Shown here: positions 1-64,000 of the stretch, piece after piece
How the letters are laid out: every line of letters begins with the position of its first letter
How positions within the stretch are numbered: the stretch's first letter is position 1
Source of the DNA: Thalassobacillus devorans
GTDB lineage: Bacteria > Bacillota > Bacilli > Bacillales > Halobacillaceae
DNA: 64,000 nucleotides
Reading direction: 5' to 3'
Assembly: GCF_900176565.1 (NCBI RefSeq)
Contig: NZ_FXEH01000005.1
Location: 459,384-523,383, forward strand
Notes under the pieces: model-generated
What the model was told of the DNA's origin: nothing
Databases searched by the model: none
What the model saw: only the letters and a program-made list of their open reading frames with translations
Program-made: the position numbers and the translations under genes

Positions 1-837
1 TTTACTACTTACGAGGTGAAGTGCGAAATAAGTCTGCTCATTTTCCGGGAACTTCATCTTTAGTTCACGCTCGAGTCGTTTGATAAACCAAGTCGCAATT
101 CCATATTCCTCTGTTTCTTGAACGGAGGCTTTTTCTGTATCTTTCAGTTCGATGGGAGCATGCTGGGCCGTCCGTTTAATCATGACAAGCGCGTGAATCA
201 ACAGGCTTTCATAGTCCCCTTCACTCGTCAATACAGAAAAGTGATGCTGCATATCTTTCAGGAAGTCCCTGACTATTTTCACTTCATAAGCAGGGAACAA
301 GTTAAGAATATCTTTGTTTTTACCTGAACGTGCTGACGTGAGTTCAGGAAGACGGGCTAACGCATTTCGTTTCTGCAGCTCTCCACCCTGCACGATATGC
401 CCCAGCCGCTGCTTGGAAATCAGCTGCAAATCAAACCGATCAAGCCAGCGGGAAATAATTTCCAAGTCTTCTTTAATAACGTTTTTATTCACAAAATAAC
501 TATCAGCCAACTGCGTCAACGTAACAGCCCGGTCGTTGACCAGTAAATGATATGTTATTTCAAGCAGGCGATCTTCTTCCGACTTCGTTTCAGACTGATA
601 CAGCCGATCAAACAGACTCGACTTCTCGTCCTGGCTGATGGAAAGGCGGACACCTAGCCCAGGTTTACGAATCAACGAAGCAGCCGGGTACTCCGTCAAA
701 AACGCCTCCACCTCTTTCAGGTCATTACGAACCGTTTTTTCGGAGCAATTCAGTGTGCCTGCCAGCTCGTTCACCTGTTTATATTCATCTGAATGAAGAG
801 CCAAAATGCGGACTAGTTCTTTTTGTCTGTCGTTCAT
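1..837 (-). CDS. PRD-domain transcriptional regulator/antiterminator (BglG/MtlR-like), 3' part cut off by window edge
   Basis: The minus-strand frame is open from an ATG at 837 to the window edge, giving 279 residues without a stop. The N-terminus (MNDRQKELVRILAL) is a helix-turn-helix of the HTH_11/Mga type; 'LNCSEKTVRNDLKEVEAFL' at about residues 30-48 is the recognition helix region. A second winged-helix segment ('YFVNKNVIKEDLEIISRWL') follows, and then the start of a PTS regulation domain, with an 'FALHLV' histidine motif near the window edge. Family members are phosphorylated by PTS proteins and control sugar uptake genes. The EIIB/EIIA-like parts, if present, lie outside the window. 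The target operon cannot be told from here; the neighbours are not PTS sugar genes apart from dhaM. Confidence 0.8.
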   Translation of the reverse strand, partial: MNDRQKELVRILALHSDEYKQVNELAGTLNCSEKTVRNDLKEVEAFLTEYPAASLIRKPGLGVRLSISQDEKSSLFDRLYQSETKSEEDRLLEITYHLLVNDRAVTLTQLADSYFVNKNVIKEDLEIISRWLDRFDLQLISKQRLGHIVQGGELQKRNALARLPELTSARSGKNKDILNLFPAYEVKIVRDFLKDMQHHFSVLTSEGDYESLLIHALVMIKRTAQHAPIELKDTEKASVQETEEYGIATWFIKRLERELKMKFPENEQTYFALHLVSSK

Positions 838-982
838 ATCAACCACCTGCTGCCTTCTTTGAAATCACCTTCATTCTACCCGATAGGTGCTGTATCGACA
901 AACCACTATAAATACACAACTTATTTTTCGACAGAAACCATCTTTGTTGAAGATTAGATCAAACGTTTAATCAACAATAAGT

Positions 983-1136
983 TGTCTATCATATGAGTTT
1001 CATTGCTCATATAATTTAAATATTGACTCTATTATATTCGAATTTGTCTCTCTTTCATTCCAAATTGTCTATCATACATTGATGTGCTTCTATCAAACGT
1101 TCTTATTTGCTCACAATTGCTTCATTTGTCTCTCAT
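983..1136. repeat. Array 1 of ~21-nt periodic TGTCTCTCAT-like words
   Basis: The gap 838-1197 holds no gene. Words resembling TGTCTCTCAT start at 983 (TGTCTATCAT), 1003/1004 (TTGCTCATAT), 1023/1024 (TTGACTCTAT), 1045 (TGTCTCTCTT), 1066 (TGTCTATCAT), 1085, 1108 and 1127 (TGTCTCTCAT). Mean spacing is close to 20.6 nt, with unrelated spacers. On the minus strand the array follows the stop codon of the BASS transporter gene. It is not CRISPR: the constant part is only about 10 nt. Confidence 0.7.
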
Positions 1137-1197
1137 TCGGCCCAAAAAGAACAGGATTAATCCCTGCTCACAAAACCTCAAATTATGCTCCCTTAAC

Positions 1198-2154
1198 TCA
1201 CAGACTTTCTTTTACAGGGTTTAGAGAATATTTCGCCATAAAGCTTCCAGCAAACGAAGCCAGTACCTGCTGGAACAACATCCCTACGATAACCGGCACA
1301 ACGACAGGCGGAGCAAAATAAGTGATCGCGATAACCGCTCCCCCACTGATATTTCTCATTCCACTGTTAAAAGTAAGCGAGACAACCGAGCCCTGGTCCA
1401 GCTTCAACAGTTTTCCGGAAAAATAACCGATCAGATAGGCAGCGACAGCTAAGCTAAACACCGTAACAGCAATCAGTAGCAGCTTCGTATCTATATTTTT
1501 CAAATAAGGAGCAGCAGCCGAGCTGTTAATAGCAACTACTGCCCCGATTCCTAACTTTGTAAATGGAGCAAGGTTAGCCTCCAGTGTTAATGTAACACTT
1601 TTTTTAGCATATTGATTTACCAGCATCCCAATCAAGGAAGGGATGACAATCATCCAAAGCAGCCCCTCCATCATTTCAATGACATCCATCTCGATAGAAT
1701 TCCCTACGAACACTTTCAATACAAGGGGAATAATAAACGGGGCCAGTAATGTATCTAATAGAATGATAGATAGAGTCAGCACGACATTGCCTTTATAGAT
1801 GGACACCCAGATCAAGCTGGTGATTCCGGTCGGGATAACAAAAGATAGCAGCAGGCCGACTGTGGTGTTCATATCGTTTGGAAAAAGTAATAATCCTGTT
1901 CCAAGCGCAATAACCGGCATGATGATATGTAAAATAACTAAACAGACAATCAAAGACAAAGGATGGCGGAGGGCACTTTTCAAATCTTTGAAGTTGGATC
2001 CGAGGCTCCCTGAAAAAGTCATGAGTGCAAAGATCCAGGGAACAAGAAAAACAAAATGTTCCAGAGCCCCAGCAAAAAGAACACCTATTACTACGGCAGT
2101 AGGTGTCATATATGGCATGATTTTTTGTAGATAGATATTGAAAGTTTGCAGCAT
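1198..2154 (-). CDS. Bile acid:sodium symporter (BASS) family transporter
   Basis: This is a 318-residue, highly hydrophobic protein with about nine or ten membrane segments. The family layout is visible: 'VPWIFALMTFSGSLGSNFKDL' near residue 40 and 'LTFNSGMRNISGGAVIA' near residue 265 match the two crossover regions that bind sodium in BASS proteins. Members carry bile acids, pantoate, pyruvate or other organic anions with Na+; the substrate here cannot be read. The ATG at 2154 was chosen over the one at 2184 because AAAGGAG lies 9 nt before it. The gene stands alone, and a periodic repeat array follows its stop. No terminator hairpin was seen. Confidence 0.8.
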   Translation of the reverse strand: MLQTFNIYLQKIMPYMTPTAVVIGVLFAGALEHFVFLVPWIFALMTFSGSLGSNFKDLKSALRHPLSLIVCLVILHIIMPVIALGTGLLLFPNDMNTTVGLLLSFVIPTGITSLIWVSIYKGNVVLTLSIILLDTLLAPFIIPLVLKVFVGNSIEMDVIEMMEGLLWMIVIPSLIGMLVNQYAKKSVTLTLEANLAPFTKLGIGAVVAINSSAAAPYLKNIDTKLLLIAVTVFSLAVAAYLIGYFSGKLLKLDQGSVVSLTFNSGMRNISGGAVIAITYFAPPVVVPVIVGMLFQQVLASFAGSFMAKYSLNPVKESL

Positions 2155-2380
2155 GATGTCCTGCTCCTTTAGGTGATAGCGCACATTATGTAAATTATTA
2201 CTATCATATCATAAACAAAATTTATCACTCTATCTGAATGACTTGTTGAAAAGTATCAGCATGAATATGTTATTGCTAGTTTTTGCTGTGCTCGCAATCA
2301 TGTGAGTGGCAGAGCTAATCGTGCTAGTTTACGCTTTTAAATGTGCGTCTTAATCTTATCAATAAATATTTATAATATAT

Positions 2381-2416
2381 AAAAAAGAGCCTCGGGAAAT
2401 TTCTTTCCTAAGGCTC
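2381..2416 (-). terminator. Rho-independent terminator of glp-dha operon
   Basis: On the minus strand a GAGCCTTAGGAAA / TTTCCCGAGGCTC hairpin ends in TTTTTT, just after the dhaM stop codon. Confidence 0.85.
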
Positions 2417-2426
2417 CATAGTTTTC

Positions 2427-2798
2427 TTAATACTCTTTTTCCAACGCACTCACGATCTCGTCCAAAGATCGCCCCATACTGGCTTCCACCGCAGCCAGAT
2501 AGGCTCCTTCCAGCACAGGCGCCTCCGCCAAATGTACATTATCCAGTTCAAGCATTTCAATTGCTATCTCGGCATTCATCTTCGCGCTGCCAAGATCATA
2601 AAAAACGACCGTTCCCTGAGCGCTATGAACATTTTCTATCGCTCCTTGGATTTTTTCGAGGCTTGTACCGATTTCGCCATCTTCCGTGCCACCGGCTGCT
2701 TCCACGGTAACCTGCCCGACGGCCTGTTCGAGGATATCTTTGACCCCGCCAGCAACTTTTTCACTGTGTGATATAATCACGATTCCTACAGTTGCCAT
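2427..2798 (-). CDS. dhaM: PTS-dependent dihydroxyacetone kinase, phosphotransferase subunit DhaM
   Basis: The 123 residues match a single EIIA-Man-type domain. 'GIVIISHSEKVAGG' near the N-terminus holds the phospho-acceptor histidine (His11), and 'VVFYDLGSAKMN' is the typical second motif. DhaM passes phosphate from HPr to the ADP bound in DhaL, which then serves DhaK. Only the EIIA domain is present; the HPr-like and EI-like domains of the E. coli protein are absent, as is usual in Gram-positives. It is the last gene of the operon, 3 nt after dhaL, and a terminator follows. Confidence 0.93.
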   Translation of the reverse strand: MATVGIVIISHSEKVAGGVKDILEQAVGQVTVEAAGGTEDGEIGTSLEKIQGAIENVHSAQGTVVFYDLGSAKMNAEIAIEMLELDNVHLAEAPVLEGAYLAAVEASMGRSLDEIVSALEKEY

Positions 2799-2801
2799 CG
2801 T

Positions 2802-3422
2802 CTACGCCCCCTCTGCCAAGCTTTCGGCCAGCGCTTCAAATATATAATAGGAAGAAACTGATCCGGGATCGAGGTGCCCTTTCGACCTTTCCTTCAAGTA
2901 AGCGGCACGGCCTTTTGTCGCTACGATATCTTTTGTTGCTTCCATCGACGACTGGGCGTTATCACGGATGACACTGGCATCAAAGTCATCCGCATCTTTC
3001 ATCCGCTCCACCACCGGAGACCAGACGTCAACCATCGTCTTTTCTCCTTCTTCCGCTTTGCCGCGTTGTTTGATGCCAGCTACCGCATCTTCGAACCCTT
3101 TGACAAAAGCATCATACGCTACAGTCTCTTCACCTTTCACTGCCATTGACATTTTCAAAAATGCTGTGCCGAACAACGGTCCGGAGGCACCTCCTACTTT
3201 TGACATTAATGTCATCGCTGCATCCTTCAAAACGTCAGCGACTTGTCCATAATCATTGCCATCGAGCTTCTTGACGACCTCATCGAAGCCCCGTGCCATG
3301 TTGATGCCATGGTCGCCGTCTCCGATTGCCTGGTCTAATTCAGACAAATAGTCTTTATTATCCTGTATTTTTTCATTGCTTTTCGAAATCCAATTGAGAG
3401 CTTGTTCGGCTGTGAATGTCAT
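2802..3422 (-). CDS. dhaL: Dihydroxyacetone kinase ADP-binding subunit DhaL
   Basis: This 206-residue protein fits the DhaL/DAK2 family in length and motifs. 'IGDGDHGINMARGF' at about residues 32-45 supplies the aspartates that hold the Mg-ADP cofactor, and 'SKVGGASGPLFGTAFL' is the glycine-rich nucleotide loop. It forms the kinase with DhaK and is rephosphorylated by DhaM in the cytoplasm. It lies 15 nt downstream of dhaK and 3 nt upstream of dhaM, so translation is probably coupled. Confidence 0.95.
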   Translation of the reverse strand: MTFTAEQALNWISKSNEKIQDNKDYLSELDQAIGDGDHGINMARGFDEVVKKLDGNDYGQVADVLKDAAMTLMSKVGGASGPLFGTAFLKMSMAVKGEETVAYDAFVKGFEDAVAGIKQRGKAEEGEKTMVDVWSPVVERMKDADDFDASVIRDNAQSSMEATKDIVATKGRAAYLKERSKGHLDPGSVSSYYIFEALAESLAEGA

Positions 3423-3437
3423 AAGCTTACCTCCTTT

Positions 3438-4418
3438 TTAAACTCGAAATGCCGGCGCATTCGATGGGCTGTCCAGCAATTCTTTCATTTCATCGTCCAA
3501 ATTCAGTAAAGTCACGGAGCATCCTGCCATTTCCAAGGACGTCATGTACTCGCCAACGAACGTTTTATAGATCTTTACCCCTTTTTCTTGCAAAATTTCC
3601 TGGACCTTGCGATTGACCAGGTGCAGTTCCATTTCCGGAGTCGCTCCCAGCCCGTTCACCATCACGGCAACTTCTTCAGCTTCAGGCAAATCTTCCAGAA
3701 TATGATTGGTCAGTTCAACAGCGATTTCATCAGCTGTACCAAGAGGCTTCCGTTCTGTTCCTGGCTCACCGTGGATGCCGATGCCTACTTCCATTTCGTC
3801 GTCGCCCAGCTCGAAGCTCGGATTTCCGGATGCCGGCATGACACATGGACTCAACGCAACCCCCATCGAACGCACATTAGCAATAACCTTTTCCGCTGCG
3901 TTTTTCACTTCCTCCAGTGAAGCACCTGCCTCCGCTTTAGCACCGGCAATTTTATGAACAAAAATCGTCCCGGCAACTCCACGGCGACCGTCAACATCCT
4001 CTATGGCGACATCGTCATTGACGACAACCTGTGCCACATCAATGCCCTCTGCTTCCGCAAGTTCTGCTGCCATATCAAAGTTCATGACATCTCCGGTGTA
4101 ATTTTTGATGACCAATAATACCCCGGCTCCTCCATCGACTGCTTTGATTGCTTCCAACACCTGGTCTGGAGTCGGGGAGGTGAAAACTTCACCTGCCACG
4201 GCAGCATCGAGCATCCCCTCTCCTATGTATCCGGCATGGGCAGGCTCATGGCCGCTTCCTCCACCGCTTACGATACCGACTTTACCCTGAATAGGGGAAT
4301 TTTTTCTTGTGACGACTGTGGTATCAGGTATCCGCTTCACTTCGTTTGGATAAGCTGCGACAAGTCCATCCAGCATTTCCGTTACGATTTGGTTCGGATC
4401 ATTTATAATTTTTTTCAT
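3438..4418 (-). CDS. dhaK: Dihydroxyacetone kinase substrate-binding subunit DhaK
   Basis: The 326 residues agree with the DAK1 family. 'GIVSGGGSGHEPAHAGYIG' near residue 50 is the substrate-site loop, and 'GIGIHGEPGTER' near residue 218 carries the histidine that binds dihydroxyacetone covalently as a hemiaminal. The product is dihydroxyacetone phosphate, which enters glycolysis. The gene follows glpK after a 63-nt spacer containing a hairpin. A good GGAGGGG ribosome site precedes the ATG. No glycerol dehydrogenase (the usual source of dihydroxyacetone) is in the window. Confidence 0.96.
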   Translation of the reverse strand: MKKIINDPNQIVTEMLDGLVAAYPNEVKRIPDTTVVTRKNSPIQGKVGIVSGGGSGHEPAHAGYIGEGMLDAAVAGEVFTSPTPDQVLEAIKAVDGGAGVLLVIKNYTGDVMNFDMAAELAEAEGIDVAQVVVNDDVAIEDVDGRRGVAGTIFVHKIAGAKAEAGASLEEVKNAAEKVIANVRSMGVALSPCVMPASGNPSFELGDDEMEVGIGIHGEPGTERKPLGTADEIAVELTNHILEDLPEAEEVAVMVNGLGATPEMELHLVNRKVQEILQEKGVKIYKTFVGEYMTSLEMAGCSVTLLNLDDEMKELLDSPSNAPAFRV

Positions 4419-4440
4419 TTACTAACCCCTCCTATTTAAT

Positions 4441-4470
4441 CAGGCACCTCTTGTTACCAAAAGGTGCCTG
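4441..4470 (-). promoter_or_regulatory. Intercistronic hairpin between glpK and dhaK
   Basis: CAGGCACCT and AGGTGCCTG form a perfect 9-bp stem in the glpK-dhaK gap. On the minus strand no U-run follows (ATTAAATAGG), so it looks like an mRNA-processing or partial attenuation element rather than a full terminator. Confidence 0.55.
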
Positions 4471-4481
4471 TCATTAATGGT

Positions 4482-5990
<1,509 letters not shown>

Positions 5991-5993
5991 TTA

Positions 5994-6833
5994 TTAATTT
6001 ACCTGTCCTATTTTCTTTTCGACACGATCAGCTGCAGTCCTTTCTTCTTTCAATTCAGACATGGCAGCTGAAACGAGAATGACAGCCATGATTGCACTTA
6101 AAACCCAGAATAATGTAGAGAATTCTCCTAAAAACATAGCCCGGTAAAATACTGCACCATATATACCGCCAATCGCCGGTCCGACGACCGGCACCCAGGC
6201 ATAGCTCCAATCCGATCCACCTTTCCCTGGAATTGGCAGAAACGCGTGGGCAATACGTGGCCCAAGATCACGCGCCGGGTTGATCGCATACCCGGTTGTT
6301 CCACCGAGTGACATCCCTATTGCGACAATCAGCGCACCGACAATCATCGGATTCAATCCATCCGTAAAATCATTGGCACCAATGAACATCAGTCCCATTA
6401 ACAGGACAAACGTACCGATGATTTCACTGACCAGGTTGGAAAAAGGACTGCGGACGGCTGGATCTGTCGAAAATACCGCCAGCTTGGCACCCTGATCCTC
6501 TGTTTTCCTCCAGTGAGGAAGGTAATTCAAAAATACGATAACGCCACCGATAAATGCGCCAATCATCTGAGCGGTGATATACATCGGCACCTTTTCCCAA
6601 GGAAACTCACCGACCGCAGCAAACCCTAGTGTAACCGCCGGATTGATATGCGCTCCTGAAAATTGTCCCACAGCATAGACCGCCATAGCAACGGCAAGAC
6701 CCCAGGCGATCGTAATGACCACCCATCCGGAACCTTCTGCCTTCGAATTTTTTAATACAACACCAGCAACCACTCCGCCACCAAAAATTATCAGAATCAT
6801 CGTACCTATCAGTTCAGCTAAAAATTCATGCAT
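5994..6833 (-). CDS. glpF: Glycerol uptake facilitator (aquaglyceroporin)
   Basis: This is a 279-residue MIP-family channel with six membrane segments. Both NPA boxes are present: 'GAHINPAVTLG' near residue 62 and 'GYAINPARDLGPR' near residue 185. The aspartate after the second box (NPARD) is typical of glycerol channels rather than water-only aquaporins. It is the first gene of the glpFK-dhaKLM operon, and its leader carries an antitermination hairpin and a cre-like site. Confidence 0.96.
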   Translation of the reverse strand: MHEFLAELIGTMILIIFGGGVVAGVVLKNSKAEGSGWVVITIAWGLAVAMAVYAVGQFSGAHINPAVTLGFAAVGEFPWEKVPMYITAQMIGAFIGGVIVFLNYLPHWRKTEDQGAKLAVFSTDPAVRSPFSNLVSEIIGTFVLLMGLMFIGANDFTDGLNPMIVGALIVAIGMSLGGTTGYAINPARDLGPRIAHAFLPIPGKGGSDWSYAWVPVVGPAIGGIYGAVFYRAMFLGEFSTLFWVLSAIMAVILVSAAMSELKEERTAADRVEKKIGQVN

Positions 6834-6878
6834 GTGGTTTACACTCCTTCTTCGTTGGATTTACAAGATAACGGGAAC

Positions 6879-6941
6879 ACAAAAAGACCCACACTCAGCA
6901 CATACTTTTCCCAAGGAAAAGTACTTGCTTAGCGTGAGTCT
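6879..6941 (-). promoter_or_regulatory. glpF leader terminator (GlpP-type antitermination target)
   Basis: The untranslated leader forms a long hairpin. AGACTCACGCTAAGCA pairs with TGCTGAGTGTGGGTCT (G-U pairs included), and inside it TACTTTTCC pairs with GGAAAAGTA around a TTGG loop. A U-run (TTTTT) follows on the minus strand, about 50 nt before the glpF ATG. In Bacillus, GlpP bound to glycerol 3-phosphate prevents termination at such leaders. glpP itself is not in the window. Confidence 0.85.
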
Positions 6942-6977
6942 CCGTCTCTCCGTCACTTCGTTAACTTGTTATCTATT

Positions 6978-7006
6978 AATCTAAACGATTATGTAAGCGG
7001 TGTCAA
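6978..7006 (-). promoter_or_regulatory. SigA promoter of glpF operon
   Basis: The minus strand has TTGACA (complement of 7001-7006), a 17-nt spacer and TAGATT (complement of 6978-6983). The predicted start is some 35 nt before the leader hairpin. Confidence 0.8.
6992..7005. promoter_or_regulatory. cre-like site (CcpA) over the glpF -35 box
   Basis: TGTAAGCGGTGTCA matches the cre consensus TGWAAGCGYTWNCA at 12 of 14 positions and overlaps the -35 element. CcpA binding here would repress the operon when a preferred sugar is present. Confidence 0.6.
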
Positions 7007-7081
7007 CTTTTTAACGGAAAAGTTTCAGACTTGTAATCTTAAAATAATAAAAAAGTGGTTTAATGAAATGAAAAAAACAAA

Positions 7082-7197
7082 TGTTAATGTAATAGCAATT
7101 CAGTGTCTCTCTTACCTTCTAAACTGTCACTCATTCCCGCCCACTATTCTAACAAACGCAGGGGGCGTCTCTCTTATTCAACAAAATATCACTAATC
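7082..7197. repeat. Array 2 of ~21-nt periodic TGTCTCTCAT-like words
   Basis: Words start at 7082 (TGTTAATGTA, weak), 7104 (TGTCTCTCTT), 7125 (TGTCACTCAT), 7145 (TATTCTAAC, weak), 7166 (CGTCTCTCTT) and 7187 (TATCACTAAT). The intervals are 20-22 nt. On the minus strand the array starts at the stop codon of the GNAT gene and runs towards the glpF promoter, filling the rest of this gene-free gap. Confidence 0.65.
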
Positions 7198-7728
7198 AGC
7201 AGGATTAATGATTGCCAGCACCTGGTGGTCTTCCCACTTGCCATTTATCCTGACATTACTTTTTGCAATACCCTCTTTATGGAACCCAGCCTTCTCTAGC
7301 ACCCGGATCGATGCTATATTACGAGGCATGACGCCAGCTTCTACCCGGTGTAGTTTCAATTCATCAAAAGCGAACCTCACTATCAACTTTACCGCTTCTG
7401 TCGTGTAGCCTCTGCCGTTATGTTTTTCATCCAGAAAATAACCGAGAAAAGCAGTTTGAAGTGAGCCTCTTAACACCGAAAACAGATTGATAGTCCCGAC
7501 AAGAAGGTGGTCATTATTTTTGAAAATCCCCATATAATACCCATTGCCATGCTTAATATCCTCGGCAAACTGATTTATTCGCTTCAGCTGTGTTTCTCTT
7601 GTGTAAAAATCTTCGCTCCGGTCCATCGCAAAAGCCTCGAAAAATGTACGATTTTCTGTCTGTAATTGTAATAGTGCATCGGTATCGTCTTCTGTAAAAG
7701 CTCTTATGTATATATTGGTACCCTTCAT
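7192..7728 (-). CDS. GNAT family N-acetyltransferase (RimJ/RimL-like)
   Basis: The 178 residues fit the Acetyltransf_3 (RimJ/RimL/SpeG-like) group. The start 'IYIRAFTEDDTDALLQLQ' is typical. 'FLDEKHNGRGYTTEAVKLI' near residue 100 is the acetyl-CoA loop (R/Q-x-x-G-x-G/A), and 'GVMPRNIASIRVLEKAGF' is the C-terminal motif. Members acetylate ribosomal protein N-termini or small amines with acetyl-CoA; the substrate here is unknown. It is a single gene, with GAGGAAGAG before the ATG. Confidence 0.88.
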   Translation of the reverse strand: MKGTNIYIRAFTEDDTDALLQLQTENRTFFEAFAMDRSEDFYTRETQLKRINQFAEDIKHGNGYYMGIFKNNDHLLVGTINLFSVLRGSLQTAFLGYFLDEKHNGRGYTTEAVKLIVRFAFDELKLHRVEAGVMPRNIASIRVLEKAGFHKEGIAKSNVRINGKWEDHQVLAIINPAD

Positions 7729-7806
7729 TCTCTTCCTCCTCTATTAAAACGCGATAAATTCTATTATACCATTGTAAAACGATCCCCCTTTAGCGGGCTT
7801 CGCATC

Positions 7807-7849
7807 AAAAAATGCCCAGGCAAGGGAGGCTCCTCACCTGGACATTTTC
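7807..7849 (-). terminator. Terminator after mhpE
   Basis: On the minus strand AAAATGTCCAGG pairs with CCTGGGCATTTTTT around a 17-nt loop that can form its own small stem (GAGGAGCCTC). The U-run follows at once. Confidence 0.85.
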
Positions 7850-7850
7850 T

Positions 7851-8870
7851 TTAGGCGTGCGCTTTCTCTTTTGCAAGATCCTGAGCTACCCCGATGATCC
7901 AGTCTTCCTGACCGCCGACAGCACCCATTTCACTGATTTTTGTCAAGATATCACGAGGATCGACACCATACTCTTTACCAGCCCGTTCTGCGAATAATAG
8001 GAAGCTGGAGTAGACACCCGTGTAGCCTAACGTCAGACTCAGCCGATCGATTTGAACAGGACGGTTCATCATCGGCTTCATCACATTTTCTGCCGCGTCC
8101 ATCGCTTTATATAAGTCTACCGAATGAGGGATCTCCATTTTGTTCATGACGGCAACAAGCTGTTCGGTAGCGGTGTTCCCAGCGCCTGCCCCCATACCAG
8201 CCAGACTTGTATCAATTCGATTCGCGCCTTCTTCCAAGGCAACGATGGAGTTGGCAACGCCTAGTGACAAGTTATTGTGTCCATGGAACCCGATGTCCGT
8301 ACTCAAATTCTCTTTGAAAAGAGCAATCCTTCTCCGTGTGTCATCCATCGTCAGTGCCCCGGCGGAATCTACTACGTAAATTGTCCCTGCTCCGTAAGAT
8401 TCCATTTTTTTAGCTTCTTCCAGTAGATCTTCAGGAGTCGACCGGTGCGACATCATCAGGAAGCCAACCGTGTCCATCCCTAAATCTACCGCTTTTTTGA
8501 TATGTTGTTCCGAAACATCCGCTTCACTGCAATGCGTAGCAACCCGCACCACAGAGGCTCCCCATTCTCTTGCCCGTTCGAGGTGTTCGATTGTGCCGAT
8601 ACCAGGAAGGAGCAGCACGCCTACTTTTGCATTCTTAGCATTTTTTACTGCTGTAGTGATGATCTCTTCCTCAGATTCTTTTGAAAAACCATACTGGATT
8701 GAGCTTCCGCCTAACCCGTCGCCATGGGTCGCTTCAATGATATCGACGCCAGACTCATCAATCAGCTGAGTAAGTTCAGCGATTTGCTCGGTTGAATATT
8801 GGTGGGAGATGGCATGCATCCCGTCCCGCAATGTCACGTCATTAAAAACTACTTTTCTATGATTGCTCAT
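7851..8870 (-). CDS. mhpE: 4-hydroxy-2-oxovalerate aldolase
   Basis: This 339-residue HMGL-like TIM-barrel aldolase has the metal and substrate motif '[18 protein letters not shown]' at residue 9 onward, and '[18 protein letters not shown]' near residue 197 with the metal-binding HxH. The C-terminal communication domain ('[20 protein letters not shown]') is present. It splits 4-hydroxy-2-oxovalerate (or homologues) into pyruvate and an aldehyde, which is channelled to MhpF/DmpF. Its ATG overlaps the mhpF stop by 4 nt (ATGA). No ring-cleavage or hydratase genes sit beside it. Confidence 0.93.
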
Positions 8871-9769
8871 TGTGCTGCTTCCTCCTTCGTCATATGTGCC
8901 GCCATAACTTCTCCTGTTTTCACAGCCGCTGATGTAATGATATCCAAATTGCCCGCGTACTTAGGCAGAAAATCTCCGTTTCCTTCCACTTCCACAGAGA
9001 CTGTCACGACGTTCCCTTTGATGACTGGATCTGCCTTAAAACGGTACCCTTTCACATAACCCTGCACCGTTTTCAACATGGAATCCAGGGAAGCCAAAAT
9101 GTCCTCCTGATAGGCATCTGCCGATTCTGCTGTTTGAACATGGATCGTGTTTCTCATCAAGATTGGCGGCTCTGCCGGATTTAATGTAATGATCGCTTTT
9201 GACTCATCGGCTCCTCCGACTTCACGCAATGCTTTTGCCGTTGTAACCGTAAATTCATCGATGTTCTGGCGCGTTCCAGGACCCGCACTTTTACTGGCGA
9301 TCGATGCAACGATTTCCGCGTAATCCACCTTCACGACATCAGAAATCGCTTTCACCATTGGGATAGTGGCCTGACCGCCGCAAGTAACCATGTTGACGTT
9401 ATCCAGCTCAGCAATCTCTTCTTCCTTCAAATTCACCGATGGCACCAAAAAAGGCCCTACCGCTGCCGGTGTTAAATCAACCGCTTTCATTCCTAAGTTT
9501 TTTAAAATCGGCGCATTATAGGCATGCGCTTTTGCTGAAGTAGCTTCATAGACTATTTCTGCTAATTCTGGTTCTTCTGCCAGCCCTTCAATCCCGTTAT
9601 AAATCGGCTTCACCCCATGTTCCTTCGCCAGCGCCAACCCCTTAGAATTACGATCGATTCCGACCATCGCAGTAAGCTCAAGCTTATCGCTCCTTAGCAA
9701 TTTGTACATGAGATCCGTGCCGATATTACCGGAGCCGATAATGGCACACTTAATTTTCTGATTGGACAT
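8867..9769 (-). CDS. mhpF: Acetaldehyde dehydrogenase (acylating)
   Basis: The start '[20 protein letters not shown]' is the NAD-binding fold, and '[17 protein letters not shown]' near residue 130 contains the catalytic cysteine of the DmpF/MhpF family. Length (300 residues) is normal. It turns acetaldehyde (or propanal) into acyl-CoA within a complex with the aldolase. The ATG at 9769 was chosen because GGGAG lies 8 nt before it; the ATG at 9775 overlaps that ribosome site. It overlaps the regulator gene upstream by 20 nt, suggesting coupled translation. Confidence 0.93.
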
Positions 9770-10430
9770 AATCATCTCTCCCTATATTTGATTTCTTTCC
9801 TTCACAACAATAATGACACGCATCCTGCAGGTGTTCCGTTAACAGCTTGTTCGCCTGTGCCACATTCCCTTCAGCCAGTGATTCTACGATGCTGACATGC
9901 TGGTCGATGATCTCTTGCTGCTTGGACTCTGTCACTTCACTCGTGATGTCGATCAACGTACGGAAAACTTCCTTGAGTGAGCTCCATAGCTGAATCAGTG
10001 TATGGTTGTCCGTCAATTTCACCAGATAGCCGTGGAAGGCTAAATCCGATTCGATGTCTCTCTGTTTTTGCTCATACGACTTCTGCATCTGATCAACAAA
10101 AAGATAGAGGTTACTTTTATTCATTTCTAAAATTTCGGGATTAATCTGCTTGAGCGCATGTGTTTCCAACAGAATACGGCTATCATAAAGATTTTGAATA
10201 TCAATGATGTCAAACCGCTTCACAACAGTTCTGCCATTGGAATGCTTCTCCACCAGATTCTCCGCTTCCAGCTTGGCTATCGCCTCCCTGATCGGTCCGC
10301 GACTGACTTCCAGTTGTTTAGACAAGGTCGCTTCCACCAGGTGGTCGCCTTTTTCAAAGTGTCCGAGAATTATCTGCTTACGTAAGTATTCGAGTACTCG
10401 ATTGCTGATATTCTGCTTTTCAATCTTCAT
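9750..10430 (-). CDS. GntR family regulator (FadR/FCD subfamily)
   Basis: The 226 residues comprise a winged helix ('[18 protein letters not shown] ... [16 protein letters not shown]') and an all-helical FCD ligand domain. In the latter, '[18 protein letters not shown]' supplies an H of the usual metal/ligand site, with '[13 protein letters not shown]' further on. The start at 10430 has AGGGAGAT upstream. As first gene of an operon with mhpF and mhpE it probably senses an upstream metabolite or carboxylate of that pathway and autoregulates. Confidence 0.88.
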
Positions 10431-10460
10431 AAGTCTATCTCCCTGTGAATATTCTGAAAA

Positions 10461-10473
10461 GTTAACAGTTAAC
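10461..10473. promoter_or_regulatory. Possible operator of the GntR-mhpFE operon
   Basis: GTTAACAGTTAAC is a near-perfect inverted repeat (also a tandem GTTAAC pair) about 30 nt upstream of the regulator's ATG, in the expected promoter region. FCD-type GntR proteins bind short palindromes of this size. No match to a known site was possible. Confidence 0.4.
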
Positions 10474-10576
10474 AAATCTTGTGTAAAAGTATAGAGGAGG
10501 AAAGGAGGTTAGTCAACCTTAAAAAAGGAAAAGCGGACGGGATGGGCGCATTTCCTTTACTGGTGTATGTCCTACT

Positions 10577-10735
10577 TGTCTCATAAACAGACTTCTATTC
10601 TCATATAAGCCTAAGGGTGTCTCACTTATTTTCGATTTTGTCTCTCATAATTTCAAAAGTGTCACTCTTCCCTTCGAGATCTTCTATCATATGCCTTCTA
10701 CTGTCTCACTTACTCATAGGTTGTCTCATATAATC
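10577..10735. repeat. Array 3 of ~21-nt periodic TGTCTCTCAT-like words
   Basis: This is the cleanest of the three arrays. Words start at 10577 (TGTCTCATAA), 10596 (TATTCTCATA), 10618 (TGTCTCACTT), 10639 (TGTCTCTCAT), 10660 (TGTCACTCTT), 10681 (CTTCTATCAT), 10702 (TGTCTCACTT) and 10722 (TGTCTCATAT). The intervals are 19-22 nt, mean 20.7. Spacers of about 11 nt do not resemble each other. It follows the terminator of the minus-strand gene at 10776. Confidence 0.75.
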
Positions 10736-10736
10736 C

Positions 10737-10771
10737 ACAAAAAAGCGAGCAGATCTCAGCCTGCCCGCTTT
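10737..10771 (-). terminator. Terminator of the 10776-11042 gene
   Basis: On the minus strand AAAGCGGGCAG pairs with CTGCTCGCTTT (one G-U) and TTTTTT follows, directly after the stop codon at 10776. Confidence 0.8.
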
Positions 10772-10775
10772 ACTT

Positions 10776-11042
10776 TTACTTCTCTATATGTCCATGATTG
10801 TCATGCACGATCGCCACTACGCGATCGTAATCCTCTTCGGCAATATCCGCTGTCAGCACCTGCATCGGATACTTGTCTCCATCTTCTCTTGGACTGAATA
10901 CACTTTTTAATATCCCAATCATTTCATGGTTGTCATCCGGCATTTCTTCCACCAGGATGTTGTCTGCACGTAATGCCTGCAACTTCGCTCGTACACCTTC
11001 CGCCTGGTCTTCATTTTGAAAATAAGCATGGATTCTTTTCAT
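10776..11042 (-). CDS. Small conserved hypothetical protein (ferredoxin-like fold suggested)
   Basis: This is an 88-residue acidic protein, not assigned to a named family. 'MKRIHAYFQNEDQAEGVRAK' starts like the general-stress/YflT type of small alpha-beta proteins, with a beta strand, then a helix beginning EDQAE. 'QVLTADIAEEDYDRVVAIVH' repeats the beta-alpha pattern at the C-terminus. No signal peptide or membrane segment is present. The start at 11042 follows AGGAGG by 9 nt. It is probably cytosolic and monocistronic. Confidence 0.7.
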   Translation of the reverse strand: MKRIHAYFQNEDQAEGVRAKLQALRADNILVEEMPDDNHEMIGILKSVFSPREDGDKYPMQVLTADIAEEDYDRVVAIVHDNHGHIEK

Positions 11043-11115
11043 CGGCAAAATCCTCCTGTTTTTCATTTACCATTTATATTCCCCCATTTCCCCCTCGGCT
11101 AACAAATTCCATTTT

Positions 11116-11179
11116 CTGGAGGACCTGGGGTATAATCAACGACACCCCGGAGCCCTCCAAATTCTGGAGGACCCGGGGT
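11116..11179. repeat. Palindromic GGAGGACC repeat, locus A (one single unit plus one inverted pair)
   Basis: CTGGAGGACCTGGGGT lies at 11116-11131. A second copy, CTGGAGGACCCGGGGT at 11164-11179, is preceded by the inverted arm ACCCCGGAGCCCTCCA at 11144. The pair can act as the terminator stem for the hydrolase gene ending at 11190. Confidence 0.8.
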
Positions 11180-11189
11180 AGACAGGATT

Positions 11190-12032
11190 TCAGTTATCAA
11201 GTTGTTGCCACGTACGCACGAGCCCGTCCACCATCCGATCAATTACTTCGTTGTCCTCGTCATACTGGCTGTGGGAGAAGGGATTCCAGCTTCTCAGAAG
11301 TCCACCGACATTAACCGCTACATCTTCGGTGACTACTTCACGATAATTTTCGTTTAATCCTCTCAGAGGATAGGACAGAATGTCGTCTTTATCGTAAAAA
11401 TTCAGCCACTCGCCCTCGACACCGGCATGATGACGTGGCAAATTAGGAGCGGGTACCTGAATCGGCAAGCCGAACTCACTGAACCTGAGCGACCATAAAG
11501 CTAGCGGACTGCCCATCGTGTAAAAGTTTGCTAATGTTTCACCATTTTCCAATGGTGTGTTCTTAATCCTCCGCCATGTTCTTGTTCCGATATTCGACTG
11601 TTTCCGTTGCAGATCATACAGATAATTGCTTGCGATTACGGAGCCAAGGCTGTGGCTGATAACACAGAGCGGCGCTTCAGGCCCGGCTTTTTCTTCTAAA
11701 TTACTCATAGCCTCTGCAAGCAGCTCGTGTACTTTATCGTAATTATTGTCCTCTACAGAAGACGGCTGGTAAGCAATCGCATCGGCTAAAAACTCAACCG
11801 TGAATCGCCTCAGCCGCTGGTAATCAAGGTCGGCATCTACGTGCACCCGCTCCCACAGCCGCTCCTGCTCAGATGCGAACACCTTGGACCAAAGTACCGG
11901 TTCAAAAATCAGGGCATCTTCGCCCACTTTTTCCTGAAAACGTTTAAGGATATGTTGGATAATTTCCTCCGCGAAATTATCGCTCGGTGTTCCCGCTCCA
12001 TGTAAAATCATTACCGCTATTTTCTTAACCAT
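11190..12032 (-). CDS. Alpha/beta-hydrolase fold protein, putative esterase/lipase
   Basis: The 280 residues begin 'MVKKIAVMILHGAGTPSDNF', with the HGxG oxyanion-type motif. 'LCVISHSLGSVIASNYLYD' near residue 125 is a G/S-H-S-L-G serine nucleophile elbow. A late histidine ('RSWNPFSHSQYDEDNEVIDRM') could complete the triad. There is no signal peptide, so it is cytosolic. Close relatives are annotated only as hypothetical hydrolases; the substrate is unknown. AGGCGTGGC precedes the ATG. Confidence 0.7.
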   Translation of the reverse strand: MVKKIAVMILHGAGTPSDNFAEEIIQHILKRFQEKVGEDALIFEPVLWSKVFASEQERLWERVHVDADLDYQRLRRFTVEFLADAIAYQPSSVEDNNYDKVHELLAEAMSNLEEKAGPEAPLCVISHSLGSVIASNYLYDLQRKQSNIGTRTWRRIKNTPLENGETLANFYTMGSPLALWSLRFSEFGLPIQVPAPNLPRHHAGVEGEWLNFYDKDDILSYPLRGLNENYREVVTEDVAVNVGGLLRSWNPFSHSQYDEDNEVIDRMVDGLVRTWQQLDN

Positions 12033-12102
12033 GCCACGCCTCCTCCGAATACTTCTATTATTTGAATTTTAACCGATTTCCCATACAGAAAATAGTCATG
12101 TT

Positions 12103-12133
12103 AAAAAAGAACCGTCTTCGAAACAGACGATTC
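12103..12133 (-). terminator. Terminator of the TauE/SafE gene
   Basis: On the minus strand AATCGTCT and AGACGGTT form an 8-bp stem (with wobble pairs) followed by CTTTTTT. Confidence 0.75.
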
Positions 12134-12134
12134 C

Positions 12135-12929
12135 TTACAAATACTGAAACACATTATACACATTAATCACCATGACAATAAAGACAGTGACCGTGAAAAC
12201 GATCGTAACTACTTTTTCTGATATTCTGTATAAAAGACTGCTTCCGATAAAACCGCCAATGACCCCGCCAGCAATCATATAGCCTAGCATGGAAAGTTCC
12301 AGCTCGGTATAGCCCGATGTAAATGCCACTAATAACAATGCGGCCAGCTGCGAGAAAAAGATGATAAAGGTCGAATTGATGACCGCTTCCTTGCCATTCA
12401 TCGAAAATAAAAGCGCCAAAATGGCAACATTCAAGGGGCCACCGCCTATTCCGAGAAATGCGGAAAGAAAACCAAGTGCCAGACCAGCAGCCAGAATTGC
12501 CAACGGATTTCTAATTACATAACTTTTGAAAAAATGATTCCACCTGAAATAAATGAGAATCAGCAATAAAATGAGCGCCAGCACTGTCGATTGAACGACA
12601 CCGATAGTATTGTTCAAATCCAGACTGACGACAAAGTAGTTGAACACCCATTTTCCAATAATACCGCCGGCAATCGAACCAACCGCAATCAATGAGCTCA
12701 CTTTTACATCAATATTCACATCAAGCTGACCTGATTTAACCAAGGACACACTCGACATCGCAAAAACGGTCGCAGCTGAAAGCACCCCGATAGTAGCCAG
12801 GTCATAATGGCCGGCAAAATCGAGCACCGGCTTAATGATAACACCGCCGCCAAGGCCGGCCATCGCTCCGACTAATGAAGAGATAAAACCAATTAAAAAA
12901 TCGATAATAACGATGATGACCATCTCCAT
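12135..12929 (-). CDS. TauE/SafE family sulfite/anion exporter
   Basis: The 264-residue membrane protein has about eight segments and two internal halves. Each half has the glycine-rich family signature: 'GAMAGLGGGVIIKPVLDFAG' near residue 20 and 'GFLSAFLGIGGGPLNVAIL' near residue 155. Members export sulfite, sulfoacetate or other organosulfur anions. The taurine pathway at 56-62 kb would release sulfite, so a functional link is possible but not shown: the genes are 44 kb apart and no shared site was found. A large inverted repeat lies upstream at 12958-13005. Confidence 0.85.
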   Translation of the reverse strand: MEMVIIVIIDFLIGFISSLVGAMAGLGGGVIIKPVLDFAGHYDLATIGVLSAATVFAMSSVSLVKSGQLDVNIDVKVSSLIAVGSIAGGIIGKWVFNYFVVSLDLNNTIGVVQSTVLALILLLILIYFRWNHFFKSYVIRNPLAILAAGLALGFLSAFLGIGGGPLNVAILALLFSMNGKEAVINSTFIIFFSQLAALLLVAFTSGYTELELSMLGYMIAGGVIGGFIGSSLLYRISEKVVTIVFTVTVFIVMVINVYNVFQYL

Positions 12930-12957
12930 ATGTTGAAGTCAAACTTAATCATATTAG

Positions 12958-13005
12958 AAACACTTGGCTTATCGCCAAGCATTTATGGCGAAAGCCTAAG
13001 TGTTT
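12958..13005. promoter_or_regulatory. Nested alternative inverted repeats upstream of the TauE/SafE gene
   Basis: Outer arms AAACACTTGGCTTATCGCC (12958-12976) and GGCGAAAGCCTAAGTGTTT (12987-13005) pair almost fully. Inside them CTTGGC and GCCAAG (12963-12979) make a second, mutually exclusive hairpin. No U-run follows in either direction. It could be an operator or a leader switch. Confidence 0.5.
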
Positions 13006-13050
13006 ATTATACTTTAATCCTTTAACAAAGTTAAAATTCTTTAAAGTACT

Positions 13051-13092
13051 AAAAAATACCCTAGCAAGTAAATGACATTGCAAGGGCATTTG
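13051..13092 (-). terminator. Terminator of the VanZ-like gene
   Basis: On the minus strand GCCCTTGCA pairs with TGCTAGGGT (one mismatch), followed by ATTTTTT. Confidence 0.65.
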
Positions 13093-13099
13093 TAAGAGA

Positions 13100-13588
13100 T
13101 TATTCTAAACCGATAAATGCTACAAACCGCTCCACCCGCTCCTGGACAGGAGCATCAAATGTGACAAATGGCCGTTCGTTCAAATACAGCAGCCCGAGTA
13201 ACAGCGGAATCAATACTATATGATAGATAACAAATGGCTTTACGTGAATCTTTTTCTGCATGATATTATAAAACACCAACGGCACTGCCAAGCCAGCACT
13301 TACGCCAACCAAATTGGCGATCGCATCTAAAAACTCCGCACTTCGATTCGGCACGAAATATTGCCGGTACTCCTCCAATGTACCGACGGCCACGAGAACC
13401 ATCCATGCATAAGAGAGATTTCGCTTCCCCACATGCCTACCTGAAATTAGCACCACCATCACCCCAACTAATAACGAGACAACGCTGTAAGCGAAAAAAT
13501 GCATCTGCTTGTCCATTCCAAATAGCATATGTACATCCAGCCACATCCCCATCACCCTTTCTAACATCAAGGCTAACCAAAAAAGCAC
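13100..13588 (-). CDS. VanZ-like family membrane protein
   Basis: This is a 162-residue protein with four predicted membrane segments. 'DKQMHFFAYSVVSLLVGVM' and 'VGTLEEYRQYFVPNRSAEFLDAIANLVG' match the VanZ family signature (K-H-x-x-x-F and the E/Q-x-x-Q...R-x-x-x-x-D-x-x-x-N motif). Function is unclear; VanZ gives low-level teicoplanin resistance in enterococci. The start is a GTG at 13588 with GAGGG 9 nt upstream. It reads away from the exopolysaccharide operon. Confidence 0.85.
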   Translation of the reverse strand: MLFWLALMLERVMGMWLDVHMLFGMDKQMHFFAYSVVSLLVGVMVVLISGRHVGKRNLSYAWMVLVAVGTLEEYRQYFVPNRSAEFLDAIANLVGVSAGLAVPLVFYNIMQKKIHVKPFVIYHIVLIPLLLGLLYLNERPFVTFDAPVQERVERFVAFIGLE

Positions 13589-13624
13589 ATGATTAGACCC
13601 TCAAGGAAGTCGTTATACCAATAT

Positions 13625-13640
13625 CTGGAGGACCTGGGGT
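13625..13640. repeat. Palindromic GGAGGACC repeat, single unit (locus B)
   Basis: One exact copy of CTGGAGGACCTGGGGT, with no inverted partner, in the gap upstream of the exopolysaccharide operon. Confidence 0.75.
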
Positions 13641-13694
13641 GTGGCCTCTCCAAAATTTAGTAAATACAGGATAATTATTTAGGAATATTTTGGC

Positions 13695-13747
13695 TATTGA
13701 CTTGTATTTTGAGTCAATATGTTGTAATGTTCTTTTTAAAGAACATT
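13695..13747. promoter_or_regulatory. Two adjacent inverted repeats in the exopolysaccharide operon promoter region
   Basis: TATTGACT (13695) / AGTCAATA (13712) and AATGTTCTT (13726) / AAGAACATT (13739) are perfect inverted pairs, 43-95 nt before the first ATG. TTGACT inside the first could be a -35 box. They are candidates for regulator binding sites; the regulator is unknown. Confidence 0.45.
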
Positions 13748-13789
13748 ATTTTGTTTAAAACGACATAGCATGTAGATAGGAGGTAATTA

Positions 13790-15400
13790 ATGAACAAAAG
13801 ATCCATCTTAGGATATGGAGGTTTTGTATGCCTGTTTGTTCTTTTGATTGTATGGATCAGCACAAGTAGTTCAGTAAATGCCAACACCAGTCAGGAACCC
13901 CTCATCACCGTTGTATATTCAGCACCGGATAACAAAGTCGGAGAACATGAAAGGCGTCTGGACATGCTTCTCAGCCACTTCAGCCAACAGGTTCATTTCG
14001 TAAATGTCCAGAATTTAAAAGAAAATGAACTCATCGATACGACACACCTCTTCTATTTTGGACAAATAAAAGAAAACCTCCCTGACAATACGATAGAGCT
14101 AATTAACAGATACCAGGGAGTCAAAGTAGCGATCGGTTATAACCACGAGCAATTGAATGACTTTTCGTTCGTTAAAATGAACAATACTGCGATAATCAAT
14201 GAGCTATCTCTTCCTTCCTCGGAAGAATCGATTACGCTGCCAGAAAAGCATCAAATCTTTAATATTACAGGAAGCGACACCTCACACACATGGATTACTG
14301 CCGAAAGTGATGACCAGTCTTTTCCGCTGTTTATCCAAAATCAATCAAACTACTATTTTGCCGACAACAACTTATCACTTCAGGATACCATCTTACTTGG
14401 CGAAGTCCTGCATGAAATTCTTAATGTTCCTCATCAGGACGTTCATCCTGCGGCAATGCGCTTGGAAGATGTCAACCCGCTCCTTGACCCTAAGCTTTTA
14501 CGGGATTCAGCTGATGTTCTGCTTAAAAGAAACATCCCATTCATGATTTCTGTAACACCTGTCTATAAGGATCCATCAACAGGGGAAAACTATTATTTAT
14601 CTGAATCCCCTGGCCTGGCAAATGTATTACAAGACCTTCGAGAAGCAGGTGCTACGATTATTCTGCATGGATACACGGACCAAACAGACGTTGGCAAATC
14701 CGGTGATGGGTTTGAATTTTGGAACCCGGCTAAATCTTTATCGTCTGATCTAACAGAAAAAGGATATATACAAGCGCGTATCAAACAAGGGATCATCGAA
14801 CTGCAAAAGAATGGGTTGGAAGTATATGCATTCGAAACGCCTCATTATACGATTTCCCAAGAGGGGTATGAGGCAGTAGCAGAATTTTTCGAAACTTATA
14901 TCGGCCAAGTACAGCTGACGGACAACAATTGGAGAGTCATGGAAGAATCACCTTTCCTGACCAGTCCTGGTTTCATCCACGGGATGAGACTGGTGCCTGA
15001 GACATTACGATACATCCAGGATGGGGAACCGGACTCAGTTAATGAAGTAGTTGAGCGGGCGGAGCAATTATCTTTAGCAAGAGACAGTGTGATGAGCGCT
15101 TTTTATCATCCTTATTTAGGTGCCGATGGTTTAATAGATATGCTGGATAAAATCGAGACGATCTCAAATCTGGAATGGATTGATTTAGCTGCAAGCAGTA
15201 AACCTGCACCGATTTTAGCAGAAAAAAACGAAGCTATTGTTCAATCGGAAGATCCATCACAATTGAATTCCTTAAGCGTAATGGACCGTATTTCCCTCAT
15301 GTATTTTCCGTGGCTGGCATTATCTTTAGGGGGTGCAGTTACAGCATTGATGATTCTAGCCTCTTACTACATGACATTGAAAGTCAAACGAGAAGAATGA
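13790..15400 (+). CDS. DUF2334 (YdaL-like) membrane-anchored polysaccharide deacetylase homologue, copy 1
   Basis: The 536 residues have an N-terminal membrane signal (residues 8-32) and a C-terminal membrane anchor ('LALSLGGAVTALMILASYYM'), so the body faces outside. The DUF2334 NodB-like barrel begins with 'AMRLEDVNPLLDP' near residue 225 (metal aspartate). It continues with 'HGYTDQ' near 292, 'FETPHYTIS' near 355 and 'SAFYHPYLG' near 438. In the following paralogue the second motif reads HGYTHQ, the family's H-x-x-x-H metal pair. Here the second histidine is aspartate, so activity may be lost or altered. It is the first gene of the cluster, with AGGAGG at the right distance. Confidence 0.85.
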   Translation: MNKRSILGYGGFVCLFVLLIVWISTSSSVNANTSQEPLITVVYSAPDNKVGEHERRLDMLLSHFSQQVHFVNVQNLKENELIDTTHLFYFGQIKENLPDNTIELINRYQGVKVAIGYNHEQLNDFSFVKMNNTAIINELSLPSSEESITLPEKHQIFNITGSDTSHTWITAESDDQSFPLFIQNQSNYYFADNNLSLQDTILLGEVLHEILNVPHQDVHPAAMRLEDVNPLLDPKLLRDSADVLLKRNIPFMISVTPVYKDPSTGENYYLSESPGLANVLQDLREAGATIILHGYTDQTDVGKSGDGFEFWNPAKSLSSDLTEKGYIQARIKQGIIELQKNGLEVYAFETPHYTISQEGYEAVAEFFETYIGQVQLTDNNWRVMEESPFLTSPGFIHGMRLVPETLRYIQDGEPDSVNEVVERAEQLSLARDSVMSAFYHPYLGADGLIDMLDKIETISNLEWIDLAASSKPAPILAEKNEAIVQSEDPSQLNSLSVMDRISLMYFPWLALSLGGAVTALMILASYYMTLKVKREE

Positions 15401-15467
15401 TAGCTTTTCACGCACATTCGTTCTTTATTAAGAACCACACTCCCGCCATCAGGAAAGGAGAAAGCTG

Positions 15468-17198
15468 ATGATTCGATCGCTGTTTTTCTCACTGATTATA
15501 TTGCTTGGGTTGCTTGCACCACCTATACTCACTTTGGCTGAAGGCAGCGAAGAACAATCTCCCCATGTCCTGGTCGTCTATTCCAATGATGAAGAGGACG
15601 TCGATGAGTATCAACGGATGCTGGATATGTTAGTCGGGCATTTCACGAAAAAGATAGAATTTGTTGCCATAGAGGACTTTAAAGAAAGAGATTTAGAGGA
15701 AACCACACATTTATTTTACCAGGGAATGGTGAAGGAAAACCTTCCCCAGCGTTTCCATGCTGCTGTAGAAAGCTTCGACGGTCCTGTAGTCGCATTAGGT
15801 TATAACTATGAACAGCTAGGAGATCGTTTTTCGTTCGCCGAACCGATCGATATAAAAAAATTCAATGAGATGTACTTAGCATCTAACCCTGAAAAGAAAA
15901 TCAAAGTTTCCATCCAGCAAATATCAGCTATCGAACCAGATGAAAATTCCGAAGTGCTTGCCTGGACAAAGGGTGGTCATATCACTCACCCGCTGGTTAC
16001 TAAAAACGACAATAACTATTATGTAGGAATCAGCGAGATAGACTACAATGTATCAATCATTCTAGCGGAAACGCTTCATGAAGTTTTTCAGCAGGCCCAT
16101 GATCAACATTATCAGGGATATATCCGCCTCGAAGATATCCACCCGCTCGTCGATCCAAGGAAGCTGAAACAAGTGGCAGAGGTGTTAAAAGAAAAAGAGA
16201 TCCCTTATATGATTGCCGTCATCCCGGTTTATGTCAATCCGGAAACGGGTGCTTATTCCCACATGTCGGACTACCCGAAGGTGCTGGAAGTATTGAAATA
16301 TATGCAAAAAAATGGAGGAACTGTTGTCCAGCATGGTTATACCCACCAGTACCGGGCCACAGAAACGGGGGAAGGTTTTGAGTTTTGGGATGTACGAAAT
16401 GATTCACCGATTTACAAAAGCGCAGATGACCCAAACCCTATTAAAGGACCAGCAGATTTCAAAGCTGAGGAAGACTATCAAAAATATCTGAAAGAACTTC
16501 AAGCTTTTGAAAAGAGCTATGTCGAAGAGAAAATAACAAAAGGTATCCATGAACTTAGCGGATTCGGTCTTAAGCCGCTCGCTTTTGAAGCACCTCATTA
16601 CACAATGTCACAAAATGGCTACCAAACGGTTGCTAATCATTATTCAACTTATGTTGGCCAGCTTCAATTGAGTGATAAAGATTGGGAAACGATGGACTCC
16701 ACCCCTTACATCACGAACCCTTCTATGCTTGATGGTATGACCTTATTGCCGGAAACATTGGGGTATGTCCAGCCGGATAATACAGAGGCCATGGACATCA
16801 TCATGGCCAAAGCAGAAAAGCAGCTCATTGTCAGGGACGGCATGTTATCCGTTTTCTATCACCCGTATCTTGGCGTAGACAAATTTAAGGAACTGCTCGA
16901 ACGTCTCGAGACACTTCCCGAAATTGACTGGATTGATTTAAAGGAAGAGGAAGCGATGGCCACCACATCCAAACTAACGATAACAGCGAAGGACGGAGAA
17001 ATACACTCATCCAGAAACGCAATCGCTTCCATAACTGATTCGAAACTAAGCTTCACCTATTTTATTAAAAATACGATAGATAAGATTACCTGGGTGATGG
17101 TTGGAACAGGAGCACTGGCCGTAGTATTCTTTACGACTTCCACTTTCGTTTCATACAGACGCGTGGCAAAAGAAGAATGGAGGGATAAAGTTGGCTGA
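15468..17198 (+). CDS. DUF2334 (YdaL-like) membrane-anchored polysaccharide deacetylase, copy 2
   Basis: The 576 residues share the layout of copy 1: signal peptide ('FFSLIILLGLLAPPILTLAEG'), an N-terminal domain starting 'VLVVYSNDEEDVDEYQRMLD', the NodB-like barrel and a C-terminal anchor. Barrel motifs are intact: 'YIRLEDIHPLVDPRK', 'VVQHGYTHQY' (H-x-x-x-H), 'FEAPHYTMS' and 'SVFYHPYLG'. It probably removes acetyl groups from the nascent polysaccharide outside the membrane, as proposed for B. subtilis YdaL. An insertion of about 35 residues after HGYTHQ, rich in charged residues, is absent from copy 1. The glycosyltransferase start overlaps its end by 8 nt. Confidence 0.88.
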   Translation: MIRSLFFSLIILLGLLAPPILTLAEGSEEQSPHVLVVYSNDEEDVDEYQRMLDMLVGHFTKKIEFVAIEDFKERDLEETTHLFYQGMVKENLPQRFHAAVESFDGPVVALGYNYEQLGDRFSFAEPIDIKKFNEMYLASNPEKKIKVSIQQISAIEPDENSEVLAWTKGGHITHPLVTKNDNNYYVGISEIDYNVSIILAETLHEVFQQAHDQHYQGYIRLEDIHPLVDPRKLKQVAEVLKEKEIPYMIAVIPVYVNPETGAYSHMSDYPKVLEVLKYMQKNGGTVVQHGYTHQYRATETGEGFEFWDVRNDSPIYKSADDPNPIKGPADFKAEEDYQKYLKELQAFEKSYVEEKITKGIHELSGFGLKPLAFEAPHYTMSQNGYQTVANHYSTYVGQLQLSDKDWETMDSTPYITNPSMLDGMTLLPETLGYVQPDNTEAMDIIMAKAEKQLIVRDGMLSVFYHPYLGVDKFKELLERLETLPEIDWIDLKEEEAMATTSKLTITAKDGEIHSSRNAIASITDSKLSFTYFIKNTIDKITWVMVGTGALAVVFFTTSTFVSYRRVAKEEWRDKVG

Positions 17199-18471
17199 TA
17201 TCTTCCTGTATATATCGCTGTTTTTAATCTGGTTCATGCTGTTCTACCATATGTTTTTAATGCAGGGCGGCTATCTTCACATGCTCCATTATAAAAAAAC
17301 GTGCGAAAAATGGCACAGACAGACAAAAGATTTTCCAACGGTGAGTGTATTGATCCCTGCCCATAATGAAGAAGTAGTCATTGAAAACACCTTAAATGCG
17401 ATGCTGCGGTTGAATTATCCGAAAAACAAATTGGAAATCGTCGTCATCAATGATAATTCGAGTGATGCAACCGGTGATATTGCCGATGCTTATGCCCTTA
17501 AATACCCGGTAATCAAAGCGGTCCATACGAAACCGCCTAACGCAGGAAAAGGAAAATCGGGTGCATTGAACCATGGCTTGGCTGCTTCACAAGGCGAAGT
17601 AATTGTCGTATACGATGCCGATAATACCCCGGAGCCCGACGCAATTAAAAACCTGGCCCTCGGAATTCAAAACGATAAAAAAGCAGGAGCAATTGTTGGC
17701 AAGTTCCGGGTTACCAACGCCAACCAAAACCTTTTGACCCGCCTGATCAACATCGAAACGATCACCTTTCAATGGCTGGCCCAAGCCGGCCGCTGGTTCT
17801 GGTTCAAAATGAGTACGATACCCGGCACGAATTTCGCTATCAGGCGTTCGATTTTAGAAGAACTCGGCGGCTGGGATGAAAAGGCTTTGTCTGAAGATAC
17901 GGAACTTAGCTTCCGGGTTTACAACCTCGGCTATCACATTCGCTTCTTCCCGGCAGCAATCACATGGGAACAAGAGCCTGAAACAATCAGGGTTTGGTGG
18001 AAACAGCGGACACGCTGGGCGAGAGGTAATGAGTATGTAATCCTCAAGTATCTGCTTGGGTTCCACCGGCTGAAAAGGAAAAAGATCGCTATCGATCTCA
18101 CCTATTTCCTGTTCACCTATTTGTTGTTTTTCGCTGGGGTTATTATATCCCATACGATTTTTGTGCTGAACCTATTTCTCGACCTCAAGCTTTCGATCGG
18201 GCTCGTCTCTTATATTCTGTTAATACTCGGGTTTTTGTTGTTTGTAACAGAGGTCACCCTGGCGCTCAGCTTCGAAAGGAAACAGCTGACCTGGAAAAAC
18301 TTCTTTGTTGTTTTGTTTATGTATTTCACCTATTCCCAGCTTTGGATCCTGCTCGTCATCTATGCCACTTATCTGGAAACGAAACGGGTTCTTTTCCGCC
18401 AGGAAGTCACCTGGTATAAAACTCAACGATTCAAAGGAAAGCAGCCGAATGAAAATCGCTCGGCATCTTGA
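17191..18471 (+). CDS. Family 2 processive glycosyltransferase (YdaM-like, cellulose/PNAG synthase type)
   Basis: The 426 residues have one N-terminal membrane segment, a GT-A domain and three or four C-terminal segments. Catalytic motifs are complete: 'VSVLIPAHNEE', 'VINDNSSD', 'VVYDADN' (DxD), 'ALSEDTELSFRV' (ED, base) and 'QRTRWARGN' (Q/RxxRW), as in processive beta-glycan synthases. Its best functional model is B. subtilis YdaM, the polymerase of the c-di-GMP-linked yda exopolysaccharide. The start is TTG at 17191 with GGAGGG 6 nt upstream, overlapping the previous gene. The sugar donor is not known; the nearby epimerase suggests a HexNAc. Confidence 0.92.
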   Translation: MADIFLYISLFLIWFMLFYHMFLMQGGYLHMLHYKKTCEKWHRQTKDFPTVSVLIPAHNEEVVIENTLNAMLRLNYPKNKLEIVVINDNSSDATGDIADAYALKYPVIKAVHTKPPNAGKGKSGALNHGLAASQGEVIVVYDADNTPEPDAIKNLALGIQNDKKAGAIVGKFRVTNANQNLLTRLINIETITFQWLAQAGRWFWFKMSTIPGTNFAIRRSILEELGGWDEKALSEDTELSFRVYNLGYHIRFFPAAITWEQEPETIRVWWKQRTRWARGNEYVILKYLLGFHRLKRKKIAIDLTYFLFTYLLFFAGVIISHTIFVLNLFLDLKLSIGLVSYILLILGFLLFVTEVTLALSFERKQLTWKNFFVVLFMYFTYSQLWILLVIYATYLETKRVLFRQEVTWYKTQRFKGKQPNENRSAS

Positions 18472-18485
18472 TAGGTGAGAAGGAG

Positions 18486-19583
18486 TTGAAAAAGACACTG
18501 ATGATGCTGATTATCCTGATAGTAGCCTTCAATATTGCTTTCTTTTCCAAGGGAGCACTTGGAAGAACCAGCAACGATGATACGGTTCAGTTCATTGAAA
18601 AATGGTTGAAAAATGACGATGGTGCACTAGCAACCTATATGAAGGAAACGGTCGAGGCAGACGAAGATAAAGTTCAAGGAAGAGAAGCCTTATCAGAATC
18701 ACTCGGGTTATGGATGTTATATACAGTTGAAAGTGATGACAAAGAACGGTTTGAAGAAAGCTTCCGAATACTATCGGAAGCTTTTATGTCAAAGGATGGA
18801 TTCATCACGTGGAAACTTCCCGAAAACGGATCCGCCCGGGAAGACACCAACGCCTTGGTTGATGACCTACGCATCTACAAAGCGCTGGTGTCTGCCCATC
18901 GTAAATGGAAAGAACCAGAATATCAAACGACTGCCGATAAAATCGGGGCGTTTCTCGGAGACCATCTCATCTTTCAATCTGTCATGGTCGATTTTTACGA
19001 CAGGTTCTATGACTATCAAACCAAGTCGATTACGCTCTCCTATTTGGATCCGGAAGCGATAGAGTTGTTAAATGAAAACGGTCATTTGACTTCTTTCAGT
19101 TATGAAAAAATACTGGGTGTGCTGCACAACATGCCGATGCATAATGGCTTTTATCCCAAGACCTACCATATAGATAAGAACCGGATGGTATATGACGAAG
19201 AAATAAACATGATCGATCAACTGCTTGTTGCCATCAATCGATCCCAACTCGGCTATGGCTCGGAAGAATTAATGGAGTTTATCAATCAGCAGTTGAGCGA
19301 AAGAGGTGTGTTGAATGGCAGATATAGTATGGAAACGAAAGAAGCAATGGTTGATTATGAATCTCCGGCTATTTATGGGTTCGTCATTCTTCAAGCCATT
19401 CATAGCGAAGAAAAGGAACTTGCAACGAAAGCCTATAAACGGATGGTCGAGTTCCGCGTCACCCGGTCTAAATACAAAGGCGCCTACTCTATCAACGAAA
19501 AACAAAACACCCATATTTTCGATAACCTTGTTCCGCTATTAGCAATTGAAAGGCTCAAAAATATCGGCTGGGTGCAAGAATAG
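18486..19583 (+). CDS. GH8-like (YdaJ-like) membrane-anchored glycoside hydrolase
   Basis: The 365 residues start with a hydrophobic anchor ('KKTLMMLIILIVAFNIAFFS') followed by an all-helical domain. 'REALSESLGLWMLY' and 'TNALVDDLRIYKALV' occupy the places of the GH8 catalytic glutamate (S-E-G/S-x-G) and the D-x-D region, so an (alpha/alpha)6 barrel hydrolase is likely. In yda and cellulose operons such enzymes trim the polymer. I prefer the TTG at 18486 (AGGTGAG 6 nt upstream) to an upstream in-frame TTG at 18468 inside the preceding gene's stop. It is fourth in the operon. Confidence 0.8.
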   Translation: MKKTLMMLIILIVAFNIAFFSKGALGRTSNDDTVQFIEKWLKNDDGALATYMKETVEADEDKVQGREALSESLGLWMLYTVESDDKERFEESFRILSEAFMSKDGFITWKLPENGSAREDTNALVDDLRIYKALVSAHRKWKEPEYQTTADKIGAFLGDHLIFQSVMVDFYDRFYDYQTKSITLSYLDPEAIELLNENGHLTSFSYEKILGVLHNMPMHNGFYPKTYHIDKNRMVYDEEINMIDQLLVAINRSQLGYGSEELMEFINQQLSERGVLNGRYSMETKEAMVDYESPAIYGFVILQAIHSEEKELATKAYKRMVEFRVTRSKYKGAYSINEKQNTHIFDNLVPLLAIERLKNIGWVQE

Positions 19584-19676
19584 AAACGACCAAATTCTGT
19601 TTATTACCACTTTATAGATGTAAGCAGCTATACAATTACCTGCTGGATGAATCTCTAAAGAAAGTTGGTAGATAAT

Positions 19677-20804
19677 ATGAAGAAAATAATGGTAGTGTTC
19701 GGGACCAGACCAGAAGCAATTAAGATGTGTCCCCTGGTGAAGGAACTCAAGGCCAGAGATCATTTGGAAACAGTCGTATGTGTGTCCGGGCAGCATCGGG
19801 AAATGTTAACGCAAGTATTGGAGGCATTTGATGTCATTCCTGATTATAACCTATCTATCATGAAAGACAAACAGACATTATTTGATGTAACCATAAATAT
19901 CCTGGCAAAAATGAAAGCTGTCCTTGAAGATGAGAAACCTGATGTCGTTTTAGTCCATGGGGATACTTCTACTACTTTTGTAACTGCTTTAGCATGTTTT
20001 TACTTACAAATACCAGTGGGTCATGTAGAAGCAGGGCTACGGACTTATAACCTAAATTCCCCATACCCGGAAGAATTCAATCGGCAAGCCGTTGGAATTC
20101 TCGCGCAGTATCACTTCGCCCCTACAGAAATGTCCAGGGATAATTTAGTGAACGAGGGGAAGGATCCCTCATCCATCTATATTACAGGTAATACGGCTAT
20201 AGATGCGTTGAAAACCACAATAAGAGATGATTACTATCATGAGCAACTGGACTGGGCTTCGGACAGCCGATTGATTATGATTACCGCTCATCGAAGGGAA
20301 AACCTTGGAGAGCCAATGGAAAATATGTTTAAAGCCATCAAGAGGATCGTCGACGAACATCCCGACATTAAAGCCATCTACCCCATCCACATGAACCCTG
20401 TTGTCAGGGAAGCAGCAAATAAAATACTTGGAAATAATGAAAGAATAAGAATCATTGAACCATTGGAAGTTTTAGATTTCCATAACTTCCTCTCCAGATC
20501 CTATTTGATACTCACCGATAGCGGCGGAATCCAGGAGGAAGCTCCAAGCTTAGGGAAACCCGTACTGGTTATGCGTGATACTACCGAGCGTCCGGAAGGT
20601 ATTGCTGCTGGAACATTGAAGTTAGTGGGTATCGAGGAAGAAAACATTTATTATTACTTTAAACTTCTCCTGGAGGATGAAGAAGCCTATAGAAAAATGA
20701 GTCAAGCAAGTAATCCTTATGGTGATGGTTTTGCGAGCAAGCGTATCGTAGATATATTAGAGCCATATCCAATAGAAGTAAGTGAAAAAATTACGATGAT
20801 ATAA
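19677..20804 (+). CDS. wecB: UDP-N-acetylglucosamine 2-epimerase (non-hydrolysing)
   Basis: The 375 residues carry the family marks 'VVFGTRPEAIKMCPLV', 'VHGDTSTTFVTALACFY', 'HVEAGLRTYNLNSPYPEEFN', 'ITAHRRENLGEPMENMF' and 'LTDSGGIQEEAPSLGKPVLV'. It interconverts UDP-GlcNAc and UDP-ManNAc in the cytoplasm, supplying ManNAc for teichoic acid linkage units or exopolysaccharide. It is 93 nt downstream of the GH8-like gene on the same strand, so it may feed this operon. The start is placed at ATG 19677; an upstream TTG at 19665 is possible, and the ribosome site is weak for both. Confidence 0.93.
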   Translation: MKKIMVVFGTRPEAIKMCPLVKELKARDHLETVVCVSGQHREMLTQVLEAFDVIPDYNLSIMKDKQTLFDVTINILAKMKAVLEDEKPDVVLVHGDTSTTFVTALACFYLQIPVGHVEAGLRTYNLNSPYPEEFNRQAVGILAQYHFAPTEMSRDNLVNEGKDPSSIYITGNTAIDALKTTIRDDYYHEQLDWASDSRLIMITAHRRENLGEPMENMFKAIKRIVDEHPDIKAIYPIHMNPVVREAANKILGNNERIRIIEPLEVLDFHNFLSRSYLILTDSGGIQEEAPSLGKPVLVMRDTTERPEGIAAGTLKLVGIEEENIYYYFKLLLEDEEAYRKMSQASNPYGDGFASKRIVDILEPYPIEVSEKITMI

Positions 20805-20845
20805 TTCTATCCCCAGCTCCTCAAATATTCAGATAAAAGCTAACA

Positions 20846-20888
20846 AAAACACTCCGGCTCATCCATTCATTGGATGACCGGAGTGTTT
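20846..20888. terminator. Bidirectional terminator between wecB and the symporter gene
   Basis: ACACTCCGG and CCGGAGTGT plus inner TCATCC / GGATGA pair into one long stem with an A-run on the left and TTT on the right. It serves both convergent genes. Confidence 0.85.
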
Positions 20889-20912
20889 CATAGAGATAAG
20901 AATATTAATAAG

Positions 20913-22136
20913 TTAAGAAGCTGCAGTTGCTACGTTTTCTTCTTCTTCCTCCTTAGAATCAACAACAACACAGGCACTGGCATCACCGACAACATTGACG
21001 GCTGTACGGAACATATCTAAAATACGGTCGATTGCTGCTACAAGTGCGATACCTTCTAATGGCAAATTGACCGAAGCGAGCACCATCGTCAGCATGACCA
21101 GTCCTGCTCCAGGCACACCGGCTGAACCGATAGAAGCTAACGTAGCTGTTATGACTACGATCAGAAGTTCCATAAAACTCAGGTTGACGCCGTAAAATTG
21201 AGCGACGAACATCACTGCAATTCCTTGGTAGATGGCTGCTCCGTCCATATTAATCGTCGCACCTAATGGCAAAACAAAACTGCTCGTCGTCCGAGATACC
21301 CCTAAGTTCTCCTGGGTATTTTTCATCGTCACAGGAAGTGTTCCCGCACTACTGCAGGTACTGAATCCTACCAAAGCTGCTTCGGAAATGCCTTTAAAGA
21401 ACTTGATCGGATTCATATTGGCAAACGTTTTGACCGCTATCGAATAGACAATGATTGCGTGTAGAATAGAAGCGATAGCCATTGCTAAGATTATTTTCAG
21501 TAATGGAGCCAAAATGGACAGCCCATGATCACCTACTACCGGAGCAATTAAACCAAATACACCAATAGGAGCTACTTTCATGACGATCGCAGTAATCTTG
21601 TACATAACTTGAGCAAAGGATTCAAAGAAGTCATATACTGGTTTCCCTTTATCCCCCAAGCTTGTAACTGCAATACCGATAAATAAAGCAAAAAAGATAA
21701 CTTGAAGAACAGATCCTTCTACAAGTGACTGGAAAGGGTTGGTCGGAACGATATTTAAAAATGTATCGACAATGCCCTCTGTTTCACCAGGTTTAACCGT
21801 TTCTCCAGAATCAACGGATACATCCAGATTCGCGCCCGGCTTAATGACAAAAGCAAAAAACAAACCAATGGAAACAGCCAGAAAGGTGGTAGTTAAATAA
21901 TATATAATTGATTTACCACCCAATTTACCTAGGTTTTTCACGTTTCCAGAATTGGCTACTCCAACAATCAAGGTAGACAGAATTAATGGAATAATAATAA
22001 ATTTAATCAGCCGAAGAAAAAGATCACCTAACGGTTGTACAAGATGAGTATGATTGCTGAATAATGTACCAAAGGCGATCGCCAAAATAAAGGCTGCAAA
22101 AATCTGACCGATTAAATTGCCTTTTAATAATTTCAT
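20913..22136 (-). CDS. Dicarboxylate/amino acid:cation symporter (DAACS/GltT-DctA family)
   Basis: This 407-residue membrane protein has the family marks 'FLRLIKFIIIPLILSTLIVG' in the third segment, the serine-rich hairpin 'FSTCSSAGTLPVTMKN' near residue 268, 'LPLGATINMDGAAIYQG' near 293 (sodium/substrate site), and 'GSAGVPGAGLVML' for hairpin 2. It imports glutamate, aspartate or C4-dicarboxylates with Na+ or H+; the exact substrate cannot be fixed. The acidic C-terminal tail (EEEEEN) is cytosolic. AAGAGG lies before the ATG. Confidence 0.93.
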   Translation of the reverse strand: MKLLKGNLIGQIFAAFILAIAFGTLFSNHTHLVQPLGDLFLRLIKFIIIPLILSTLIVGVANSGNVKNLGKLGGKSIIYYLTTTFLAVSIGLFFAFVIKPGANLDVSVDSGETVKPGETEGIVDTFLNIVPTNPFQSLVEGSVLQVIFFALFIGIAVTSLGDKGKPVYDFFESFAQVMYKITAIVMKVAPIGVFGLIAPVVGDHGLSILAPLLKIILAMAIASILHAIIVYSIAVKTFANMNPIKFFKGISEAALVGFSTCSSAGTLPVTMKNTQENLGVSRTTSSFVLPLGATINMDGAAIYQGIAVMFVAQFYGVNLSFMELLIVVITATLASIGSAGVPGAGLVMLTMVLASVNLPLEGIALVAAIDRILDMFRTAVNVVGDASACVVVDSKEEEEENVATAAS

Positions 22137-22287
22137 AGATAATACCTCTTTTTCTATATAGTTTTCACCCGAGATAACCGGGCATCACAGACACACTTTG
22201 TCGTTTCACCACCTAACCGCTCATTTCCTGTCTTATTATAGCAAAAAATGGATACAAAAAGCTGATTAAATTTTAAGCTCCCATTAT

Positions 22288-22303
22288 CTGGAGGACCTGG
22301 GGT
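22288..22303. repeat. Palindromic GGAGGACC repeat, single unit (locus C)
   Basis: One exact copy of CTGGAGGACCTGGGGT between panD and the symporter gene, with no inverted partner nearby. Confidence 0.75.
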
Positions 22304-22325
22304 GAAACCAGAACCATTTTGACCA

Positions 22326-22364
22326 AAAAGAATCCAGTTGATTAAAACAACCAACTGGATTCTT
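22326..22364 (-). terminator. Terminator of panD
   Basis: AAAGAATCCAGTTG pairs with CAACTGGATTCTTT around an 11-nt loop, right after the panD stop codon; the stem is A/T-rich at its base on both sides. Confidence 0.8.
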
Positions 22365-22374
22365 TATAATTAAT

Positions 22375-22767
22375 TTATTGCTTTACACCTTCCGGCCAAT
22401 GGAGGTCATGTTCTTCTACAGAAGTGATTTCATTCTGTTCATCTACAAATACGACTCTTGGTCGAAGTGTTTCAATTTCTTCATCTGTCATCTGAGCAAG
22501 ACTTAATATGATAACGATATCCCCTGGAGAGAATAAATGAGCGGGAGGACCATTCAGACAAATTCTGCCTGAACCTTCTGGAGCAGGAATAGCATACGTT
22601 TTCCATCTCGTAGCATTTTTTAAGCTTGTGACTTGTACCATTTCATAAGGTTTAATATCGGCTTCTTTCATTAATTTTTGATCAATGGTAATACTGCCGA
22701 CGTAATCCAGTTCTGCTTCTGTAACTGTTGCTCGGTGTATTTTACCTTTGCACATCAGTCGCTGCAT
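22375..22767 (-). CDS. panD: Aspartate 1-decarboxylase
   Basis: The 130 residues match PanD. 'KIHRATVTEAELDYVGSITID' contains the Gly-Ser self-cleavage site that creates the pyruvoyl cofactor, and 'GSGRICLNGPPAHLFSPGD' is the conserved second half. It makes beta-alanine from aspartate for pantothenate. panB and panC, its usual partners, are not in the window. AAGGAGGAG precedes the ATG, and a small inverted repeat (GGTATG/CATACC, 22786-22804) lies in the leader. It is divergent from an APC permease. Confidence 0.95.
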   Translation of the reverse strand: MQRLMCKGKIHRATVTEAELDYVGSITIDQKLMKEADIKPYEMVQVTSLKNATRWKTYAIPAPEGSGRICLNGPPAHLFSPGDIVIILSLAQMTDEEIETLRPRVVFVDEQNEITSVEEHDLHWPEGVKQ

Positions 22768-23067
22768 GATAGAACTCCTCCTTTTGGTATGTATTCAGCA
22801 TACCTTCATACCTAAAGTGAATCAATTTCAGCTTAGTTACAATCTATATACATATTAGGTAATAATATTACTATTTTTTAGTAGTTCCTGTTTATGGTAC
22901 ATATTCCAATAAGAATATTAACGTTAAAATAAGCAGAAGCTACAAAACCCCCCCTTAAAAAATTGGTTTATCAGAAATACTATAACTGGGTTGCTTTATA
23001 TGAAAAATGGGAAAAGTTAAGGGATTAATTATAAAGTGGAATTCATTCCTAAAACCAGGAGGTAACT
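22768..23067. other. Divergent intergenic region panD / APC permease
   Basis: No gene was seen. It holds a short inverted repeat GGTATG...CATACC (22786-22804) next to the panD ribosome site, an A/T-rich middle part, and AGGAGG before the permease ATG. No clear consensus promoter could be picked. Confidence 0.5.
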
Positions 23068-24513
23068 ATGAGTAGAAAAACACTAGATAAAACATTAAAA
23101 CCCCATTGGGTGTGGGCAATTGCATTAGGCTCATCGATCGGGTGGGGAGCATTCGTCCTGCCAGTAGAATGGATGGGGAAAGCCGGGCCGTTAGGAGTCA
23201 TCATCGGATTTGCAATTGGCGCTGTCCTGATGGGACTGATTGCGGTCAGTTATGGTTTTCTCATTGAAAAATTCCCTGTTTCCGGCGGAGAGTTCGCTTA
23301 TTCTTTCATCAGCATGGGGAAAACACATGCGTTTATTTGTGGCTGGTTTTTAACACTGGGGTATATATGTATCGTCGCCCTGAATGCTTCCGCATTTGCG
23401 CTTATGTTCAAGTTCGTCTTCCCTGATTTCACAATGAATTTCAAACTTTATACGATAGCAGGATGGGACGTTTACTTAATCGAGATACTCGTTGCCACGA
23501 TTGCCTTAGCATTTTTCACCTATTTAAATATTAAAGGCAGCGGTTTATCTGGAAAAATGCAATTTATTTTCTGTCTGATCATGCTTGGTGGTGTCTTTAT
23601 TCTTACCACGCTAGTTGGCGGCACGCCACAAGGAAGTTTTGAAAACGTCCAGCCTTTATTCAAGCCTGAGATCTCTACATTAGCAGCGATTCTATCGATC
23701 GTAGCGATCGCGCCATGGGCATATGTAGGATTTGATAACATTCCTCAGGCAGCAGAAGAATTCAATTTTTCTTCTAAAAAAGCCTTCAGTTTGATTATTT
23801 TAGCGATTTTATTCGCATTAGTTTTATACAGCATGATGATTATCGCAACTGCTATGGCTAATCCATGGGAGCAAATGGTTGATGCAGGATATATTTGGGG
23901 AACCGGAGCAGCAATCAGCGACTTGCTTGGGACTACCGGCCTCTTCTTATTGGTTCTGGCACTGAGCATGGGGATATTCACCGGATTAAATGGTTTTACT
24001 ATTTCTTCAAGCCGTCTGTTATTTGCAATGTCACGTGCAAAAATTCTGCCGCCAGCTTTTTCTAAGCTTCATCCTAAGTCTGGAACTCCTTATGTGGGAA
24101 TCATCTTCACAGCCATTATCGCTTCCCTTGCCCCTTGGTTCGGGCGTGAAGTATTGCTGTGGGTCGTAGATATGTCATCGATCGGTGTATCCATCGCCTA
24201 TTTTTATACCAGTTATACCGCTTATACGTTTTATAAGTGGAGTACCGGGACGAAAGTCGAAAATGCGAATATCACAACCAATCCAACGAAAAAGTTCATT
24301 GCTTTATTGGGGATGATCGCCAGCATCGTCTTCATGCTGCTATTGCTACTACCGTTCTCACCTGCTTATTTAGGTATTGAATCCAGAATAGCCTTGATTA
24401 TCTGGATTGCATTAGGCGGTATATTCTATTTAGCAAATAGACAAGTATTCAATAACCTTTCAAACGAGGAACTCAGCTACCTGATCCTCGGCGAAAACAC
24501 CGCAAAAAAATAA
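23068..24513 (+). CDS. APC family amino acid/amine permease, paralogue 1
   Basis: The 481-residue protein has about twelve membrane segments. The family start 'LKPHWVWAIALGSSIGWGAF' holds the G-x-x-x-G-W-G ligand loop of segment 1, and 'PWAYVGFDNIPQAAEEFNFS' in segment 6 is the second part of the binding site. It is closely similar along its whole length to the permease at 53792. Substrate unknown; the family takes up amino acids, polyamines or amines such as ethanolamine. AGGAGG precedes the ATG. A palindromic repeat doubles as its terminator. Confidence 0.88.
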   Translation: MSRKTLDKTLKPHWVWAIALGSSIGWGAFVLPVEWMGKAGPLGVIIGFAIGAVLMGLIAVSYGFLIEKFPVSGGEFAYSFISMGKTHAFICGWFLTLGYICIVALNASAFALMFKFVFPDFTMNFKLYTIAGWDVYLIEILVATIALAFFTYLNIKGSGLSGKMQFIFCLIMLGGVFILTTLVGGTPQGSFENVQPLFKPEISTLAAILSIVAIAPWAYVGFDNIPQAAEEFNFSSKKAFSLIILAILFALVLYSMMIIATAMANPWEQMVDAGYIWGTGAAISDLLGTTGLFLLVLALSMGIFTGLNGFTISSSRLLFAMSRAKILPPAFSKLHPKSGTPYVGIIFTAIIASLAPWFGREVLLWVVDMSSIGVSIAYFYTSYTAYTFYKWSTGTKVENANITTNPTKKFIALLGMIASIVFMLLLLLPFSPAYLGIESRIALIIWIALGGIFYLANRQVFNNLSNEELSYLILGENTAKK

Positions 24514-24526
24514 GTATTACCATTAT

Positions 24527-24570
24527 CTGGAGGACCCGGGGTGTAAACGAAAACACCCCGGGTCCTCCAG
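24527..24570 (+). repeat. Palindromic GGAGGACC repeat pair (locus D), acting as terminator
   Basis: CTGGAGGACCCGGGGT (24527-24542) and ACCCCGGGTCCTCCAG (24555-24570) form a perfect 16-bp stem with a 12-nt loop. TTTTTG follows. It sits 14 nt after the permease stop codon. Confidence 0.85.
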
Positions 24571-24695
24571 TTTTTGTATGTTAGGGGCATCAATGGGTCA
24601 TTAGTTGCGTATACTTTCTTGATTGCTTTGGACTATTCATTGAAACGAAAGGAGGAGTACATAATCAGTCCAAATAAACTATAAGGAGTGATTGA

Positions 24696-25571
24696 ATGCA
24701 ACAGTGTGCCAACTGTAACGCAGAGTATCAGGGAGGAAAGTTCTGTGGAAATTGCGGCAAGCCTTTTAAAGCCCCGGCAACAGGAGTAAGTCAACCGCAC
24801 AACACTATGACTTCACAAGACAGCGAGTCCCTTCCGGTTTCTGATTCAACGGCGCCAGAATACCACCCTGCCGTTACTCAACAACAAGCGCAACCTGCCG
24901 CAGGTCCTCCTGCAACAGCTGATCCTGACACTTTCCAAGGTTCATCCGGTAATTTTGTTCAATCCACCAAAGAATATCTCGAATATTTGAAAGTGGTGTG
25001 CAAAGAACCAACCAGTGCTTTTCAGGAAGGAATCGACGATAACTTCGCTAAAGCCAAAAACACGTTGTTTTTGTTCTTGATACTAGCCGGGCTTACTGTA
25101 TACCTTGCCACCAAAAGTGTAACAGACCTTTTCGATCTTTTTGGATTTGGGTTTGATGTTCCATTTATGGCTGTGTTCTTCCCGGTTCTTATCACTGCTT
25201 TGATTGGGGTAATTGCAGTTAGTGTTACGATGTTTTTGTTGATAAAAATCGGGAAGCCTCAAACGCCTTCTTTTAAAGAAGTATCGGGGAGGTTTGTCAC
25301 CTTTCTAACAATCCCAACTATTTTGTTGGCCATTACCTGCTTGTTTTTATTATTGGACCTCATTTCTTTGGTACCATTTCTAAATGCTCTTACCTTATTC
25401 GGCCTTGCAGCAGCAATCCCATTTACCCTTTATTCTTTGCATAACGATAAAAAACTGGGCCTGGACCCATTCATCCACACGCTGCTGACTTACCTGATCT
25501 TATTCATCCTTATGCGTGTTGCGGTTGACCATATTGTTACAAGCATGACTGAAATGTTTATGCCATTTTAA
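24696..25571 (+). CDS. Zinc-ribbon membrane protein of unknown function
   Basis: The 291 residues begin with a zinc ribbon ('QCANCNAEYQGGKFCGNCGKPF': two CxxC pairs). A low-complexity linker rich in P, Q, S and T follows (residues 30-90), then about 25 charged residues and five membrane segments from residue 120 to the end. The family is not recognised beyond 'zinc ribbon plus Yip1/DUF-like membrane domain'. It is convergent with a second zinc-ribbon membrane gene (TcaA/YvbJ type), which suggests a shared envelope-stress role; this is inference. GGAGTG precedes the ATG. Confidence 0.75.
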   Translation: MQQCANCNAEYQGGKFCGNCGKPFKAPATGVSQPHNTMTSQDSESLPVSDSTAPEYHPAVTQQQAQPAAGPPATADPDTFQGSSGNFVQSTKEYLEYLKVVCKEPTSAFQEGIDDNFAKAKNTLFLFLILAGLTVYLATKSVTDLFDLFGFGFDVPFMAVFFPVLITALIGVIAVSVTMFLLIKIGKPQTPSFKEVSGRFVTFLTIPTILLAITCLFLLLDLISLVPFLNALTLFGLAAAIPFTLYSLHNDKKLGLDPFIHTLLTYLILFILMRVAVDHIVTSMTEMFMPF

Positions 25572-25576
25572 GCGAA

Positions 25577-25601
25577 AGGGGCCCTCAGTCGAGGGTCTTT
25601 T
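25577..25601 (+). terminator. Terminator of the zinc-ribbon gene
   Basis: GGCCCTC and GAGGGTC form a stem around AGTC, followed by TTTTTG. Confidence 0.8.
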
Positions 25602-25610
25602 TGAATGCAA

Positions 25611-25633
25611 AAAAAAGACGCCGAAGCGTCTCT
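25611..25633 (-). terminator. Terminator of the TcaA/YvbJ-like gene
   Basis: On the minus strand AGACGCTTCGGCGTCT forms a short stem followed by TTTTTTT, immediately after the stop codon. Confidence 0.8.
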
Positions 25634-25634
25634 A

Positions 25635-27504
25635 TCAATCCCGTAATGTTTCTAATATATCTATTCGTGTTATCTTATAGCTTTCTTCACTATCGATGGT
25701 GAGGTGATAAACTTTTTCGCGGTTATAATCGGTCCGGTCACCATTATGGGTGAAAATGAATTTTTCATGCATTCTCACTTTCGCACCATCTTCGCTCGTC
25801 TCTACACTAAGTGGATCATTTAAAGTAAAATTGAATTCAAAGGAGTCATCCACTTCTGTTTCAATATAGTCTTTCAACTCATGATACGCATCGCTGTCAT
25901 ATAATAAATAATCTTCTGCAATAGAAAAATCAACAGCATTCAAGGCATTTTCATACATGTTTCTGAAATTAATTATAAATTGGGCCGGATCCATTGCAGG
26001 CAAGACGGGAGTTGAATTGGTCTCCAATGTCGTCTCCCTTGCAGGTATGACTAATTGATAAACCCCGGAATCTCTCATGACACTTCTCGTTTCATTAAAG
26101 TCCTCTTCATAATCCATAGAAGAATACTGCACATCATTCACTTTCCATCCATTATCATAAACCAAATTATATTGTAAGGTTTGATTGTGAAAGCCCGGAT
26201 CACCTGGCCCTTCCTCTGTCAAAAAGTTACTTTCAAAATAATCCATTCGAACATTTACATTGGTAAAATACTTCCCATCATACTGGGTCAGATAGCTGTC
26301 CCCAAGCTGTATTTCTTTATTTTTCACCCACAGCTGCGTCGTATAGCCTTCTGTTCCTTTCGTTTTTAAACTTTCTACAACTTTGCGGTTAAATTCACCT
26401 GTCACATGTTTAAGCGGTAAATCACCCTCGGTTTCAAATGATTCAAGATAAGAGCGATAATAATCCCCTATTGTAGTTGCTAACACACTTTCCATATCAT
26501 CGGTAAATTCAAAAGTAATAGACATATTTGGTTCTTTTACTGTTAATGGGCCAGATTTCATAACTCCCCACGGAAATTCAGCTTCCACCTCTATTACAGT
26601 TGACCCACCCAAAACTACAGGACCATATGCTTCCCCTGAAAATGGGTCAAAATCAACCTTCTCTCCGTTCAACAAAAGCTTAGCTGGTGATAGCGGTATG
26701 GCATCTGTTTGAAATGTGACCGTATCGACTTCCATATTAAACCGGATATCCTCATGTGGCCGTCCCCATAGCTCCACCCGTTCCGTTGTAGTCAAATCAG
26801 CCGTATCACTTTTATAAGCAGCGTTTAATTTGGTAGATGCCTGGAAGCAGTGGTCCATATTCGTGCTGTTGCCCATCAGCCGTTGCCGTGTAAACTTCCT
26901 CTTCTCCATTCATCACCTTTGTACCTTTGTAGTCAGCGTGAAATGTAACATAAGCTGGCTTGACGGATAAACGATATTGGTCAAAAATTAACAATTTTCC
27001 ATCCTGGACAACGGTAAGGAAGTACTCTTCCTCGAGCCATTCCTCCCATAATTCATCCTCTTTTCTTTTCGTTCTATCCGACTGTGCTTTTAGTTCATTC
27101 AGTAAAGACTCCGCCTTATCAGGATTTTCTTCCAGATAATTTAAAAAGGCTTTAGCATCCTCTTCCTCTACTTTTTCATCGGTATCCGTATATACCAGAA
27201 ATTTTGCCAGCTCCTTCGCATCCTTCTCTTCTACTGCATTCTCATATTTTTCCACTACTTTGGCTTTCGAAGTCATATCAGCTCCAATTATGTAAGCGGT
27301 GACTAGCAGGAAGAAAACAACAATACCAACGATCGACCAAATCTTTTTCTTTTTTGGAAGCTTGCTAGTACTTTTAGAACGTATGGGTGGTTTGACAGCC
27401 TGTGCTGGGTCAGGCTCAGCTTTCAGCTCCACCGGGTGCCCACATTCTAAACAAAACTTATTGCTCGCGATCAGTTCGGCCCCACATTCTTTACAATAAT
27501 TCAT
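25635..27504 (-). pseudogene. TcaA/YvbJ-family zinc-ribbon membrane protein, split by a frameshift
   Basis: Two overlapping minus-strand frames (27504-26812 and 26909-25635) make one protein. The first half has a zinc ribbon ('YCKECGAELIASNKFCLECG'), a basic linker, one membrane segment ('IWSIVGIVVFFLLVTAYIIG') and the start of the outer TcaA domain, reaching 'GPLLPGIY'. The second frame resumes with 'KLNAAYKSDTADLTT', the natural continuation of that beta-strand domain. The joint is at about 26826-26835 (complement of TTTAATTTGGTA). The span is 1870 nt, one more than 623 codons, so a single inserted base fits. The intact product would be about 622 residues, the usual size. TcaA proteins influence glycopeptide sensitivity. 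A real mutation or a sequencing error are both possible. Confidence 0.8.
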
Positions 27505-27641
27505 AAAGCCCTCCTTTGTCCTGGGAGTTTTGACAGGGATTATCCCTCAAACCATCCTATGACAAAAGAAGGTGCTTCATACTCCAATTCACCAAGATAA
27601 ATTCAATACCTTACTGACTTTGAACAATAGATTTCCTTTTT

Positions 27642-27684
27642 CTGGAGGACCTGGGGAGAAAGCGAAAACACCCCGGGCCCTCCA
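27642..27684. repeat. Palindromic GGAGGACC repeat pair (locus E)
   Basis: CTGGAGGACCTGGGGA (27642-27657) and ACCCCGGGCCCTCCA (27670-27684) are imperfect inverted copies with a 12-nt loop like that of locus D, in the gap 27505-27781. Confidence 0.8.
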
Positions 27685-27712
27685 AAAACTGGATGCTAAG
27701 CCTTCCCAAAAT

Positions 27713-27747
27713 AATAAAGGACCAGCAGACGTTAAGCCTGCTGATCC
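27713..27747 (-). terminator. Terminator of the penicillin acylase-family gene
   Basis: On the minus strand GGATCAGCAG pairs with CTGCTGGTCC (wobble at one place), followed by TTTATTAT. Confidence 0.75.
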
Positions 27748-27781
27748 TGGGAGTCCTGGTATTCCATTAGAAATTATATTA

Positions 27782-30166
27782 TCACGGTGTCAGGACTAGC
27801 TCTTGACCTGAAAAACCATTGATACTCGTATAATGGTAGTTCCCTTCAACCCAATCCTGTAATTGATCCTGGTACCATTCACTTCTGAAGTGCCCGGACT
27901 GACCTGGGCCTACTAAATGATATCCCCCATTTGGATCATTCATATCTGTGATGAACCTCCATGAAGCTCCATGATCGACGATGCCATCTGCAGCATAACC
28001 GGCTGCCTGAACGGTCACGCGGCTTCCGTTCACCGGTTCAGGGTCTCCCGGATTGAAAAACTGCTCCAAAAATCCGATGCTCGATAAAGGATGCGTGAAC
28101 GCGACAGCATGTTCCGCTCCCCATGTCCATGAACCGGGGGTTTTTCCGTGCTCCTCACTGAGTGACTGGATGGTATCCCGATAGGCTTCCGTCATTACAG
28201 ATGCCCAGCCACCAGCCTCTTCTACCCAGATCGATTCTGATCCGCTTTGAGCCGCTCGCATCAACTCGTCGGTCGTCTGGCCCGTCCCATGGAAAAAGCC
28301 CATCATGTTCTCTGGTATCTGTTCATTGTATAAACGATTTTGTATTTCCTTCATCCAATGATGGTAAATCAGAGGTTGCACATAGGACTTTTCATCCTGG
28401 TAGTCCCATTCATTCATTAGGGTTAAGCCTTCTTGCTCAGCTCCCGTCAATTCCTCCTGGCTAACGTGATCGAGCATAAAAGGAAGAAATTCTTCTGCTT
28501 GTTTATTTTTTACATCCATCTGTAATTCCATAAAATCTTCTGCCGTCCAATCATCTTTTTGGGTGAGCATTTCCTCAATTCGCTCGTAACGATAAGGCTG
28601 CGCCCAATTGTGACTGATATGGTAAGGGTACGCATCATCGATGACTTTATTATTTGCGGTCGCGACAAAGCCCGCTTCCGGATTAACTGTCTTCGGCAGC
28701 TCCTCAAAAGGAATATAACCTTGCCATAAATCTTCCTTCTTCCACCCCCGCATTGGCAGCAAAGCTTTTTCGGGTTCGTCATAAATCGGAATAAGACCAT
28801 TGGCCTTGTAGGCAATGGTTCCATCTTTAGAGGCAAACACGAAATTTTGAGCAGGAGCCAAAAACTTCTCCAAACCTTTTTCGAAGCTTTCCCAATCCGA
28901 AGCTTTATTGATGTCCAGCACCGCTTCAAGATCTGTGGTGGCATCCAATGCTGTCCACCGCAATGACATCACGGTATCTTTTCCGCTTTCTCCGGCAAAC
29001 TCACTGATGATTGGTCCGTGTCTTGTTTCGACTACTTGATAATCCAGTGTTTCCTGGTCTTTGATTTCGATTGGTTCATCAATGACCATCGCCTCTTCCC
29101 ACTCCCCCTCAAAAAGGAATTGAGCAGGATCTTCGGGGTTCCTTTTTTCTAAGTAAAGCTGTTGAACATCCGGTCCGACATTCGTAACGCCCCATGCAAT
29201 GTTTTCGTTATGACCTAAGATAATACCAGGAATGCCTGCAAAGATAACTCCTGAAACATTATATTCTGGAGAGTTCAAATGCATCTGATACCAAATCGAA
29301 GGTGTCGCTAACCCTAAATGGGGGTCATCCGCTAATAATGGAAAGCCAGATGCCGTCTTCTCTCCGCTGACCACCCAGTTATTGCTGCCATTGAATTCAT
29401 GAGGAATGACCGCCCCCTCTAAGCTCGAGGCAACATCGACCTGATCGGTTTCATCCAAAATCACGGAAGCTTTTTCCGGATATTTCGGAAATAGCTCATA
29501 CGCCTGTTCCTCTGGAAATTCCGATAACAGATAGTAATTGAATGCTTGTCTTTCCCAGTGCCCTCCTAAATCGAATGCCATATACTTGCCAACTGTCAAG
29601 GAGTCGACAGGCGTCCATGGCTCAGGAGAAATTCCCATCAAAGCAAATTCAGGAGAGAGTCGACGTTCACCCATCGCTTCCTGAATAAAAGCATTAACGC
29701 CATCGGAATAAGCCTGCAAAATGTCTAAAGACTCATCCGAATAAGCAGCCAATGACTTCTCAGCAGCCCGCCTCAGCCCTAACGTCCGAAAGTACTGATC
29801 CTGCTTCAGCGTCGCCTCCCCGACCACTTCACTCAACCTGCCGGAAGCCTGCCTTCGGGCAAGTTCCATTTGAAACAAGCGGTCCTGCGCCTGCACGTAC
29901 CCTTGCGCCATAAACAAATCATGCGCATTTTCCGCACTAATGTGAGGAACACCGTTTTCATCCCTGGTAACAGCAACAGATACGGTAAGACCTTCTACTT
30001 GGACATCTCCTTCGATCTGTGGCAAGGTTCGGTTTATGTAAACATTTATAAAAATAAGCGTACTTATTACGAAAAAAATAAGCACACCGACAATGCTCCA
30101 AGCCACCTTCTTCCATCTGTTGTTCTGTTCATGTTTCTCGACCAATAATTCCTTCGCTGTTTCCAT
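27782..30166 (-). CDS. Penicillin acylase family (Ntn) amidase, membrane-anchored
   Basis: The 794 residues have an N-terminal membrane anchor (residues 22-44, 'VAWSIVGVLIFFVISTLIFI'). The alpha-chain part carries 'VTVSVAVTRDENGVPHI'-like and 'AQGYVQAQDRLFQMEL' motifs. The beta-chain nucleophile is the serine in 'FNGSNNWVVSGEKT' near residue 260, where the proprotein is cut. 'ADDPHLGLATPSIWYQMHL' and 'GHNENIAWGVTNVGPD' follow as expected. The family hydrolyses amides such as penicillins, acyl-homoserine lactones and capped amino compounds; the natural substrate here is unknown. The gene is monocistronic, between two palindromic repeats. Confidence 0.92.
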   Translation of the reverse strand: METAKELLVEKHEQNNRWKKVAWSIVGVLIFFVISTLIFINVYINRTLPQIEGDVQVEGLTVSVAVTRDENGVPHISAENAHDLFMAQGYVQAQDRLFQMELARRQASGRLSEVVGEATLKQDQYFRTLGLRRAAEKSLAAYSDESLDILQAYSDGVNAFIQEAMGERRLSPEFALMGISPEPWTPVDSLTVGKYMAFDLGGHWERQAFNYYLLSEFPEEQAYELFPKYPEKASVILDETDQVDVASSLEGAVIPHEFNGSNNWVVSGEKTASGFPLLADDPHLGLATPSIWYQMHLNSPEYNVSGVIFAGIPGIILGHNENIAWGVTNVGPDVQQLYLEKRNPEDPAQFLFEGEWEEAMVIDEPIEIKDQETLDYQVVETRHGPIISEFAGESGKDTVMSLRWTALDATTDLEAVLDINKASDWESFEKGLEKFLAPAQNFVFASKDGTIAYKANGLIPIYDEPEKALLPMRGWKKEDLWQGYIPFEELPKTVNPEAGFVATANNKVIDDAYPYHISHNWAQPYRYERIEEMLTQKDDWTAEDFMELQMDVKNKQAEEFLPFMLDHVSQEELTGAEQEGLTLMNEWDYQDEKSYVQPLIYHHWMKEIQNRLYNEQIPENMMGFFHGTGQTTDELMRAAQSGSESIWVEEAGGWASVMTEAYRDTIQSLSEEHGKTPGSWTWGAEHAVAFTHPLSSIGFLEQFFNPGDPEPVNGSRVTVQAAGYAADGIVDHGASWRFITDMNDPNGGYHLVGPGQSGHFRSEWYQDQLQDWVEGNYHYTSINGFSGQELVLTP

Positions 30167-30250
30167 GTGTAACCCCCTCCCCCTTGTCCTCTTATTATAT
30201 ACGATTTGTAATTTTCTGAAAATATTTCATATTATTTACAACTATAAAAA

Positions 30251-30292
30251 AAACCACCCCGGAGCCCTCCAAAAACTGGATGCTCCGGGGTG
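30251..30292 (-). terminator. Terminator of the amylopullulanase gene built on a GGAGGACC-type repeat (locus F)
   Basis: CCACCCCGGAGC and GCTCCGGGGTGG form a 12-bp stem, with inner TCCA / TGGA pairing. On the minus strand a TTTTTTTT run follows. Stem and inner sequence are variants of the dispersed palindromic repeat. Confidence 0.9.
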
Positions 30293-30307
30293 GTTTACTG
30301 GTTGTTC

Positions 30308-33300
30308 TTAATTAAGCTTTTTTACCTTCTCTAATGCTTCAGCAACCTGTTTGGATGCTAATATTTCTGCGTTCTTTTTACCTTCCAGCATCTTTTCCAG
30401 GCTGCGCTCAATCTGCTCACCGGCAGTTTCGATTGCTCGTTCCTTACCAGTATATTTCTCTCCTTCACTATAATCCTCTATAGCCACTTCCAAAACCAGC
30501 TCATTGATTTTTGCTGGAGTCAACTCCCCTGCAGCCGCGATATCAAGTAAGCTGTCAGCAGCTGCTTCCGCAGTAACCTCTCCTGCTAAGAAATCTTCAA
30601 CCGCAAATTGGACTTTCTCACCAAAGGTAGGCTCTTCGTCTGCTTTACGTTCATCTAGTTTGATGACTATGGATGTCAACGGATCTAATGTCAGTGTATC
30701 GTCAGTCATTTCAAAGCCGGACTGCTGATCAACGGAATCCGCACCAGCTTCGTCACTATCTACAAGCACTTGACCTCCGCGGAAGTTGTAGTCTCCAAGT
30801 GTCAGGCTGCGCGCTTCATCATCGGCATTGACGAATACATAGTAGTTGCCTGTATCATCGGTTGAAATTGATTCATAGCCGATCAGCAAGTCGTTTTCCT
30901 GCATCTCAGGAAAATCGAGCAACGAAACATTTTCATCAACCAGATCCTGATCGCCTAAACGGAAGGCATCGGTAGATTTCCGCAGTTCGATCATGCCTTT
31001 CGTAAATTCACCAGTAACATGATTAACTTCATATTCTTCTTCATTGGTCGCTTTTTCCCAATCGAACATGTTGATGGCATCGGAAGAATCATAGGAGTCA
31101 TGGATGAAATAGCCAAATGACTCACCATTTTCATCTTCCAGCTCATGATACTTCTGTTCAGGTACTCCTTCACCATGCCACTGTTTCGTGCGGCCAAATT
31201 CCTGACCGGCATGAAGGAACGCTGTTCCCTGGGATGTCAAAATCATCGCGTTTCCAAGTCGGACACGCTTATGAATCTCCAGGTCATTTTCCGGTATAGC
31301 CGGATCTTTTTTAATCGATTGGGCGATGACATCATATAACGGCAGGTTATCGTGTGCCGCGATATATTGAACCATGTCGCCTGGATCGTCCTGCGCTGTA
31401 TTGGACGGCTGACCTTTGATATTGTTAAAAATCGTATCGATATCCCGCGCACCATCGGTAAGGAAGCGCGGCTCGCCTTCTGAACCGAAACCAGATTTCA
31501 GTTCGTTACGCATTTCATCGGAGAACACGCCTACATCATCGGTTTTATCCATCCAGTCCTGATCAGCGCCCATGCCCTCAAGAGATGGATCTGCAATATG
31601 GCCGGCAAATGTCCGCCAACCTTCCCCGATAAACAAGGCGTGCGGGTTGATTTCAGCAGCTGCGTCATAGGCATTTTGGACCGCCGGATAAGTGGCATCC
31701 CCCATCATATCAAAACGCATACCATCGATTTTGTATTCTTCGAACCAGTATTTCACGGAATCGACCATCAGCTTTTCAGCCATGGCGTGATTGGTTGCAA
31801 GGTTGTTGCCAAAGCCGCCAAGGAAGTTGCCCTGGTCATCCTGGAATGCATAGTAATCAGGAACAATGTCATTCAGTGTGCTCGTTTTAGCTGTATGCGT
31901 GTAAACCACATCAAGCACCACACCCATACCGGCGTCATGAATAGCATCGATCAGTTCTTTTGTTTCTTTCACGCGCAGTTCAGGATCGGCAGCATCCTCG
32001 GAATACGCCCCGTCTGGCGAGAAGTAACTGTGCGGGTCATAACCCCAGTTATAGGAATTACCGCCAGCAGAGTACTCCAATTCGCGCTCGTCCATATTTG
32101 TTTCATCGCCATAGTACCATGCCATAATCGGCAAAAGCTGGACGTGGGTGACACCCATAGACTTGATGTAATCGAGCTTGTCGATGAACGCCTGATAGGA
32201 TCCCCATCGTGCGTTCAAATCACCTTCAATCGATGGATCGGAAGTAAAGTCACGGACATGAACTTCATAGATGACCGCATCTTCCCGTTTTTTATAGCCA
32301 TCGATGTCCGCATGGCTGAAGCCTTCTGGATCGGTGCCTTCCAGGTCAACAATCGCTGCTTTTCCAACATCGTCACCGTCTGGACCAGGGTTGCCTTCAG
32401 TATCGACGGTGAAGGCTGCCATTGATTTGGCATATGGGTCCAGTACATTTTTCGTTACACCATCGTTGGTCACTTCGTACTGGTAGTAGTATCCCGCCAG
32501 GTCATCTACTCCCAGCTCCTCAGCCGTAATTTCTTTTGACCAGACGCCTTCTTCTTTCCTCAGGTCAACACGTCCGATTTCTGTGGCGGCATCTTCTTTA
32601 TCAAAAAACTTCGCTACAACATTGCTTGCTTTTGGCGCCCATAGTTTCAAAATAGCGTTGCCATCCTGATACGTGGCACCAAGATCGTCGCCATCATAAG
32701 CATACAGTTCATCGATCATCCGCCAGCCGCTGTTAGCGATAACAGATCTGTCACCATACTCCACCGTTAGTGGAAGTTTTTCGATATCAAAATCTGCCTT
32801 CACTTTCACTGTCTTATCACCAGTAATTTCGGCACTTTTAGCCATTACTTCATTACCATCAGCATCTTTGATGACCAATTGTTCGAGTAAGTCTTTAGTA
32901 GAAAGTCCATCGGTCATTGTAAAGCTTAACTGGATGGTTTCTTCATTTATAACCTCAGCGGATGTAAGGCCAGTAGCTACTTCCCCATAAGGAGAAATAT
33001 AGACCGTTTCATCACCTTGTCTGATCCATAGCTGATCGTACCTGTCCAGTAAGTTGAAAGTGCGATCGCCACCATCTTTACCTGCATCACCCTGAGTGAC
33101 ATCAAGTGGGAAGAAGCCAATTTCCTTGGCATCTTCTGTCAGCTCGATATCTACGTATGCGCCATAACGATCGGTATTTTCAAACATCACCGCATCTGTC
33201 GGCCAATCTTCAGAAGGATTCGCTACATCGCCCCAGTTCCAAAGACCGAAGTTTTCATAGTCATCGTTATCGCGATCATAGTGGATCCGGACCGTGTTCT

Positions 33301-36190
33301 CCGGTAAATCAACCGGCTCATACGTGTATACTTCATCGGAACCTTGCTTGATATAAATTTCGTTGATGTCTGGATTGGTGATCGTATAACCTTTGTCACC
33401 ACCATCTTTACCATCATCTCCCTGGGTCACATCCATGACCAGGAATCCGATGTTTTTCGCACCTTCTGCAAGCTCAACATCAACATAGGCACCATAGTCA
33501 TCGGTTCCTTCAAACATGGTAGCGCCTGTCGGCCAGTTGGCAGAAGGTTCGGCAACATCATTCCACAGCCATAGGCCATAATTTTCATAATTGCCATCGT
33601 CCCGTTTGTAGTGGATACGGATGGAATCTTCCGGTACAGGTTCAACTTCTATACCATCATCGCCCTCACCATTTCCAACCCCTGTGATCGCCCCACTGTC
33701 AACGGTCAACAGAGCCGTCCCGCCGTCCGCTTTTCCAGGGATCGTGACAGAAACTTGTCCAGCATCTGTTGCTTCATATACTTCACCGGAATAATGGTCG
33801 GTCACAGTCGTGCCACCTTCCAGTTCCAGGCTCACTTCTTTCGCTTCCTCAGCAACATTCAGTCCGACATAAACGGAGTCGTCTTCATAAGCACGCTCAA
33901 ATAATAAGAATTCTTCATTATCAGAGCCGCCGACAAAGCTTCTTTCCCCTTTTGCAAAAACTTCGGACTGCTCACCACGGAAGTTCAATATTTTCGAATA
34001 GTGATCGAGAATATCATTACCTTCTACCTGATCCCAGGCAAAATCGTAGCGGTTATCATACACTGGATAGTTGTTGGCTCCCGACTGGCCAAGCTCTTCC
34101 CCATAATAAATGACCGGCTGCCCTTTTGCGGTTGCCTGCAAAGCAGCTGCAACTTTCAGCTTGCCTTCATCTCCACCTAGGGAATGCAGGAATCCATCTT
34201 CATCATGACTGCCTAAAAATTGCCCTAGTGTAGCCGTGTTGTCTATTTCCGTATTACGATCAGCCAGTTTTTCATCGGCCTCTTCCAAACTTCCATTGAC
34301 AAAGTCATGGGCAATTTCTTTAAAACCGAAATCAAGAAGGGAGTCCATCATTCCGGTTTCGAGGTAGCCGTAATCATCGTTGGCACTCGCTCCCCAGGCT
34401 TCGCCGATCATCTTGTGCTCCGGCATTTTTTCTGTGATCGCATTCTTGAATGCCATCCACGTGGTATCTTCCACATGCTTCACGGTATCGACGCGGAAGT
34501 AGTCAATTGTGTTACCTTCATCAGTTGTAGCCGCATCGATCCAGTTAGTCTGCCAGTCGATAATTTGCTGGCGCACGTCCGGATCTTCGGTAATAAAATC
34601 AGGAAGTCCGGCCAGTTCACCGACAACTTCATCGGTTCCTACATCGGTGCCTTGACGGACAAGATCACTGAAGCGACTGCGATCCTCGTCGGTTGGGTAA
34701 CCTTCCGGCTGTTCCGCTTCAGGAACGTTGCCATCAACTTCTTTCAAGCCATAGCCGGTATGATTCAGCACGACATCAACCATGATTTTCATATCGCGGG
34801 CATGGGCCTCATCAATCAGGTCATGGAACTCCTCCATCGTGCCAAAATGAGGGTTCAGTTCACCAAAATTGTTTGCCCAGTAGCCGTGGTAACCATAATA
34901 AGGCTGGTCGCCATCTTCGTTATACCGGACATCATATTTGATATTTTCAACAATCGGGCTGATCCAGATCGTGTTCACCCCAAGGTTGTCGAGGTAATCA
35001 AGTTTCTCCGTGATCCCTTCAAAATCTCCACCCTGGTACGTGCCACGTTTTTCGGTATCATATCCAAGGTTGTATGGATCATTATTTGATTCATCGCCAT
35101 CAAAGAAGCGGTCGGTCAGCATAAAGTAAATGATCGACTCGTCCCAGTCAAAATCAGCTTCGCCGACAGACTGACGCGTTTTCACTTCCACTTCCGCTGT
35201 GCCTTCATGAGAATTGCCAAATGAATCAACAACAGTAAGTGGGATAGTTTTCGTTCCAGCGGTCACATCATCATCGACCGCAATCGTCACTTCCTGTAAG
35301 TCGGGGTCGATTTCAAGCTTGTCCGACCCCCCTAAGGCAGAAATGTCCGCAAACATTTGAGAGATTTCTGCTTCACCCTGGACGTCTACCGACAGGACCG
35401 CGTTTTGATTATAGTCGACAGCGCCAGGCTCGACTGTTCCTGACACGCTCAGGTCAGCTTTTTCAAAACTAATGGTAGAAACGCCATCTACCGTGTTATA
35501 AGGGTCCATCACCTCAGTGGTTTCTTCATCTTTTGTAACGAGATACGTATACTCATGTTCGCCATTCGGAATGTCATTGTACGTATAGACGAACCGCTCA
35601 TTCTCCGGTTCATATGTCATTTCCTTTGTTTTACCGTTAACTTGCAACTCGACTTTATCGATCGTGTCCATCGCATCAGCAGCGAATAACTCTTTATCAC
35701 GATAAAAGAAAGTCGCGTCGCCATTATCAATTACGGGAGCCGATCCATCCGGCACAATCCTTACTTCCTCGACACCGCTGGTTATGTATGCCTTGGTGAT
35801 GGTGTCGTTCTGGCTGACCTGGATGGAGCGGTCGCCAAATTCTTTTTCCGCCGTATTCCAGTCTTCGGTACTGCGCAGGACAAAACCGAACTCTTTTGTT
35901 TCCGGTGCCACAGCAAAATTGGCTGTAGCAGTATTGCCTTTATAGGAGTCAAAATTAATCTGGTTGTCCTGTACGCCAGTATTCCAAACCCATATATTCC
36001 AATCGCCAAAATTCTGATCTTCTCTGATGTAATGGAACTGCACCGTTTTTTCTGTTGTTTCCTCTGTTGCATTCGCGTCAGAAGAATCTTCTGCGTGTAC
36101 CTGTTGAACCGGTGCGATCGGCGACCATAAGCTCAACAGCATGATCAAAATCATAAAAATGGAGAAGTTACGCTGTGTATTTCTTCTCAT
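30308..36190 (-). CDS. Secreted bifunctional amylopullulanase (alpha-amylase + type I pullulanase)
   Basis: A 1960-residue secreted enzyme with a signal peptide (cut near VHA-ED, residue 33). Domains in order: CBM41 (about 50-150), CBM48-like (160-245), an all-beta linker, and a GH13 amylase domain (about 345-830). The amylase has 'DVVLNHTG', nucleophile in 'YFRVDTVKH' (~566), acid in 'MIGEAWG' (~597) and 'FLGSHDEDG'. Two tandem CBM41 copies (about 860-1075) follow, then a pullulanase N-domain (~1170) and a GH13_14 domain. This has 'YNWGYDP' (~1380), 'GMRFDMMGD' (~1493), 'FIGEGWR' (~1524) and 'AAHDNLP' (~1612). The last 100 residues are helical; no LPXTG or SLH anchor is seen. Both active sites look complete. 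It is divergent from the LacI regulator. Acidic composition fits a salt-tolerant enzyme. Confidence 0.95.
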   Translation of the reverse strand: MRRNTQRNFSIFMILIMLLSLWSPIAPVQQVHAEDSSDANATEETTEKTVQFHYIREDQNFGDWNIWVWNTGVQDNQINFDSYKGNTATANFAVAPETKEFGFVLRSTEDWNTAEKEFGDRSIQVSQNDTITKAYITSGVEEVRIVPDGSAPVIDNGDATFFYRDKELFAADAMDTIDKVELQVNGKTKEMTYEPENERFVYTYNDIPNGEHEYTYLVTKDEETTEVMDPYNTVDGVSTISFEKADLSVSGTVEPGAVDYNQNAVLSVDVQGEAEISQMFADISALGGSDKLEIDPDLQEVTIAVDDDVTAGTKTIPLTVVDSFGNSHEGTAEVEVKTRQSVGEADFDWDESIIYFMLTDRFFDGDESNNDPYNLGYDTEKRGTYQGGDFEGITEKLDYLDNLGVNTIWISPIVENIKYDVRYNEDGDQPYYGYHGYWANNFGELNPHFGTMEEFHDLIDEAHARDMKIMVDVVLNHTGYGLKEVDGNVPEAEQPEGYPTDEDRSRFSDLVRQGTDVGTDEVVGELAGLPDFITEDPDVRQQIIDWQTNWIDAATTDEGNTIDYFRVDTVKHVEDTTWMAFKNAITEKMPEHKMIGEAWGASANDDYGYLETGMMDSLLDFGFKEIAHDFVNGSLEEADEKLADRNTEIDNTATLGQFLGSHDEDGFLHSLGGDEGKLKVAAALQATAKGQPVIYYGEELGQSGANNYPVYDNRYDFAWDQVEGNDILDHYSKILNFRGEQSEVFAKGERSFVGGSDNEEFLLFERAYEDDSVYVGLNVAEEAKEVSLELEGGTTVTDHYSGEVYEATDAGQVSVTIPGKADGGTALLTVDSGAITGVGNGEGDDGIEVEPVPEDSIRIHYKRDDGNYENYGLWLWNDVAEPSANWPTGATMFEGTDDYGAYVDVELAEGAKNIGFLVMDVTQGDDGKDGGDKGYTITNPDINEIYIKQGSDEVYTYEPVDLPENTVRIHYDRDNDDYENFGLWNWGDVANPSEDWPTDAVMFENTDRYGAYVDIELTEDAKEIGFFPLDVTQGDAGKDGGDRTFNLLDRYDQLWIRQGDETVYISPYGEVATGLTSAEVINEETIQLSFTMTDGLSTKDLLEQLVIKDADGNEVMAKSAEITGDKTVKVKADFDIEKLPLTVEYGDRSVIANSGWRMIDELYAYDGDDLGATYQDGNAILKLWAPKASNVVAKFFDKEDAATEIGRVDLRKEEGVWSKEITAEELGVDDLAGYYYQYEVTNDGVTKNVLDPYAKSMAAFTVDTEGNPGPDGDDVGKAAIVDLEGTDPEGFSHADIDGYKKREDAVIYEVHVRDFTSDPSIEGDLNARWGSYQAFIDKLDYIKSMGVTHVQLLPIMAWYYGDETNMDERELEYSAGGNSYNWGYDPHSYFSPDGAYSEDAADPELRVKETKELIDAIHDAGMGVVLDVVYTHTAKTSTLNDIVPDYYAFQDDQGNFLGGFGNNLATNHAMAEKLMVDSVKYWFEEYKIDGMRFDMMGDATYPAVQNAYDAAAEINPHALFIGEGWRTFAGHIADPSLEGMGADQDWMDKTDDVGVFSDEMRNELKSGFGSEGEPRFLTDGARDIDTIFNNIKGQPSNTAQDDPGDMVQYIAAHDNLPLYDVIAQSIKKDPAIPENDLEIHKRVRLGNAMILTSQGTAFLHAGQEFGRTKQWHGEGVPEQKYHELEDENGESFGYFIHDSYDSSDAINMFDWEKATNEEEYEVNHVTGEFTKGMIELRKSTDAFRLGDQDLVDENVSLLDFPEMQENDLLIGYESISTDDTGNYYVFVNADDEARSLTLGDYNFRGGQVLVDSDEAGADSVDQQSGFEMTDDTLTLDPLTSIVIKLDERKADEEPTFGEKVQFAVEDFLAGEVTAEAAADSLLDIAAAGELTPAKINELVLEVAIEDYSEGEKYTGKERAIETAGEQIERSLEKMLEGKKNAEILASKQVAEALEKVKKLN

Positions 36191-36274
36191 GTAATAGTTT
36201 CCTCCCTGAATAGATTAGTAGAAACGCCCGCTTTTATGCCTCCTTTCTTCTTTACATAGTGAGCAACAAGTTGC

Positions 36275-36286
36275 GCAAACGCTTGC
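36275..36286. promoter_or_regulatory. LacI-type operator upstream of amylopullulanase (distal to start site)
   Basis: GCAAACGCTTGC is a near-palindrome of the MalR/LacI operator type, in the amylopullulanase leader. Confidence 0.55.
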
Positions 36287-36338
36287 ACAAAAGGTTAAAT
36301 AAAAAGAATAACTTTAGTCCTAGGTATTTTAGATTGTT

Positions 36339-36354
36339 ATGCAAGCGCTTGCAT
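36339..36354. promoter_or_regulatory. Perfect LacI-type operator at the amylopullulanase promoter
   Basis: ATGCAAGCGCTTGCAT is a perfect 16-bp palindrome. A minus-strand TATACT (complement of 36359-36364) lies just upstream, so the operator should cover the transcription start and block it. The half-site (GCAAGC) differs from that in front of the regulator (CCRAAAC). Confidence 0.65.
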
Positions 36355-36422
36355 TCATAGTATAATTTTACAACAACCTTAATAGAACAGCAACCAAATC
36401 TAATAGATTTCTAAACCAAAAC

Positions 36423-36457
36423 ACCCCAGGTCCTCCAGATTCTGGAGGACCTGGGGT
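36423..36457. repeat. Palindromic GGAGGACC repeat, perfect inverted pair (locus G)
   Basis: ACCCCAGGTCCTCCAG and CTGGAGGACCTGGGGT (16 bp each) are exact inverted copies around ATT, between the divergent amylopullulanase and lacI promoters. It is identical to locus H and to part of locus I. Confidence 0.9.
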
Positions 36458-36486
36458 AAGGTACTTAAAAAAATTCTGACAACACC

Positions 36487-36515
36487 TTGTAAAACGCTTT
36501 CACTATGTGTATACT
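36487..36515 (+). promoter_or_regulatory. SigA promoter of the lacI-type regulator
   Basis: TTGTAA (36487), a 17-nt spacer and TATACT (36510). The spacer holds TGTAAAACGCTTTCA, which resembles a LacI/cre half-site pair. Confidence 0.65.
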
Positions 36516-36533
36516 TTGAATCAAATCAATTAT

Positions 36534-36547
36534 CCAAAACGTTTTGG
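36534..36547. promoter_or_regulatory. LacI-family operator (CCAAAACGTTTTGG) before the regulator gene
   Basis: A perfect 14-bp palindrome just downstream of the predicted start site and 18 nt before the ATG. Autoregulation is expected. Confidence 0.7.
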
Positions 36548-36565
36548 AAAGGCTAGGAGACTACT

Positions 36566-37579
36566 ATGGCAACAATCAAAGATATCGCAAAGCTAGCAGG
36601 AGTATCGGTTACAACTGTCTCGCGGGCATTGAATGGTTACTCCGACGTCAATGCAAATACCAGGCAAAAAATTGAACAAATTGCAAAAGAAATTGAATAC
36701 AGCCCCAATGCTTTAGCCCGTAGTCTTGTTATGAAAAAAACAAAAACCATAGGATTGCTCGTCTCTGGTTTATCCCGCGAAGGGTCCAAAGACAATATTG
36801 TCTTCGACGTGCTGACGGGAATCAATGAGTATTGTGGAGAGATGGATTACGATTTGGTCCTTTTTAATACGAATTCATCCAAGCAAAAAGAAAAAACGTA
36901 CACCCAGCTTTGTCGTGAGCGTCGTGTAGACGGTGTAATCGTACAAGGAATCAAGAAAGACGATCCTTATTTAATTGAAATCTTCGAAAGCGACATTCCT
37001 TGCGTATTGATTGATGTACCATTGGAAAACGAAACCACCGGTTACGTCACGACAGATAATGTGGATGGAACATTCCGAGCGGTCCAGCACTTATCAGGGT
37101 TAGGCCATATCAACATTGCTATGGTCAACGGACACGACCAGGCATTTGTCAGCCAGGAGCGGCTAAGAGGATTTGAACTTGGGATGCAAAAGCGCAACCT
37201 GCCCATCAGGAGAGAATGGATCGTAAATGGAGAATATACAGAATTAAAAGCAGAACAAGTCACACTCGAGCTATTGACCGCTTTCCCTGAAATTACTGCT
37301 ATTGTGAGTGCAAGTGACTTGATGGCTTTAGGAGTTATGCGAGCAGCCAGGCAGCTGAACAGAAAGATTCCAGATGACTTATCATTAGTTGGTTATGATG
37401 ATATCACGCTCGCAGCTTACGTCAGCCCCGCCCTTACCACTATCGCTCAGGATACATTCCGAATGGGCTTTACAGCTGCTGATTTGCTGGTTGGGATTCT
37501 CCAGGGTACCGAAACAAACAGGGTAAAAATCATAGATAATGAATTGAAAGTCAGACAAACTACTACAAAAATAAACTAA
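36566..37579 (+). CDS. LacI family transcriptional regulator of the maltodextrin operon
   Basis: The 337 residues start with the classical HTH ('TIKDIAKLAGVSVTTVSRALN'), the hinge ('YSPNALARSLVMKKTKTIG') and a periplasmic-binding-like sensor with 'VDGVIVQGIKKDDP', 'VTTDNVDG' and the terminal 'LSLVGYDDITLAAYVSPALTTI'. Family members bind 14-16-bp palindromes and release them on binding a sugar. CCRAAACGTTTYGG sites lie before this gene and, twice, before the next gene. It probably controls the debranching enzyme and ABC importer and may also act on the divergent amylopullulanase. Confidence 0.93.
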   Translation: MATIKDIAKLAGVSVTTVSRALNGYSDVNANTRQKIEQIAKEIEYSPNALARSLVMKKTKTIGLLVSGLSREGSKDNIVFDVLTGINEYCGEMDYDLVLFNTNSSKQKEKTYTQLCRERRVDGVIVQGIKKDDPYLIEIFESDIPCVLIDVPLENETTGYVTTDNVDGTFRAVQHLSGLGHINIAMVNGHDQAFVSQERLRGFELGMQKRNLPIRREWIVNGEYTELKAEQVTLELLTAFPEITAIVSASDLMALGVMRAARQLNRKIPDDLSLVGYDDITLAAYVSPALTTIAQDTFRMGFTAADLLVGILQGTETNRVKIIDNELKVRQTTTKIN

Positions 37580-37596
37580 ATTTTTTTAATGAAATT

Positions 37597-37643
37597 CCGA
37601 AACGTTTCGGATATTTTTTACAGCGTTTACCGAAACGTTTTGG
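37597..37643. promoter_or_regulatory. Tandem LacI-family operators before the debranching enzyme gene
   Basis: CCGAAACGTTTCGG (37597-37610, perfect) and CCGAAACGTTTTGG (37630-37643) lie 33 bp apart centre to centre, close to three helical turns. They sit between the lacI stop and the next ATG, indicating an internal promoter or roadblock. Confidence 0.75.
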
Positions 37644-37656
37644 ACGGAAGGATGAG

Positions 37657-39774
37657 ATGATGGACTATCGTGTGTTAAAAGACAATGAAGTTTTCTTTCT
37701 TACGGATAAAAATGGAGATATACCCATTAACCACCCTTATGGATTAGGGTTGTATAAAAAAGACACCCGCTTCCTGAGTGAGATGAGCCTAAAAGTCAAC
37801 GGCGAAGACCCGATTCTGCTTAAATCAGAAGCTGATAATATCTATGATACCGAAATGATGTTGACGAATCCTCATATCGAAAAAGACGGCGAAGTGGAAC
37901 TTTGGCGAGAATCCGTGGAAATCAAGCGACACCGCTTCATCTCCAATGATGTATTATACGAAACCTTATCCATTCGAAATTATAACCCTAAAGCCGTCAA
38001 CTTTACCGTGGAACTTGCACTGGATGCTGACTTTGCAGATATGTTTATCGTCAGGGGTTTTCAGAATGGCGAAATTGGAAATGTATTAGAGCTCAAAGAA
38101 ACGAACGACTCCCTGACCTTTTCTTATCTCGGAGCAGATGATGTAAAAAGAAATACACGAGTAACCTGGGAAAGCGACACGACAATCTCCGTTGAGGATG
38201 GGGCTATAAAAATCCCAGTTAGCCTCGCCCACGAAGAAATTCAGGAAGTGACATTCCACATTGTTCCAGCAGTGGCTGATGAAAAAGTACAAGTTTTAGA
38301 CAGAGCTGAGGCATTTAAACAACTACAATCTACATACCAGGACTGGAACGAATCAGTAACCAAAATAAAAACCGATCATCAACCACTCCAACGTCTTGTT
38401 GATCGCGGAATCCAGGATCTTCAGGCGCTTTCCACGGATGTAGGCTTCGGCTCCTTCTTTGTCGCAGGACTGCCATGGTTCGGTGTTCCATTCGGAAGAG
38501 ACAGCCTGATTGCAGCACTGCAAATGTTGCCTTTCCAGCCGGAAATTGCCCGTGGAACATTAAAGACAATGGCACATTATCAGGGAACGAAGAAAGATTC
38601 CTGGCGTGATGAAGAACCGGGAAAAATCATGCACGAGATTCGTTACGGTGAATTGGCAAACACTGGTCAGATCCCTTTCACCCCTTATTACGGGACGATT
38701 GACGCCACTCCCCTTTTCTTGATTCTACTTGTGGAATACGTCAATTGGTCGAAAGACATTGCGCTATTTGAAGAGCTGCTTCCAAATGTCAAAGCTGCCC
38801 TGACCTGGATAAATGAGTATGGCGACAGGGATGGTGACGGGTTTGTCGAGTACCACCAGGAAGCCAGTAAAGGGATCGCTAACCAGGGCTGGAAGGATTC
38901 CGCGGATTCCGTCGTCCACCGGAATGGGGACTTGGCCCAATCGCCAATAGCTTTAGCTGAAGTTCAAGGATATGTATATCAGGCACGGGTTGGTGTTGCC
39001 GAACTCTATGAATCTATTGGGCAAAAAGAAAATGCTGCTAAATTAAGAACACAAGCCGCTGACTTAAAGGAAAAATTCGAAGCAGCTTTCTGGATGGAAG
39101 ACAAACAATTTTATGCGATAGCTTTAGATGAAAATAAAGACCAGGTCGGCACTGTGACTTCTAATCCTGGCCATGTCTTATTCTCTGAAATGATAGAAGA
39201 TGAACGGGCGCAACGTGTGATGGACATGCTCACTTCCCCAGCTATGTTTTCAGGTTATGGGATACGCACCATGGGCGAAGGAGAAGCCGGCTATAATCCA
39301 ATCAGTTACCACGATGGCAGTGTATGGCCGCATGACAATAGCATGACTCTCCTTGGCATGGGCCGCATGAAAGGGGCCGAGCATGCAAAAGTTGTGATGC
39401 AAGGGTTAGTCGATGCTTCTCATCATTTTGAATATGAACGCCTGCCGGAATTATTCTGCGGCTATAGCAAGGAAGAAGGTAAGCCAGTCCCTTACCCTGT
39501 TGCTTGTTCTCCCCAAGCCTGGGCGGCAGGTACACCTTTGACATTCATCCGGACGATACTTGGGCTTAACCCCGACTATAAGAGTAAGGAATTAGTAATC
39601 GCTCCGCACTTCTTAGACGAAATGAACGAGCTGGCTCTAGAAGAATTGCCAGTAGGACAAGGACAATTATCCTTACGTGTGAAAAGAAGTAAAGGATCTT
39701 ATGAAATAGAAATATCCAGGAATACAACCGGATTACAAGTGATTTTGGAAACTAACTCAACGGTATTTAGTTAA
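37657..39774 (+). CDS. Amylo-alpha-1,6-glucosidase / glycogen debranching-type enzyme
   Basis: This is a 705-residue cytosolic enzyme. The N-terminal GDE_N domain (about 1-230, 'YRVLKDNEVFFLTDKNGDIP', 'GLGLYKKDTRFLSEMSLKVNG') precedes an (alpha/alpha)6 barrel with 'GLPWFGVPFGRDSLIAALQML', 'DGDGFVEYHQEASKGIANQGW', 'KDSADSVVH' and a late 'ISYHDGSVWPHDNSMTLLGM'. These match family enzymes that cut alpha-1,6 branches or hydrolyse imported oligosaccharides; the exact bond preference is unproven. It lies downstream of lacI with two operators between. A second ATG at 37660 is better spaced from AAGGA. Confidence 0.88.
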   Translation: MMDYRVLKDNEVFFLTDKNGDIPINHPYGLGLYKKDTRFLSEMSLKVNGEDPILLKSEADNIYDTEMMLTNPHIEKDGEVELWRESVEIKRHRFISNDVLYETLSIRNYNPKAVNFTVELALDADFADMFIVRGFQNGEIGNVLELKETNDSLTFSYLGADDVKRNTRVTWESDTTISVEDGAIKIPVSLAHEEIQEVTFHIVPAVADEKVQVLDRAEAFKQLQSTYQDWNESVTKIKTDHQPLQRLVDRGIQDLQALSTDVGFGSFFVAGLPWFGVPFGRDSLIAALQMLPFQPEIARGTLKTMAHYQGTKKDSWRDEEPGKIMHEIRYGELANTGQIPFTPYYGTIDATPLFLILLVEYVNWSKDIALFEELLPNVKAALTWINEYGDRDGDGFVEYHQEASKGIANQGWKDSADSVVHRNGDLAQSPIALAEVQGYVYQARVGVAELYESIGQKENAAKLRTQAADLKEKFEAAFWMEDKQFYAIALDENKDQVGTVTSNPGHVLFSEMIEDERAQRVMDMLTSPAMFSGYGIRTMGEGEAGYNPISYHDGSVWPHDNSMTLLGMGRMKGAEHAKVVMQGLVDASHHFEYERLPELFCGYSKEEGKPVPYPVACSPQAWAAGTPLTFIRTILGLNPDYKSKELVIAPHFLDEMNELALEELPVGQGQLSLRVKRSKGSYEIEISRNTTGLQVILETNSTVFS

Positions 39775-39797
39775 AAAATCTGAAGGGATAGATGGAT

Positions 39798-41078
39798 ATG
39801 AAAATTAACAAAATGTTGGCGACAGTAGGAGTCACAGGAATGTTATTGGGTGGTGTATTAGCAGGCTGCAGCAGCGATTCTTCCAGTGGTAGCGGAGGCG
39901 ATGGAGACAAAACGGTCGTAGAACTCGCAGGATGGGGCGCTTCTCCAGAAGAAAAAGAGCTTTTACAACAGACATTGGAGGCATTTGAAGAAGAGCATCC
40001 GAATATTGAAGTGAAGCACGAAGTTGTATCTGACCAATATATGGATGTAATGAAAACCCGTCTGGTAGGTGGAGAAGCAGCAGATGTATTTTACCTTGAC
40101 GCATCCGAAGCTCCTGGCTTAATTGATACTGGCGTATTGGAACCATTAAATGATTACGTTACAGATGACTTTGATTTGGAAGATTTCCAGGAACCATTAT
40201 TAAATGCGTTTAAATCCGACGGAACTTACTACGGATTCCCAAAGGACTTCTCTACGCTCTCCTTATTTTATAACAAAGAAGCCTTTGAAGAAGCTGGCTT
40301 AGAAGGACCGCCAGAAACATGGGAAGAGCTGCAGGAGTATGCAGAGAAACTTACCGTCGATGAAGATGGAGATGGCCAGCCAGAGCGATTCGGGCTTGGG
40401 ATTTCACAGGAGCTGGCACGTCAATTTTATAAATTCCAGCCACATGGCGGACAGGTTACTGATAGTGAAGGAAAAGCAGCTTTCGCTGGAGACAATGCCA
40501 TCGCAGCATTACAGCCCGTTGTCGACATGTATACCGATGAAAAAACTGCAGGTCTGCCTTCTGATGTAGGTACAGACTGGGGCGGAGATATGTTTGGACA
40601 AGGAAAAGCAGCAATGGTCATTGAAGGAAACTGGACCATTCCATTTCTGGAAAATAACTTTCAACAGCTTGAATTCACGACAACGGAACTACCGACCATT
40701 AATGGAGAAAAAGCGACCGCTGCCTTTACGGTTGCGTATGTTATGAACAAAGAATCTGAAGTTAAAGATGCGTCTTGGGAACTCATCTCTTACCTTACTG
40801 GAAAAGATGGTATGGAGATCTGGACAAGCAAAGGTTTTGCTCTCCCAACACGTCAATCTGTTGCTGAAGAACTAGGTTACGCTGATGATCCACTACGAGG
40901 TTCATTCATCGAAGGCTCCGCTTATGCCCAGCCATGGCAAGCTGGAAAGAACCTGCCTACAATCATGAATAACTTTGATAACCAATTCAGCAGTGCATTA
41001 CTTGGTGAACAAAGTCTTGAGGAAGCTTTAAAGAAAGCCCAGGAAACTGCCAACAAAGAAATCGGGTCAGCTAACTAA
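39798..41078 (+). CDS. Sugar (maltodextrin-type) ABC transporter substrate-binding lipoprotein
   Basis: A 426-residue family 1 solute-binding protein. The signal peptide ends in the lipobox 'GGVLAGC' (Cys about residue 24), followed by a Ser/Gly-rich linker. 'FPKDFSTLSLFYNKEAFEEAG' and 'PPETWEELQEYAEKLT' are typical of MalE-like proteins, and 'FGQGKAAMVIEGNW' is the usual late signature. It captures oligosaccharides at the cell surface for the two permeases that follow. ATG 39798 is preferred to 39792 since AAGGG lies 10 nt before it. Confidence 0.93.
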   Translation: MKINKMLATVGVTGMLLGGVLAGCSSDSSSGSGGDGDKTVVELAGWGASPEEKELLQQTLEAFEEEHPNIEVKHEVVSDQYMDVMKTRLVGGEAADVFYLDASEAPGLIDTGVLEPLNDYVTDDFDLEDFQEPLLNAFKSDGTYYGFPKDFSTLSLFYNKEAFEEAGLEGPPETWEELQEYAEKLTVDEDGDGQPERFGLGISQELARQFYKFQPHGGQVTDSEGKAAFAGDNAIAALQPVVDMYTDEKTAGLPSDVGTDWGGDMFGQGKAAMVIEGNWTIPFLENNFQQLEFTTTELPTINGEKATAAFTVAYVMNKESEVKDASWELISYLTGKDGMEIWTSKGFALPTRQSVAEELGYADDPLRGSFIEGSAYAQPWQAGKNLPTIMNNFDNQFSSALLGEQSLEEALKKAQETANKEIGSAN

Positions 41079-41130
41079 AGGATAAGGAGGCGAGTTTCGT
41101 CTCCTTTATCTTTAAGAAAGAGGTGTCAAT

Positions 41131-42105
41131 ATGGAGCCAGCAAGAAAAGTGGATCACTCGGATGATAGAAAAAAGGCGCAGTCAAAAGGCATAAACCGCG
41201 GAAATAAGACTAAAAAACGGATGACTAAATCATTCAAAGAAGGATTTTCCGGCTATATATTTATGAGCCCGACAATTTTCACCATTGGTGTGTTTGTCGT
41301 CATCCCGATATTATACGCTCTTTACTTATCATTTAATGATGTTCAGCTCCTCGGTGGGATCGGGTATGAATTTATCGGTTTAGAAAACTATACACGAACC
41401 ATAGATGATGAACGTGCCATTATCGCGCTTAAAAACACAGCGGAATATGTACTGATCGTGGTTCCAATCCAAACGATATTAGCGTTACTTTTAGCTGCAG
41501 CTCTTAATTCCAATATACGGGGGAAAAATGCCTTCCGTATTATATTCTTTTTGCCAACGGTTACATCTTCAGCGGTATTAACGATTATTTTCATGTGGAT
41601 GTACAACCCGGATGGCCTGATCAACAACTTTCTAAAGTTTTTAAGTCTACCAACTTATAACTGGCTAGCCGACCCAAACATTGCCTTGAAGTCAATCATG
41701 ATTATGAACATATGGGCGACAGCACCATTCTTCATGGTCATTTACCTAGCAGCCATGCAGGATATATCGGATTCAGTCTATGAAGCAGCAACCATTGATG
41801 GAGCAAACTGGTGGCAGAAGTTCATTTATATCACCGTACCGATTTTGAAACCAGTCACATTCTTTGTAGTGGTCATGGGCCTCATCGGCACATTCCAGCT
41901 GTTCGACCAATCTTATATTTTCTCAGGCGGCTCGGGAGGACCGAACAATTCTACCTTGACGATTGTTCTCCTTATTTACCAATATGCCTTTAAATCGCTC
42001 GATATGGGATATGCTTCAGCATTAGCAGTGGGACTCGCCATTATCATCATGGTCGTTACGCTCATTCAAAAGAAATTCTTCGGCGAAGAGAAGCTTCATG
42101 ATTAA
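41131..42105 (+). CDS. Sugar ABC transporter permease (MalF-like)
   Basis: The 324-residue permease has a basic N-terminal tail of about 35 residues, then six membrane segments. 'EAATIDGANWWQKFIYITVPILKP' is the EAA loop that docks the ATPase, and 'GSGGPNNSTLTIVLLIYQYAF' is the usual C-terminal loop. It pairs with the next gene. AAAGAGGTG precedes the ATG. No ATPase gene is in the cluster, so a shared MsmX-type ATPase is likely (inference from Bacillus). Confidence 0.93.
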   Translation: MEPARKVDHSDDRKKAQSKGINRGNKTKKRMTKSFKEGFSGYIFMSPTIFTIGVFVVIPILYALYLSFNDVQLLGGIGYEFIGLENYTRTIDDERAIIALKNTAEYVLIVVPIQTILALLLAAALNSNIRGKNAFRIIFFLPTVTSSAVLTIIFMWMYNPDGLINNFLKFLSLPTYNWLADPNIALKSIMIMNIWATAPFFMVIYLAAMQDISDSVYEAATIDGANWWQKFIYITVPILKPVTFFVVVMGLIGTFQLFDQSYIFSGGSGGPNNSTLTIVLLIYQYAFKSLDMGYASALAVGLAIIIMVVTLIQKKFFGEEKLHD

Positions 42106-42117
42106 GGAGGACTTACG

Positions 42118-42939
42118 ATGAAAAAGAGCATATTTTCCAAAACATTTGTCTATACCGTACTCATCACTTATGCTGTCATCACGTTCATCCCATTTTTATG
42201 GGCGATTCTTTCCTCCTTCAAGCCATTAGAGGAAATCGTATCAGGAATCACCTTTTTACCTGAAAACTTCACATTAAATAACTACATCCAAATATTTTCA
42301 AAAGAGCCGTTATTCTTACGGTGGATGTTCAATAGTGTATTTATAACCACCTGTATGGTCATTTTAAATCTCATTTTTAATTCGATGGCAGGTTATGCAT
42401 TAGCCCGGATTAAGTTTGCCGGCCGGAACTTCTGGTTTATGTTAATTCTGGTCGTTTTGATGATTCCTTTTCAAGTCACCTTGATTCCAAGCTATCTGAT
42501 TCTTAAAATGTTTGGCTGGCTGAATACCTATCAAGGGCTGATCATCCCTGGCATGGTCAATGCGACATTCATTTTCATGATGCGTCAGTTCTTCCTCAAC
42601 TTCCCGAAAGAACTGGAAGAGGCTGCACAAATGGATGGCCTTAGCCGTCTGGGGACGTTCTTCCGAATCGTAATGCCCTTAGCAAAACCAGCCCTGGCTG
42701 CTCAGGCTGTCTTCATTTTTATGGCATCGTGGAATGATTTCATGCGACCGCTGATTATCATGTCTGATGAAGCCATGTTCACACTGACATTAGGATTGAA
42801 CACATTTAAAGGACAGTACATCAGCTTCTGGAACTTAATCATGGCCGCTTCTACCGTCATGACGATACCATCACTGCTTATCTACGCCTTTTTCAACCGT
42901 TACTTCATAAAAGGCGTCACCTTCACAGGCGGAAAATAA
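42118..42939 (+). CDS. Sugar ABC transporter permease (MalG-like)
   Basis: The 273 residues hold six membrane segments, with the EAA loop 'EEAAQMDGLSRLGTFFRIVMP' near residue 195 and the start 'VITFIPFLWAILSSFKPLEEI' typical of MalG. It follows the MalF-like gene by 12 nt (AAGGAGG in the gap), last in the lacI-initiated operon. A palindromic repeat follows at 42956. Confidence 0.93.
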   Translation: MKKSIFSKTFVYTVLITYAVITFIPFLWAILSSFKPLEEIVSGITFLPENFTLNNYIQIFSKEPLFLRWMFNSVFITTCMVILNLIFNSMAGYALARIKFAGRNFWFMLILVVLMIPFQVTLIPSYLILKMFGWLNTYQGLIIPGMVNATFIFMMRQFFLNFPKELEEAAQMDGLSRLGTFFRIVMPLAKPALAAQAVFIFMASWNDFMRPLIIMSDEAMFTLTLGLNTFKGQYISFWNLIMAASTVMTIPSLLIYAFFNRYFIKGVTFTGGK

Positions 42940-42955
42940 CCAAAAAACCTTACTC

Positions 42956-42990
42956 ACCCCAGGTCCTCCAGATTCTGGAGGACCTGGGGT
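42956..42990. repeat. Palindromic GGAGGACC repeat, perfect inverted pair (locus H)
   Basis: Same 35-nt palindrome as locus G: ACCCCAGGTCCTCCAG, ATT, CTGGAGGACCTGGGGT. It lies 16 nt after the permease stop; no U-run follows on the plus strand. Confidence 0.9.
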
Positions 42991-43026
42991 AGGATAAGAT
43001 TCACTTTAATTAAAAGCACTAGAATA

Positions 43027-43048
43027 AGAACGTGTGTTCTGTTATAAT
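43027..43048 (+). promoter_or_regulatory. LexA-box-controlled promoter of a small RNA
   Basis: AGAACGTGTGTTCT (43027-43040) matches the Bacillus LexA/DinR box CGAACRNRYGTTYC at 12 of 14 positions, including both GAAC/GTTC cores. It lies 2 nt before a perfect -10 box TATAAT (43043-43048). The -35 region (43020-43025) is poor. Confidence 0.6.
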
Positions 43049-43054
43049 GATATA

Positions 43055-43147
43055 CGAACCGTCCATTCAAGTTGACCTCCCAGCTACTTGAGATGGATAT
43101 CTACTTATTCCCAAAAGGAACATGCAGCTTCCTTTTGGGATTTTTTT
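43055..43147 (+). ncRNA. Putative SOS-regulated small RNA with C-rich loop
   Basis: The predicted transcript of about 93 nt starts 7 nt after TATAAT. It folds into a 5' hairpin, TCCATTCAAG (43062) with CTTGAGATGGA (43087), whose 15-nt loop exposes ACCTCCC. A perfect 12-bp terminator follows, TCCCAAAAGGAA (43109) with TTCCTTTTGGGA (43129), ending in seven T. A C-rich loop plus terminator is the layout of Gram-positive trans-acting sRNAs that pair with ribosome binding sites. An 18-codon frame (ATG 43093 to TAA inside the terminator) is present but has no good ribosome site. No known RNA family was recognised. Confidence 0.6.
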
Positions 43148-43226
43148 AATCCCGTCCAGAGTTATATCAATCATCAATCGCTATTTTATCGCCTGCTCCC
43201 CCCTGGCGGAGCTTACCTACATAAAT

Positions 43227-43258
43227 AGAGACGTAAACAATTAGAAGTTTACGTCTCT
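43227..43258 (-). terminator. Terminator after the M20 hydrolase gene
   Basis: AGAGACGTAAAC and GTTTACGTCTCT make a perfect 12-bp stem with an 8-nt loop, about 45 nt after the stop codon at 43302. The flank on the minus strand is ATTTATG, a weak U-run. Confidence 0.65.
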
Positions 43259-43301
43259 TATTAGCAGCTACTAATGCTTTATGCATTGATTTAAGATAAG
43301 G

Positions 43302-44594
43302 TTAATCGATCGATTCAATATATGTTTTTAACACATGAACTCCCTGCACGATATCATTCAAAGAAGACCATTCTTCTGGATTATGACTGATTCCGTTTTT
43401 ACTGTTCACAAACAACATAGCTACAGGAAGATGATGCCCGACAATAAGGGCGTCATGCCCTGCTCCACTTGGAAGCTCCACCGGCTTAATATCGTGCTTT
43501 TCCAATGCCTCGCTTAGAAGCTGCTTCCTTTCTTCATCAATAGGAACCGGAGTTACTTCTAGGTTTTGTTTGTGGTTGACGTTTACACCGAAACCATCAG
43601 CTATCCGTTCTGCTTCTTGGATGATCCTGCGCGTAAGTTCATTCCTTGTGTCTGCATAGATATCGCGGATATCAACAATCATGGAAACTTTGCCCGGGAT
43701 CACGTTAGCTCCATTCGGATAGACGTGAAGCTTTCCGACAGTAGCAACAGCGGAGTCACTCACTTGTCCAGGCAAGTGATGGATGGTGCGGACAAAGTCA
43801 CCTGATGCGACTAAAGCGTCCTGCCTTTCTGTCATTGGCGTGTTCCCTGCGTGACCGGCACTTCCAATGAAATCAACTTCCAGCCAGGCTGGACCTGCAA
43901 TACCTGATACGATGCCAACGGGCAAGTTTTGTTCTTCTAATTTTGCTCCTTGTTCTATGTGTATTTCTACATAAGTTTTAATACCACTTAAATCCCGGGC
44001 TGCTTCAGCGAAGCTTTCCTCCGACAGACCAATATCTTCCATGACTTTTGCGAAAGAATTATCATCCTGATCGGTAAAGCTTTTTTGCACTTCCATATCA
44101 ACTTCTCCTGCCATGGCCCGGCTTCCGGTCAGCCCGCTATTAAAGCGTGCTCCTTCTTCATCGGAAAAGATGGCGATTTCATAGGAATGGTTCGGCTGGT
44201 AACCTATTTCCTTCCATGCTTCTACCACCTCAAGTGCAGAAAGCACCCCGAGCGGGCTATCGAAATGCCCGCCATTCGGGACACTGTCTACATGGCCGCC
44301 ACTCATAATCGCAGGTTTAGAAGGGTCCTTCCCTTCTAAACGTCCAAACACATTTCCTGCTCCATCTTCCGATATGCTCAGGCCTGCTTCTTCCATCCAG
44401 CTTTTCACAAGATCCTTCACTTGTTTTTCTTCCTTAGAAAAACCAATGCGCCTGCTTCCGCCGTCTTCTGTCAGCCCAATTTTCGAAATAGCATGGAACG
44501 GCTTGGCTAATCTTTCTCCATTGATGCCGTCATGCGTATGATTTTCATCATAATCCCTGATTAATCTACCATATAAATTCCATTCTTCTTCCAT
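43302..44594 (-). CDS. M20 family N-carbamoyl-L-amino acid hydrolase / allantoate amidohydrolase
   Basis: The 430 residues match the Zn-dependent hydantoinase/carbamoylase group: 'SGGHVDSVPNGGHFDSPLGV' (metal His and Asp), 'AIFSDEEGARFNSGLTGSRA' (catalytic Glu pair), 'VEIHIEQGAKLEEQ' (metal His) and 'LPSGAGHDALIVGHHLPV'. It removes a carbamoyl group from an amino acid or allantoate. Its ATG is 4 nt after the amidohydrolase stop, so the two are co-translated. The pair suggests breakdown of a cyclic ureide or N-substituted amino acid. Confidence 0.9.
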   Translation of the reverse strand: MEEEWNLYGRLIRDYDENHTHDGINGERLAKPFHAISKIGLTEDGGSRRIGFSKEEKQVKDLVKSWMEEAGLSISEDGAGNVFGRLEGKDPSKPAIMSGGHVDSVPNGGHFDSPLGVLSALEVVEAWKEIGYQPNHSYEIAIFSDEEGARFNSGLTGSRAMAGEVDMEVQKSFTDQDDNSFAKVMEDIGLSEESFAEAARDLSGIKTYVEIHIEQGAKLEEQNLPVGIVSGIAGPAWLEVDFIGSAGHAGNTPMTERQDALVASGDFVRTIHHLPGQVSDSAVATVGKLHVYPNGANVIPGKVSMIVDIRDIYADTRNELTRRIIQEAERIADGFGVNVNHKQNLEVTPVPIDEERKQLLSEALEKHDIKPVELPSGAGHDALIVGHHLPVAMLFVNSKNGISHNPEEWSSLNDIVQGVHVLKTYIESID

Positions 44595-44598
44595 GTTA

Positions 44599-45843
44599 TC
44601 ACCTTTCTGTCAAATCTTTATAAATATTGCCATCTTTTATGACCATCACGATCCGGTCACTGTCTTCAAGTGCGCGAATTTCTGATAAAGGATCGACGTC
44701 GGTCAAAATGATGTCTGCCAGTTTTCCTTCTTCTACTGTTCCAACTTTATCTTCCCATCCCAGGCACTCAGCAGCTGTTTTTGTCGTAGCGACCAATGCT
44801 TCCATCGGAGACATACCGATGTCACACATCAGCCCGAGTTCCCTGAGGTTGGTACCATGAGGCATCACCCCGGCGTCTGTTCCCATGGCAATTTTCACTC
44901 CTGCCTGATATGCTTTCGCGATACTCTCTTTATGCGCTTCGATGACTTCTTTTGATTTTTCAACGGCATAAGGAGCCATCCGGTCATTTTCTTTGCTGGA
45001 CTCCAGAACGGACACAGGCGCAAGCAGGGTTGGCACTAGAAATGTCTCGTTTTCCAGCATCAGTTCAATCGCTTCATCATCGATATAGATGCCGTGTTCA
45101 ATGGAATAGATACCGGCCCGGATTGCATTTTTGATCCCTTCCGCTCCCTGAGCATGAGCCATCACCTTTACCCCTTTACGGAACTGCGCTTCTTCCACCA
45201 TGACCTCCAGTTCCTCCTGGGAAAATTGCGTGAACTCAGGATGATCCGTCGGACTTGAGACTCCACCTGTCGCATGGACTTTGATGACGTCCGCCCCGGC
45301 ACGAAGCATTTGACGGACCGTCTTTCTGACTTCTTCTCTTCCGTCACAGATGGCGTACGGCATGCCAGGATAAGTTTGCATCGTCGTATCGAATCCGGAA
45401 CGGTTCCAGTTGTCACCGTGACCGCCCGTGGTTGTGATGGGGTTGATGCTCACTTGCATGCGCGGCCCTTCTACGACTCCATCTTCCACTGCTTTTTTCA
45501 TACCTAGATCAGAAAAGCCGGCATCGCGAACCGACGTGATTCCAACATCGAGTGTTCGTTTCATAAAGTGGACACTTTCTTAAAAACGGTAAGAAAACGG
45601 TGTAAGAATCGTGTCCTGGATGCTTTTTAATTCCATCGCCATATGAACATGGGTATCAATCAGACCAGGCAAGATATATTTTCCTTCTGCATCGATGATG
45701 TTGGCACCCTCCGGCGCTTGGACATCCTCCACTGCTCCCACCTGTTCAATTTTGTTTCCATTAATTAATACCGCCGCTTTTTGTACCGGCTCGTTCCCTT
45801 TCCCATTTATCAACGTTCCGTTTGTTATCAATGTGTAAGCCAT
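44599..45843 (-). pseudogene. Imidazolonepropionase-like amidohydrolase interrupted by an in-frame TAA
   Basis: Two pieces in the same frame (45843-45580 and 45564-44599) make a normal 414-residue enzyme. The first ends 'SIQDTILTPFSYRF' then TAA at 45582-45580; reading on gives 'ESVHFMKRTLDVGITSVRDAG'. The usual residue at this place is aromatic (Tyr, TAT/TAC), so one base change explains it. The metal motif 'GLIDTHVHMAM' is in the first piece; 'KVMAHAQGAEGIKNAIRAG', 'SIEHGIYIDDE' and 'MGTDAGVMPHGTN' are in the second. The second piece could restart at ATG 45564 but would lack the HxH metal site. The family cleaves dipeptides or N-acyl amino acids. Confidence 0.85.
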
Positions 45844-45861
45844 AGTATCTCTCTCCCTTTT

Positions 45862-47031
45862 TTATAGTGTTCCGATTAAAATACTTGCGATGACAATCGA
45901 GCCTATCGTGACCGAAGTGAACCCGCCGATCAGCATCGGTGCCACGAGTTCATCCATGATCCGTTTTTGCTCCGCTTCATTACGTCCAATACTTCTGCTC
46001 ACTTCTTCGACAATCAGGTAATCACCAGGAAAACCGTATAGCGCTGTCAAAACGACAGGAATGGATTTCGTCGGTTTCCATTTGAAAATTTTTCCTCCAA
46101 TGATGGCCCCGATAATCAGACCAGTCGTACCGATGACAATAATGATGATGACAGGCAATAAAGCCGATACGACCTGATTCCAGGTGATGCCTACCAGGGA
46201 GTTGATAACGACAATGATTAGTGCCACCATGGCAAGACCTGTACTATTCGATTTATCAAGAGCACGGTCTGGATAAAAGCGAAAAGCAGAGCCCGCTACA
46301 CCAATGGCCAATGACCAAAGGCTATAGTTGATGCCAGTGACACTGCCAAGCCAGGTTGCCAGAGCACCCCCAATGAATAACAGGAATAGGATGATAAAAT
46401 GACTTTGCATGAAGCGAGCTGGTATAATCAGCTTTTTATCTGGGTCAGCTGCCATTGGACTGCCCGACTGTTCTGTTGTTGCAGCTGCCTCATCGGCCAG
46501 GCTGTCACGAATGCTTAGCGCGTATTTACTTAATAAAATCGAAGTAAGCGGCATGCCGACAAGATTTTGCAAAGCGAAAACCACTACCGGTATGGCAGCA
46601 ATGGAGGTGTACCCTGCTGCTGTCAAACCCTCTGAAGTCACGATGTAAGCGATGATCCCACCTGTAAGCGGACCAGCACCAGCTACAGCCGTACTATAAT
46701 CGAAAAACAGGGTAATAATAGAAAGCATCGTCACTACAGAAATAACTAATCCTATAACGGTAATGAGGACTGCCTGGTATTGTTTCTTGATCACCGGTAA
46801 CGGGATTAATGTACCCAGATGCACAATCAGCACCGGAACAAGTACACTTCCGGCAGCAACGAATGTAGATGCTTCAATGAATGATTCAGGTAAAATCCCT
46901 GTCTGAAGCAATACGAAAGTTGTAGCTACGACCACCAATAAGGTAGGTATCTTTGCTCTCGTAGATAACGAAAGTAATTCCCCTAATGCGATGATGGCAA
47001 CAAGTATCAAAACGATGTAAATGGGTTGCAT
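45862..47031 (-). CDS. Multi-spanning membrane transporter of unknown specificity
   Basis: This is a 389-residue protein with ten or eleven predicted membrane segments and a polar loop near residue 195 ('DEAAATTEQSGSPMAADPD'). 'GAGPLTGGIIAYIVTSEGL' resembles the glycine-rich regions of GltS/2-keto-gluconate permease-type carriers. I cannot assign it to a named family. It lies 18 nt upstream of the amidohydrolase in the same direction and downstream of a PucR regulator, so it probably imports the compound cut by the amidohydrolase and carbamoylase. Confidence 0.75.
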   Translation of the reverse strand: MQPIYIVLILVAIIALGELLSLSTRAKIPTLLVVVATTFVLLQTGILPESFIEASTFVAAGSVLVPVLIVHLGTLIPLPVIKKQYQAVLITVIGLVISVVTMLSIITLFFDYSTAVAGAGPLTGGIIAYIVTSEGLTAAGYTSIAAIPVVVFALQNLVGMPLTSILLSKYALSIRDSLADEAAATTEQSGSPMAADPDKKLIIPARFMQSHFIILFLLFIGGALATWLGSVTGINYSLWSLAIGVAGSAFRFYPDRALDKSNSTGLAMVALIIVVINSLVGITWNQVVSALLPVIIIIVIGTTGLIIGAIIGGKIFKWKPTKSIPVVLTALYGFPGDYLIVEEVSRSIGRNEAEQKRIMDELVAPMLIGGFTSVTIGSIVIASILIGTL

Positions 47032-47148
47032 AACTTCACGTCCTCTTCCAAGTAATAGTCAAAATTATAAGATAATTCTAAATGATAAAAAATATGGGTA
47101 ACCGACAAATATAATGGTTGATTTTTGTCGGTTACCCACAATCCCGTT

Positions 47149-48924
47149 CTATTCATCCAAATATTCCAGAATACTTAACCCCAGCTGAAGTTCAAAAGCT
47201 TTCTTACCATTTAATTTTTCCACACCTAATTGATCATAAATGGTTTTCAAACGATATTTGATCGTATTGACGTGGACATATAGCTCTTTGGCACTCTGGG
47301 TCATACTCTGGTTCGTATCTAAATAAGTTTTCAGGGTTTGCAGCAGTTCTGTTTCGTTTATGTTATCGTACCTTCTAATTTCTCCCAGCACCTCATTGGT
47401 ATAATCCCGCAATTCTTTTCGGTCCATCTTCAAAAAAAGACGGTAAGGTCCAAGCTGCTGATAGTTCAGCATTTGTTTTTCCTTATACGTGGATTGTAAA
47501 AAATCGATGCAGCGCTTGGCATCATGATAGGAAAGGTGCACGTGCTTCAATTTCTCTACCACCTGACCGAATCCCACATTATTAGTGAGCTCCAACTGCT
47601 CTTCTCCAAGCTTAATGATGGTTTTAAAAAGTTTTTCAAGCTGTTGATAAACCTGGTTTTCATCTAAGCCTGCCGAGACTGTGAACATCATCGTCACTTC
47701 CAGATTTCGATCATACACTAGAGTTTTATAAGGCAAACGGGAAACTTCCCGATAAATGATTCGCATCAATTGCTGTTTCTTATCAGAAATTTTTTCAAAA
47801 GCAAGTAATGGATGCTTGATATAGAGCTGGGCTACAACATAATGATGCTGATCCAGCTCCGGGAAATTGATTTTAGCCAGGTTGATCGAAGATAAATCAT
47901 CATAAGGATCATGAATCAGCCGCTCTAAAATGGAACCTGAATAACTGAAATCCTCTGCAACCAGACGTTCCTGGCGATCAATTTCCATCGCAAACACTGT
48001 AACAGCCTGCTCAATTGCGAAACGGTCAAGAGGATCAAGGTTGGTACCCTCCGCCACCAGTATGGTAAGCAAGCCAAACGAACGGACCTCTGTGTGTATC
48101 GGAAAATTATAGACGGTATACCCCTTACCTTCGAGGAATATTTGCTGGGAGGTCGGTTCTCCTTGGGATAGAGATGAATCCAGTAATGTAGTGAAACTGG
48201 TCCTTAAATTTTTTGCTAAAGAAAAAACACGTGGTTCTGAAACAGCCAGGTTTTCCAATAGCTCATTAAATACCATCACCGGTTTTTCAATCAGGTTGGA
48301 AAGGGAGGCAGTGATGTCTTTCAGTCCGCCTTTGGGCAAGGAAACTCTGGAGAGCTCTTCATGAATCCGTTTGGTCCGTTCATTTTGTGAAAACAGGGTA
48401 GCATTCTCAATAGCAATGGTCGCCTGACCGGCAAAAGTTTCAAGCAACTCTAAATCGGATTCATCAAAATGTATATCTTCTTCGTAAATATCAACGGTCA
48501 ACACGCCGATACAATCACCATTTGAAATCAACGGGACACAAATAGCGCTGACAGGGTATTCCATTCTCCCTAACGATCTCGCATATGTCTCCTCTGTTTC
48601 TGAAGAAATATTGGACATCCCGTAAGCTGTATCAGCAAGTGAAGAAAAGATTTTACCTTCCTTTGATAAAAATGTCCGTCCGCTCATCCCCTCACCGGGG
48701 TGTAGCTGAATTTCTTTCATATATTCCATATCAAAACCGATGGCACTTTTAGCATAAAGCATGTCCGATTGTTCATCATAAAGGAACAATACACTTGCAT
48801 TAGCCCCGCCAATAACATTAAGTACCTCTCGGATCAACTGCTCCAATACGGCGGAAAGATCACGTGTAGAATTCAACACCCGGACAGAATTGATTAAACT
48901 CATCAGCTTCTTTTCACTTTTCAT
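47149..48924 (-). CDS. GAF-domain PucR/CdaR-family transcriptional regulator
   Basis: The 591 residues comprise an N-terminal GAF domain (about 20-180; 'IGGANASVLFLYDEQSDMLY', 'GMSGRTFLSKEG', 'AICVPLISNGDCIGVLTVDI'), a second sensor-like part (about 210-320), the CdaR GGDEF-like middle region and the C-terminal PucR HTH ('SMTQSAKELYVHVNTIKYRL'). Such regulators activate nearby catabolic genes in response to a small ligand. It sits 117 nt upstream of the transporter-amidohydrolase-carbamoylase genes. ATG 48924 is chosen for AAAGGAGG 7 nt before it; an ATG 15 codons upstream has no ribosome site. Confidence 0.9.
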   Translation of the reverse strand: MKSEKKLMSLINSVRVLNSTRDLSAVLEQLIREVLNVIGGANASVLFLYDEQSDMLYAKSAIGFDMEYMKEIQLHPGEGMSGRTFLSKEGKIFSSLADTAYGMSNISSETEETYARSLGRMEYPVSAICVPLISNGDCIGVLTVDIYEEDIHFDESDLELLETFAGQATIAIENATLFSQNERTKRIHEELSRVSLPKGGLKDITASLSNLIEKPVMVFNELLENLAVSEPRVFSLAKNLRTSFTTLLDSSLSQGEPTSQQIFLEGKGYTVYNFPIHTEVRSFGLLTILVAEGTNLDPLDRFAIEQAVTVFAMEIDRQERLVAEDFSYSGSILERLIHDPYDDLSSINLAKINFPELDQHHYVVAQLYIKHPLLAFEKISDKKQQLMRIIYREVSRLPYKTLVYDRNLEVTMMFTVSAGLDENQVYQQLEKLFKTIIKLGEEQLELTNNVGFGQVVEKLKHVHLSYHDAKRCIDFLQSTYKEKQMLNYQQLGPYRLFLKMDRKELRDYTNEVLGEIRRYDNINETELLQTLKTYLDTNQSMTQSAKELYVHVNTIKYRLKTIYDQLGVEKLNGKKAFELQLGLSILEYLDE

Positions 48925-49015
48925 AAGGAATCCTCCTTTCCCTTGTCCAACATTATTACCGGTAAGCATACGCTATCCTGCCTCGTGAGTAAAGTATATT
49001 CCAGCAACTTAGAAC

Positions 49016-49098
49016 ACCCCGGGTCCTCCATATTTTGGAGGGATCCGGGGTGTTCTTGGTTCTACCCCAGGTCCTCCAGATTCTGGAGGACCTGGGGT
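49016..49098. repeat. Palindromic GGAGGACC repeat, two inverted pairs in tandem (locus I)
   Basis: A degenerate pair (ACCCCGGGTCCTCCA at 49016, TGGAGGGATCCGGGGT to 49051) is followed after 12 nt by a perfect pair at 49064-49098, the same 35-nt palindrome as loci G and H. They lie just after the PQQ protein stop, between converging downstream ends. Confidence 0.9.
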
Positions 49099-49106
49099 AG
49101 CTCATT

Positions 49107-50585
49107 TTATTTTTCGATTTTTGTTTTTCTGCTTTTCCGTACTGCAACGATAAGGATAGTTACCAATACAACAAACGTGACTAACGGTATCCCATAAACA
49201 ACCGTCAAAAAGCTGAACTGAGTCCTCTCCGGCGGCTCCAAATCCGCGGTAAATTCATCGGAACCATTACGTATTTCCTCTGTCGGCAGGGCATAGACAT
49301 TGCTGTCCTGACTGCCTACAATCAACGTATCATTCATAATGATCGGACCAGAGGGCGCCAGGGTGCCGCCGAGTTTCTTTCGTCCTATTTCATCCCCTGT
49401 TCCGGCATCGAGCGCATGAACGAAGCCTTTGGCGTTGGTAAAGTAGACAACTCCTTCATCCGCTACCGGCGGAGCCTTCATCGTGGTGTTTTGAAAGTCC
49501 CAGAGCCGCTCACCTGTCTTTAAATCATAAGCGTAAAACTTCTTCGTGATCGGACTCCCTACATATACCTTACCTTCATATATCATAGGTGCGCCTGATT
49601 TATTATTTTTGACCATCTCGCCGTATCCTAGGCTTTCTTTCCACAGGACTTCGCCGGTATCCGTATCCATCGCATAGATGACATGTTCCGGGTGTTCTTT
49701 CCGGTCTCCAGTGATAGACTTGCCCATTTCTTTATAAGCTTCAAGCAACCCATACTGTTCATACACTTCTTTAAGCGACAATTGCTTATGCTCTTCCAGC
49801 GATGTAGTGACTACAATATCATCCTCAATCGCAGGCGGGACGTCATCCAGACCGGCAAAAGCTTTCGGCATTTCCGTCTGCCATGCCACTTCATCACTGG
49901 CTAAATCGATTGAAGCAAAGGTATAAGGCTGGGGATGCCCGCTCCCAACAAATAACTTCCCTTCATAAAAATTAGGAGAAGACATACTGACAACATGGCC
50001 CAGGTCTATCTCGTCGACGACATCCCCTGACTCCGCTTCCATTTTATACACCTGCCTGTCACCCGTTGCGGCATAAACAAATCCATCATTATACACAGGA
50101 GTCGGCATGACTTCGCCTCCAGTGCTTGTCTGCCACTTTGTTTCACCTGTTTCTGCATCAACTGCCATCACGCCGCTTTCATCTGTACCCCGGAGGCCGT
50201 TCCCCTGGAAGAAACGATTGCCATACCCGACATATACCGTGCCATCATGGTAAATCATTTCGGAATGGATCCAGTTTGGCGCCTGGTTTTGCCATAGCTG
50301 CTCGCCTGTCTCGATGTCAAAAGCATACATATCTCCAGTATTATGGTTACCAACAAACATCCGGTTCCCAGCCACAACCGGTGTCGAGCGAATTTCATCG
50401 CCTGTCTGGAAGGTACTTGCCTCAAGAGCCTCCACTCCTTCCTGTTTATAGACAGGGTTATTACCATCATTCATCCGGTATTCGAGCCACTCCTCCGGCC
50501 CAAAAGCCGCTTCTGTCACAGAAGGAGCAATTAATAAGTATAAAATAAACAAAATACCAGTCCATTCACTTTTCTGCCCTTTCAC
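49107..50585 (-). CDS. Secreted PQQ-like beta-propeller protein with C-terminal membrane anchor
   Basis: The 492 residues start with a signal peptide ('ILFILYLLIAPSVTEA') and contain at least seven beta-propeller blades of PQQ type, for example 'MYAFDIETGEQLWQNQ', 'VMAVDAETGETKWQTS', 'IYAMDTDTGEVLWKES' and 'FYAYDLKTGERLWDF'. A C-terminal segment ('VVYGIPLVTFVVLVTILIVAV') and a basic tail anchor it. No catalytic dehydrogenase motif is seen, so it is more likely a scaffold or binding protein at the cell surface. A GTG start at 50585 was chosen (GGAGGGGAG 9 nt upstream). Confidence 0.82.
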   Translation of the reverse strand: MKGQKSEWTGILFILYLLIAPSVTEAAFGPEEWLEYRMNDGNNPVYKQEGVEALEASTFQTGDEIRSTPVVAGNRMFVGNHNTGDMYAFDIETGEQLWQNQAPNWIHSEMIYHDGTVYVGYGNRFFQGNGLRGTDESGVMAVDAETGETKWQTSTGGEVMPTPVYNDGFVYAATGDRQVYKMEAESGDVVDEIDLGHVVSMSSPNFYEGKLFVGSGHPQPYTFASIDLASDEVAWQTEMPKAFAGLDDVPPAIEDDIVVTTSLEEHKQLSLKEVYEQYGLLEAYKEMGKSITGDRKEHPEHVIYAMDTDTGEVLWKESLGYGEMVKNNKSGAPMIYEGKVYVGSPITKKFYAYDLKTGERLWDFQNTTMKAPPVADEGVVYFTNAKGFVHALDAGTGDEIGRKKLGGTLAPSGPIIMNDTLIVGSQDSNVYALPTEEIRNGSDEFTADLEPPERTQFSFLTVVYGIPLVTFVVLVTILIVAVRKSRKTKIEK

Positions 50586-51002
50586 AATAGAACGCTCCCC
50601 TCCAAAAAATATCAATTCAATTACCTATTATCATACCCTTGAGACGGTCACGTTAATACAAAACAACCAAGTAACTAAAAATGCATAAAAGTGTCTAGGA
50701 ATATAGTTATTTTGATTGGTTGGGGTAGTTAGTTTTAGAATTTACAATATATAGTAGAAAGGAATTTCCAAGAATCTTGCCAGATTTTCGTTTCCTATCA
50801 AAAACTCTTCTATTACTCTTGCCCAAAGCCAAGTAACTAAATGTCCATCCGCAAACCTCGTAGAGTTTCCACAGTCCCTCATCACGATTATTTCATTGTT
50901 GCCAACTCTTTTATCTCAACTCGTTGCATCTTTCAGACCAGCACCTGGAGAGAAGATAAAAGGTTCACATAATAGATTATCAAAAAGGAGGATGCCATTC
51001 AT
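50586..51002. other. Divergent intergenic region, PQQ protein / GH84
   Basis: No gene is supported. A 13-bp direct repeat CCAAGTAACTAAA occurs at 50667-50679 and 50829-50841. AAGGAGG lies before the GH84 ATG. An antisense open frame here (51611-50916) has no family signal. Confidence 0.5.
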
Positions 51003-53561
51003 ATGACACCTGTTAACAGCTGGAAGAAGATGTTGTGGCTTTGTTCGATTGCATTGGTATGTATACCTTTGCTTATTGGGGTAAAACAGGCAAACGCTGA
51101 GAGCAGTGATGACCTTAACATCAACCCTACACCTCAAGAAATCAACAACACCGGTAATGCCTTTCCGCTTACCCCTAAAGTTGGAATCGTGATTGGCGAA
51201 GAAACGGATAAACATGCAGTCAAGGAAGTAGAAAAAGCGCTTAAGAAAGCGGAGGTTAAAGAGATCATCCGTCTGGAACCTGGTGATAAAGTGAACACAC
51301 CGGTTACGATCTGGATCGGCGGACCTGAAGAAAACCAGGATTCTGTAGAGGTGTTGGATAATCTCGATGTAGAAGGACCTGCATCCATAACAGATGAAGG
51401 TTATGTCCTGGTGGCAAAAGAAACCGATAAGAAACAGATTGTCTTGGCCGGAAAAGGTAAGACGGGTACCTATTATGCTGCATAAACTTTTAAACAGCTC
51501 ATCCAGGAGAGTAACGGCAGAGATTTGATTCCAGAAATAGAAATACGTGACTGGCCCGAGATGCCAATTCGCGGCTCTATCGAAGGATTTTACGGGCCCC
51601 CATGGACTCATGAAGATCGATTAAACCAGATCGAATTTTACGGCGAAAATAAAATGAATCTATATATCTATGCGCCGAAAGATGATCCCTACCACAGGGA
51701 AGACTGGCGGGAACCTTATCCGGCACAAGAATTAACAGCACTTAAGGAATTGATCGATAGATCCAAGGAAAACCATGTGAATTTCACATTCTCCCTATCC
51801 CCGGGTCAAACGATTTGCTATTCAGGAGATCAAGACTTTGACTTGTTGACTGAAAAAATGGAGGCCGTATGGGACCTGGGCGTTCGCTCCTACGCTATCT
51901 TTTTGGATGATATCAGTCAGCAGCTGCATTGTGAACAAGACAAGGAGAACTTCGGTGATGATGCCGACCCGGTTGCAGCAGCACACGCTTACCTGTTGAA
52001 TCGCTTCAATGAAGAGTTCATTCAAACGCACGAAGGGGCTGAGCGTTTAATTACCGTTCCAACTGAATACTCCGGGAATGGTACCACCTCTTACCGTGAA
52101 CGATTTGCTGAAACACTTAATGAAGACACGATCGTTATGTGGACAGGTCCTAAAGTTGTCTCCGAAGAAATCACATCGGAAGGAGCCGATAAAGTTTACG
52201 ATATCTTCCAGCACGACTTACTCTTATGGGACAATTATCCGGTCAATGATTTTGACCGTAATAGTTTATACCTTGGACCACTCGTGAACAGAGATGCCGA
52301 CCTGACGGAAAACGGGGTAATCGGTTTAACGACAAACCCCATGAACGAAGCAGAAGCATCCAAGATACCGATATATACGATTGCCGATTATAGCTGGAAT
52401 CCGTCCGATTATAACCCTGAAAATTCCTGGGAACGCAGTATCCAATCCTTTGGCGGAGATGCATCCGAACTTGTTCGGTCATTTGCAGAAAACTCCTATT
52501 CTTCGCCGCTTTCTAGCAAAGAATCGCTAACATTGACACCTTTGATAGAGAATTTCTGGGAAGCCTATGTATCAAATGAAGACACGGAACAGGCAGCGGA
52601 AGAATTAATCCAAGAGTTTGTACATCTACAGCAAGTGCCAGAGCAATTAAACCAGGAGATGGATAATGAAAAGTTTTTAACAGAAATCGAACCTTACCTT
52701 GAAAAACTAGAGTATTATGGCGAAGCTGGTGAAGTTGCCGTTAAGCATCTCATGGCCAAGAAGAACAACCAAGAAGAGAAAACTGAAGAATATAAAGAAA
52801 AGCTGATTACTATATTCAACCAGTCTGAGCAAATTCCGCAAAAAATGGGCCAGGGAGTAATCAAACCATTCTTAGTTCAAAGTGTTTTAGGTCTACCTTC
52901 GTTACAAGTAACTATCCAACCTTCGATAGATACCTTCTGGGAAGCCTATGAGTCCGATGATGCGACACAAGCAGCCGAAGAATTAATCATGAAATTTGAA
53001 CATTTACAGCAAATCCCTGACGATGTAAGAAAGCAAGTGGATAACGAAGAATTCCTGAATGCTATCGAGGATTACTTGACGAATCTAAGCGTGTATGGAG
53101 AAGCTGGTCAACTGGCTGTTCATTATTTAATGGCACAGAAACATGGCGAATCAGAAGAAGCAAACGAATATGAAGAACAGCTGTATCCACTGATGATGGA
53201 AGCCTATCAGATGCCACAAAAAATCGGGCAGCAAGTCATGAAACCTTTCCTGATCGACAGCATGTGGCATGACCTGAATGTCATCGATTATCGTATGTTG
53301 GATGGAGTCAATAAAGGCCGAGGAGCAGGAGAATTAATTCAATATACTCCAGAACAAGGGGAACGCACCGGAACAAATCAATGGGGTTATGAGGTAACGG
53401 TGGTTGATGGAAAAGTCGTCCGAAGAGGCGGAAACAATTCGATCATCCCTGATAATGGTTATGTGCTTAGTATTCATGCCAATGACTGGCTAAGAGACAA
53501 TGCCACGATCGGCTCCACCATTCAGATTGAAGATGGTGTAGTTCTAGTTATAGAACCCTAA
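51003..53561 (+). pseudogene. Secreted GH84 beta-N-acetylglucosaminidase interrupted by an in-frame TAA
   Basis: The frame is continuous from 51003 to 53561 (852 codons) except for TAA at 51483-51485. The first piece (160 residues) has a signal peptide (cut near ANA-ES) and the N-terminal GH20b-like domain to 'KTGTYYAA'. The next residues 'TFKQLIQES' continue the fold; CAA to TAA would explain the break. The second piece has the GH84 barrel ('IRGSIEGFYGPPWTHEDR', catalytic Asp pair in 'IFLDDISQ' near residue 302), two tandem helical repeats (about 510-625 and 637-745; both 'FWEAY...QAAEELI...HLQQ') and a C-terminal beta domain also seen in YngK-type glycosidases. A weak restart at TTG 51525 would give a protein without signal peptide. 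Confidence 0.88.
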
Positions 53562-53578
53562 AAAAATTACATTCAACT

Positions 53579-53616
53579 GTCCTCCGTCCCATTCACTTGG
53601 AGCGGGGGATTTTTTG
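53579..53616 (+). terminator. Terminator of the GH84 gene
   Basis: TCCTCCGTCCC pairs with GGAGCGGGGGA (wobble pairs and one mismatch), followed by TTTTTT. Confidence 0.75.
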
Positions 53617-53791
53617 ATCGAGTCCCCCATCGTGCCCTCTAAAAGATTCCGATTAAAAATCGAAATAGACGGTATTTAAAGTTTCAATATTTCAAATAGT
53701 CAGATCCCATTGCGGTTCCTATAGAACTTTGGTTTAATAAAATCAATCCTTAATGTCAGCGCTTACATTTAAAAATGAAAGGGGAAAAGCA

Positions 53792-55264
53792 ATGGAAGAA
53801 AGGAAGCAATTAAAAAAGACGTTAAAACCACATTGGGTTTGGGCCATAGCCTTTGGCTCTGCTGTAGGCTGGGGTGCTTTTGTTTTACCGGGCGATTGGA
53901 TGGCTGCTGCAGGACCACTTGGTGTTATTCTCGGTTTTAGTATTGGAGCTTTATTGATGATTATCATCGCGGTCAGCTACGGGCAACTAATTCAAAAATT
54001 GCCGGTTTCTGGTGGAGAATTCGCCTATGCATACTTTGGGTTTGGCCGTTATCATGCCTCCTTTTGTGGATGGTTTCTTACCCTCGGGTATATGTGTATT
54101 GTTGCATTGAATGCATCAGCGCTTGCTCTCTTAATTAAGTTTGTCCTTCCAGGTGTAGCCATGCAAGGGTTAATGTATAATATCGCTGGCTGGGACGTAT
54201 ATTTCGGAGAAGTGTTAGTCGCCTGTATCGCGCTGATTACATTTGCCTACTTGAACATAAGAGGCACCAGTATCTCCGGCTTTATGCAATTTATCTTCTG
54301 CCTGACTTTAATTGCAGGCTTGAGCTTATTAGTCATTGCTATGATTCTTCATCCTTCCAGTTCCTTTTCCAATGTTCAGCCTCTATTCAACCCTGAGATT
54401 GGTGCTGTATCAGCCGTTATTGCCATCATAGCCATTTCTCCCTGGGCATATGTCGGATTTGATAATATTCCACAAGCAGCGGAGGAGTTTAACTTTTCTC
54501 CTCAGAAAGCGTTCAAGCTGATTGTAATTGCACTTCTCTGCGCTGCAGCAACATATTCATTGACGATTATTGCGACAGCTGTCGCTATGCCTTGGCAATC
54601 ACTTATTGCTCAGGAGACGGTTTGGGGGACTGGACTTGTGGTAGAAAATGCTTACGGAACCATTGGAGTCCTCCTACTATCGATTTCATTAGCAATGGGG
54701 ATTTTCACCGGATTAAATGGCTTTTATGTAGCGACAAGCCGATTATTATTCGCGATGGGAAGAGCAGAGATTCTTCCTCGGATATTCGCTAAATTACATC
54801 CGAAGTATGAAACCCCTTTTGTAGGTATCATATTCACCTGCTTAATTACTTTATCCGCTCCCTTCTTTGGCCGGCAGGCACTGTTATGGGTAGTAGACAT
54901 GTCAGCTATCGGCGTAACGATCGCTTATTTTTACTGTTGCGCAGTAGCCTATCGCCTTTTCAGCTGGACAAGTACTGCTGATGCAGACGTAATCGTATCA
55001 CCTGCCAAAAAAGCTATGACGCTTTTAGGTCTCATAAGCAGTACCGGCTTCTTCCTGTTACTTGTAGTACCAGGTTCTCCTGGGTTTCTAGGCACTCCTT
55101 CATGGATTGCACTCTTTATCTGGATTGCTATAGGATTCGTTTTCTTCATGATGAAACGAAAAGATTTTGCGCGTATTCCTAAAGAGAAGCTGGATTATAA
55201 CATTTTCGGAAAAACGCTGGAAAGTGAAAGTATTTCTTCCAATACAACAAAAAAAGAAGCTTGA
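53792..55264 (+). CDS. APC family amino acid/amine permease, paralogue 2
   Basis: The 490-residue protein has about twelve membrane segments and is clearly the paralogue of the permease at 23068: 'KTLKPHWVWAIAFGSAVGWGAF', 'KLPVSGGEFAYAYFGFGRYH', 'PWAYVGFDNIPQAAEEFNFS' and 'LLWVVDMSAIGVTIAYFY' all align. Substrate unknown. The ATG at 53792 has AAAGGGG 7 nt upstream; an ATG 13 codons earlier lacks a ribosome site. It lies near the taurine genes but on the other strand, so a role in taurine uptake is only a possibility. Confidence 0.88.
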   Translation: MEERKQLKKTLKPHWVWAIAFGSAVGWGAFVLPGDWMAAAGPLGVILGFSIGALLMIIIAVSYGQLIQKLPVSGGEFAYAYFGFGRYHASFCGWFLTLGYMCIVALNASALALLIKFVLPGVAMQGLMYNIAGWDVYFGEVLVACIALITFAYLNIRGTSISGFMQFIFCLTLIAGLSLLVIAMILHPSSSFSNVQPLFNPEIGAVSAVIAIIAISPWAYVGFDNIPQAAEEFNFSPQKAFKLIVIALLCAAATYSLTIIATAVAMPWQSLIAQETVWGTGLVVENAYGTIGVLLLSISLAMGIFTGLNGFYVATSRLLFAMGRAEILPRIFAKLHPKYETPFVGIIFTCLITLSAPFFGRQALLWVVDMSAIGVTIAYFYCCAVAYRLFSWTSTADADVIVSPAKKAMTLLGLISSTGFFLLLVVPGSPGFLGTPSWIALFIWIAIGFVFFMMKRKDFARIPKEKLDYNIFGKTLESESISSNTTKKEA

Positions 55265-55298
55265 CTAATGGCCCAAACGGAATACGTTTAATAGAAAG

Positions 55299-55332
55299 AA
55301 GGTGTTTTGCATGAAAATGCAAGACACCTTTT
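55299..55332 (+). terminator. Terminator of the second APC permease gene
   Basis: AAGGTGTTTTGCAT pairs with ATGCAAGACACCTT (one wobble) around GAAA; TTCC follows, a short U-run. Confidence 0.7.
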
Positions 55333-55384
55333 CCTATTTCATTGATTCGCTTATAATGCTTGTTAAGATGGGAGGCGGGGCACT

Positions 55385-56215
55385 TTGAAAATATTTAGCA
55401 AAGACTTGATTTTACTTATTATCGGCTCTTTTATTTTTGCGATTGGTATTAATTATTTTGCCATTCCTAACAAACTATCAGAAGGAGGTATTATAGGGAT
55501 AACGATCGTTACCTATTACTTGTTTGGCTGGTCTCCTGGAATAACGAACTTTGTCTTAAATACTTCTCTAGTCGCGATAGGGTATAAGTACTTTACAAAA
55601 CGAATGACCCTTTTAACAATAATCTCTATTATATTCACCTCTGTTTTCCTCCATATCACCACTGGTTGGGGCGATCAGCTAAATGGAGACACTCTATTAG
55701 CGGCTTTATTTGCCGGTCTGGCAGTAGGAATGGGAATTGGTTTAATATTTAAAGCTGGGGGAACATCAGGTGGCACCACCATTCTTGCACGCTTACTCAA
55801 CCAATGGCTGGGGTGGAGTGTCGGTAGCGCCATGCTGATTATTGATATTGCTGTTATCGTCGGTTCTTCCTTTGTTATCGGTAAAGAAAAAGCCATGTAT
55901 ACGCTGATTGCTGTATATGTAGGGGCGAAAGTTATTGATGCTATCGTAGAAGGCACGGAAGAACGCAGCGCAGTCATGATAATCTCAGATAAAAATGAAG
56001 AGATCCTTCAGGTAGTCATGGACAAAATGTCCCGAGGCGTCACGGTTCTGGAAGCAAGGGGCGGCTACAGCCAGGCAGATAAGAATGTATTATATATTGT
56101 CATTAATAAGAGAGAAATCGTACAACTTAAAAAACTGGTGGAAGATATCGACCCGGATACGTACATTACACTGCATCGCGTTCAGGAAATTTTCAGAAGA
56201 GGTTATAAAGGATAA
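55385..56215 (+). CDS. YitT family (DUF161/DUF2179) membrane protein
   Basis: The 276 residues have five or six membrane segments (1-175). These carry the family repeats 'FAIPNKLSEGGIIGITIVTYY' and 'GMGIGLIFKAGGTSGGTTILA', followed by a cytosolic DUF2179 ferredoxin-like domain ('RSAVMIISDKNEEILQVVMDK', 'GVTVLEARGGYSQADKNVLY'). Function in Bacillus is not established. The start is TTG at 55385 with GGGAGG about 9 nt upstream. Confidence 0.92.
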   Translation: MKIFSKDLILLIIGSFIFAIGINYFAIPNKLSEGGIIGITIVTYYLFGWSPGITNFVLNTSLVAIGYKYFTKRMTLLTIISIIFTSVFLHITTGWGDQLNGDTLLAALFAGLAVGMGIGLIFKAGGTSGGTTILARLLNQWLGWSVGSAMLIIDIAVIVGSSFVIGKEKAMYTLIAVYVGAKVIDAIVEGTEERSAVMIISDKNEEILQVVMDKMSRGVTVLEARGGYSQADKNVLYIVINKREIVQLKKLVEDIDPDTYITLHRVQEIFRRGYKG

Positions 56216-56374
56216 TTAAAAACAAATAAATTCGTTAAGGCGGTGTGTTGCCGAGTTAGTCACAATACCCTTGAGTTTGGGAGGTATATGGCAGGGCAAG
56301 GACACAATATAGTACCGTTAGGGTTGAATAGCTTCCGGTAAGTCAATAAAGCCCACGGTATTTCTTTTTGAGCT

Positions 56375-56404
56375 AAAAAAAGCTGGCATATCGCCAGCTT
56401 TTTA
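56375..56404. terminator. Bidirectional terminator between yitT-like gene and xsc
   Basis: AAAGCTGGC and GCCAGCTTT form a 9-bp stem around a 4-nt loop, with A-run on one side and T-run on the other; it ends the taurine operon (minus) and the YitT gene (plus). Confidence 0.85.
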
Positions 56405-56413
56405 CTTTAATGG

Positions 56414-58192
56414 TTATTTATTTCCCCAGCTTTCTACATCCAGATGCTTATATTTCTGAAGGTGTCGCGTCGGCATCTTCAGTGCATCTTTACGGAACGG
56501 CGGTGCTAATTGCGTGCCATCTACCTGGATATCAATGACGGCCGGCTTTCTGGATTTAATGGCTTCGGCAACTACCGGACCAACGTCCTCCGGCTTGTCG
56601 ACCCGATAGCCTTGAGCTCCCATGGACCTGGCCACTTCTGCAAAATCCGGTGCATCGATATCGGCACCGACGAAACGGTTATTATAATAATCCACCTGGT
56701 TCTTTTTCTCGGCACACCAGGCACCATTATTAAACACACAGGCGACTACTGGAATATTTTGTTCCACTGCCGTGCTTACTTCATGTAAGCTCATACCCCA
56801 GGCTCCGTCTCCGATAATCGCAACCGCCGGGCTATCCGGGTCGGCCAGCTGTGCTCCAAGGGCTGCCGGATAAGCAAAGCCGGTATTTCCAAATGTCAGG
56901 GCAGCAATGTGTTTGCGCGGCTGATTAAATTTCAAATAGGCATTAGCGGTAGAGGACACATTCCCGATGTCTGTAGAAATCATCGTACCCTCCGGTACTG
57001 CCCTGGTTAGCTCTAAAAGTGCCCGGCGAGGGTTGATCGGATTGCCGTCTTCCATAGCAAGGTCTACAAGTTCTTCTTCCCACTTTTCTTTTTCAGTTGC
57101 AACCTCGCTCATTCGTTCGCCGTTACGCGTTCTGCCTGGTGTTTCCCGCTTCAGTCGCTCTGCAATTTCTTTACTGGCCGCTTTGGCATCCCCGATGATA
57201 CCGACTTCCACCGGGTGGGTACGGGCAATGTTTCTAGGATTGATATCGACCTGTATGATTTTTGCCTGCTTAGGAAAATAATCAATATCATAGCATGGCA
57301 AGGTTCCAAAAACGGAGAGCCTGGTGCCAACCGCTAACACGACATCCGCTTTTTGCAAAGTACGCATCGCTGCCTTGGACCCCATGTACCCTATCGGACC
57401 TACCGCCAACGGATGCTCATCTGGAAAAGCATCATTGTGCATGTAGGAGACAGCTACAGGAGCAGTCAAGTGTTCGGCTATCGCTTTGACATCATCAATG
57501 CCATCTGCATCTACCGCTCCTCTCCCGGAAATGATAACCGGATATTCTGCTTCTTTTAATAAATCCACCGCTTTACTGAGCGACGCCGGGTCGCCTGCTC
57601 CTCGGGCATCGGTCCGATACTGATGCGGCTCAAGAATTTCGTCTTCCAGCTCCCCGTAAAAGTAATCTCTTGGAATATCAAACAATACTGGCCCTCTTTC
57701 AGCATAGGCAATACGGAAGGCTGTACGTAGATTATCCGCTACTCTACTAACATGAGTGACCTGGACGGTCTCTTTCGTAATACTTTCGAATACAGATACT
57801 TGATTACATTCCTGGAATCCATCCCACCCGATTGTAGGTGTCCCGGCTGACGGGGAAATGACAACCATCGGCGTATGGGCCTGGTTTGCAGCAGCTACCG
57901 AAGTAACCATATTGGTGATACCAGGACCATTCTGCCCCACCACTACCCCTGCAACACCGGATACACGAGTGTAGGCATCGGCCATGTGGGCTGCTGTCTG
58001 TTCATGGCGGACAGGAAGGAAGTTGATTCCTGCAGTTGGAAACAAATCCAGCATATCCATAAAGGCAGATCCTAATATTCCATATACCTCTTTTACTCCT
58101 TCCGCTACCAGTGTTTCGACAATTGCTTCACTCGGCGTCATTTTCACTTTCTGTCCTTTGGCTTGTTTAGCTTGTGATTCTACTTTTGCCAT
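56414..58192 (-). CDS. xsc: Sulfoacetaldehyde acetyltransferase
   Basis: The 592 residues form a thiamine diphosphate enzyme closely matching Xsc: '[21 protein letters not shown]', '[17 protein letters not shown]', '[16 protein letters not shown]' (the Glu that activates ThDP), '[15 protein letters not shown]', '[14 protein letters not shown]' and the ThDP motif '[10 protein letters not shown] ... [11 protein letters not shown]'. It converts sulfoacetaldehyde and phosphate into acetyl phosphate and sulfite. It is the last gene of the taurine operon; the preceding LysR gene overlaps its start by 26 nt. GGAGG lies 8 nt before the ATG. Confidence 0.95.
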
Positions 58193-59147
58193 TTAAAATT
58201 CCTCCCAATTCAATTAATTTATGATCATTCTTTTTTGCTGGCTCATCGGATAACTTCCCCGCCAATCCTTCCAATGTGGCAAGGAATACGTCGGTCGTGG
58301 CTTTCAAGACAGCTTCCTGATGATAGACAATATAGAAGTTTCTTTTGAAGGTAATTTCTTCGATAGTAATCAACTGCAACAGGCCAAACTGCAACTCCTT
58401 CTTAATTGCACTTTTAGATAGTATGGAAAGACCTAGACCCGCTTCCACGGCAGCTATTACAGCTTCGTTACTCCCTAACTCGAACTCTATCTTCAGTTGC
58501 TCCGGATTGATGTTGTTGGCTTGCAGATATTCGTTCATGACAGTTCTAGTCCCGGACCCCCTTTCCCTCAATACCAGAGGAAGGGAAGCTATTTCAGAAA
58601 GCATGATCCCTTTCGTTTCTTCCGCAAAATAATCAGGTGGAGCGACTAATACTAGCTCATCTTCCATAAAAGGCTGAATATAGAGATTGGGATCTTCCAT
58701 CGGTGCTTCAATCAAACCGATATCCAATACGTGATCTTTCACTTTTTTGATAATGCTTGCAGAATTGGTGATATTTACACGCATTTGAATAAACGGATAG
58801 GCAGCTTTAAATTCCCTGAGGATCGGAGGCAGGATATTTTCCCCGATCGTCAAACTGCAGGCAACTTCTAAATCGCCATGAACCTGTTCTGACATGCTCA
58901 GAATTTCCTTTTTAGCCGTATCACTGACTTTGATGATTTCCTTTGCATATCGGTAGAGCACATGAGCCGCTGCTGTAAGCTGTACCTGTTTAGTCGTCCT
59001 GTCGAACAAGGATGTGTTCAGGTCTTTTTCTAATGATTTAATCTGGGATGTAATGGTAGGCTGGGATAAATATAGGATTTTTGCCGCTTCAGAAAAGCTC
59101 TTCTTTTCAGCTACGGTGATGAAGGTTTGCAGCTTCTCGTAATTCAT
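58167..59147 (-). CDS. LysR family transcriptional regulator (CysL-like)
   Basis: The 326 residues have the LysR HTH ('[32 protein letters not shown]') and a substrate-binding domain with '[19 protein letters not shown]' and '[20 protein letters not shown]', the latter as in CysL/CbbR-type members. It lies between tpa and xsc in the same direction, so it is probably a local activator responding to taurine breakdown or sulfur status. AAAGGGG precedes the ATG. Confidence 0.92.
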
Positions 59148-59190
59148 GATTCATTCCCCTTTCACTAAGGGATAAGGCCAATAGGCAGTG

Positions 59191-60552
59191 TTATTTCTGC
59201 TTAAAAAAGGCGTCTATAACCGTGTTCACTAAAAACTTCAGATCATCTTCTGTTGAGGACAATGGAGGAGCGATGATTAGTACATTATTGTAGCCTGGGA
59301 CAGTATCGCCGTTTCGACCGATAATCAGCCCTTTTTCCTTACAATATTGGATGACCGGGTTAATCAAATGATCGGCTGCCGGTTTTTTGGTGGTTTTGTT
59401 TTCTACCATTTCAATTCCATACAGGAAACCGATATTCCGAACCTCTCCCACGTTTTCATGTTCGATTAATCCTTTCAGTTCACCCAGGATAGACTCTCCC
59501 AGCTTGTTTACACGTTCGACGATGCCTTCACGTTCAATTATTTCAATGTTTTTCAATGCGACTGCGCAGGAAGCCGGGTGTCCCCCATAGGTGGAGACAT
59601 GGCGGAAGTGGTTATGATCGCCTGCTTCCTTAAATTTTTCATAGATTTCAGATTTGACTGCCGTAGCCCCCAGCGGTAAATACCCGCTAGTTAAGCCTTT
59701 GGCCATCGTTACAATGTCCGGCTGTACCCCTTCCGCATGCATGAACCCAAACATCTTACCGGTACGACCGAATCCGGAAACCACTTCATCCATTATTAAA
59801 AGTACATCATGTTTCTTGCAGATTTCAGCCACTTTCTGGATATAAGCTGTTGATGGTATAATTACCCCTCCACCGGAAATGAACGGTTCCATGATTACAC
59901 CGGCTACCGTTTCAGCTCCTTCCCAGGTAATCATCTGGTCGAGCATTTCAGCTGTAATTAAATCACTCTGCTCTGGGTCGTCTGTGCCAAAAATGCTCCG
60001 ATAACTGTACGGCGGTGGTGTATGGAGGAAACCCGGAACACCAGGGTCATATTTCATCCGGCGGTTCGCCTGTGCCGTTGCGCTCAGAGCCCCTAAGGTA
60101 GTCCCGTGGTAGGCCCGATACCTGGAAATGAATTTGTATTTGCCAGGATTTCCGTTTTGGTTATGGTATTGACGGGCAATCTTGAAAGCGCATTCATTGG
60201 CTTCCGACCCACTGTTAGCAAAGAAGGTTCGATAGGATCCACCCAGCAATTCACTGATCTTAGCGGCTAATTCAATCGCCGGTCCATGACCGAACGTAAG
60301 CGGAGAATAGGAAAGATCTTTCATCTGTTCTGCTGCAGCATCTATAATTTCCTGACGTCCATGCCCCAGATTCAAACACCATAGACCAGATACCCCATCC
60401 ATATATTTCTTCCCCTCCACATCGGTGAACCATGCGCCTTCCCCTTTATCGGCCACCATTCCTGGCTGATTCTTCTTATACCGATGCATCGCATGCCAAA
60501 GGTACTGTAAATCTTTTTCTAATAGACTTTCCTTTTCCATTTCCACTTTCAT
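59191..60552 (-). CDS. tpa: Taurine:pyruvate aminotransferase (class III)
   Basis: A 453-residue PLP enzyme. 'DGVSGLWCLNLGHGRQEII', 'TFFANSGSEANECAFKIARQ', 'ISRYRAYHGTTLGALSAT', 'LLIMDEVVSGFGRTGKMFGF' and 'DIVTMAKGLTSGYLPLGA' (PLP lysine) are class III marks, and the overall pattern fits Tpa. The operon partners xsc and ald support the reaction taurine + pyruvate to sulfoacetaldehyde + alanine. A beta-alanine or other omega-amino acid substrate cannot be excluded from sequence. ATG 60552 is chosen since AAAGGAG lies 9 nt before it. Confidence 0.9.
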   Translation of the reverse strand: MKVEMEKESLLEKDLQYLWHAMHRYKKNQPGMVADKGEGAWFTDVEGKKYMDGVSGLWCLNLGHGRQEIIDAAAEQMKDLSYSPLTFGHGPAIELAAKISELLGGSYRTFFANSGSEANECAFKIARQYHNQNGNPGKYKFISRYRAYHGTTLGALSATAQANRRMKYDPGVPGFLHTPPPYSYRSIFGTDDPEQSDLITAEMLDQMITWEGAETVAGVIMEPFISGGGVIIPSTAYIQKVAEICKKHDVLLIMDEVVSGFGRTGKMFGFMHAEGVQPDIVTMAKGLTSGYLPLGATAVKSEIYEKFKEAGDHNHFRHVSTYGGHPASCAVALKNIEIIEREGIVERVNKLGESILGELKGLIEHENVGEVRNIGFLYGIEMVENKTTKKPAADHLINPVIQYCKEKGLIIGRNGDTVPGYNNVLIIAPPLSSTEDDLKFLVNTVIDAFFKQK

Positions 60553-60626
60553 GGCACCCATCTCCTTTATACGTTTGATTACGATAGGACATTCATCCTA
60601 ACATCAGCACTTATCTACAATTACCA

Positions 60627-61763
60627 TTAAGAAGAAACGGCAGCGAAGCCATCCAGACTACGTTCCAAAGACTGGTATGGTAGTCTCAAAGCATCTGCTA
60701 CTGCAGGATGTGTCACATTTCCATTCCAAGTGTTAATCCCTTTTGCGACAGCACTATTTACCTGTGCTGCTTGTTTAACACCCTTGTTAGCCAGCAGCAC
60801 ACCATACTGGGTCGTCACATTTGTCAACGCATAAGTGGACGTCCGGGATACAGCTCCAGGGATATTCGCAACCGCGTAATGAACAACTCCATGCTTTTCA
60901 TACGTCGGCTGATCGTGGGTGGAAATCTGATTGGCCGTTGCGATCGATCCCCCCTGGTCAATGGCAACATCTACAATGACCGAACCTTTCATCATTGTTT
61001 TCACCATATCTTCTGACACCAGCCGTGGAGCACGTGCACCGGGGATTAACACAGCGCCTATCAGAAGGTCAGCAGATGCGACAGCTTCTGCAATGTTGAA
61101 CTCATTGGACATTACAGTAACGACCCTGCCGTGAAATTCATTATCCAGCTCGCGCAGCCGGTTTGCGTTAATATCCAGCAAGGTCACATCGGCACCCAGT
61201 CCAATTGCCATCTTGGCGGCGTTCGTCCCCACCACACCACCGCCAAGAATAACTACCTTTCCCGGCTGCACCCCAGGAACTCCACCTAGAAGGGTACCTT
61301 TTCCTCCATTCAGCTTTTCAAGAAAATGAGCCCCGATTTGAACGGACATCCGCCCTGCTACTTCACTCATCGGTGTAAGCAGTGGAAGCGACCCGTTTTC
61401 CAGCTGGATCGTTTCATATGCGATGGCTGTCACTTTCTTGTCGAGGAGCTCCTGTGTCAATTCTTCTTCAGCGGCAAGATGTAAGTAGGTGAATAAGATG
61501 AGTCCTTCATAAAAATACTGATATTCTTCCGGTTGCGGCTCCTTCACTTTCAAAACCATCTCAGCAGTCCAGACTTCCTTTGGGGTAGAGACGATCTTTG
61601 CTCCTGCATCTTCATAGGCTTGATCAGAAATACCGCTGCCGATTCCTGCAGTCGATTCCACCCAGACTTCATGCCCTGCCTGTTTATAAGCAATAACACC
61701 TGCAGGGGTTATAGCCACTCGGTTTTCATTATTTTTTATTTCCTTTGGCACACCGATTATCAT
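60627..61763 (-). CDS. ald: Alanine dehydrogenase
   Basis: The 378 residues match Ald: '[23 protein letters not shown]', '[15 protein letters not shown]', the NAD fold '[28 protein letters not shown]', and '[14 protein letters not shown]'. It turns alanine back to pyruvate, releasing ammonium and NADH, which regenerates the amino acceptor used by Tpa. It sits 65 nt upstream of tpa in the same operon. AAAGGAGGG precedes the ATG. Confidence 0.96.
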
Positions 61764-61837
61764 TGCATACCCTCCTTTTACTAACTAAGTCATTCAGACG
61801 TCCGGTGGTTCGGACCAGTTAAAAGAATAAAATATCC

Positions 61838-62560
61838 TTAGCTGTTTTTTCTGGATAAATTGATGGAAAAAGAGTACATATCAGAACGATAAAACCCTTC
61901 CTGATATTCAATCAGGCTTCCTTCCTGATCATAAATCATACGGTGAATCATTAAGGCACAAACATCGGAGGTTATTCCTAAGTGTTCTGCATCGGCCTCC
62001 TGGAAACATCCGCCTGAAATATTCTGTTTGGCATCAGCAAAGTGAATGCCCAGCTTTTTCTCCAACAAATCATATAAGGTTCCTTTATCAATGTCATAGT
62101 TTGCCAGCATGGTACCAATATCTACGGGATAGTATTGGTTCTCGATCGCTATTGGAATGTCATCGGCATAACGGATACGTTTGATAAAGTATGCCGTTTC
62201 AAGCCCCGTCGCCTCCACAATTTCCGGGGCGGGCTCAATGACTCCGTGGTCGAGCAGCTTTGCACCTGGTTTCATCCCCATATTACGGATAGTTTCGGTT
62301 GTACTGCTTAAGGATCCCAGCCAATCTTGAATCGGCTTAAAAGAAACAAATGTACCTTTCCCGTGCTTTTTTTCCAGTACTCCTTCACGCACCAGCAAAT
62401 TGATAGCTTCTCGTACAGTACTGCGACTGACCGAAAATTGCTCCATAAATTCTCTTTCACTGGGAACTTTAGCCTGATACTCCCCATCAAATATCTTTTT
62501 CTCCAATATTTCTTTTAATTGAATATGAAGAGGAACGGGGTTCGACTGATCTAAAAACAT
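61838..62560 (-). CDS. GntR family regulator with UTRA domain (HutC subfamily)
   Basis: The 240 residues have the GntR winged helix ('PLHIQLKEILEKKIFDGEY', 'SVSRSTVREAINLLVREGVLEKKHGKGTFV') and a UTRA ligand domain ('YFIKRIRYADDIPIAIENQYYP', 'LIEYQEGFYRSDMYSFSI'). It heads the ald-tpa-LysR-xsc operon, so it is probably the main taurine- or alanine-responsive repressor. ATG 62560 is favoured over 62566 for ribosome-site spacing (GAGG 8 nt upstream). Confidence 0.9.
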   Translation of the reverse strand: MFLDQSNPVPLHIQLKEILEKKIFDGEYQAKVPSEREFMEQFSVSRSTVREAINLLVREGVLEKKHGKGTFVSFKPIQDWLGSLSSTTETIRNMGMKPGAKLLDHGVIEPAPEIVEATGLETAYFIKRIRYADDIPIAIENQYYPVDIGTMLANYDIDKGTLYDLLEKKLGIHFADAKQNISGGCFQEADAEHLGITSDVCALMIHRMIYDQEGSLIEYQEGFYRSDMYSFSINLSRKNS

Positions 62561-62775
62561 GTACATGACCTCACTTTTCTTGATTACTCATGATGTAGAA
62601 TAGTTATTACTTTGATATACTTCTTTGACACCTATCAGCCTCCTTCATAAACCTTACTAGTTACCAAATCTTAACTTATCGGTTACAAGTCAAGTATAAG
62701 CATATCCTCATATGGTTTTCAATAAATTCAGAAAAATTAAATTCTTCAAAAAGGTGATAAGTATCATAGAAAAAT

Positions 62776-63996
62776 TTAATGAGCATTTGCTAGCTTGTGT
62801 ATGACATGGAAAAGCACGTTTATCCCATGTTCTATGTCTTCCCAGAATGTTTCTTCTTCTTCACAATGGCTCTTTCCGTTTATGCTGGGCACAAATAACA
62901 TCCCGGTTTCGGTGCTCTCTTGCATATACATAGCATCATGTCCTGCCCCACTGCTCATGCGTCTATAAGGAATATCCAGCTCTCGGCAATGGGCTTCCAT
63001 GATAGAACCAATTAGGGGAGAAAATGCTACCGGAGGTTGTGTCCGTATTTCATTCAACGTAAGTGTAAGGTGGTTTGCTGTAACTTCTTCCTGAATAAGC
63101 TGTTTGATTTCATCTAAACCCTCATATAAATCGCCTTTATTCGGATGGCGGAAGTCAATGGTGAATAAAGTACTGCCTGGGATAGCATTAATGATGCCTG
63201 GTTTCGTTTGTATGTCCCCTACTGTGACAACCGTCAGTTGATCACGACTCCTGCCCCAATCATTCAATTTCTTTATAATGGATGAAGCAGTGACCAGGGA
63301 ATCCTTTCTCATAGACATCGGGGTAGAACCGGCATGATCCGCTTCCCCTTCGATACAAACCTCCAACCAGGAGAAACCAGCCACTCCTTCTACTACACCG
63401 ATGCTTTTTTGTTCTGATCCTAATATTGGTCCCTGTTCGATATGCAACTCAACAAAAGCATCCAAATTCTTCGCTCTATGTTTTTCCTCTCCCATAAATC
63501 CTATAGCATCCAGTGCTTCTTTAAAGGTTTTCCCTTTGTTATCTTTCCGTTGATACACATATTCTTTTGCGAATTTACCTGTCACCGCACCACTTCCAAG
63601 CATCTGAGGGGTAAACCTCGCTCCCTCTTCATTGGTGAAAGATACAATCATAATGGATTTGCGACATGTTGTTCCCTGTTCAATCAGTGACTCTATCACT
63701 TCAACTGCTGCTAAGACGCCTAACGTTCCATCGAATTTTCCTCCATTTGGTACCGTATCCAAATGTGATCCTAGCATGATAATCGAATCTTCTTCTACTC
63801 CGGCCAACATGCCATAAATATTTCCAAAGTCATCTACACGAACCGAAAGTCCCAGTTCTTCCATCCAGTGTACAAGTAATTGTCGTGCCTCCATATCTTC
63901 CCGAGTCAAGGCCAGGCGGCTAACCCCTCCTCCCAACGTTTTACCAATAGCATTCATCTTTTCCATGCGTTCCTTTAACCGGTGCAGGGAAACCAT
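62776..63996 (-). CDS. M20 family N-carbamoyl-L-amino acid hydrolase (possibly extending past the window)
   Basis: 406 residues are visible from an ATG at 63996. The frame stays open to the window edge, so the true start may lie outside. Metal and catalytic motifs are complete: 'LGSHLDTVPNGGKFDGTLGV', 'VSFTNEEGARFTPQMLGSGA', 'VELHIEQGPILGSEQ' and 'RMSSGAGHDAMYMQ'. It is a second member of the family in the window (the other at 43302). The substrate is unknown. It lies 216 nt downstream of nothing else on this strand and is not part of the taurine operon. Confidence 0.88.
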   Translation of the reverse strand: MVSLHRLKERMEKMNAIGKTLGGGVSRLALTREDMEARQLLVHWMEELGLSVRVDDFGNIYGMLAGVEEDSIIMLGSHLDTVPNGGKFDGTLGVLAAVEVIESLIEQGTTCRKSIMIVSFTNEEGARFTPQMLGSGAVTGKFAKEYVYQRKDNKGKTFKEALDAIGFMGEEKHRAKNLDAFVELHIEQGPILGSEQKSIGVVEGVAGFSWLEVCIEGEADHAGSTPMSMRKDSLVTASSIIKKLNDWGRSRDQLTVVTVGDIQTKPGIINAIPGSTLFTIDFRHPNKGDLYEGLDEIKQLIQEEVTANHLTLTLNEIRTQPPVAFSPLIGSIMEAHCRELDIPYRRMSSGAGHDAMYMQESTETGMLFVPSINGKSHCEEEETFWEDIEHGINVLFHVIHKLANAH

Positions 63997-64000
63997 TGTG

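Follow-up and report, generated by a model that had tools for sequence, protein, structure and literature searches.

A probable SOS-controlled small RNA with an anti-Shine-Dalgarno loop, and its hairpin family, in relatives of Halobacillus

Introduction

Small RNAs (sRNAs) that turn CU-rich loops against ribosome binding sites are known from Listeria, where the multi-copy siblings LhrC1-5 bind Shine-Dalgarno regions in this way and repress oppA; they are LisR-dependent, are induced by envelope and heme stress, and carry three CU-rich regions (PMC5880928). DinR of Klebsiella is a LexA-controlled, trans-acting sRNA that occupies the ribosome binding site of its target ftsZ, and it is cut from the 3' end of the dinI mRNA and depends on Hfq (PMC10907235). 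IstR-2 of E. coli is another LexA-controlled small RNA, and 113 candidate sRNA loci with a LexA box, Gram-positives included, were predicted in 2008 (PMC2527527). From the accounts given in these reports, a LexA-controlled sRNA, predicted LexA-box loci and the CU-rich-loop mechanism are known already. Our search of the open-access literature by title and abstract found no LexA- or SOS-controlled sRNA described in Gram-positives. As further background, IstR-2 is part of a toxin-antitoxin locus, and RsaE/RoxS (RF01820) is a C-rich-loop sRNA of Firmicutes.

Here we describe an element in a 64-kb stretch of DNA (the window) that a first-pass annotation of the letters alone had read as a candidate SOS-induced sRNA with an anti-Shine-Dalgarno loop. 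The observation proved correct nearly base for base, and comparison with related genomes supports the reading, while the novelty claimed for SOS control of such an RNA is tempered by DinR, by the loci predicted in 2008 and by the loop mechanism of LhrC. The feature is probably real and probably an SOS-controlled sRNA.

As these systems are described in the cited reports, LhrC is the nearest by mechanism and DinR the nearest by control. LhrC and the window element both have multi-copy siblings and a CU-rich loop directed at Shine-Dalgarno sites, and oppA, a target there, is the lead candidate here; in contrast, LisR controls LhrC whereas LexA is proposed here, and there is one CU-rich region rather than three. 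With DinR, LexA control and occupation of the ribosome binding site would be held in common, but DinR is released from the dinI mRNA, whereas the window element would be standalone, with promoter and terminator signals of its own. IstR-2 resembles it in the proposed LexA control, although we noticed no toxin gene on reading the neighbours of the window element. RsaE/RoxS has a C-rich loop as well, but RF01820 does not match the window element.

Results

Architecture of the element

The region that contains the element, 42940-43301, is bounded by an ABC-transporter operon, the final frame of which stops at 42939 (+), and by an M20-peptidase gene with its end at 43302 (-). Its features are collected in Table 1. 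A perfect 16-bp inverted repeat at 42957-42989 (CCCCAGGTCCTCCAGA/TCTGGAGGACCTGGGG), close upstream of the element, probably marks where the ABC-transporter operon stops.

Table 1. Positions of the features of the candidate sRNA locus in the window.
Feature	Position	Strand	Basis or remark
LexA/DinR-like box AGAACGTGTGTTCT, palindromic	43027..43040	.	12/14 to CGAACRNRYGTTYC; the paralogue L002 has GGAACGTATGTTCT
Extended -10 element TGTTATAAT	43040..43048	+	Overlaps the last base of the box; TATAAT at 43043-43048
Predicted transcript, about 93 nt	43055..43147	+	Fold z -4.6; start inferred 7 nt past TATAAT
Hairpin 1, 13-nt loop at 43073-43085	43061..43098	+	Folding; stem 43061-43072/43086-43098, 12 bp, one bulge; relatives also folded
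ACCTCCC loop motif, proposed seed for pairing with ribosome binding sites	43075..43081	+	Alignment; at least 3/5 bases unpaired in 19/19 folds
Predicted intrinsic terminator: 12-bp stem, 8-nt loop, seven T	43109..43147	+	Perfect stem spans 43109-43140
18-codon frame MDIYLFPK..., judged a non-gene	43093..43149	+	Length varies among the three closest copies (18, 53 and 53 codons); lacks a ribosome binding site

The box reported in the first-pass annotation, GAAC-GTGT-GTTC against a perfect TATAAT, was recovered as described, and a TG at the extended -10 position was found besides; the perfect terminator with its seven T was likewise present. Both predicted hairpins fold, with ACCTCCC in the loop of the first, but that loop was shorter than the 15 nt given for it. 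The predicted transcript folds into two hairpins with a minimum free energy of -29.0 kcal/mol, a stability that 0 of 200 shuffles equalled, and its unpaired, CU-rich loop is complementary to Shine-Dalgarno sites. Promoter and terminator signals of a putative standalone unit are present in the sequence. A promoter scan returned no -35/-10 pair, and a -35 was not found; an extended -10 promoter may do without one. The own genome encodes a LexA with DNA-binding and S24 domains. Blastn of the window element against phages and plasmids gave no match at E<=1e-5, and we rejected its derivation from a virus or plasmid.

Closest copies of the window element

BLAST of the element against 44 genomes of the bacterial family matched only the own genome and G040, a sister species. 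The second copy in the own genome (L002, G000:C2:53730-53846) has 78% identity from box to terminator. None of box, extended -10, loop and terminator has been lost, TTCTGTTATAAT and GACCTCCCAGCT are the same in both copies, and the flanks align poorly. The third copy, in G040, has the box, TGGTCTAAT, a hairpin with the loop GACCACCC and a terminator. The presence of related copies in sister species makes the element probably real. Joint conservation of box and hairpin, on which the first-pass annotation had staked its reading, is therefore present in a same-genome paralogue and a same-genus homologue, and a box, a TGTTATAAT-like -10 and a C-rich-loop hairpin also occur together in further species of three genera.

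Box and promoter geometry

In the window the box alone is at chance level and carries no weight by itself: GAAC-N4-GTTC was found once with 0.76 expected, and at least once in 57 of 100 shuffles, while up to two mismatches to the box consensus gave 13 matches (two being both strands of this box) against 12.6 expected. The case rests on other genomes for this reason. The composite of box, TATAAT and ACCTCCC within 10-40 nt is above chance, with five matches in 4 of the 44 family genomes and none for the reversed-pattern control. Its CCTCC form had three matches among 397 genomes of the order, 17 of them from the bacterial family, in two genomes that both belong to that family (control, 0). GTDB contigs yielded three records with the composite, one from Halobacillus hunanensis and two unrelated.

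A hairpin-blind pattern, GAAC-N4-GTTC-N3-TATAAT, was run on the 44 family genomes and gave 44 sites in 33 of them, with 10 for the reversed-pattern control. By spacer, 33 sites were GTA-type, four GTG-type and seven TG-type, and all seven TG-type sites lead into a hairpin with a CTCCC loop. The other 37 sites have the geometry of plausible LexA promoters, with the spacer of a small SOS peptide or of sbcD: each of the GTA-type sites read (26 of 33) is followed by a small peptide of about 31 aa, and the two GTG-type sites read, of four, precede one same gene, which has an SbcD_C domain in G040. The window box overlaps its promoter with the same geometry as the boxes before sbcD and before the lexA-adjacent small peptide. 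Allowing up to two mismatches in the TG form gave 67 sites against 56 in the control, so most of these sites are chance; among those read, four (G028, G029, G035 and G043) added hairpins and further ones precede a gyrase-B/ParE-type gene.

The small peptide found after 26 of 26 GTATATAAT sites read was established opposite lexA in the own genome. There (L285:2994-4581; G000:C4 near 1167.7 kb) the LexA gene is divergent from the SOS-boxed peptide MFDKLSKLDMTYIILF..., which has about 31 aa with one hydrophobic stretch and is followed by a resolvase gene; its place is that of yneA in B. subtilis. Additionally, 11 viral contigs carried a loose form of the pattern, and none looked related to the window element. 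On one of them (L014, 10327-10379, minus strand), a LexA-like box is followed by a gene with a leader CCTCC that may pair with the gene's own GGAGG ribosome site and hide it.

A family of hairpins with a constant loop

A covariance search had been proposed for the two hairpins. Our model R1, built from 9 sequences and searched in the 44 family genomes, found the hairpin in three genera: 8 of the 44 had 16 matches between them at E<=0.001, and seven of these matches lie outside the training set. The window copy itself, however, scored only 23.3 bits (E 0.4), which is not above noise, and the paralogue 26.1 bits (E 0.1); the kinship of both with the Halobacillus-type hairpins consequently rests on promoter and C-rich loop, which the window copy shares with the R1/R2 family. 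Among the seven new matches, three show an imperfect box, once in G024 and twice in G030. The remaining four are without a box, three of them sharing promoter-like sequence around AACAGAYTTTCTG and one lying on a 90-kb contig; two further hairpins of the own genome also have no LexA box. Since some relatives are boxless, hairpin and SOS control are separable. We also observed that three Halobacillus C-loop hairpins (L137, L138 and L140, near 4500) share a non-SOS promoter-like sequence around AACAGAYTTTCTGCTAA, one of them on a 145-kb contig, and that three hairpins of genus g1 (L155 and L153) share about 70 similar upstream bases (ATTACTT..CTGGATAARAGC..CTGTTAGGGTGAATATA).

Halobacillus-type members consist of a long stem, GAGAAGGAAGG...CCTTCCTTCTC, followed by an inner stem and then the loop. 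Their RNA is predicted to begin about 7 nt past TATAAT, directly at the long stem, and several of these hairpins have no clear U-run terminator. Across the family, the stems drift with compensatory changes and the loop stays constant. In an alignment of 19 members, with 16 represented in the outer stem, both sides had changed in 6 of 11 outer-stem pairs. The covariation score, the paired cells and the double-change cells were each reached by 0 of 500 shuffles; two of the five measures were less clear, with the number of double-changed pairs reached by 13 of 500 and further pair types by 51 of 500. Shifting the pairing partner lowered all measures. The loop motif was mostly unpaired in 19 of 19 folds, with a mean probability of 0.74-1.0.

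A hairpin-only model, R2, was run on the 397 order genomes and had matches in 46 at E<=0.05; chance should account for about 20 of these if the E-values, which are rough, can be relied on. The strong matches beyond its training set were G000:C4:663028 and two genomes of family f36, with a CCTCCCC loop and no box, and the next by E-value (e.g. G370 and G394) are without the loop. A weaker hairpin of the own genome lies near C4:667624. No Rfam family matched the window element at the gathering score, and hairpins at six relatives' loci were likewise unmatched. Among 15 sub-threshold Rfam matches (E up to 10) in 42940-43300, none was LhrC, the covariance model of which gave no match in the window at the gathering score. 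In the RF01820 search, 0 of 12 genomes exceeded the cut-off, while the Bacillus subtilis positive control was matched. The only RsaE-like match in G000 (L288, G000:C4:260305-260413) has 39 bits against a cut-off of 79 and lies away from the element; that in G040 is stronger, still under the cut-off. The window element probably belongs to a new hairpin family, the SOS form of which is confined, as sampled, to the bacterial family of Halobacillus.

Predicted pairing of the loop with oppA

The loop, UGACCUCCC(C), is complementary to the oppA site GGGGAGGUCA. The sequence GGGAGGTCA stands shortly before an ATG 10 times in the own genome, four of these being the other strand of the hairpins themselves. 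Long frames begin at three of the other six sites. They are oppA, with 570 aa counted from that ATG, a further solute-binding protein of 433 aa and, if its start is GTG, a metallo-beta-lactamase-fold protein of 309 aa. The identity of oppA was taken from Pfam SBP_bac_5 in the own genome and elsewhere from gene names by reading. GGGGAGGTCA precedes oppA in all 11 hairpin-carrying genomes chosen for the search, one of which (G041) has only boxless hairpins. Before an ATG, GGGGAGGTC occurred at 63 places in the 11 genomes against 23 for the control, and the G-rich sites were rejected as proof of targets. Among the 57 places read, only oppA recurs in 11 of 11 genomes, the other recurring genes being yqfC-like (3), an aminopeptidase (2) and a sodium symporter (2).

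For the 15 of 21 known loops that were run, predicted pairing with the oppA site of their own genome had energies of -15.2 to -25.0 kcal/mol, and 0-4 of 500 shuffled loops were as good. The target prediction suggested for the ACCTCCC loop placed oppA first among 79 sampled own genes (-18.7 kcal/mol against a mean of -9.6), yet oppA had been picked for its motif before this ranking. Genus g3 has the oppA site as well, in at least seven genomes, and the hairpin was found neither in 22 genomes of g3 with R1 (E<=0.001) nor in 10 with R2 (E<=0.05). RsaE was discarded as the cause of the g3 site, with no match in the four g3 genomes searched. A pair with the oppA site survives in only 7 of 20 loop substitutions. 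The g3 site without a hairpin and this low number of substitutions make oppA a lead and not a result. Pairing of the loop with ribosome sites is a likely mechanism, and oppA is the target that we infer to be favoured.

Discussion

The reading we favour, with fair assurance from the comparative sequence evidence, is a standalone LexA-repressed sRNA, with an ACCUCCC loop that would block ribosome binding sites, from a hairpin family of varying promoters and with oppA as the favoured target. The copies at unrelated sites, several per genome, would also suit a small dispersed MITE-like repeat that carries a promoter by accident, any RNA from it having no target in trans. The own genome has four copies (one weak), and at E<=0.001 G024 has five and G030 four; one copy shares its 145-kb contig with a ParA-type gene and another adjoins a resolvase gene. 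However, the copies in G024, G027, G029 and G030 share TatC and a glyoxalase/dioxygenase-type gene as neighbours (Pfam on the G024 locus only), and those in G028 and G034 share another site. Shared neighbours of the Halobacillus copies indicate that their positions are inherited, and the compensatory drift of the stems around an unchanging loop also speaks against a mere repeat, which we consider improbable. A chance meeting of box, -10 and hairpin would accord with the expected frequency of the box alone in the window, but all parts are kept in the paralogue and homologues; the conservation found already contradicts this reading, and it deserves almost no credence.

SOS-induced small membrane peptides are known, a precedent for the alternative in the first-pass annotation, in which the product is a peptide (MDIYLFPK...); we considered it as a short SOS peptide comparable to SOS type I toxins. 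Its ATG is kept in the three closest copies. Against this, no conserved translated small frame was found in these copies: the frame length is not kept, the frame passes the terminator in two of them, the ATG lies inside the hairpin stem, and the Shine-Dalgarno duplex at the ATG is +0.6 kcal/mol. The peptide-coding reading was rejected for its unconserved frame length and missing ribosome binding site, and we regard it as extremely improbable. Opposite-strand frames at the hairpins were also dropped, the ones translated being short and the Halobacillus hairpins generally having no ATG. The loop might instead bind a protein or mimic the 3' end of 16S rRNA, damping translation generally rather than that of chosen mRNAs. 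CCUCC, the loop core, is the anti-Shine-Dalgarno core, and against an artificial generic site the loops reach pairing energies of -6.0 to -11.2 kcal/mol. Conservation nevertheless reaches UGACCUCCCC, past that core, and the window loop pairs more strongly with oppA, preselected by motif, than with the 78 other sampled own genes; general damping is, in our judgement, quite improbable.

If the preferred reading of a LexA-repressed, RBS-pairing sRNA is correct, LexA on the box against the extended -10 would block the promoter in undamaged cells, and RecA-driven cleavage of LexA upon DNA damage would release an RNA of about 93 nt ending at the intrinsic terminator. The first hairpin would display the (U)GACCUCCC loop, which may pair with ribosome binding sites that are rich in G (core GGGAGGU) and keep the chosen mRNAs that carry them from being translated; the mRNA of oppA, a gene of peptide uptake with a site complementary to the loop, is a candidate for such repression. 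LexA binding, transcription, target pairing and repression are what we infer for the window element. The hairpin family appears dispersed, with the loop kept and promoters that differ, some of SOS type and some not.

A bolder and rather doubtful extension is that an SOS sRNA family of halophilic Bacilli stops oligopeptide uptake through oppA, and with it signalling-peptide import, as a checkpoint at the RNA level that reuses one hairpin, keeping its loop and exchanging its promoter between regulators. If true, the import of signalling peptides that steer sporulation and competence would be shut down upon DNA damage. With its conservation, its visible seed and a candidate target, the family would open control by RNA in the Bacillus-type SOS response to direct tests, and its siblings with other promoters may exemplify a single RNA module connected to several signals.
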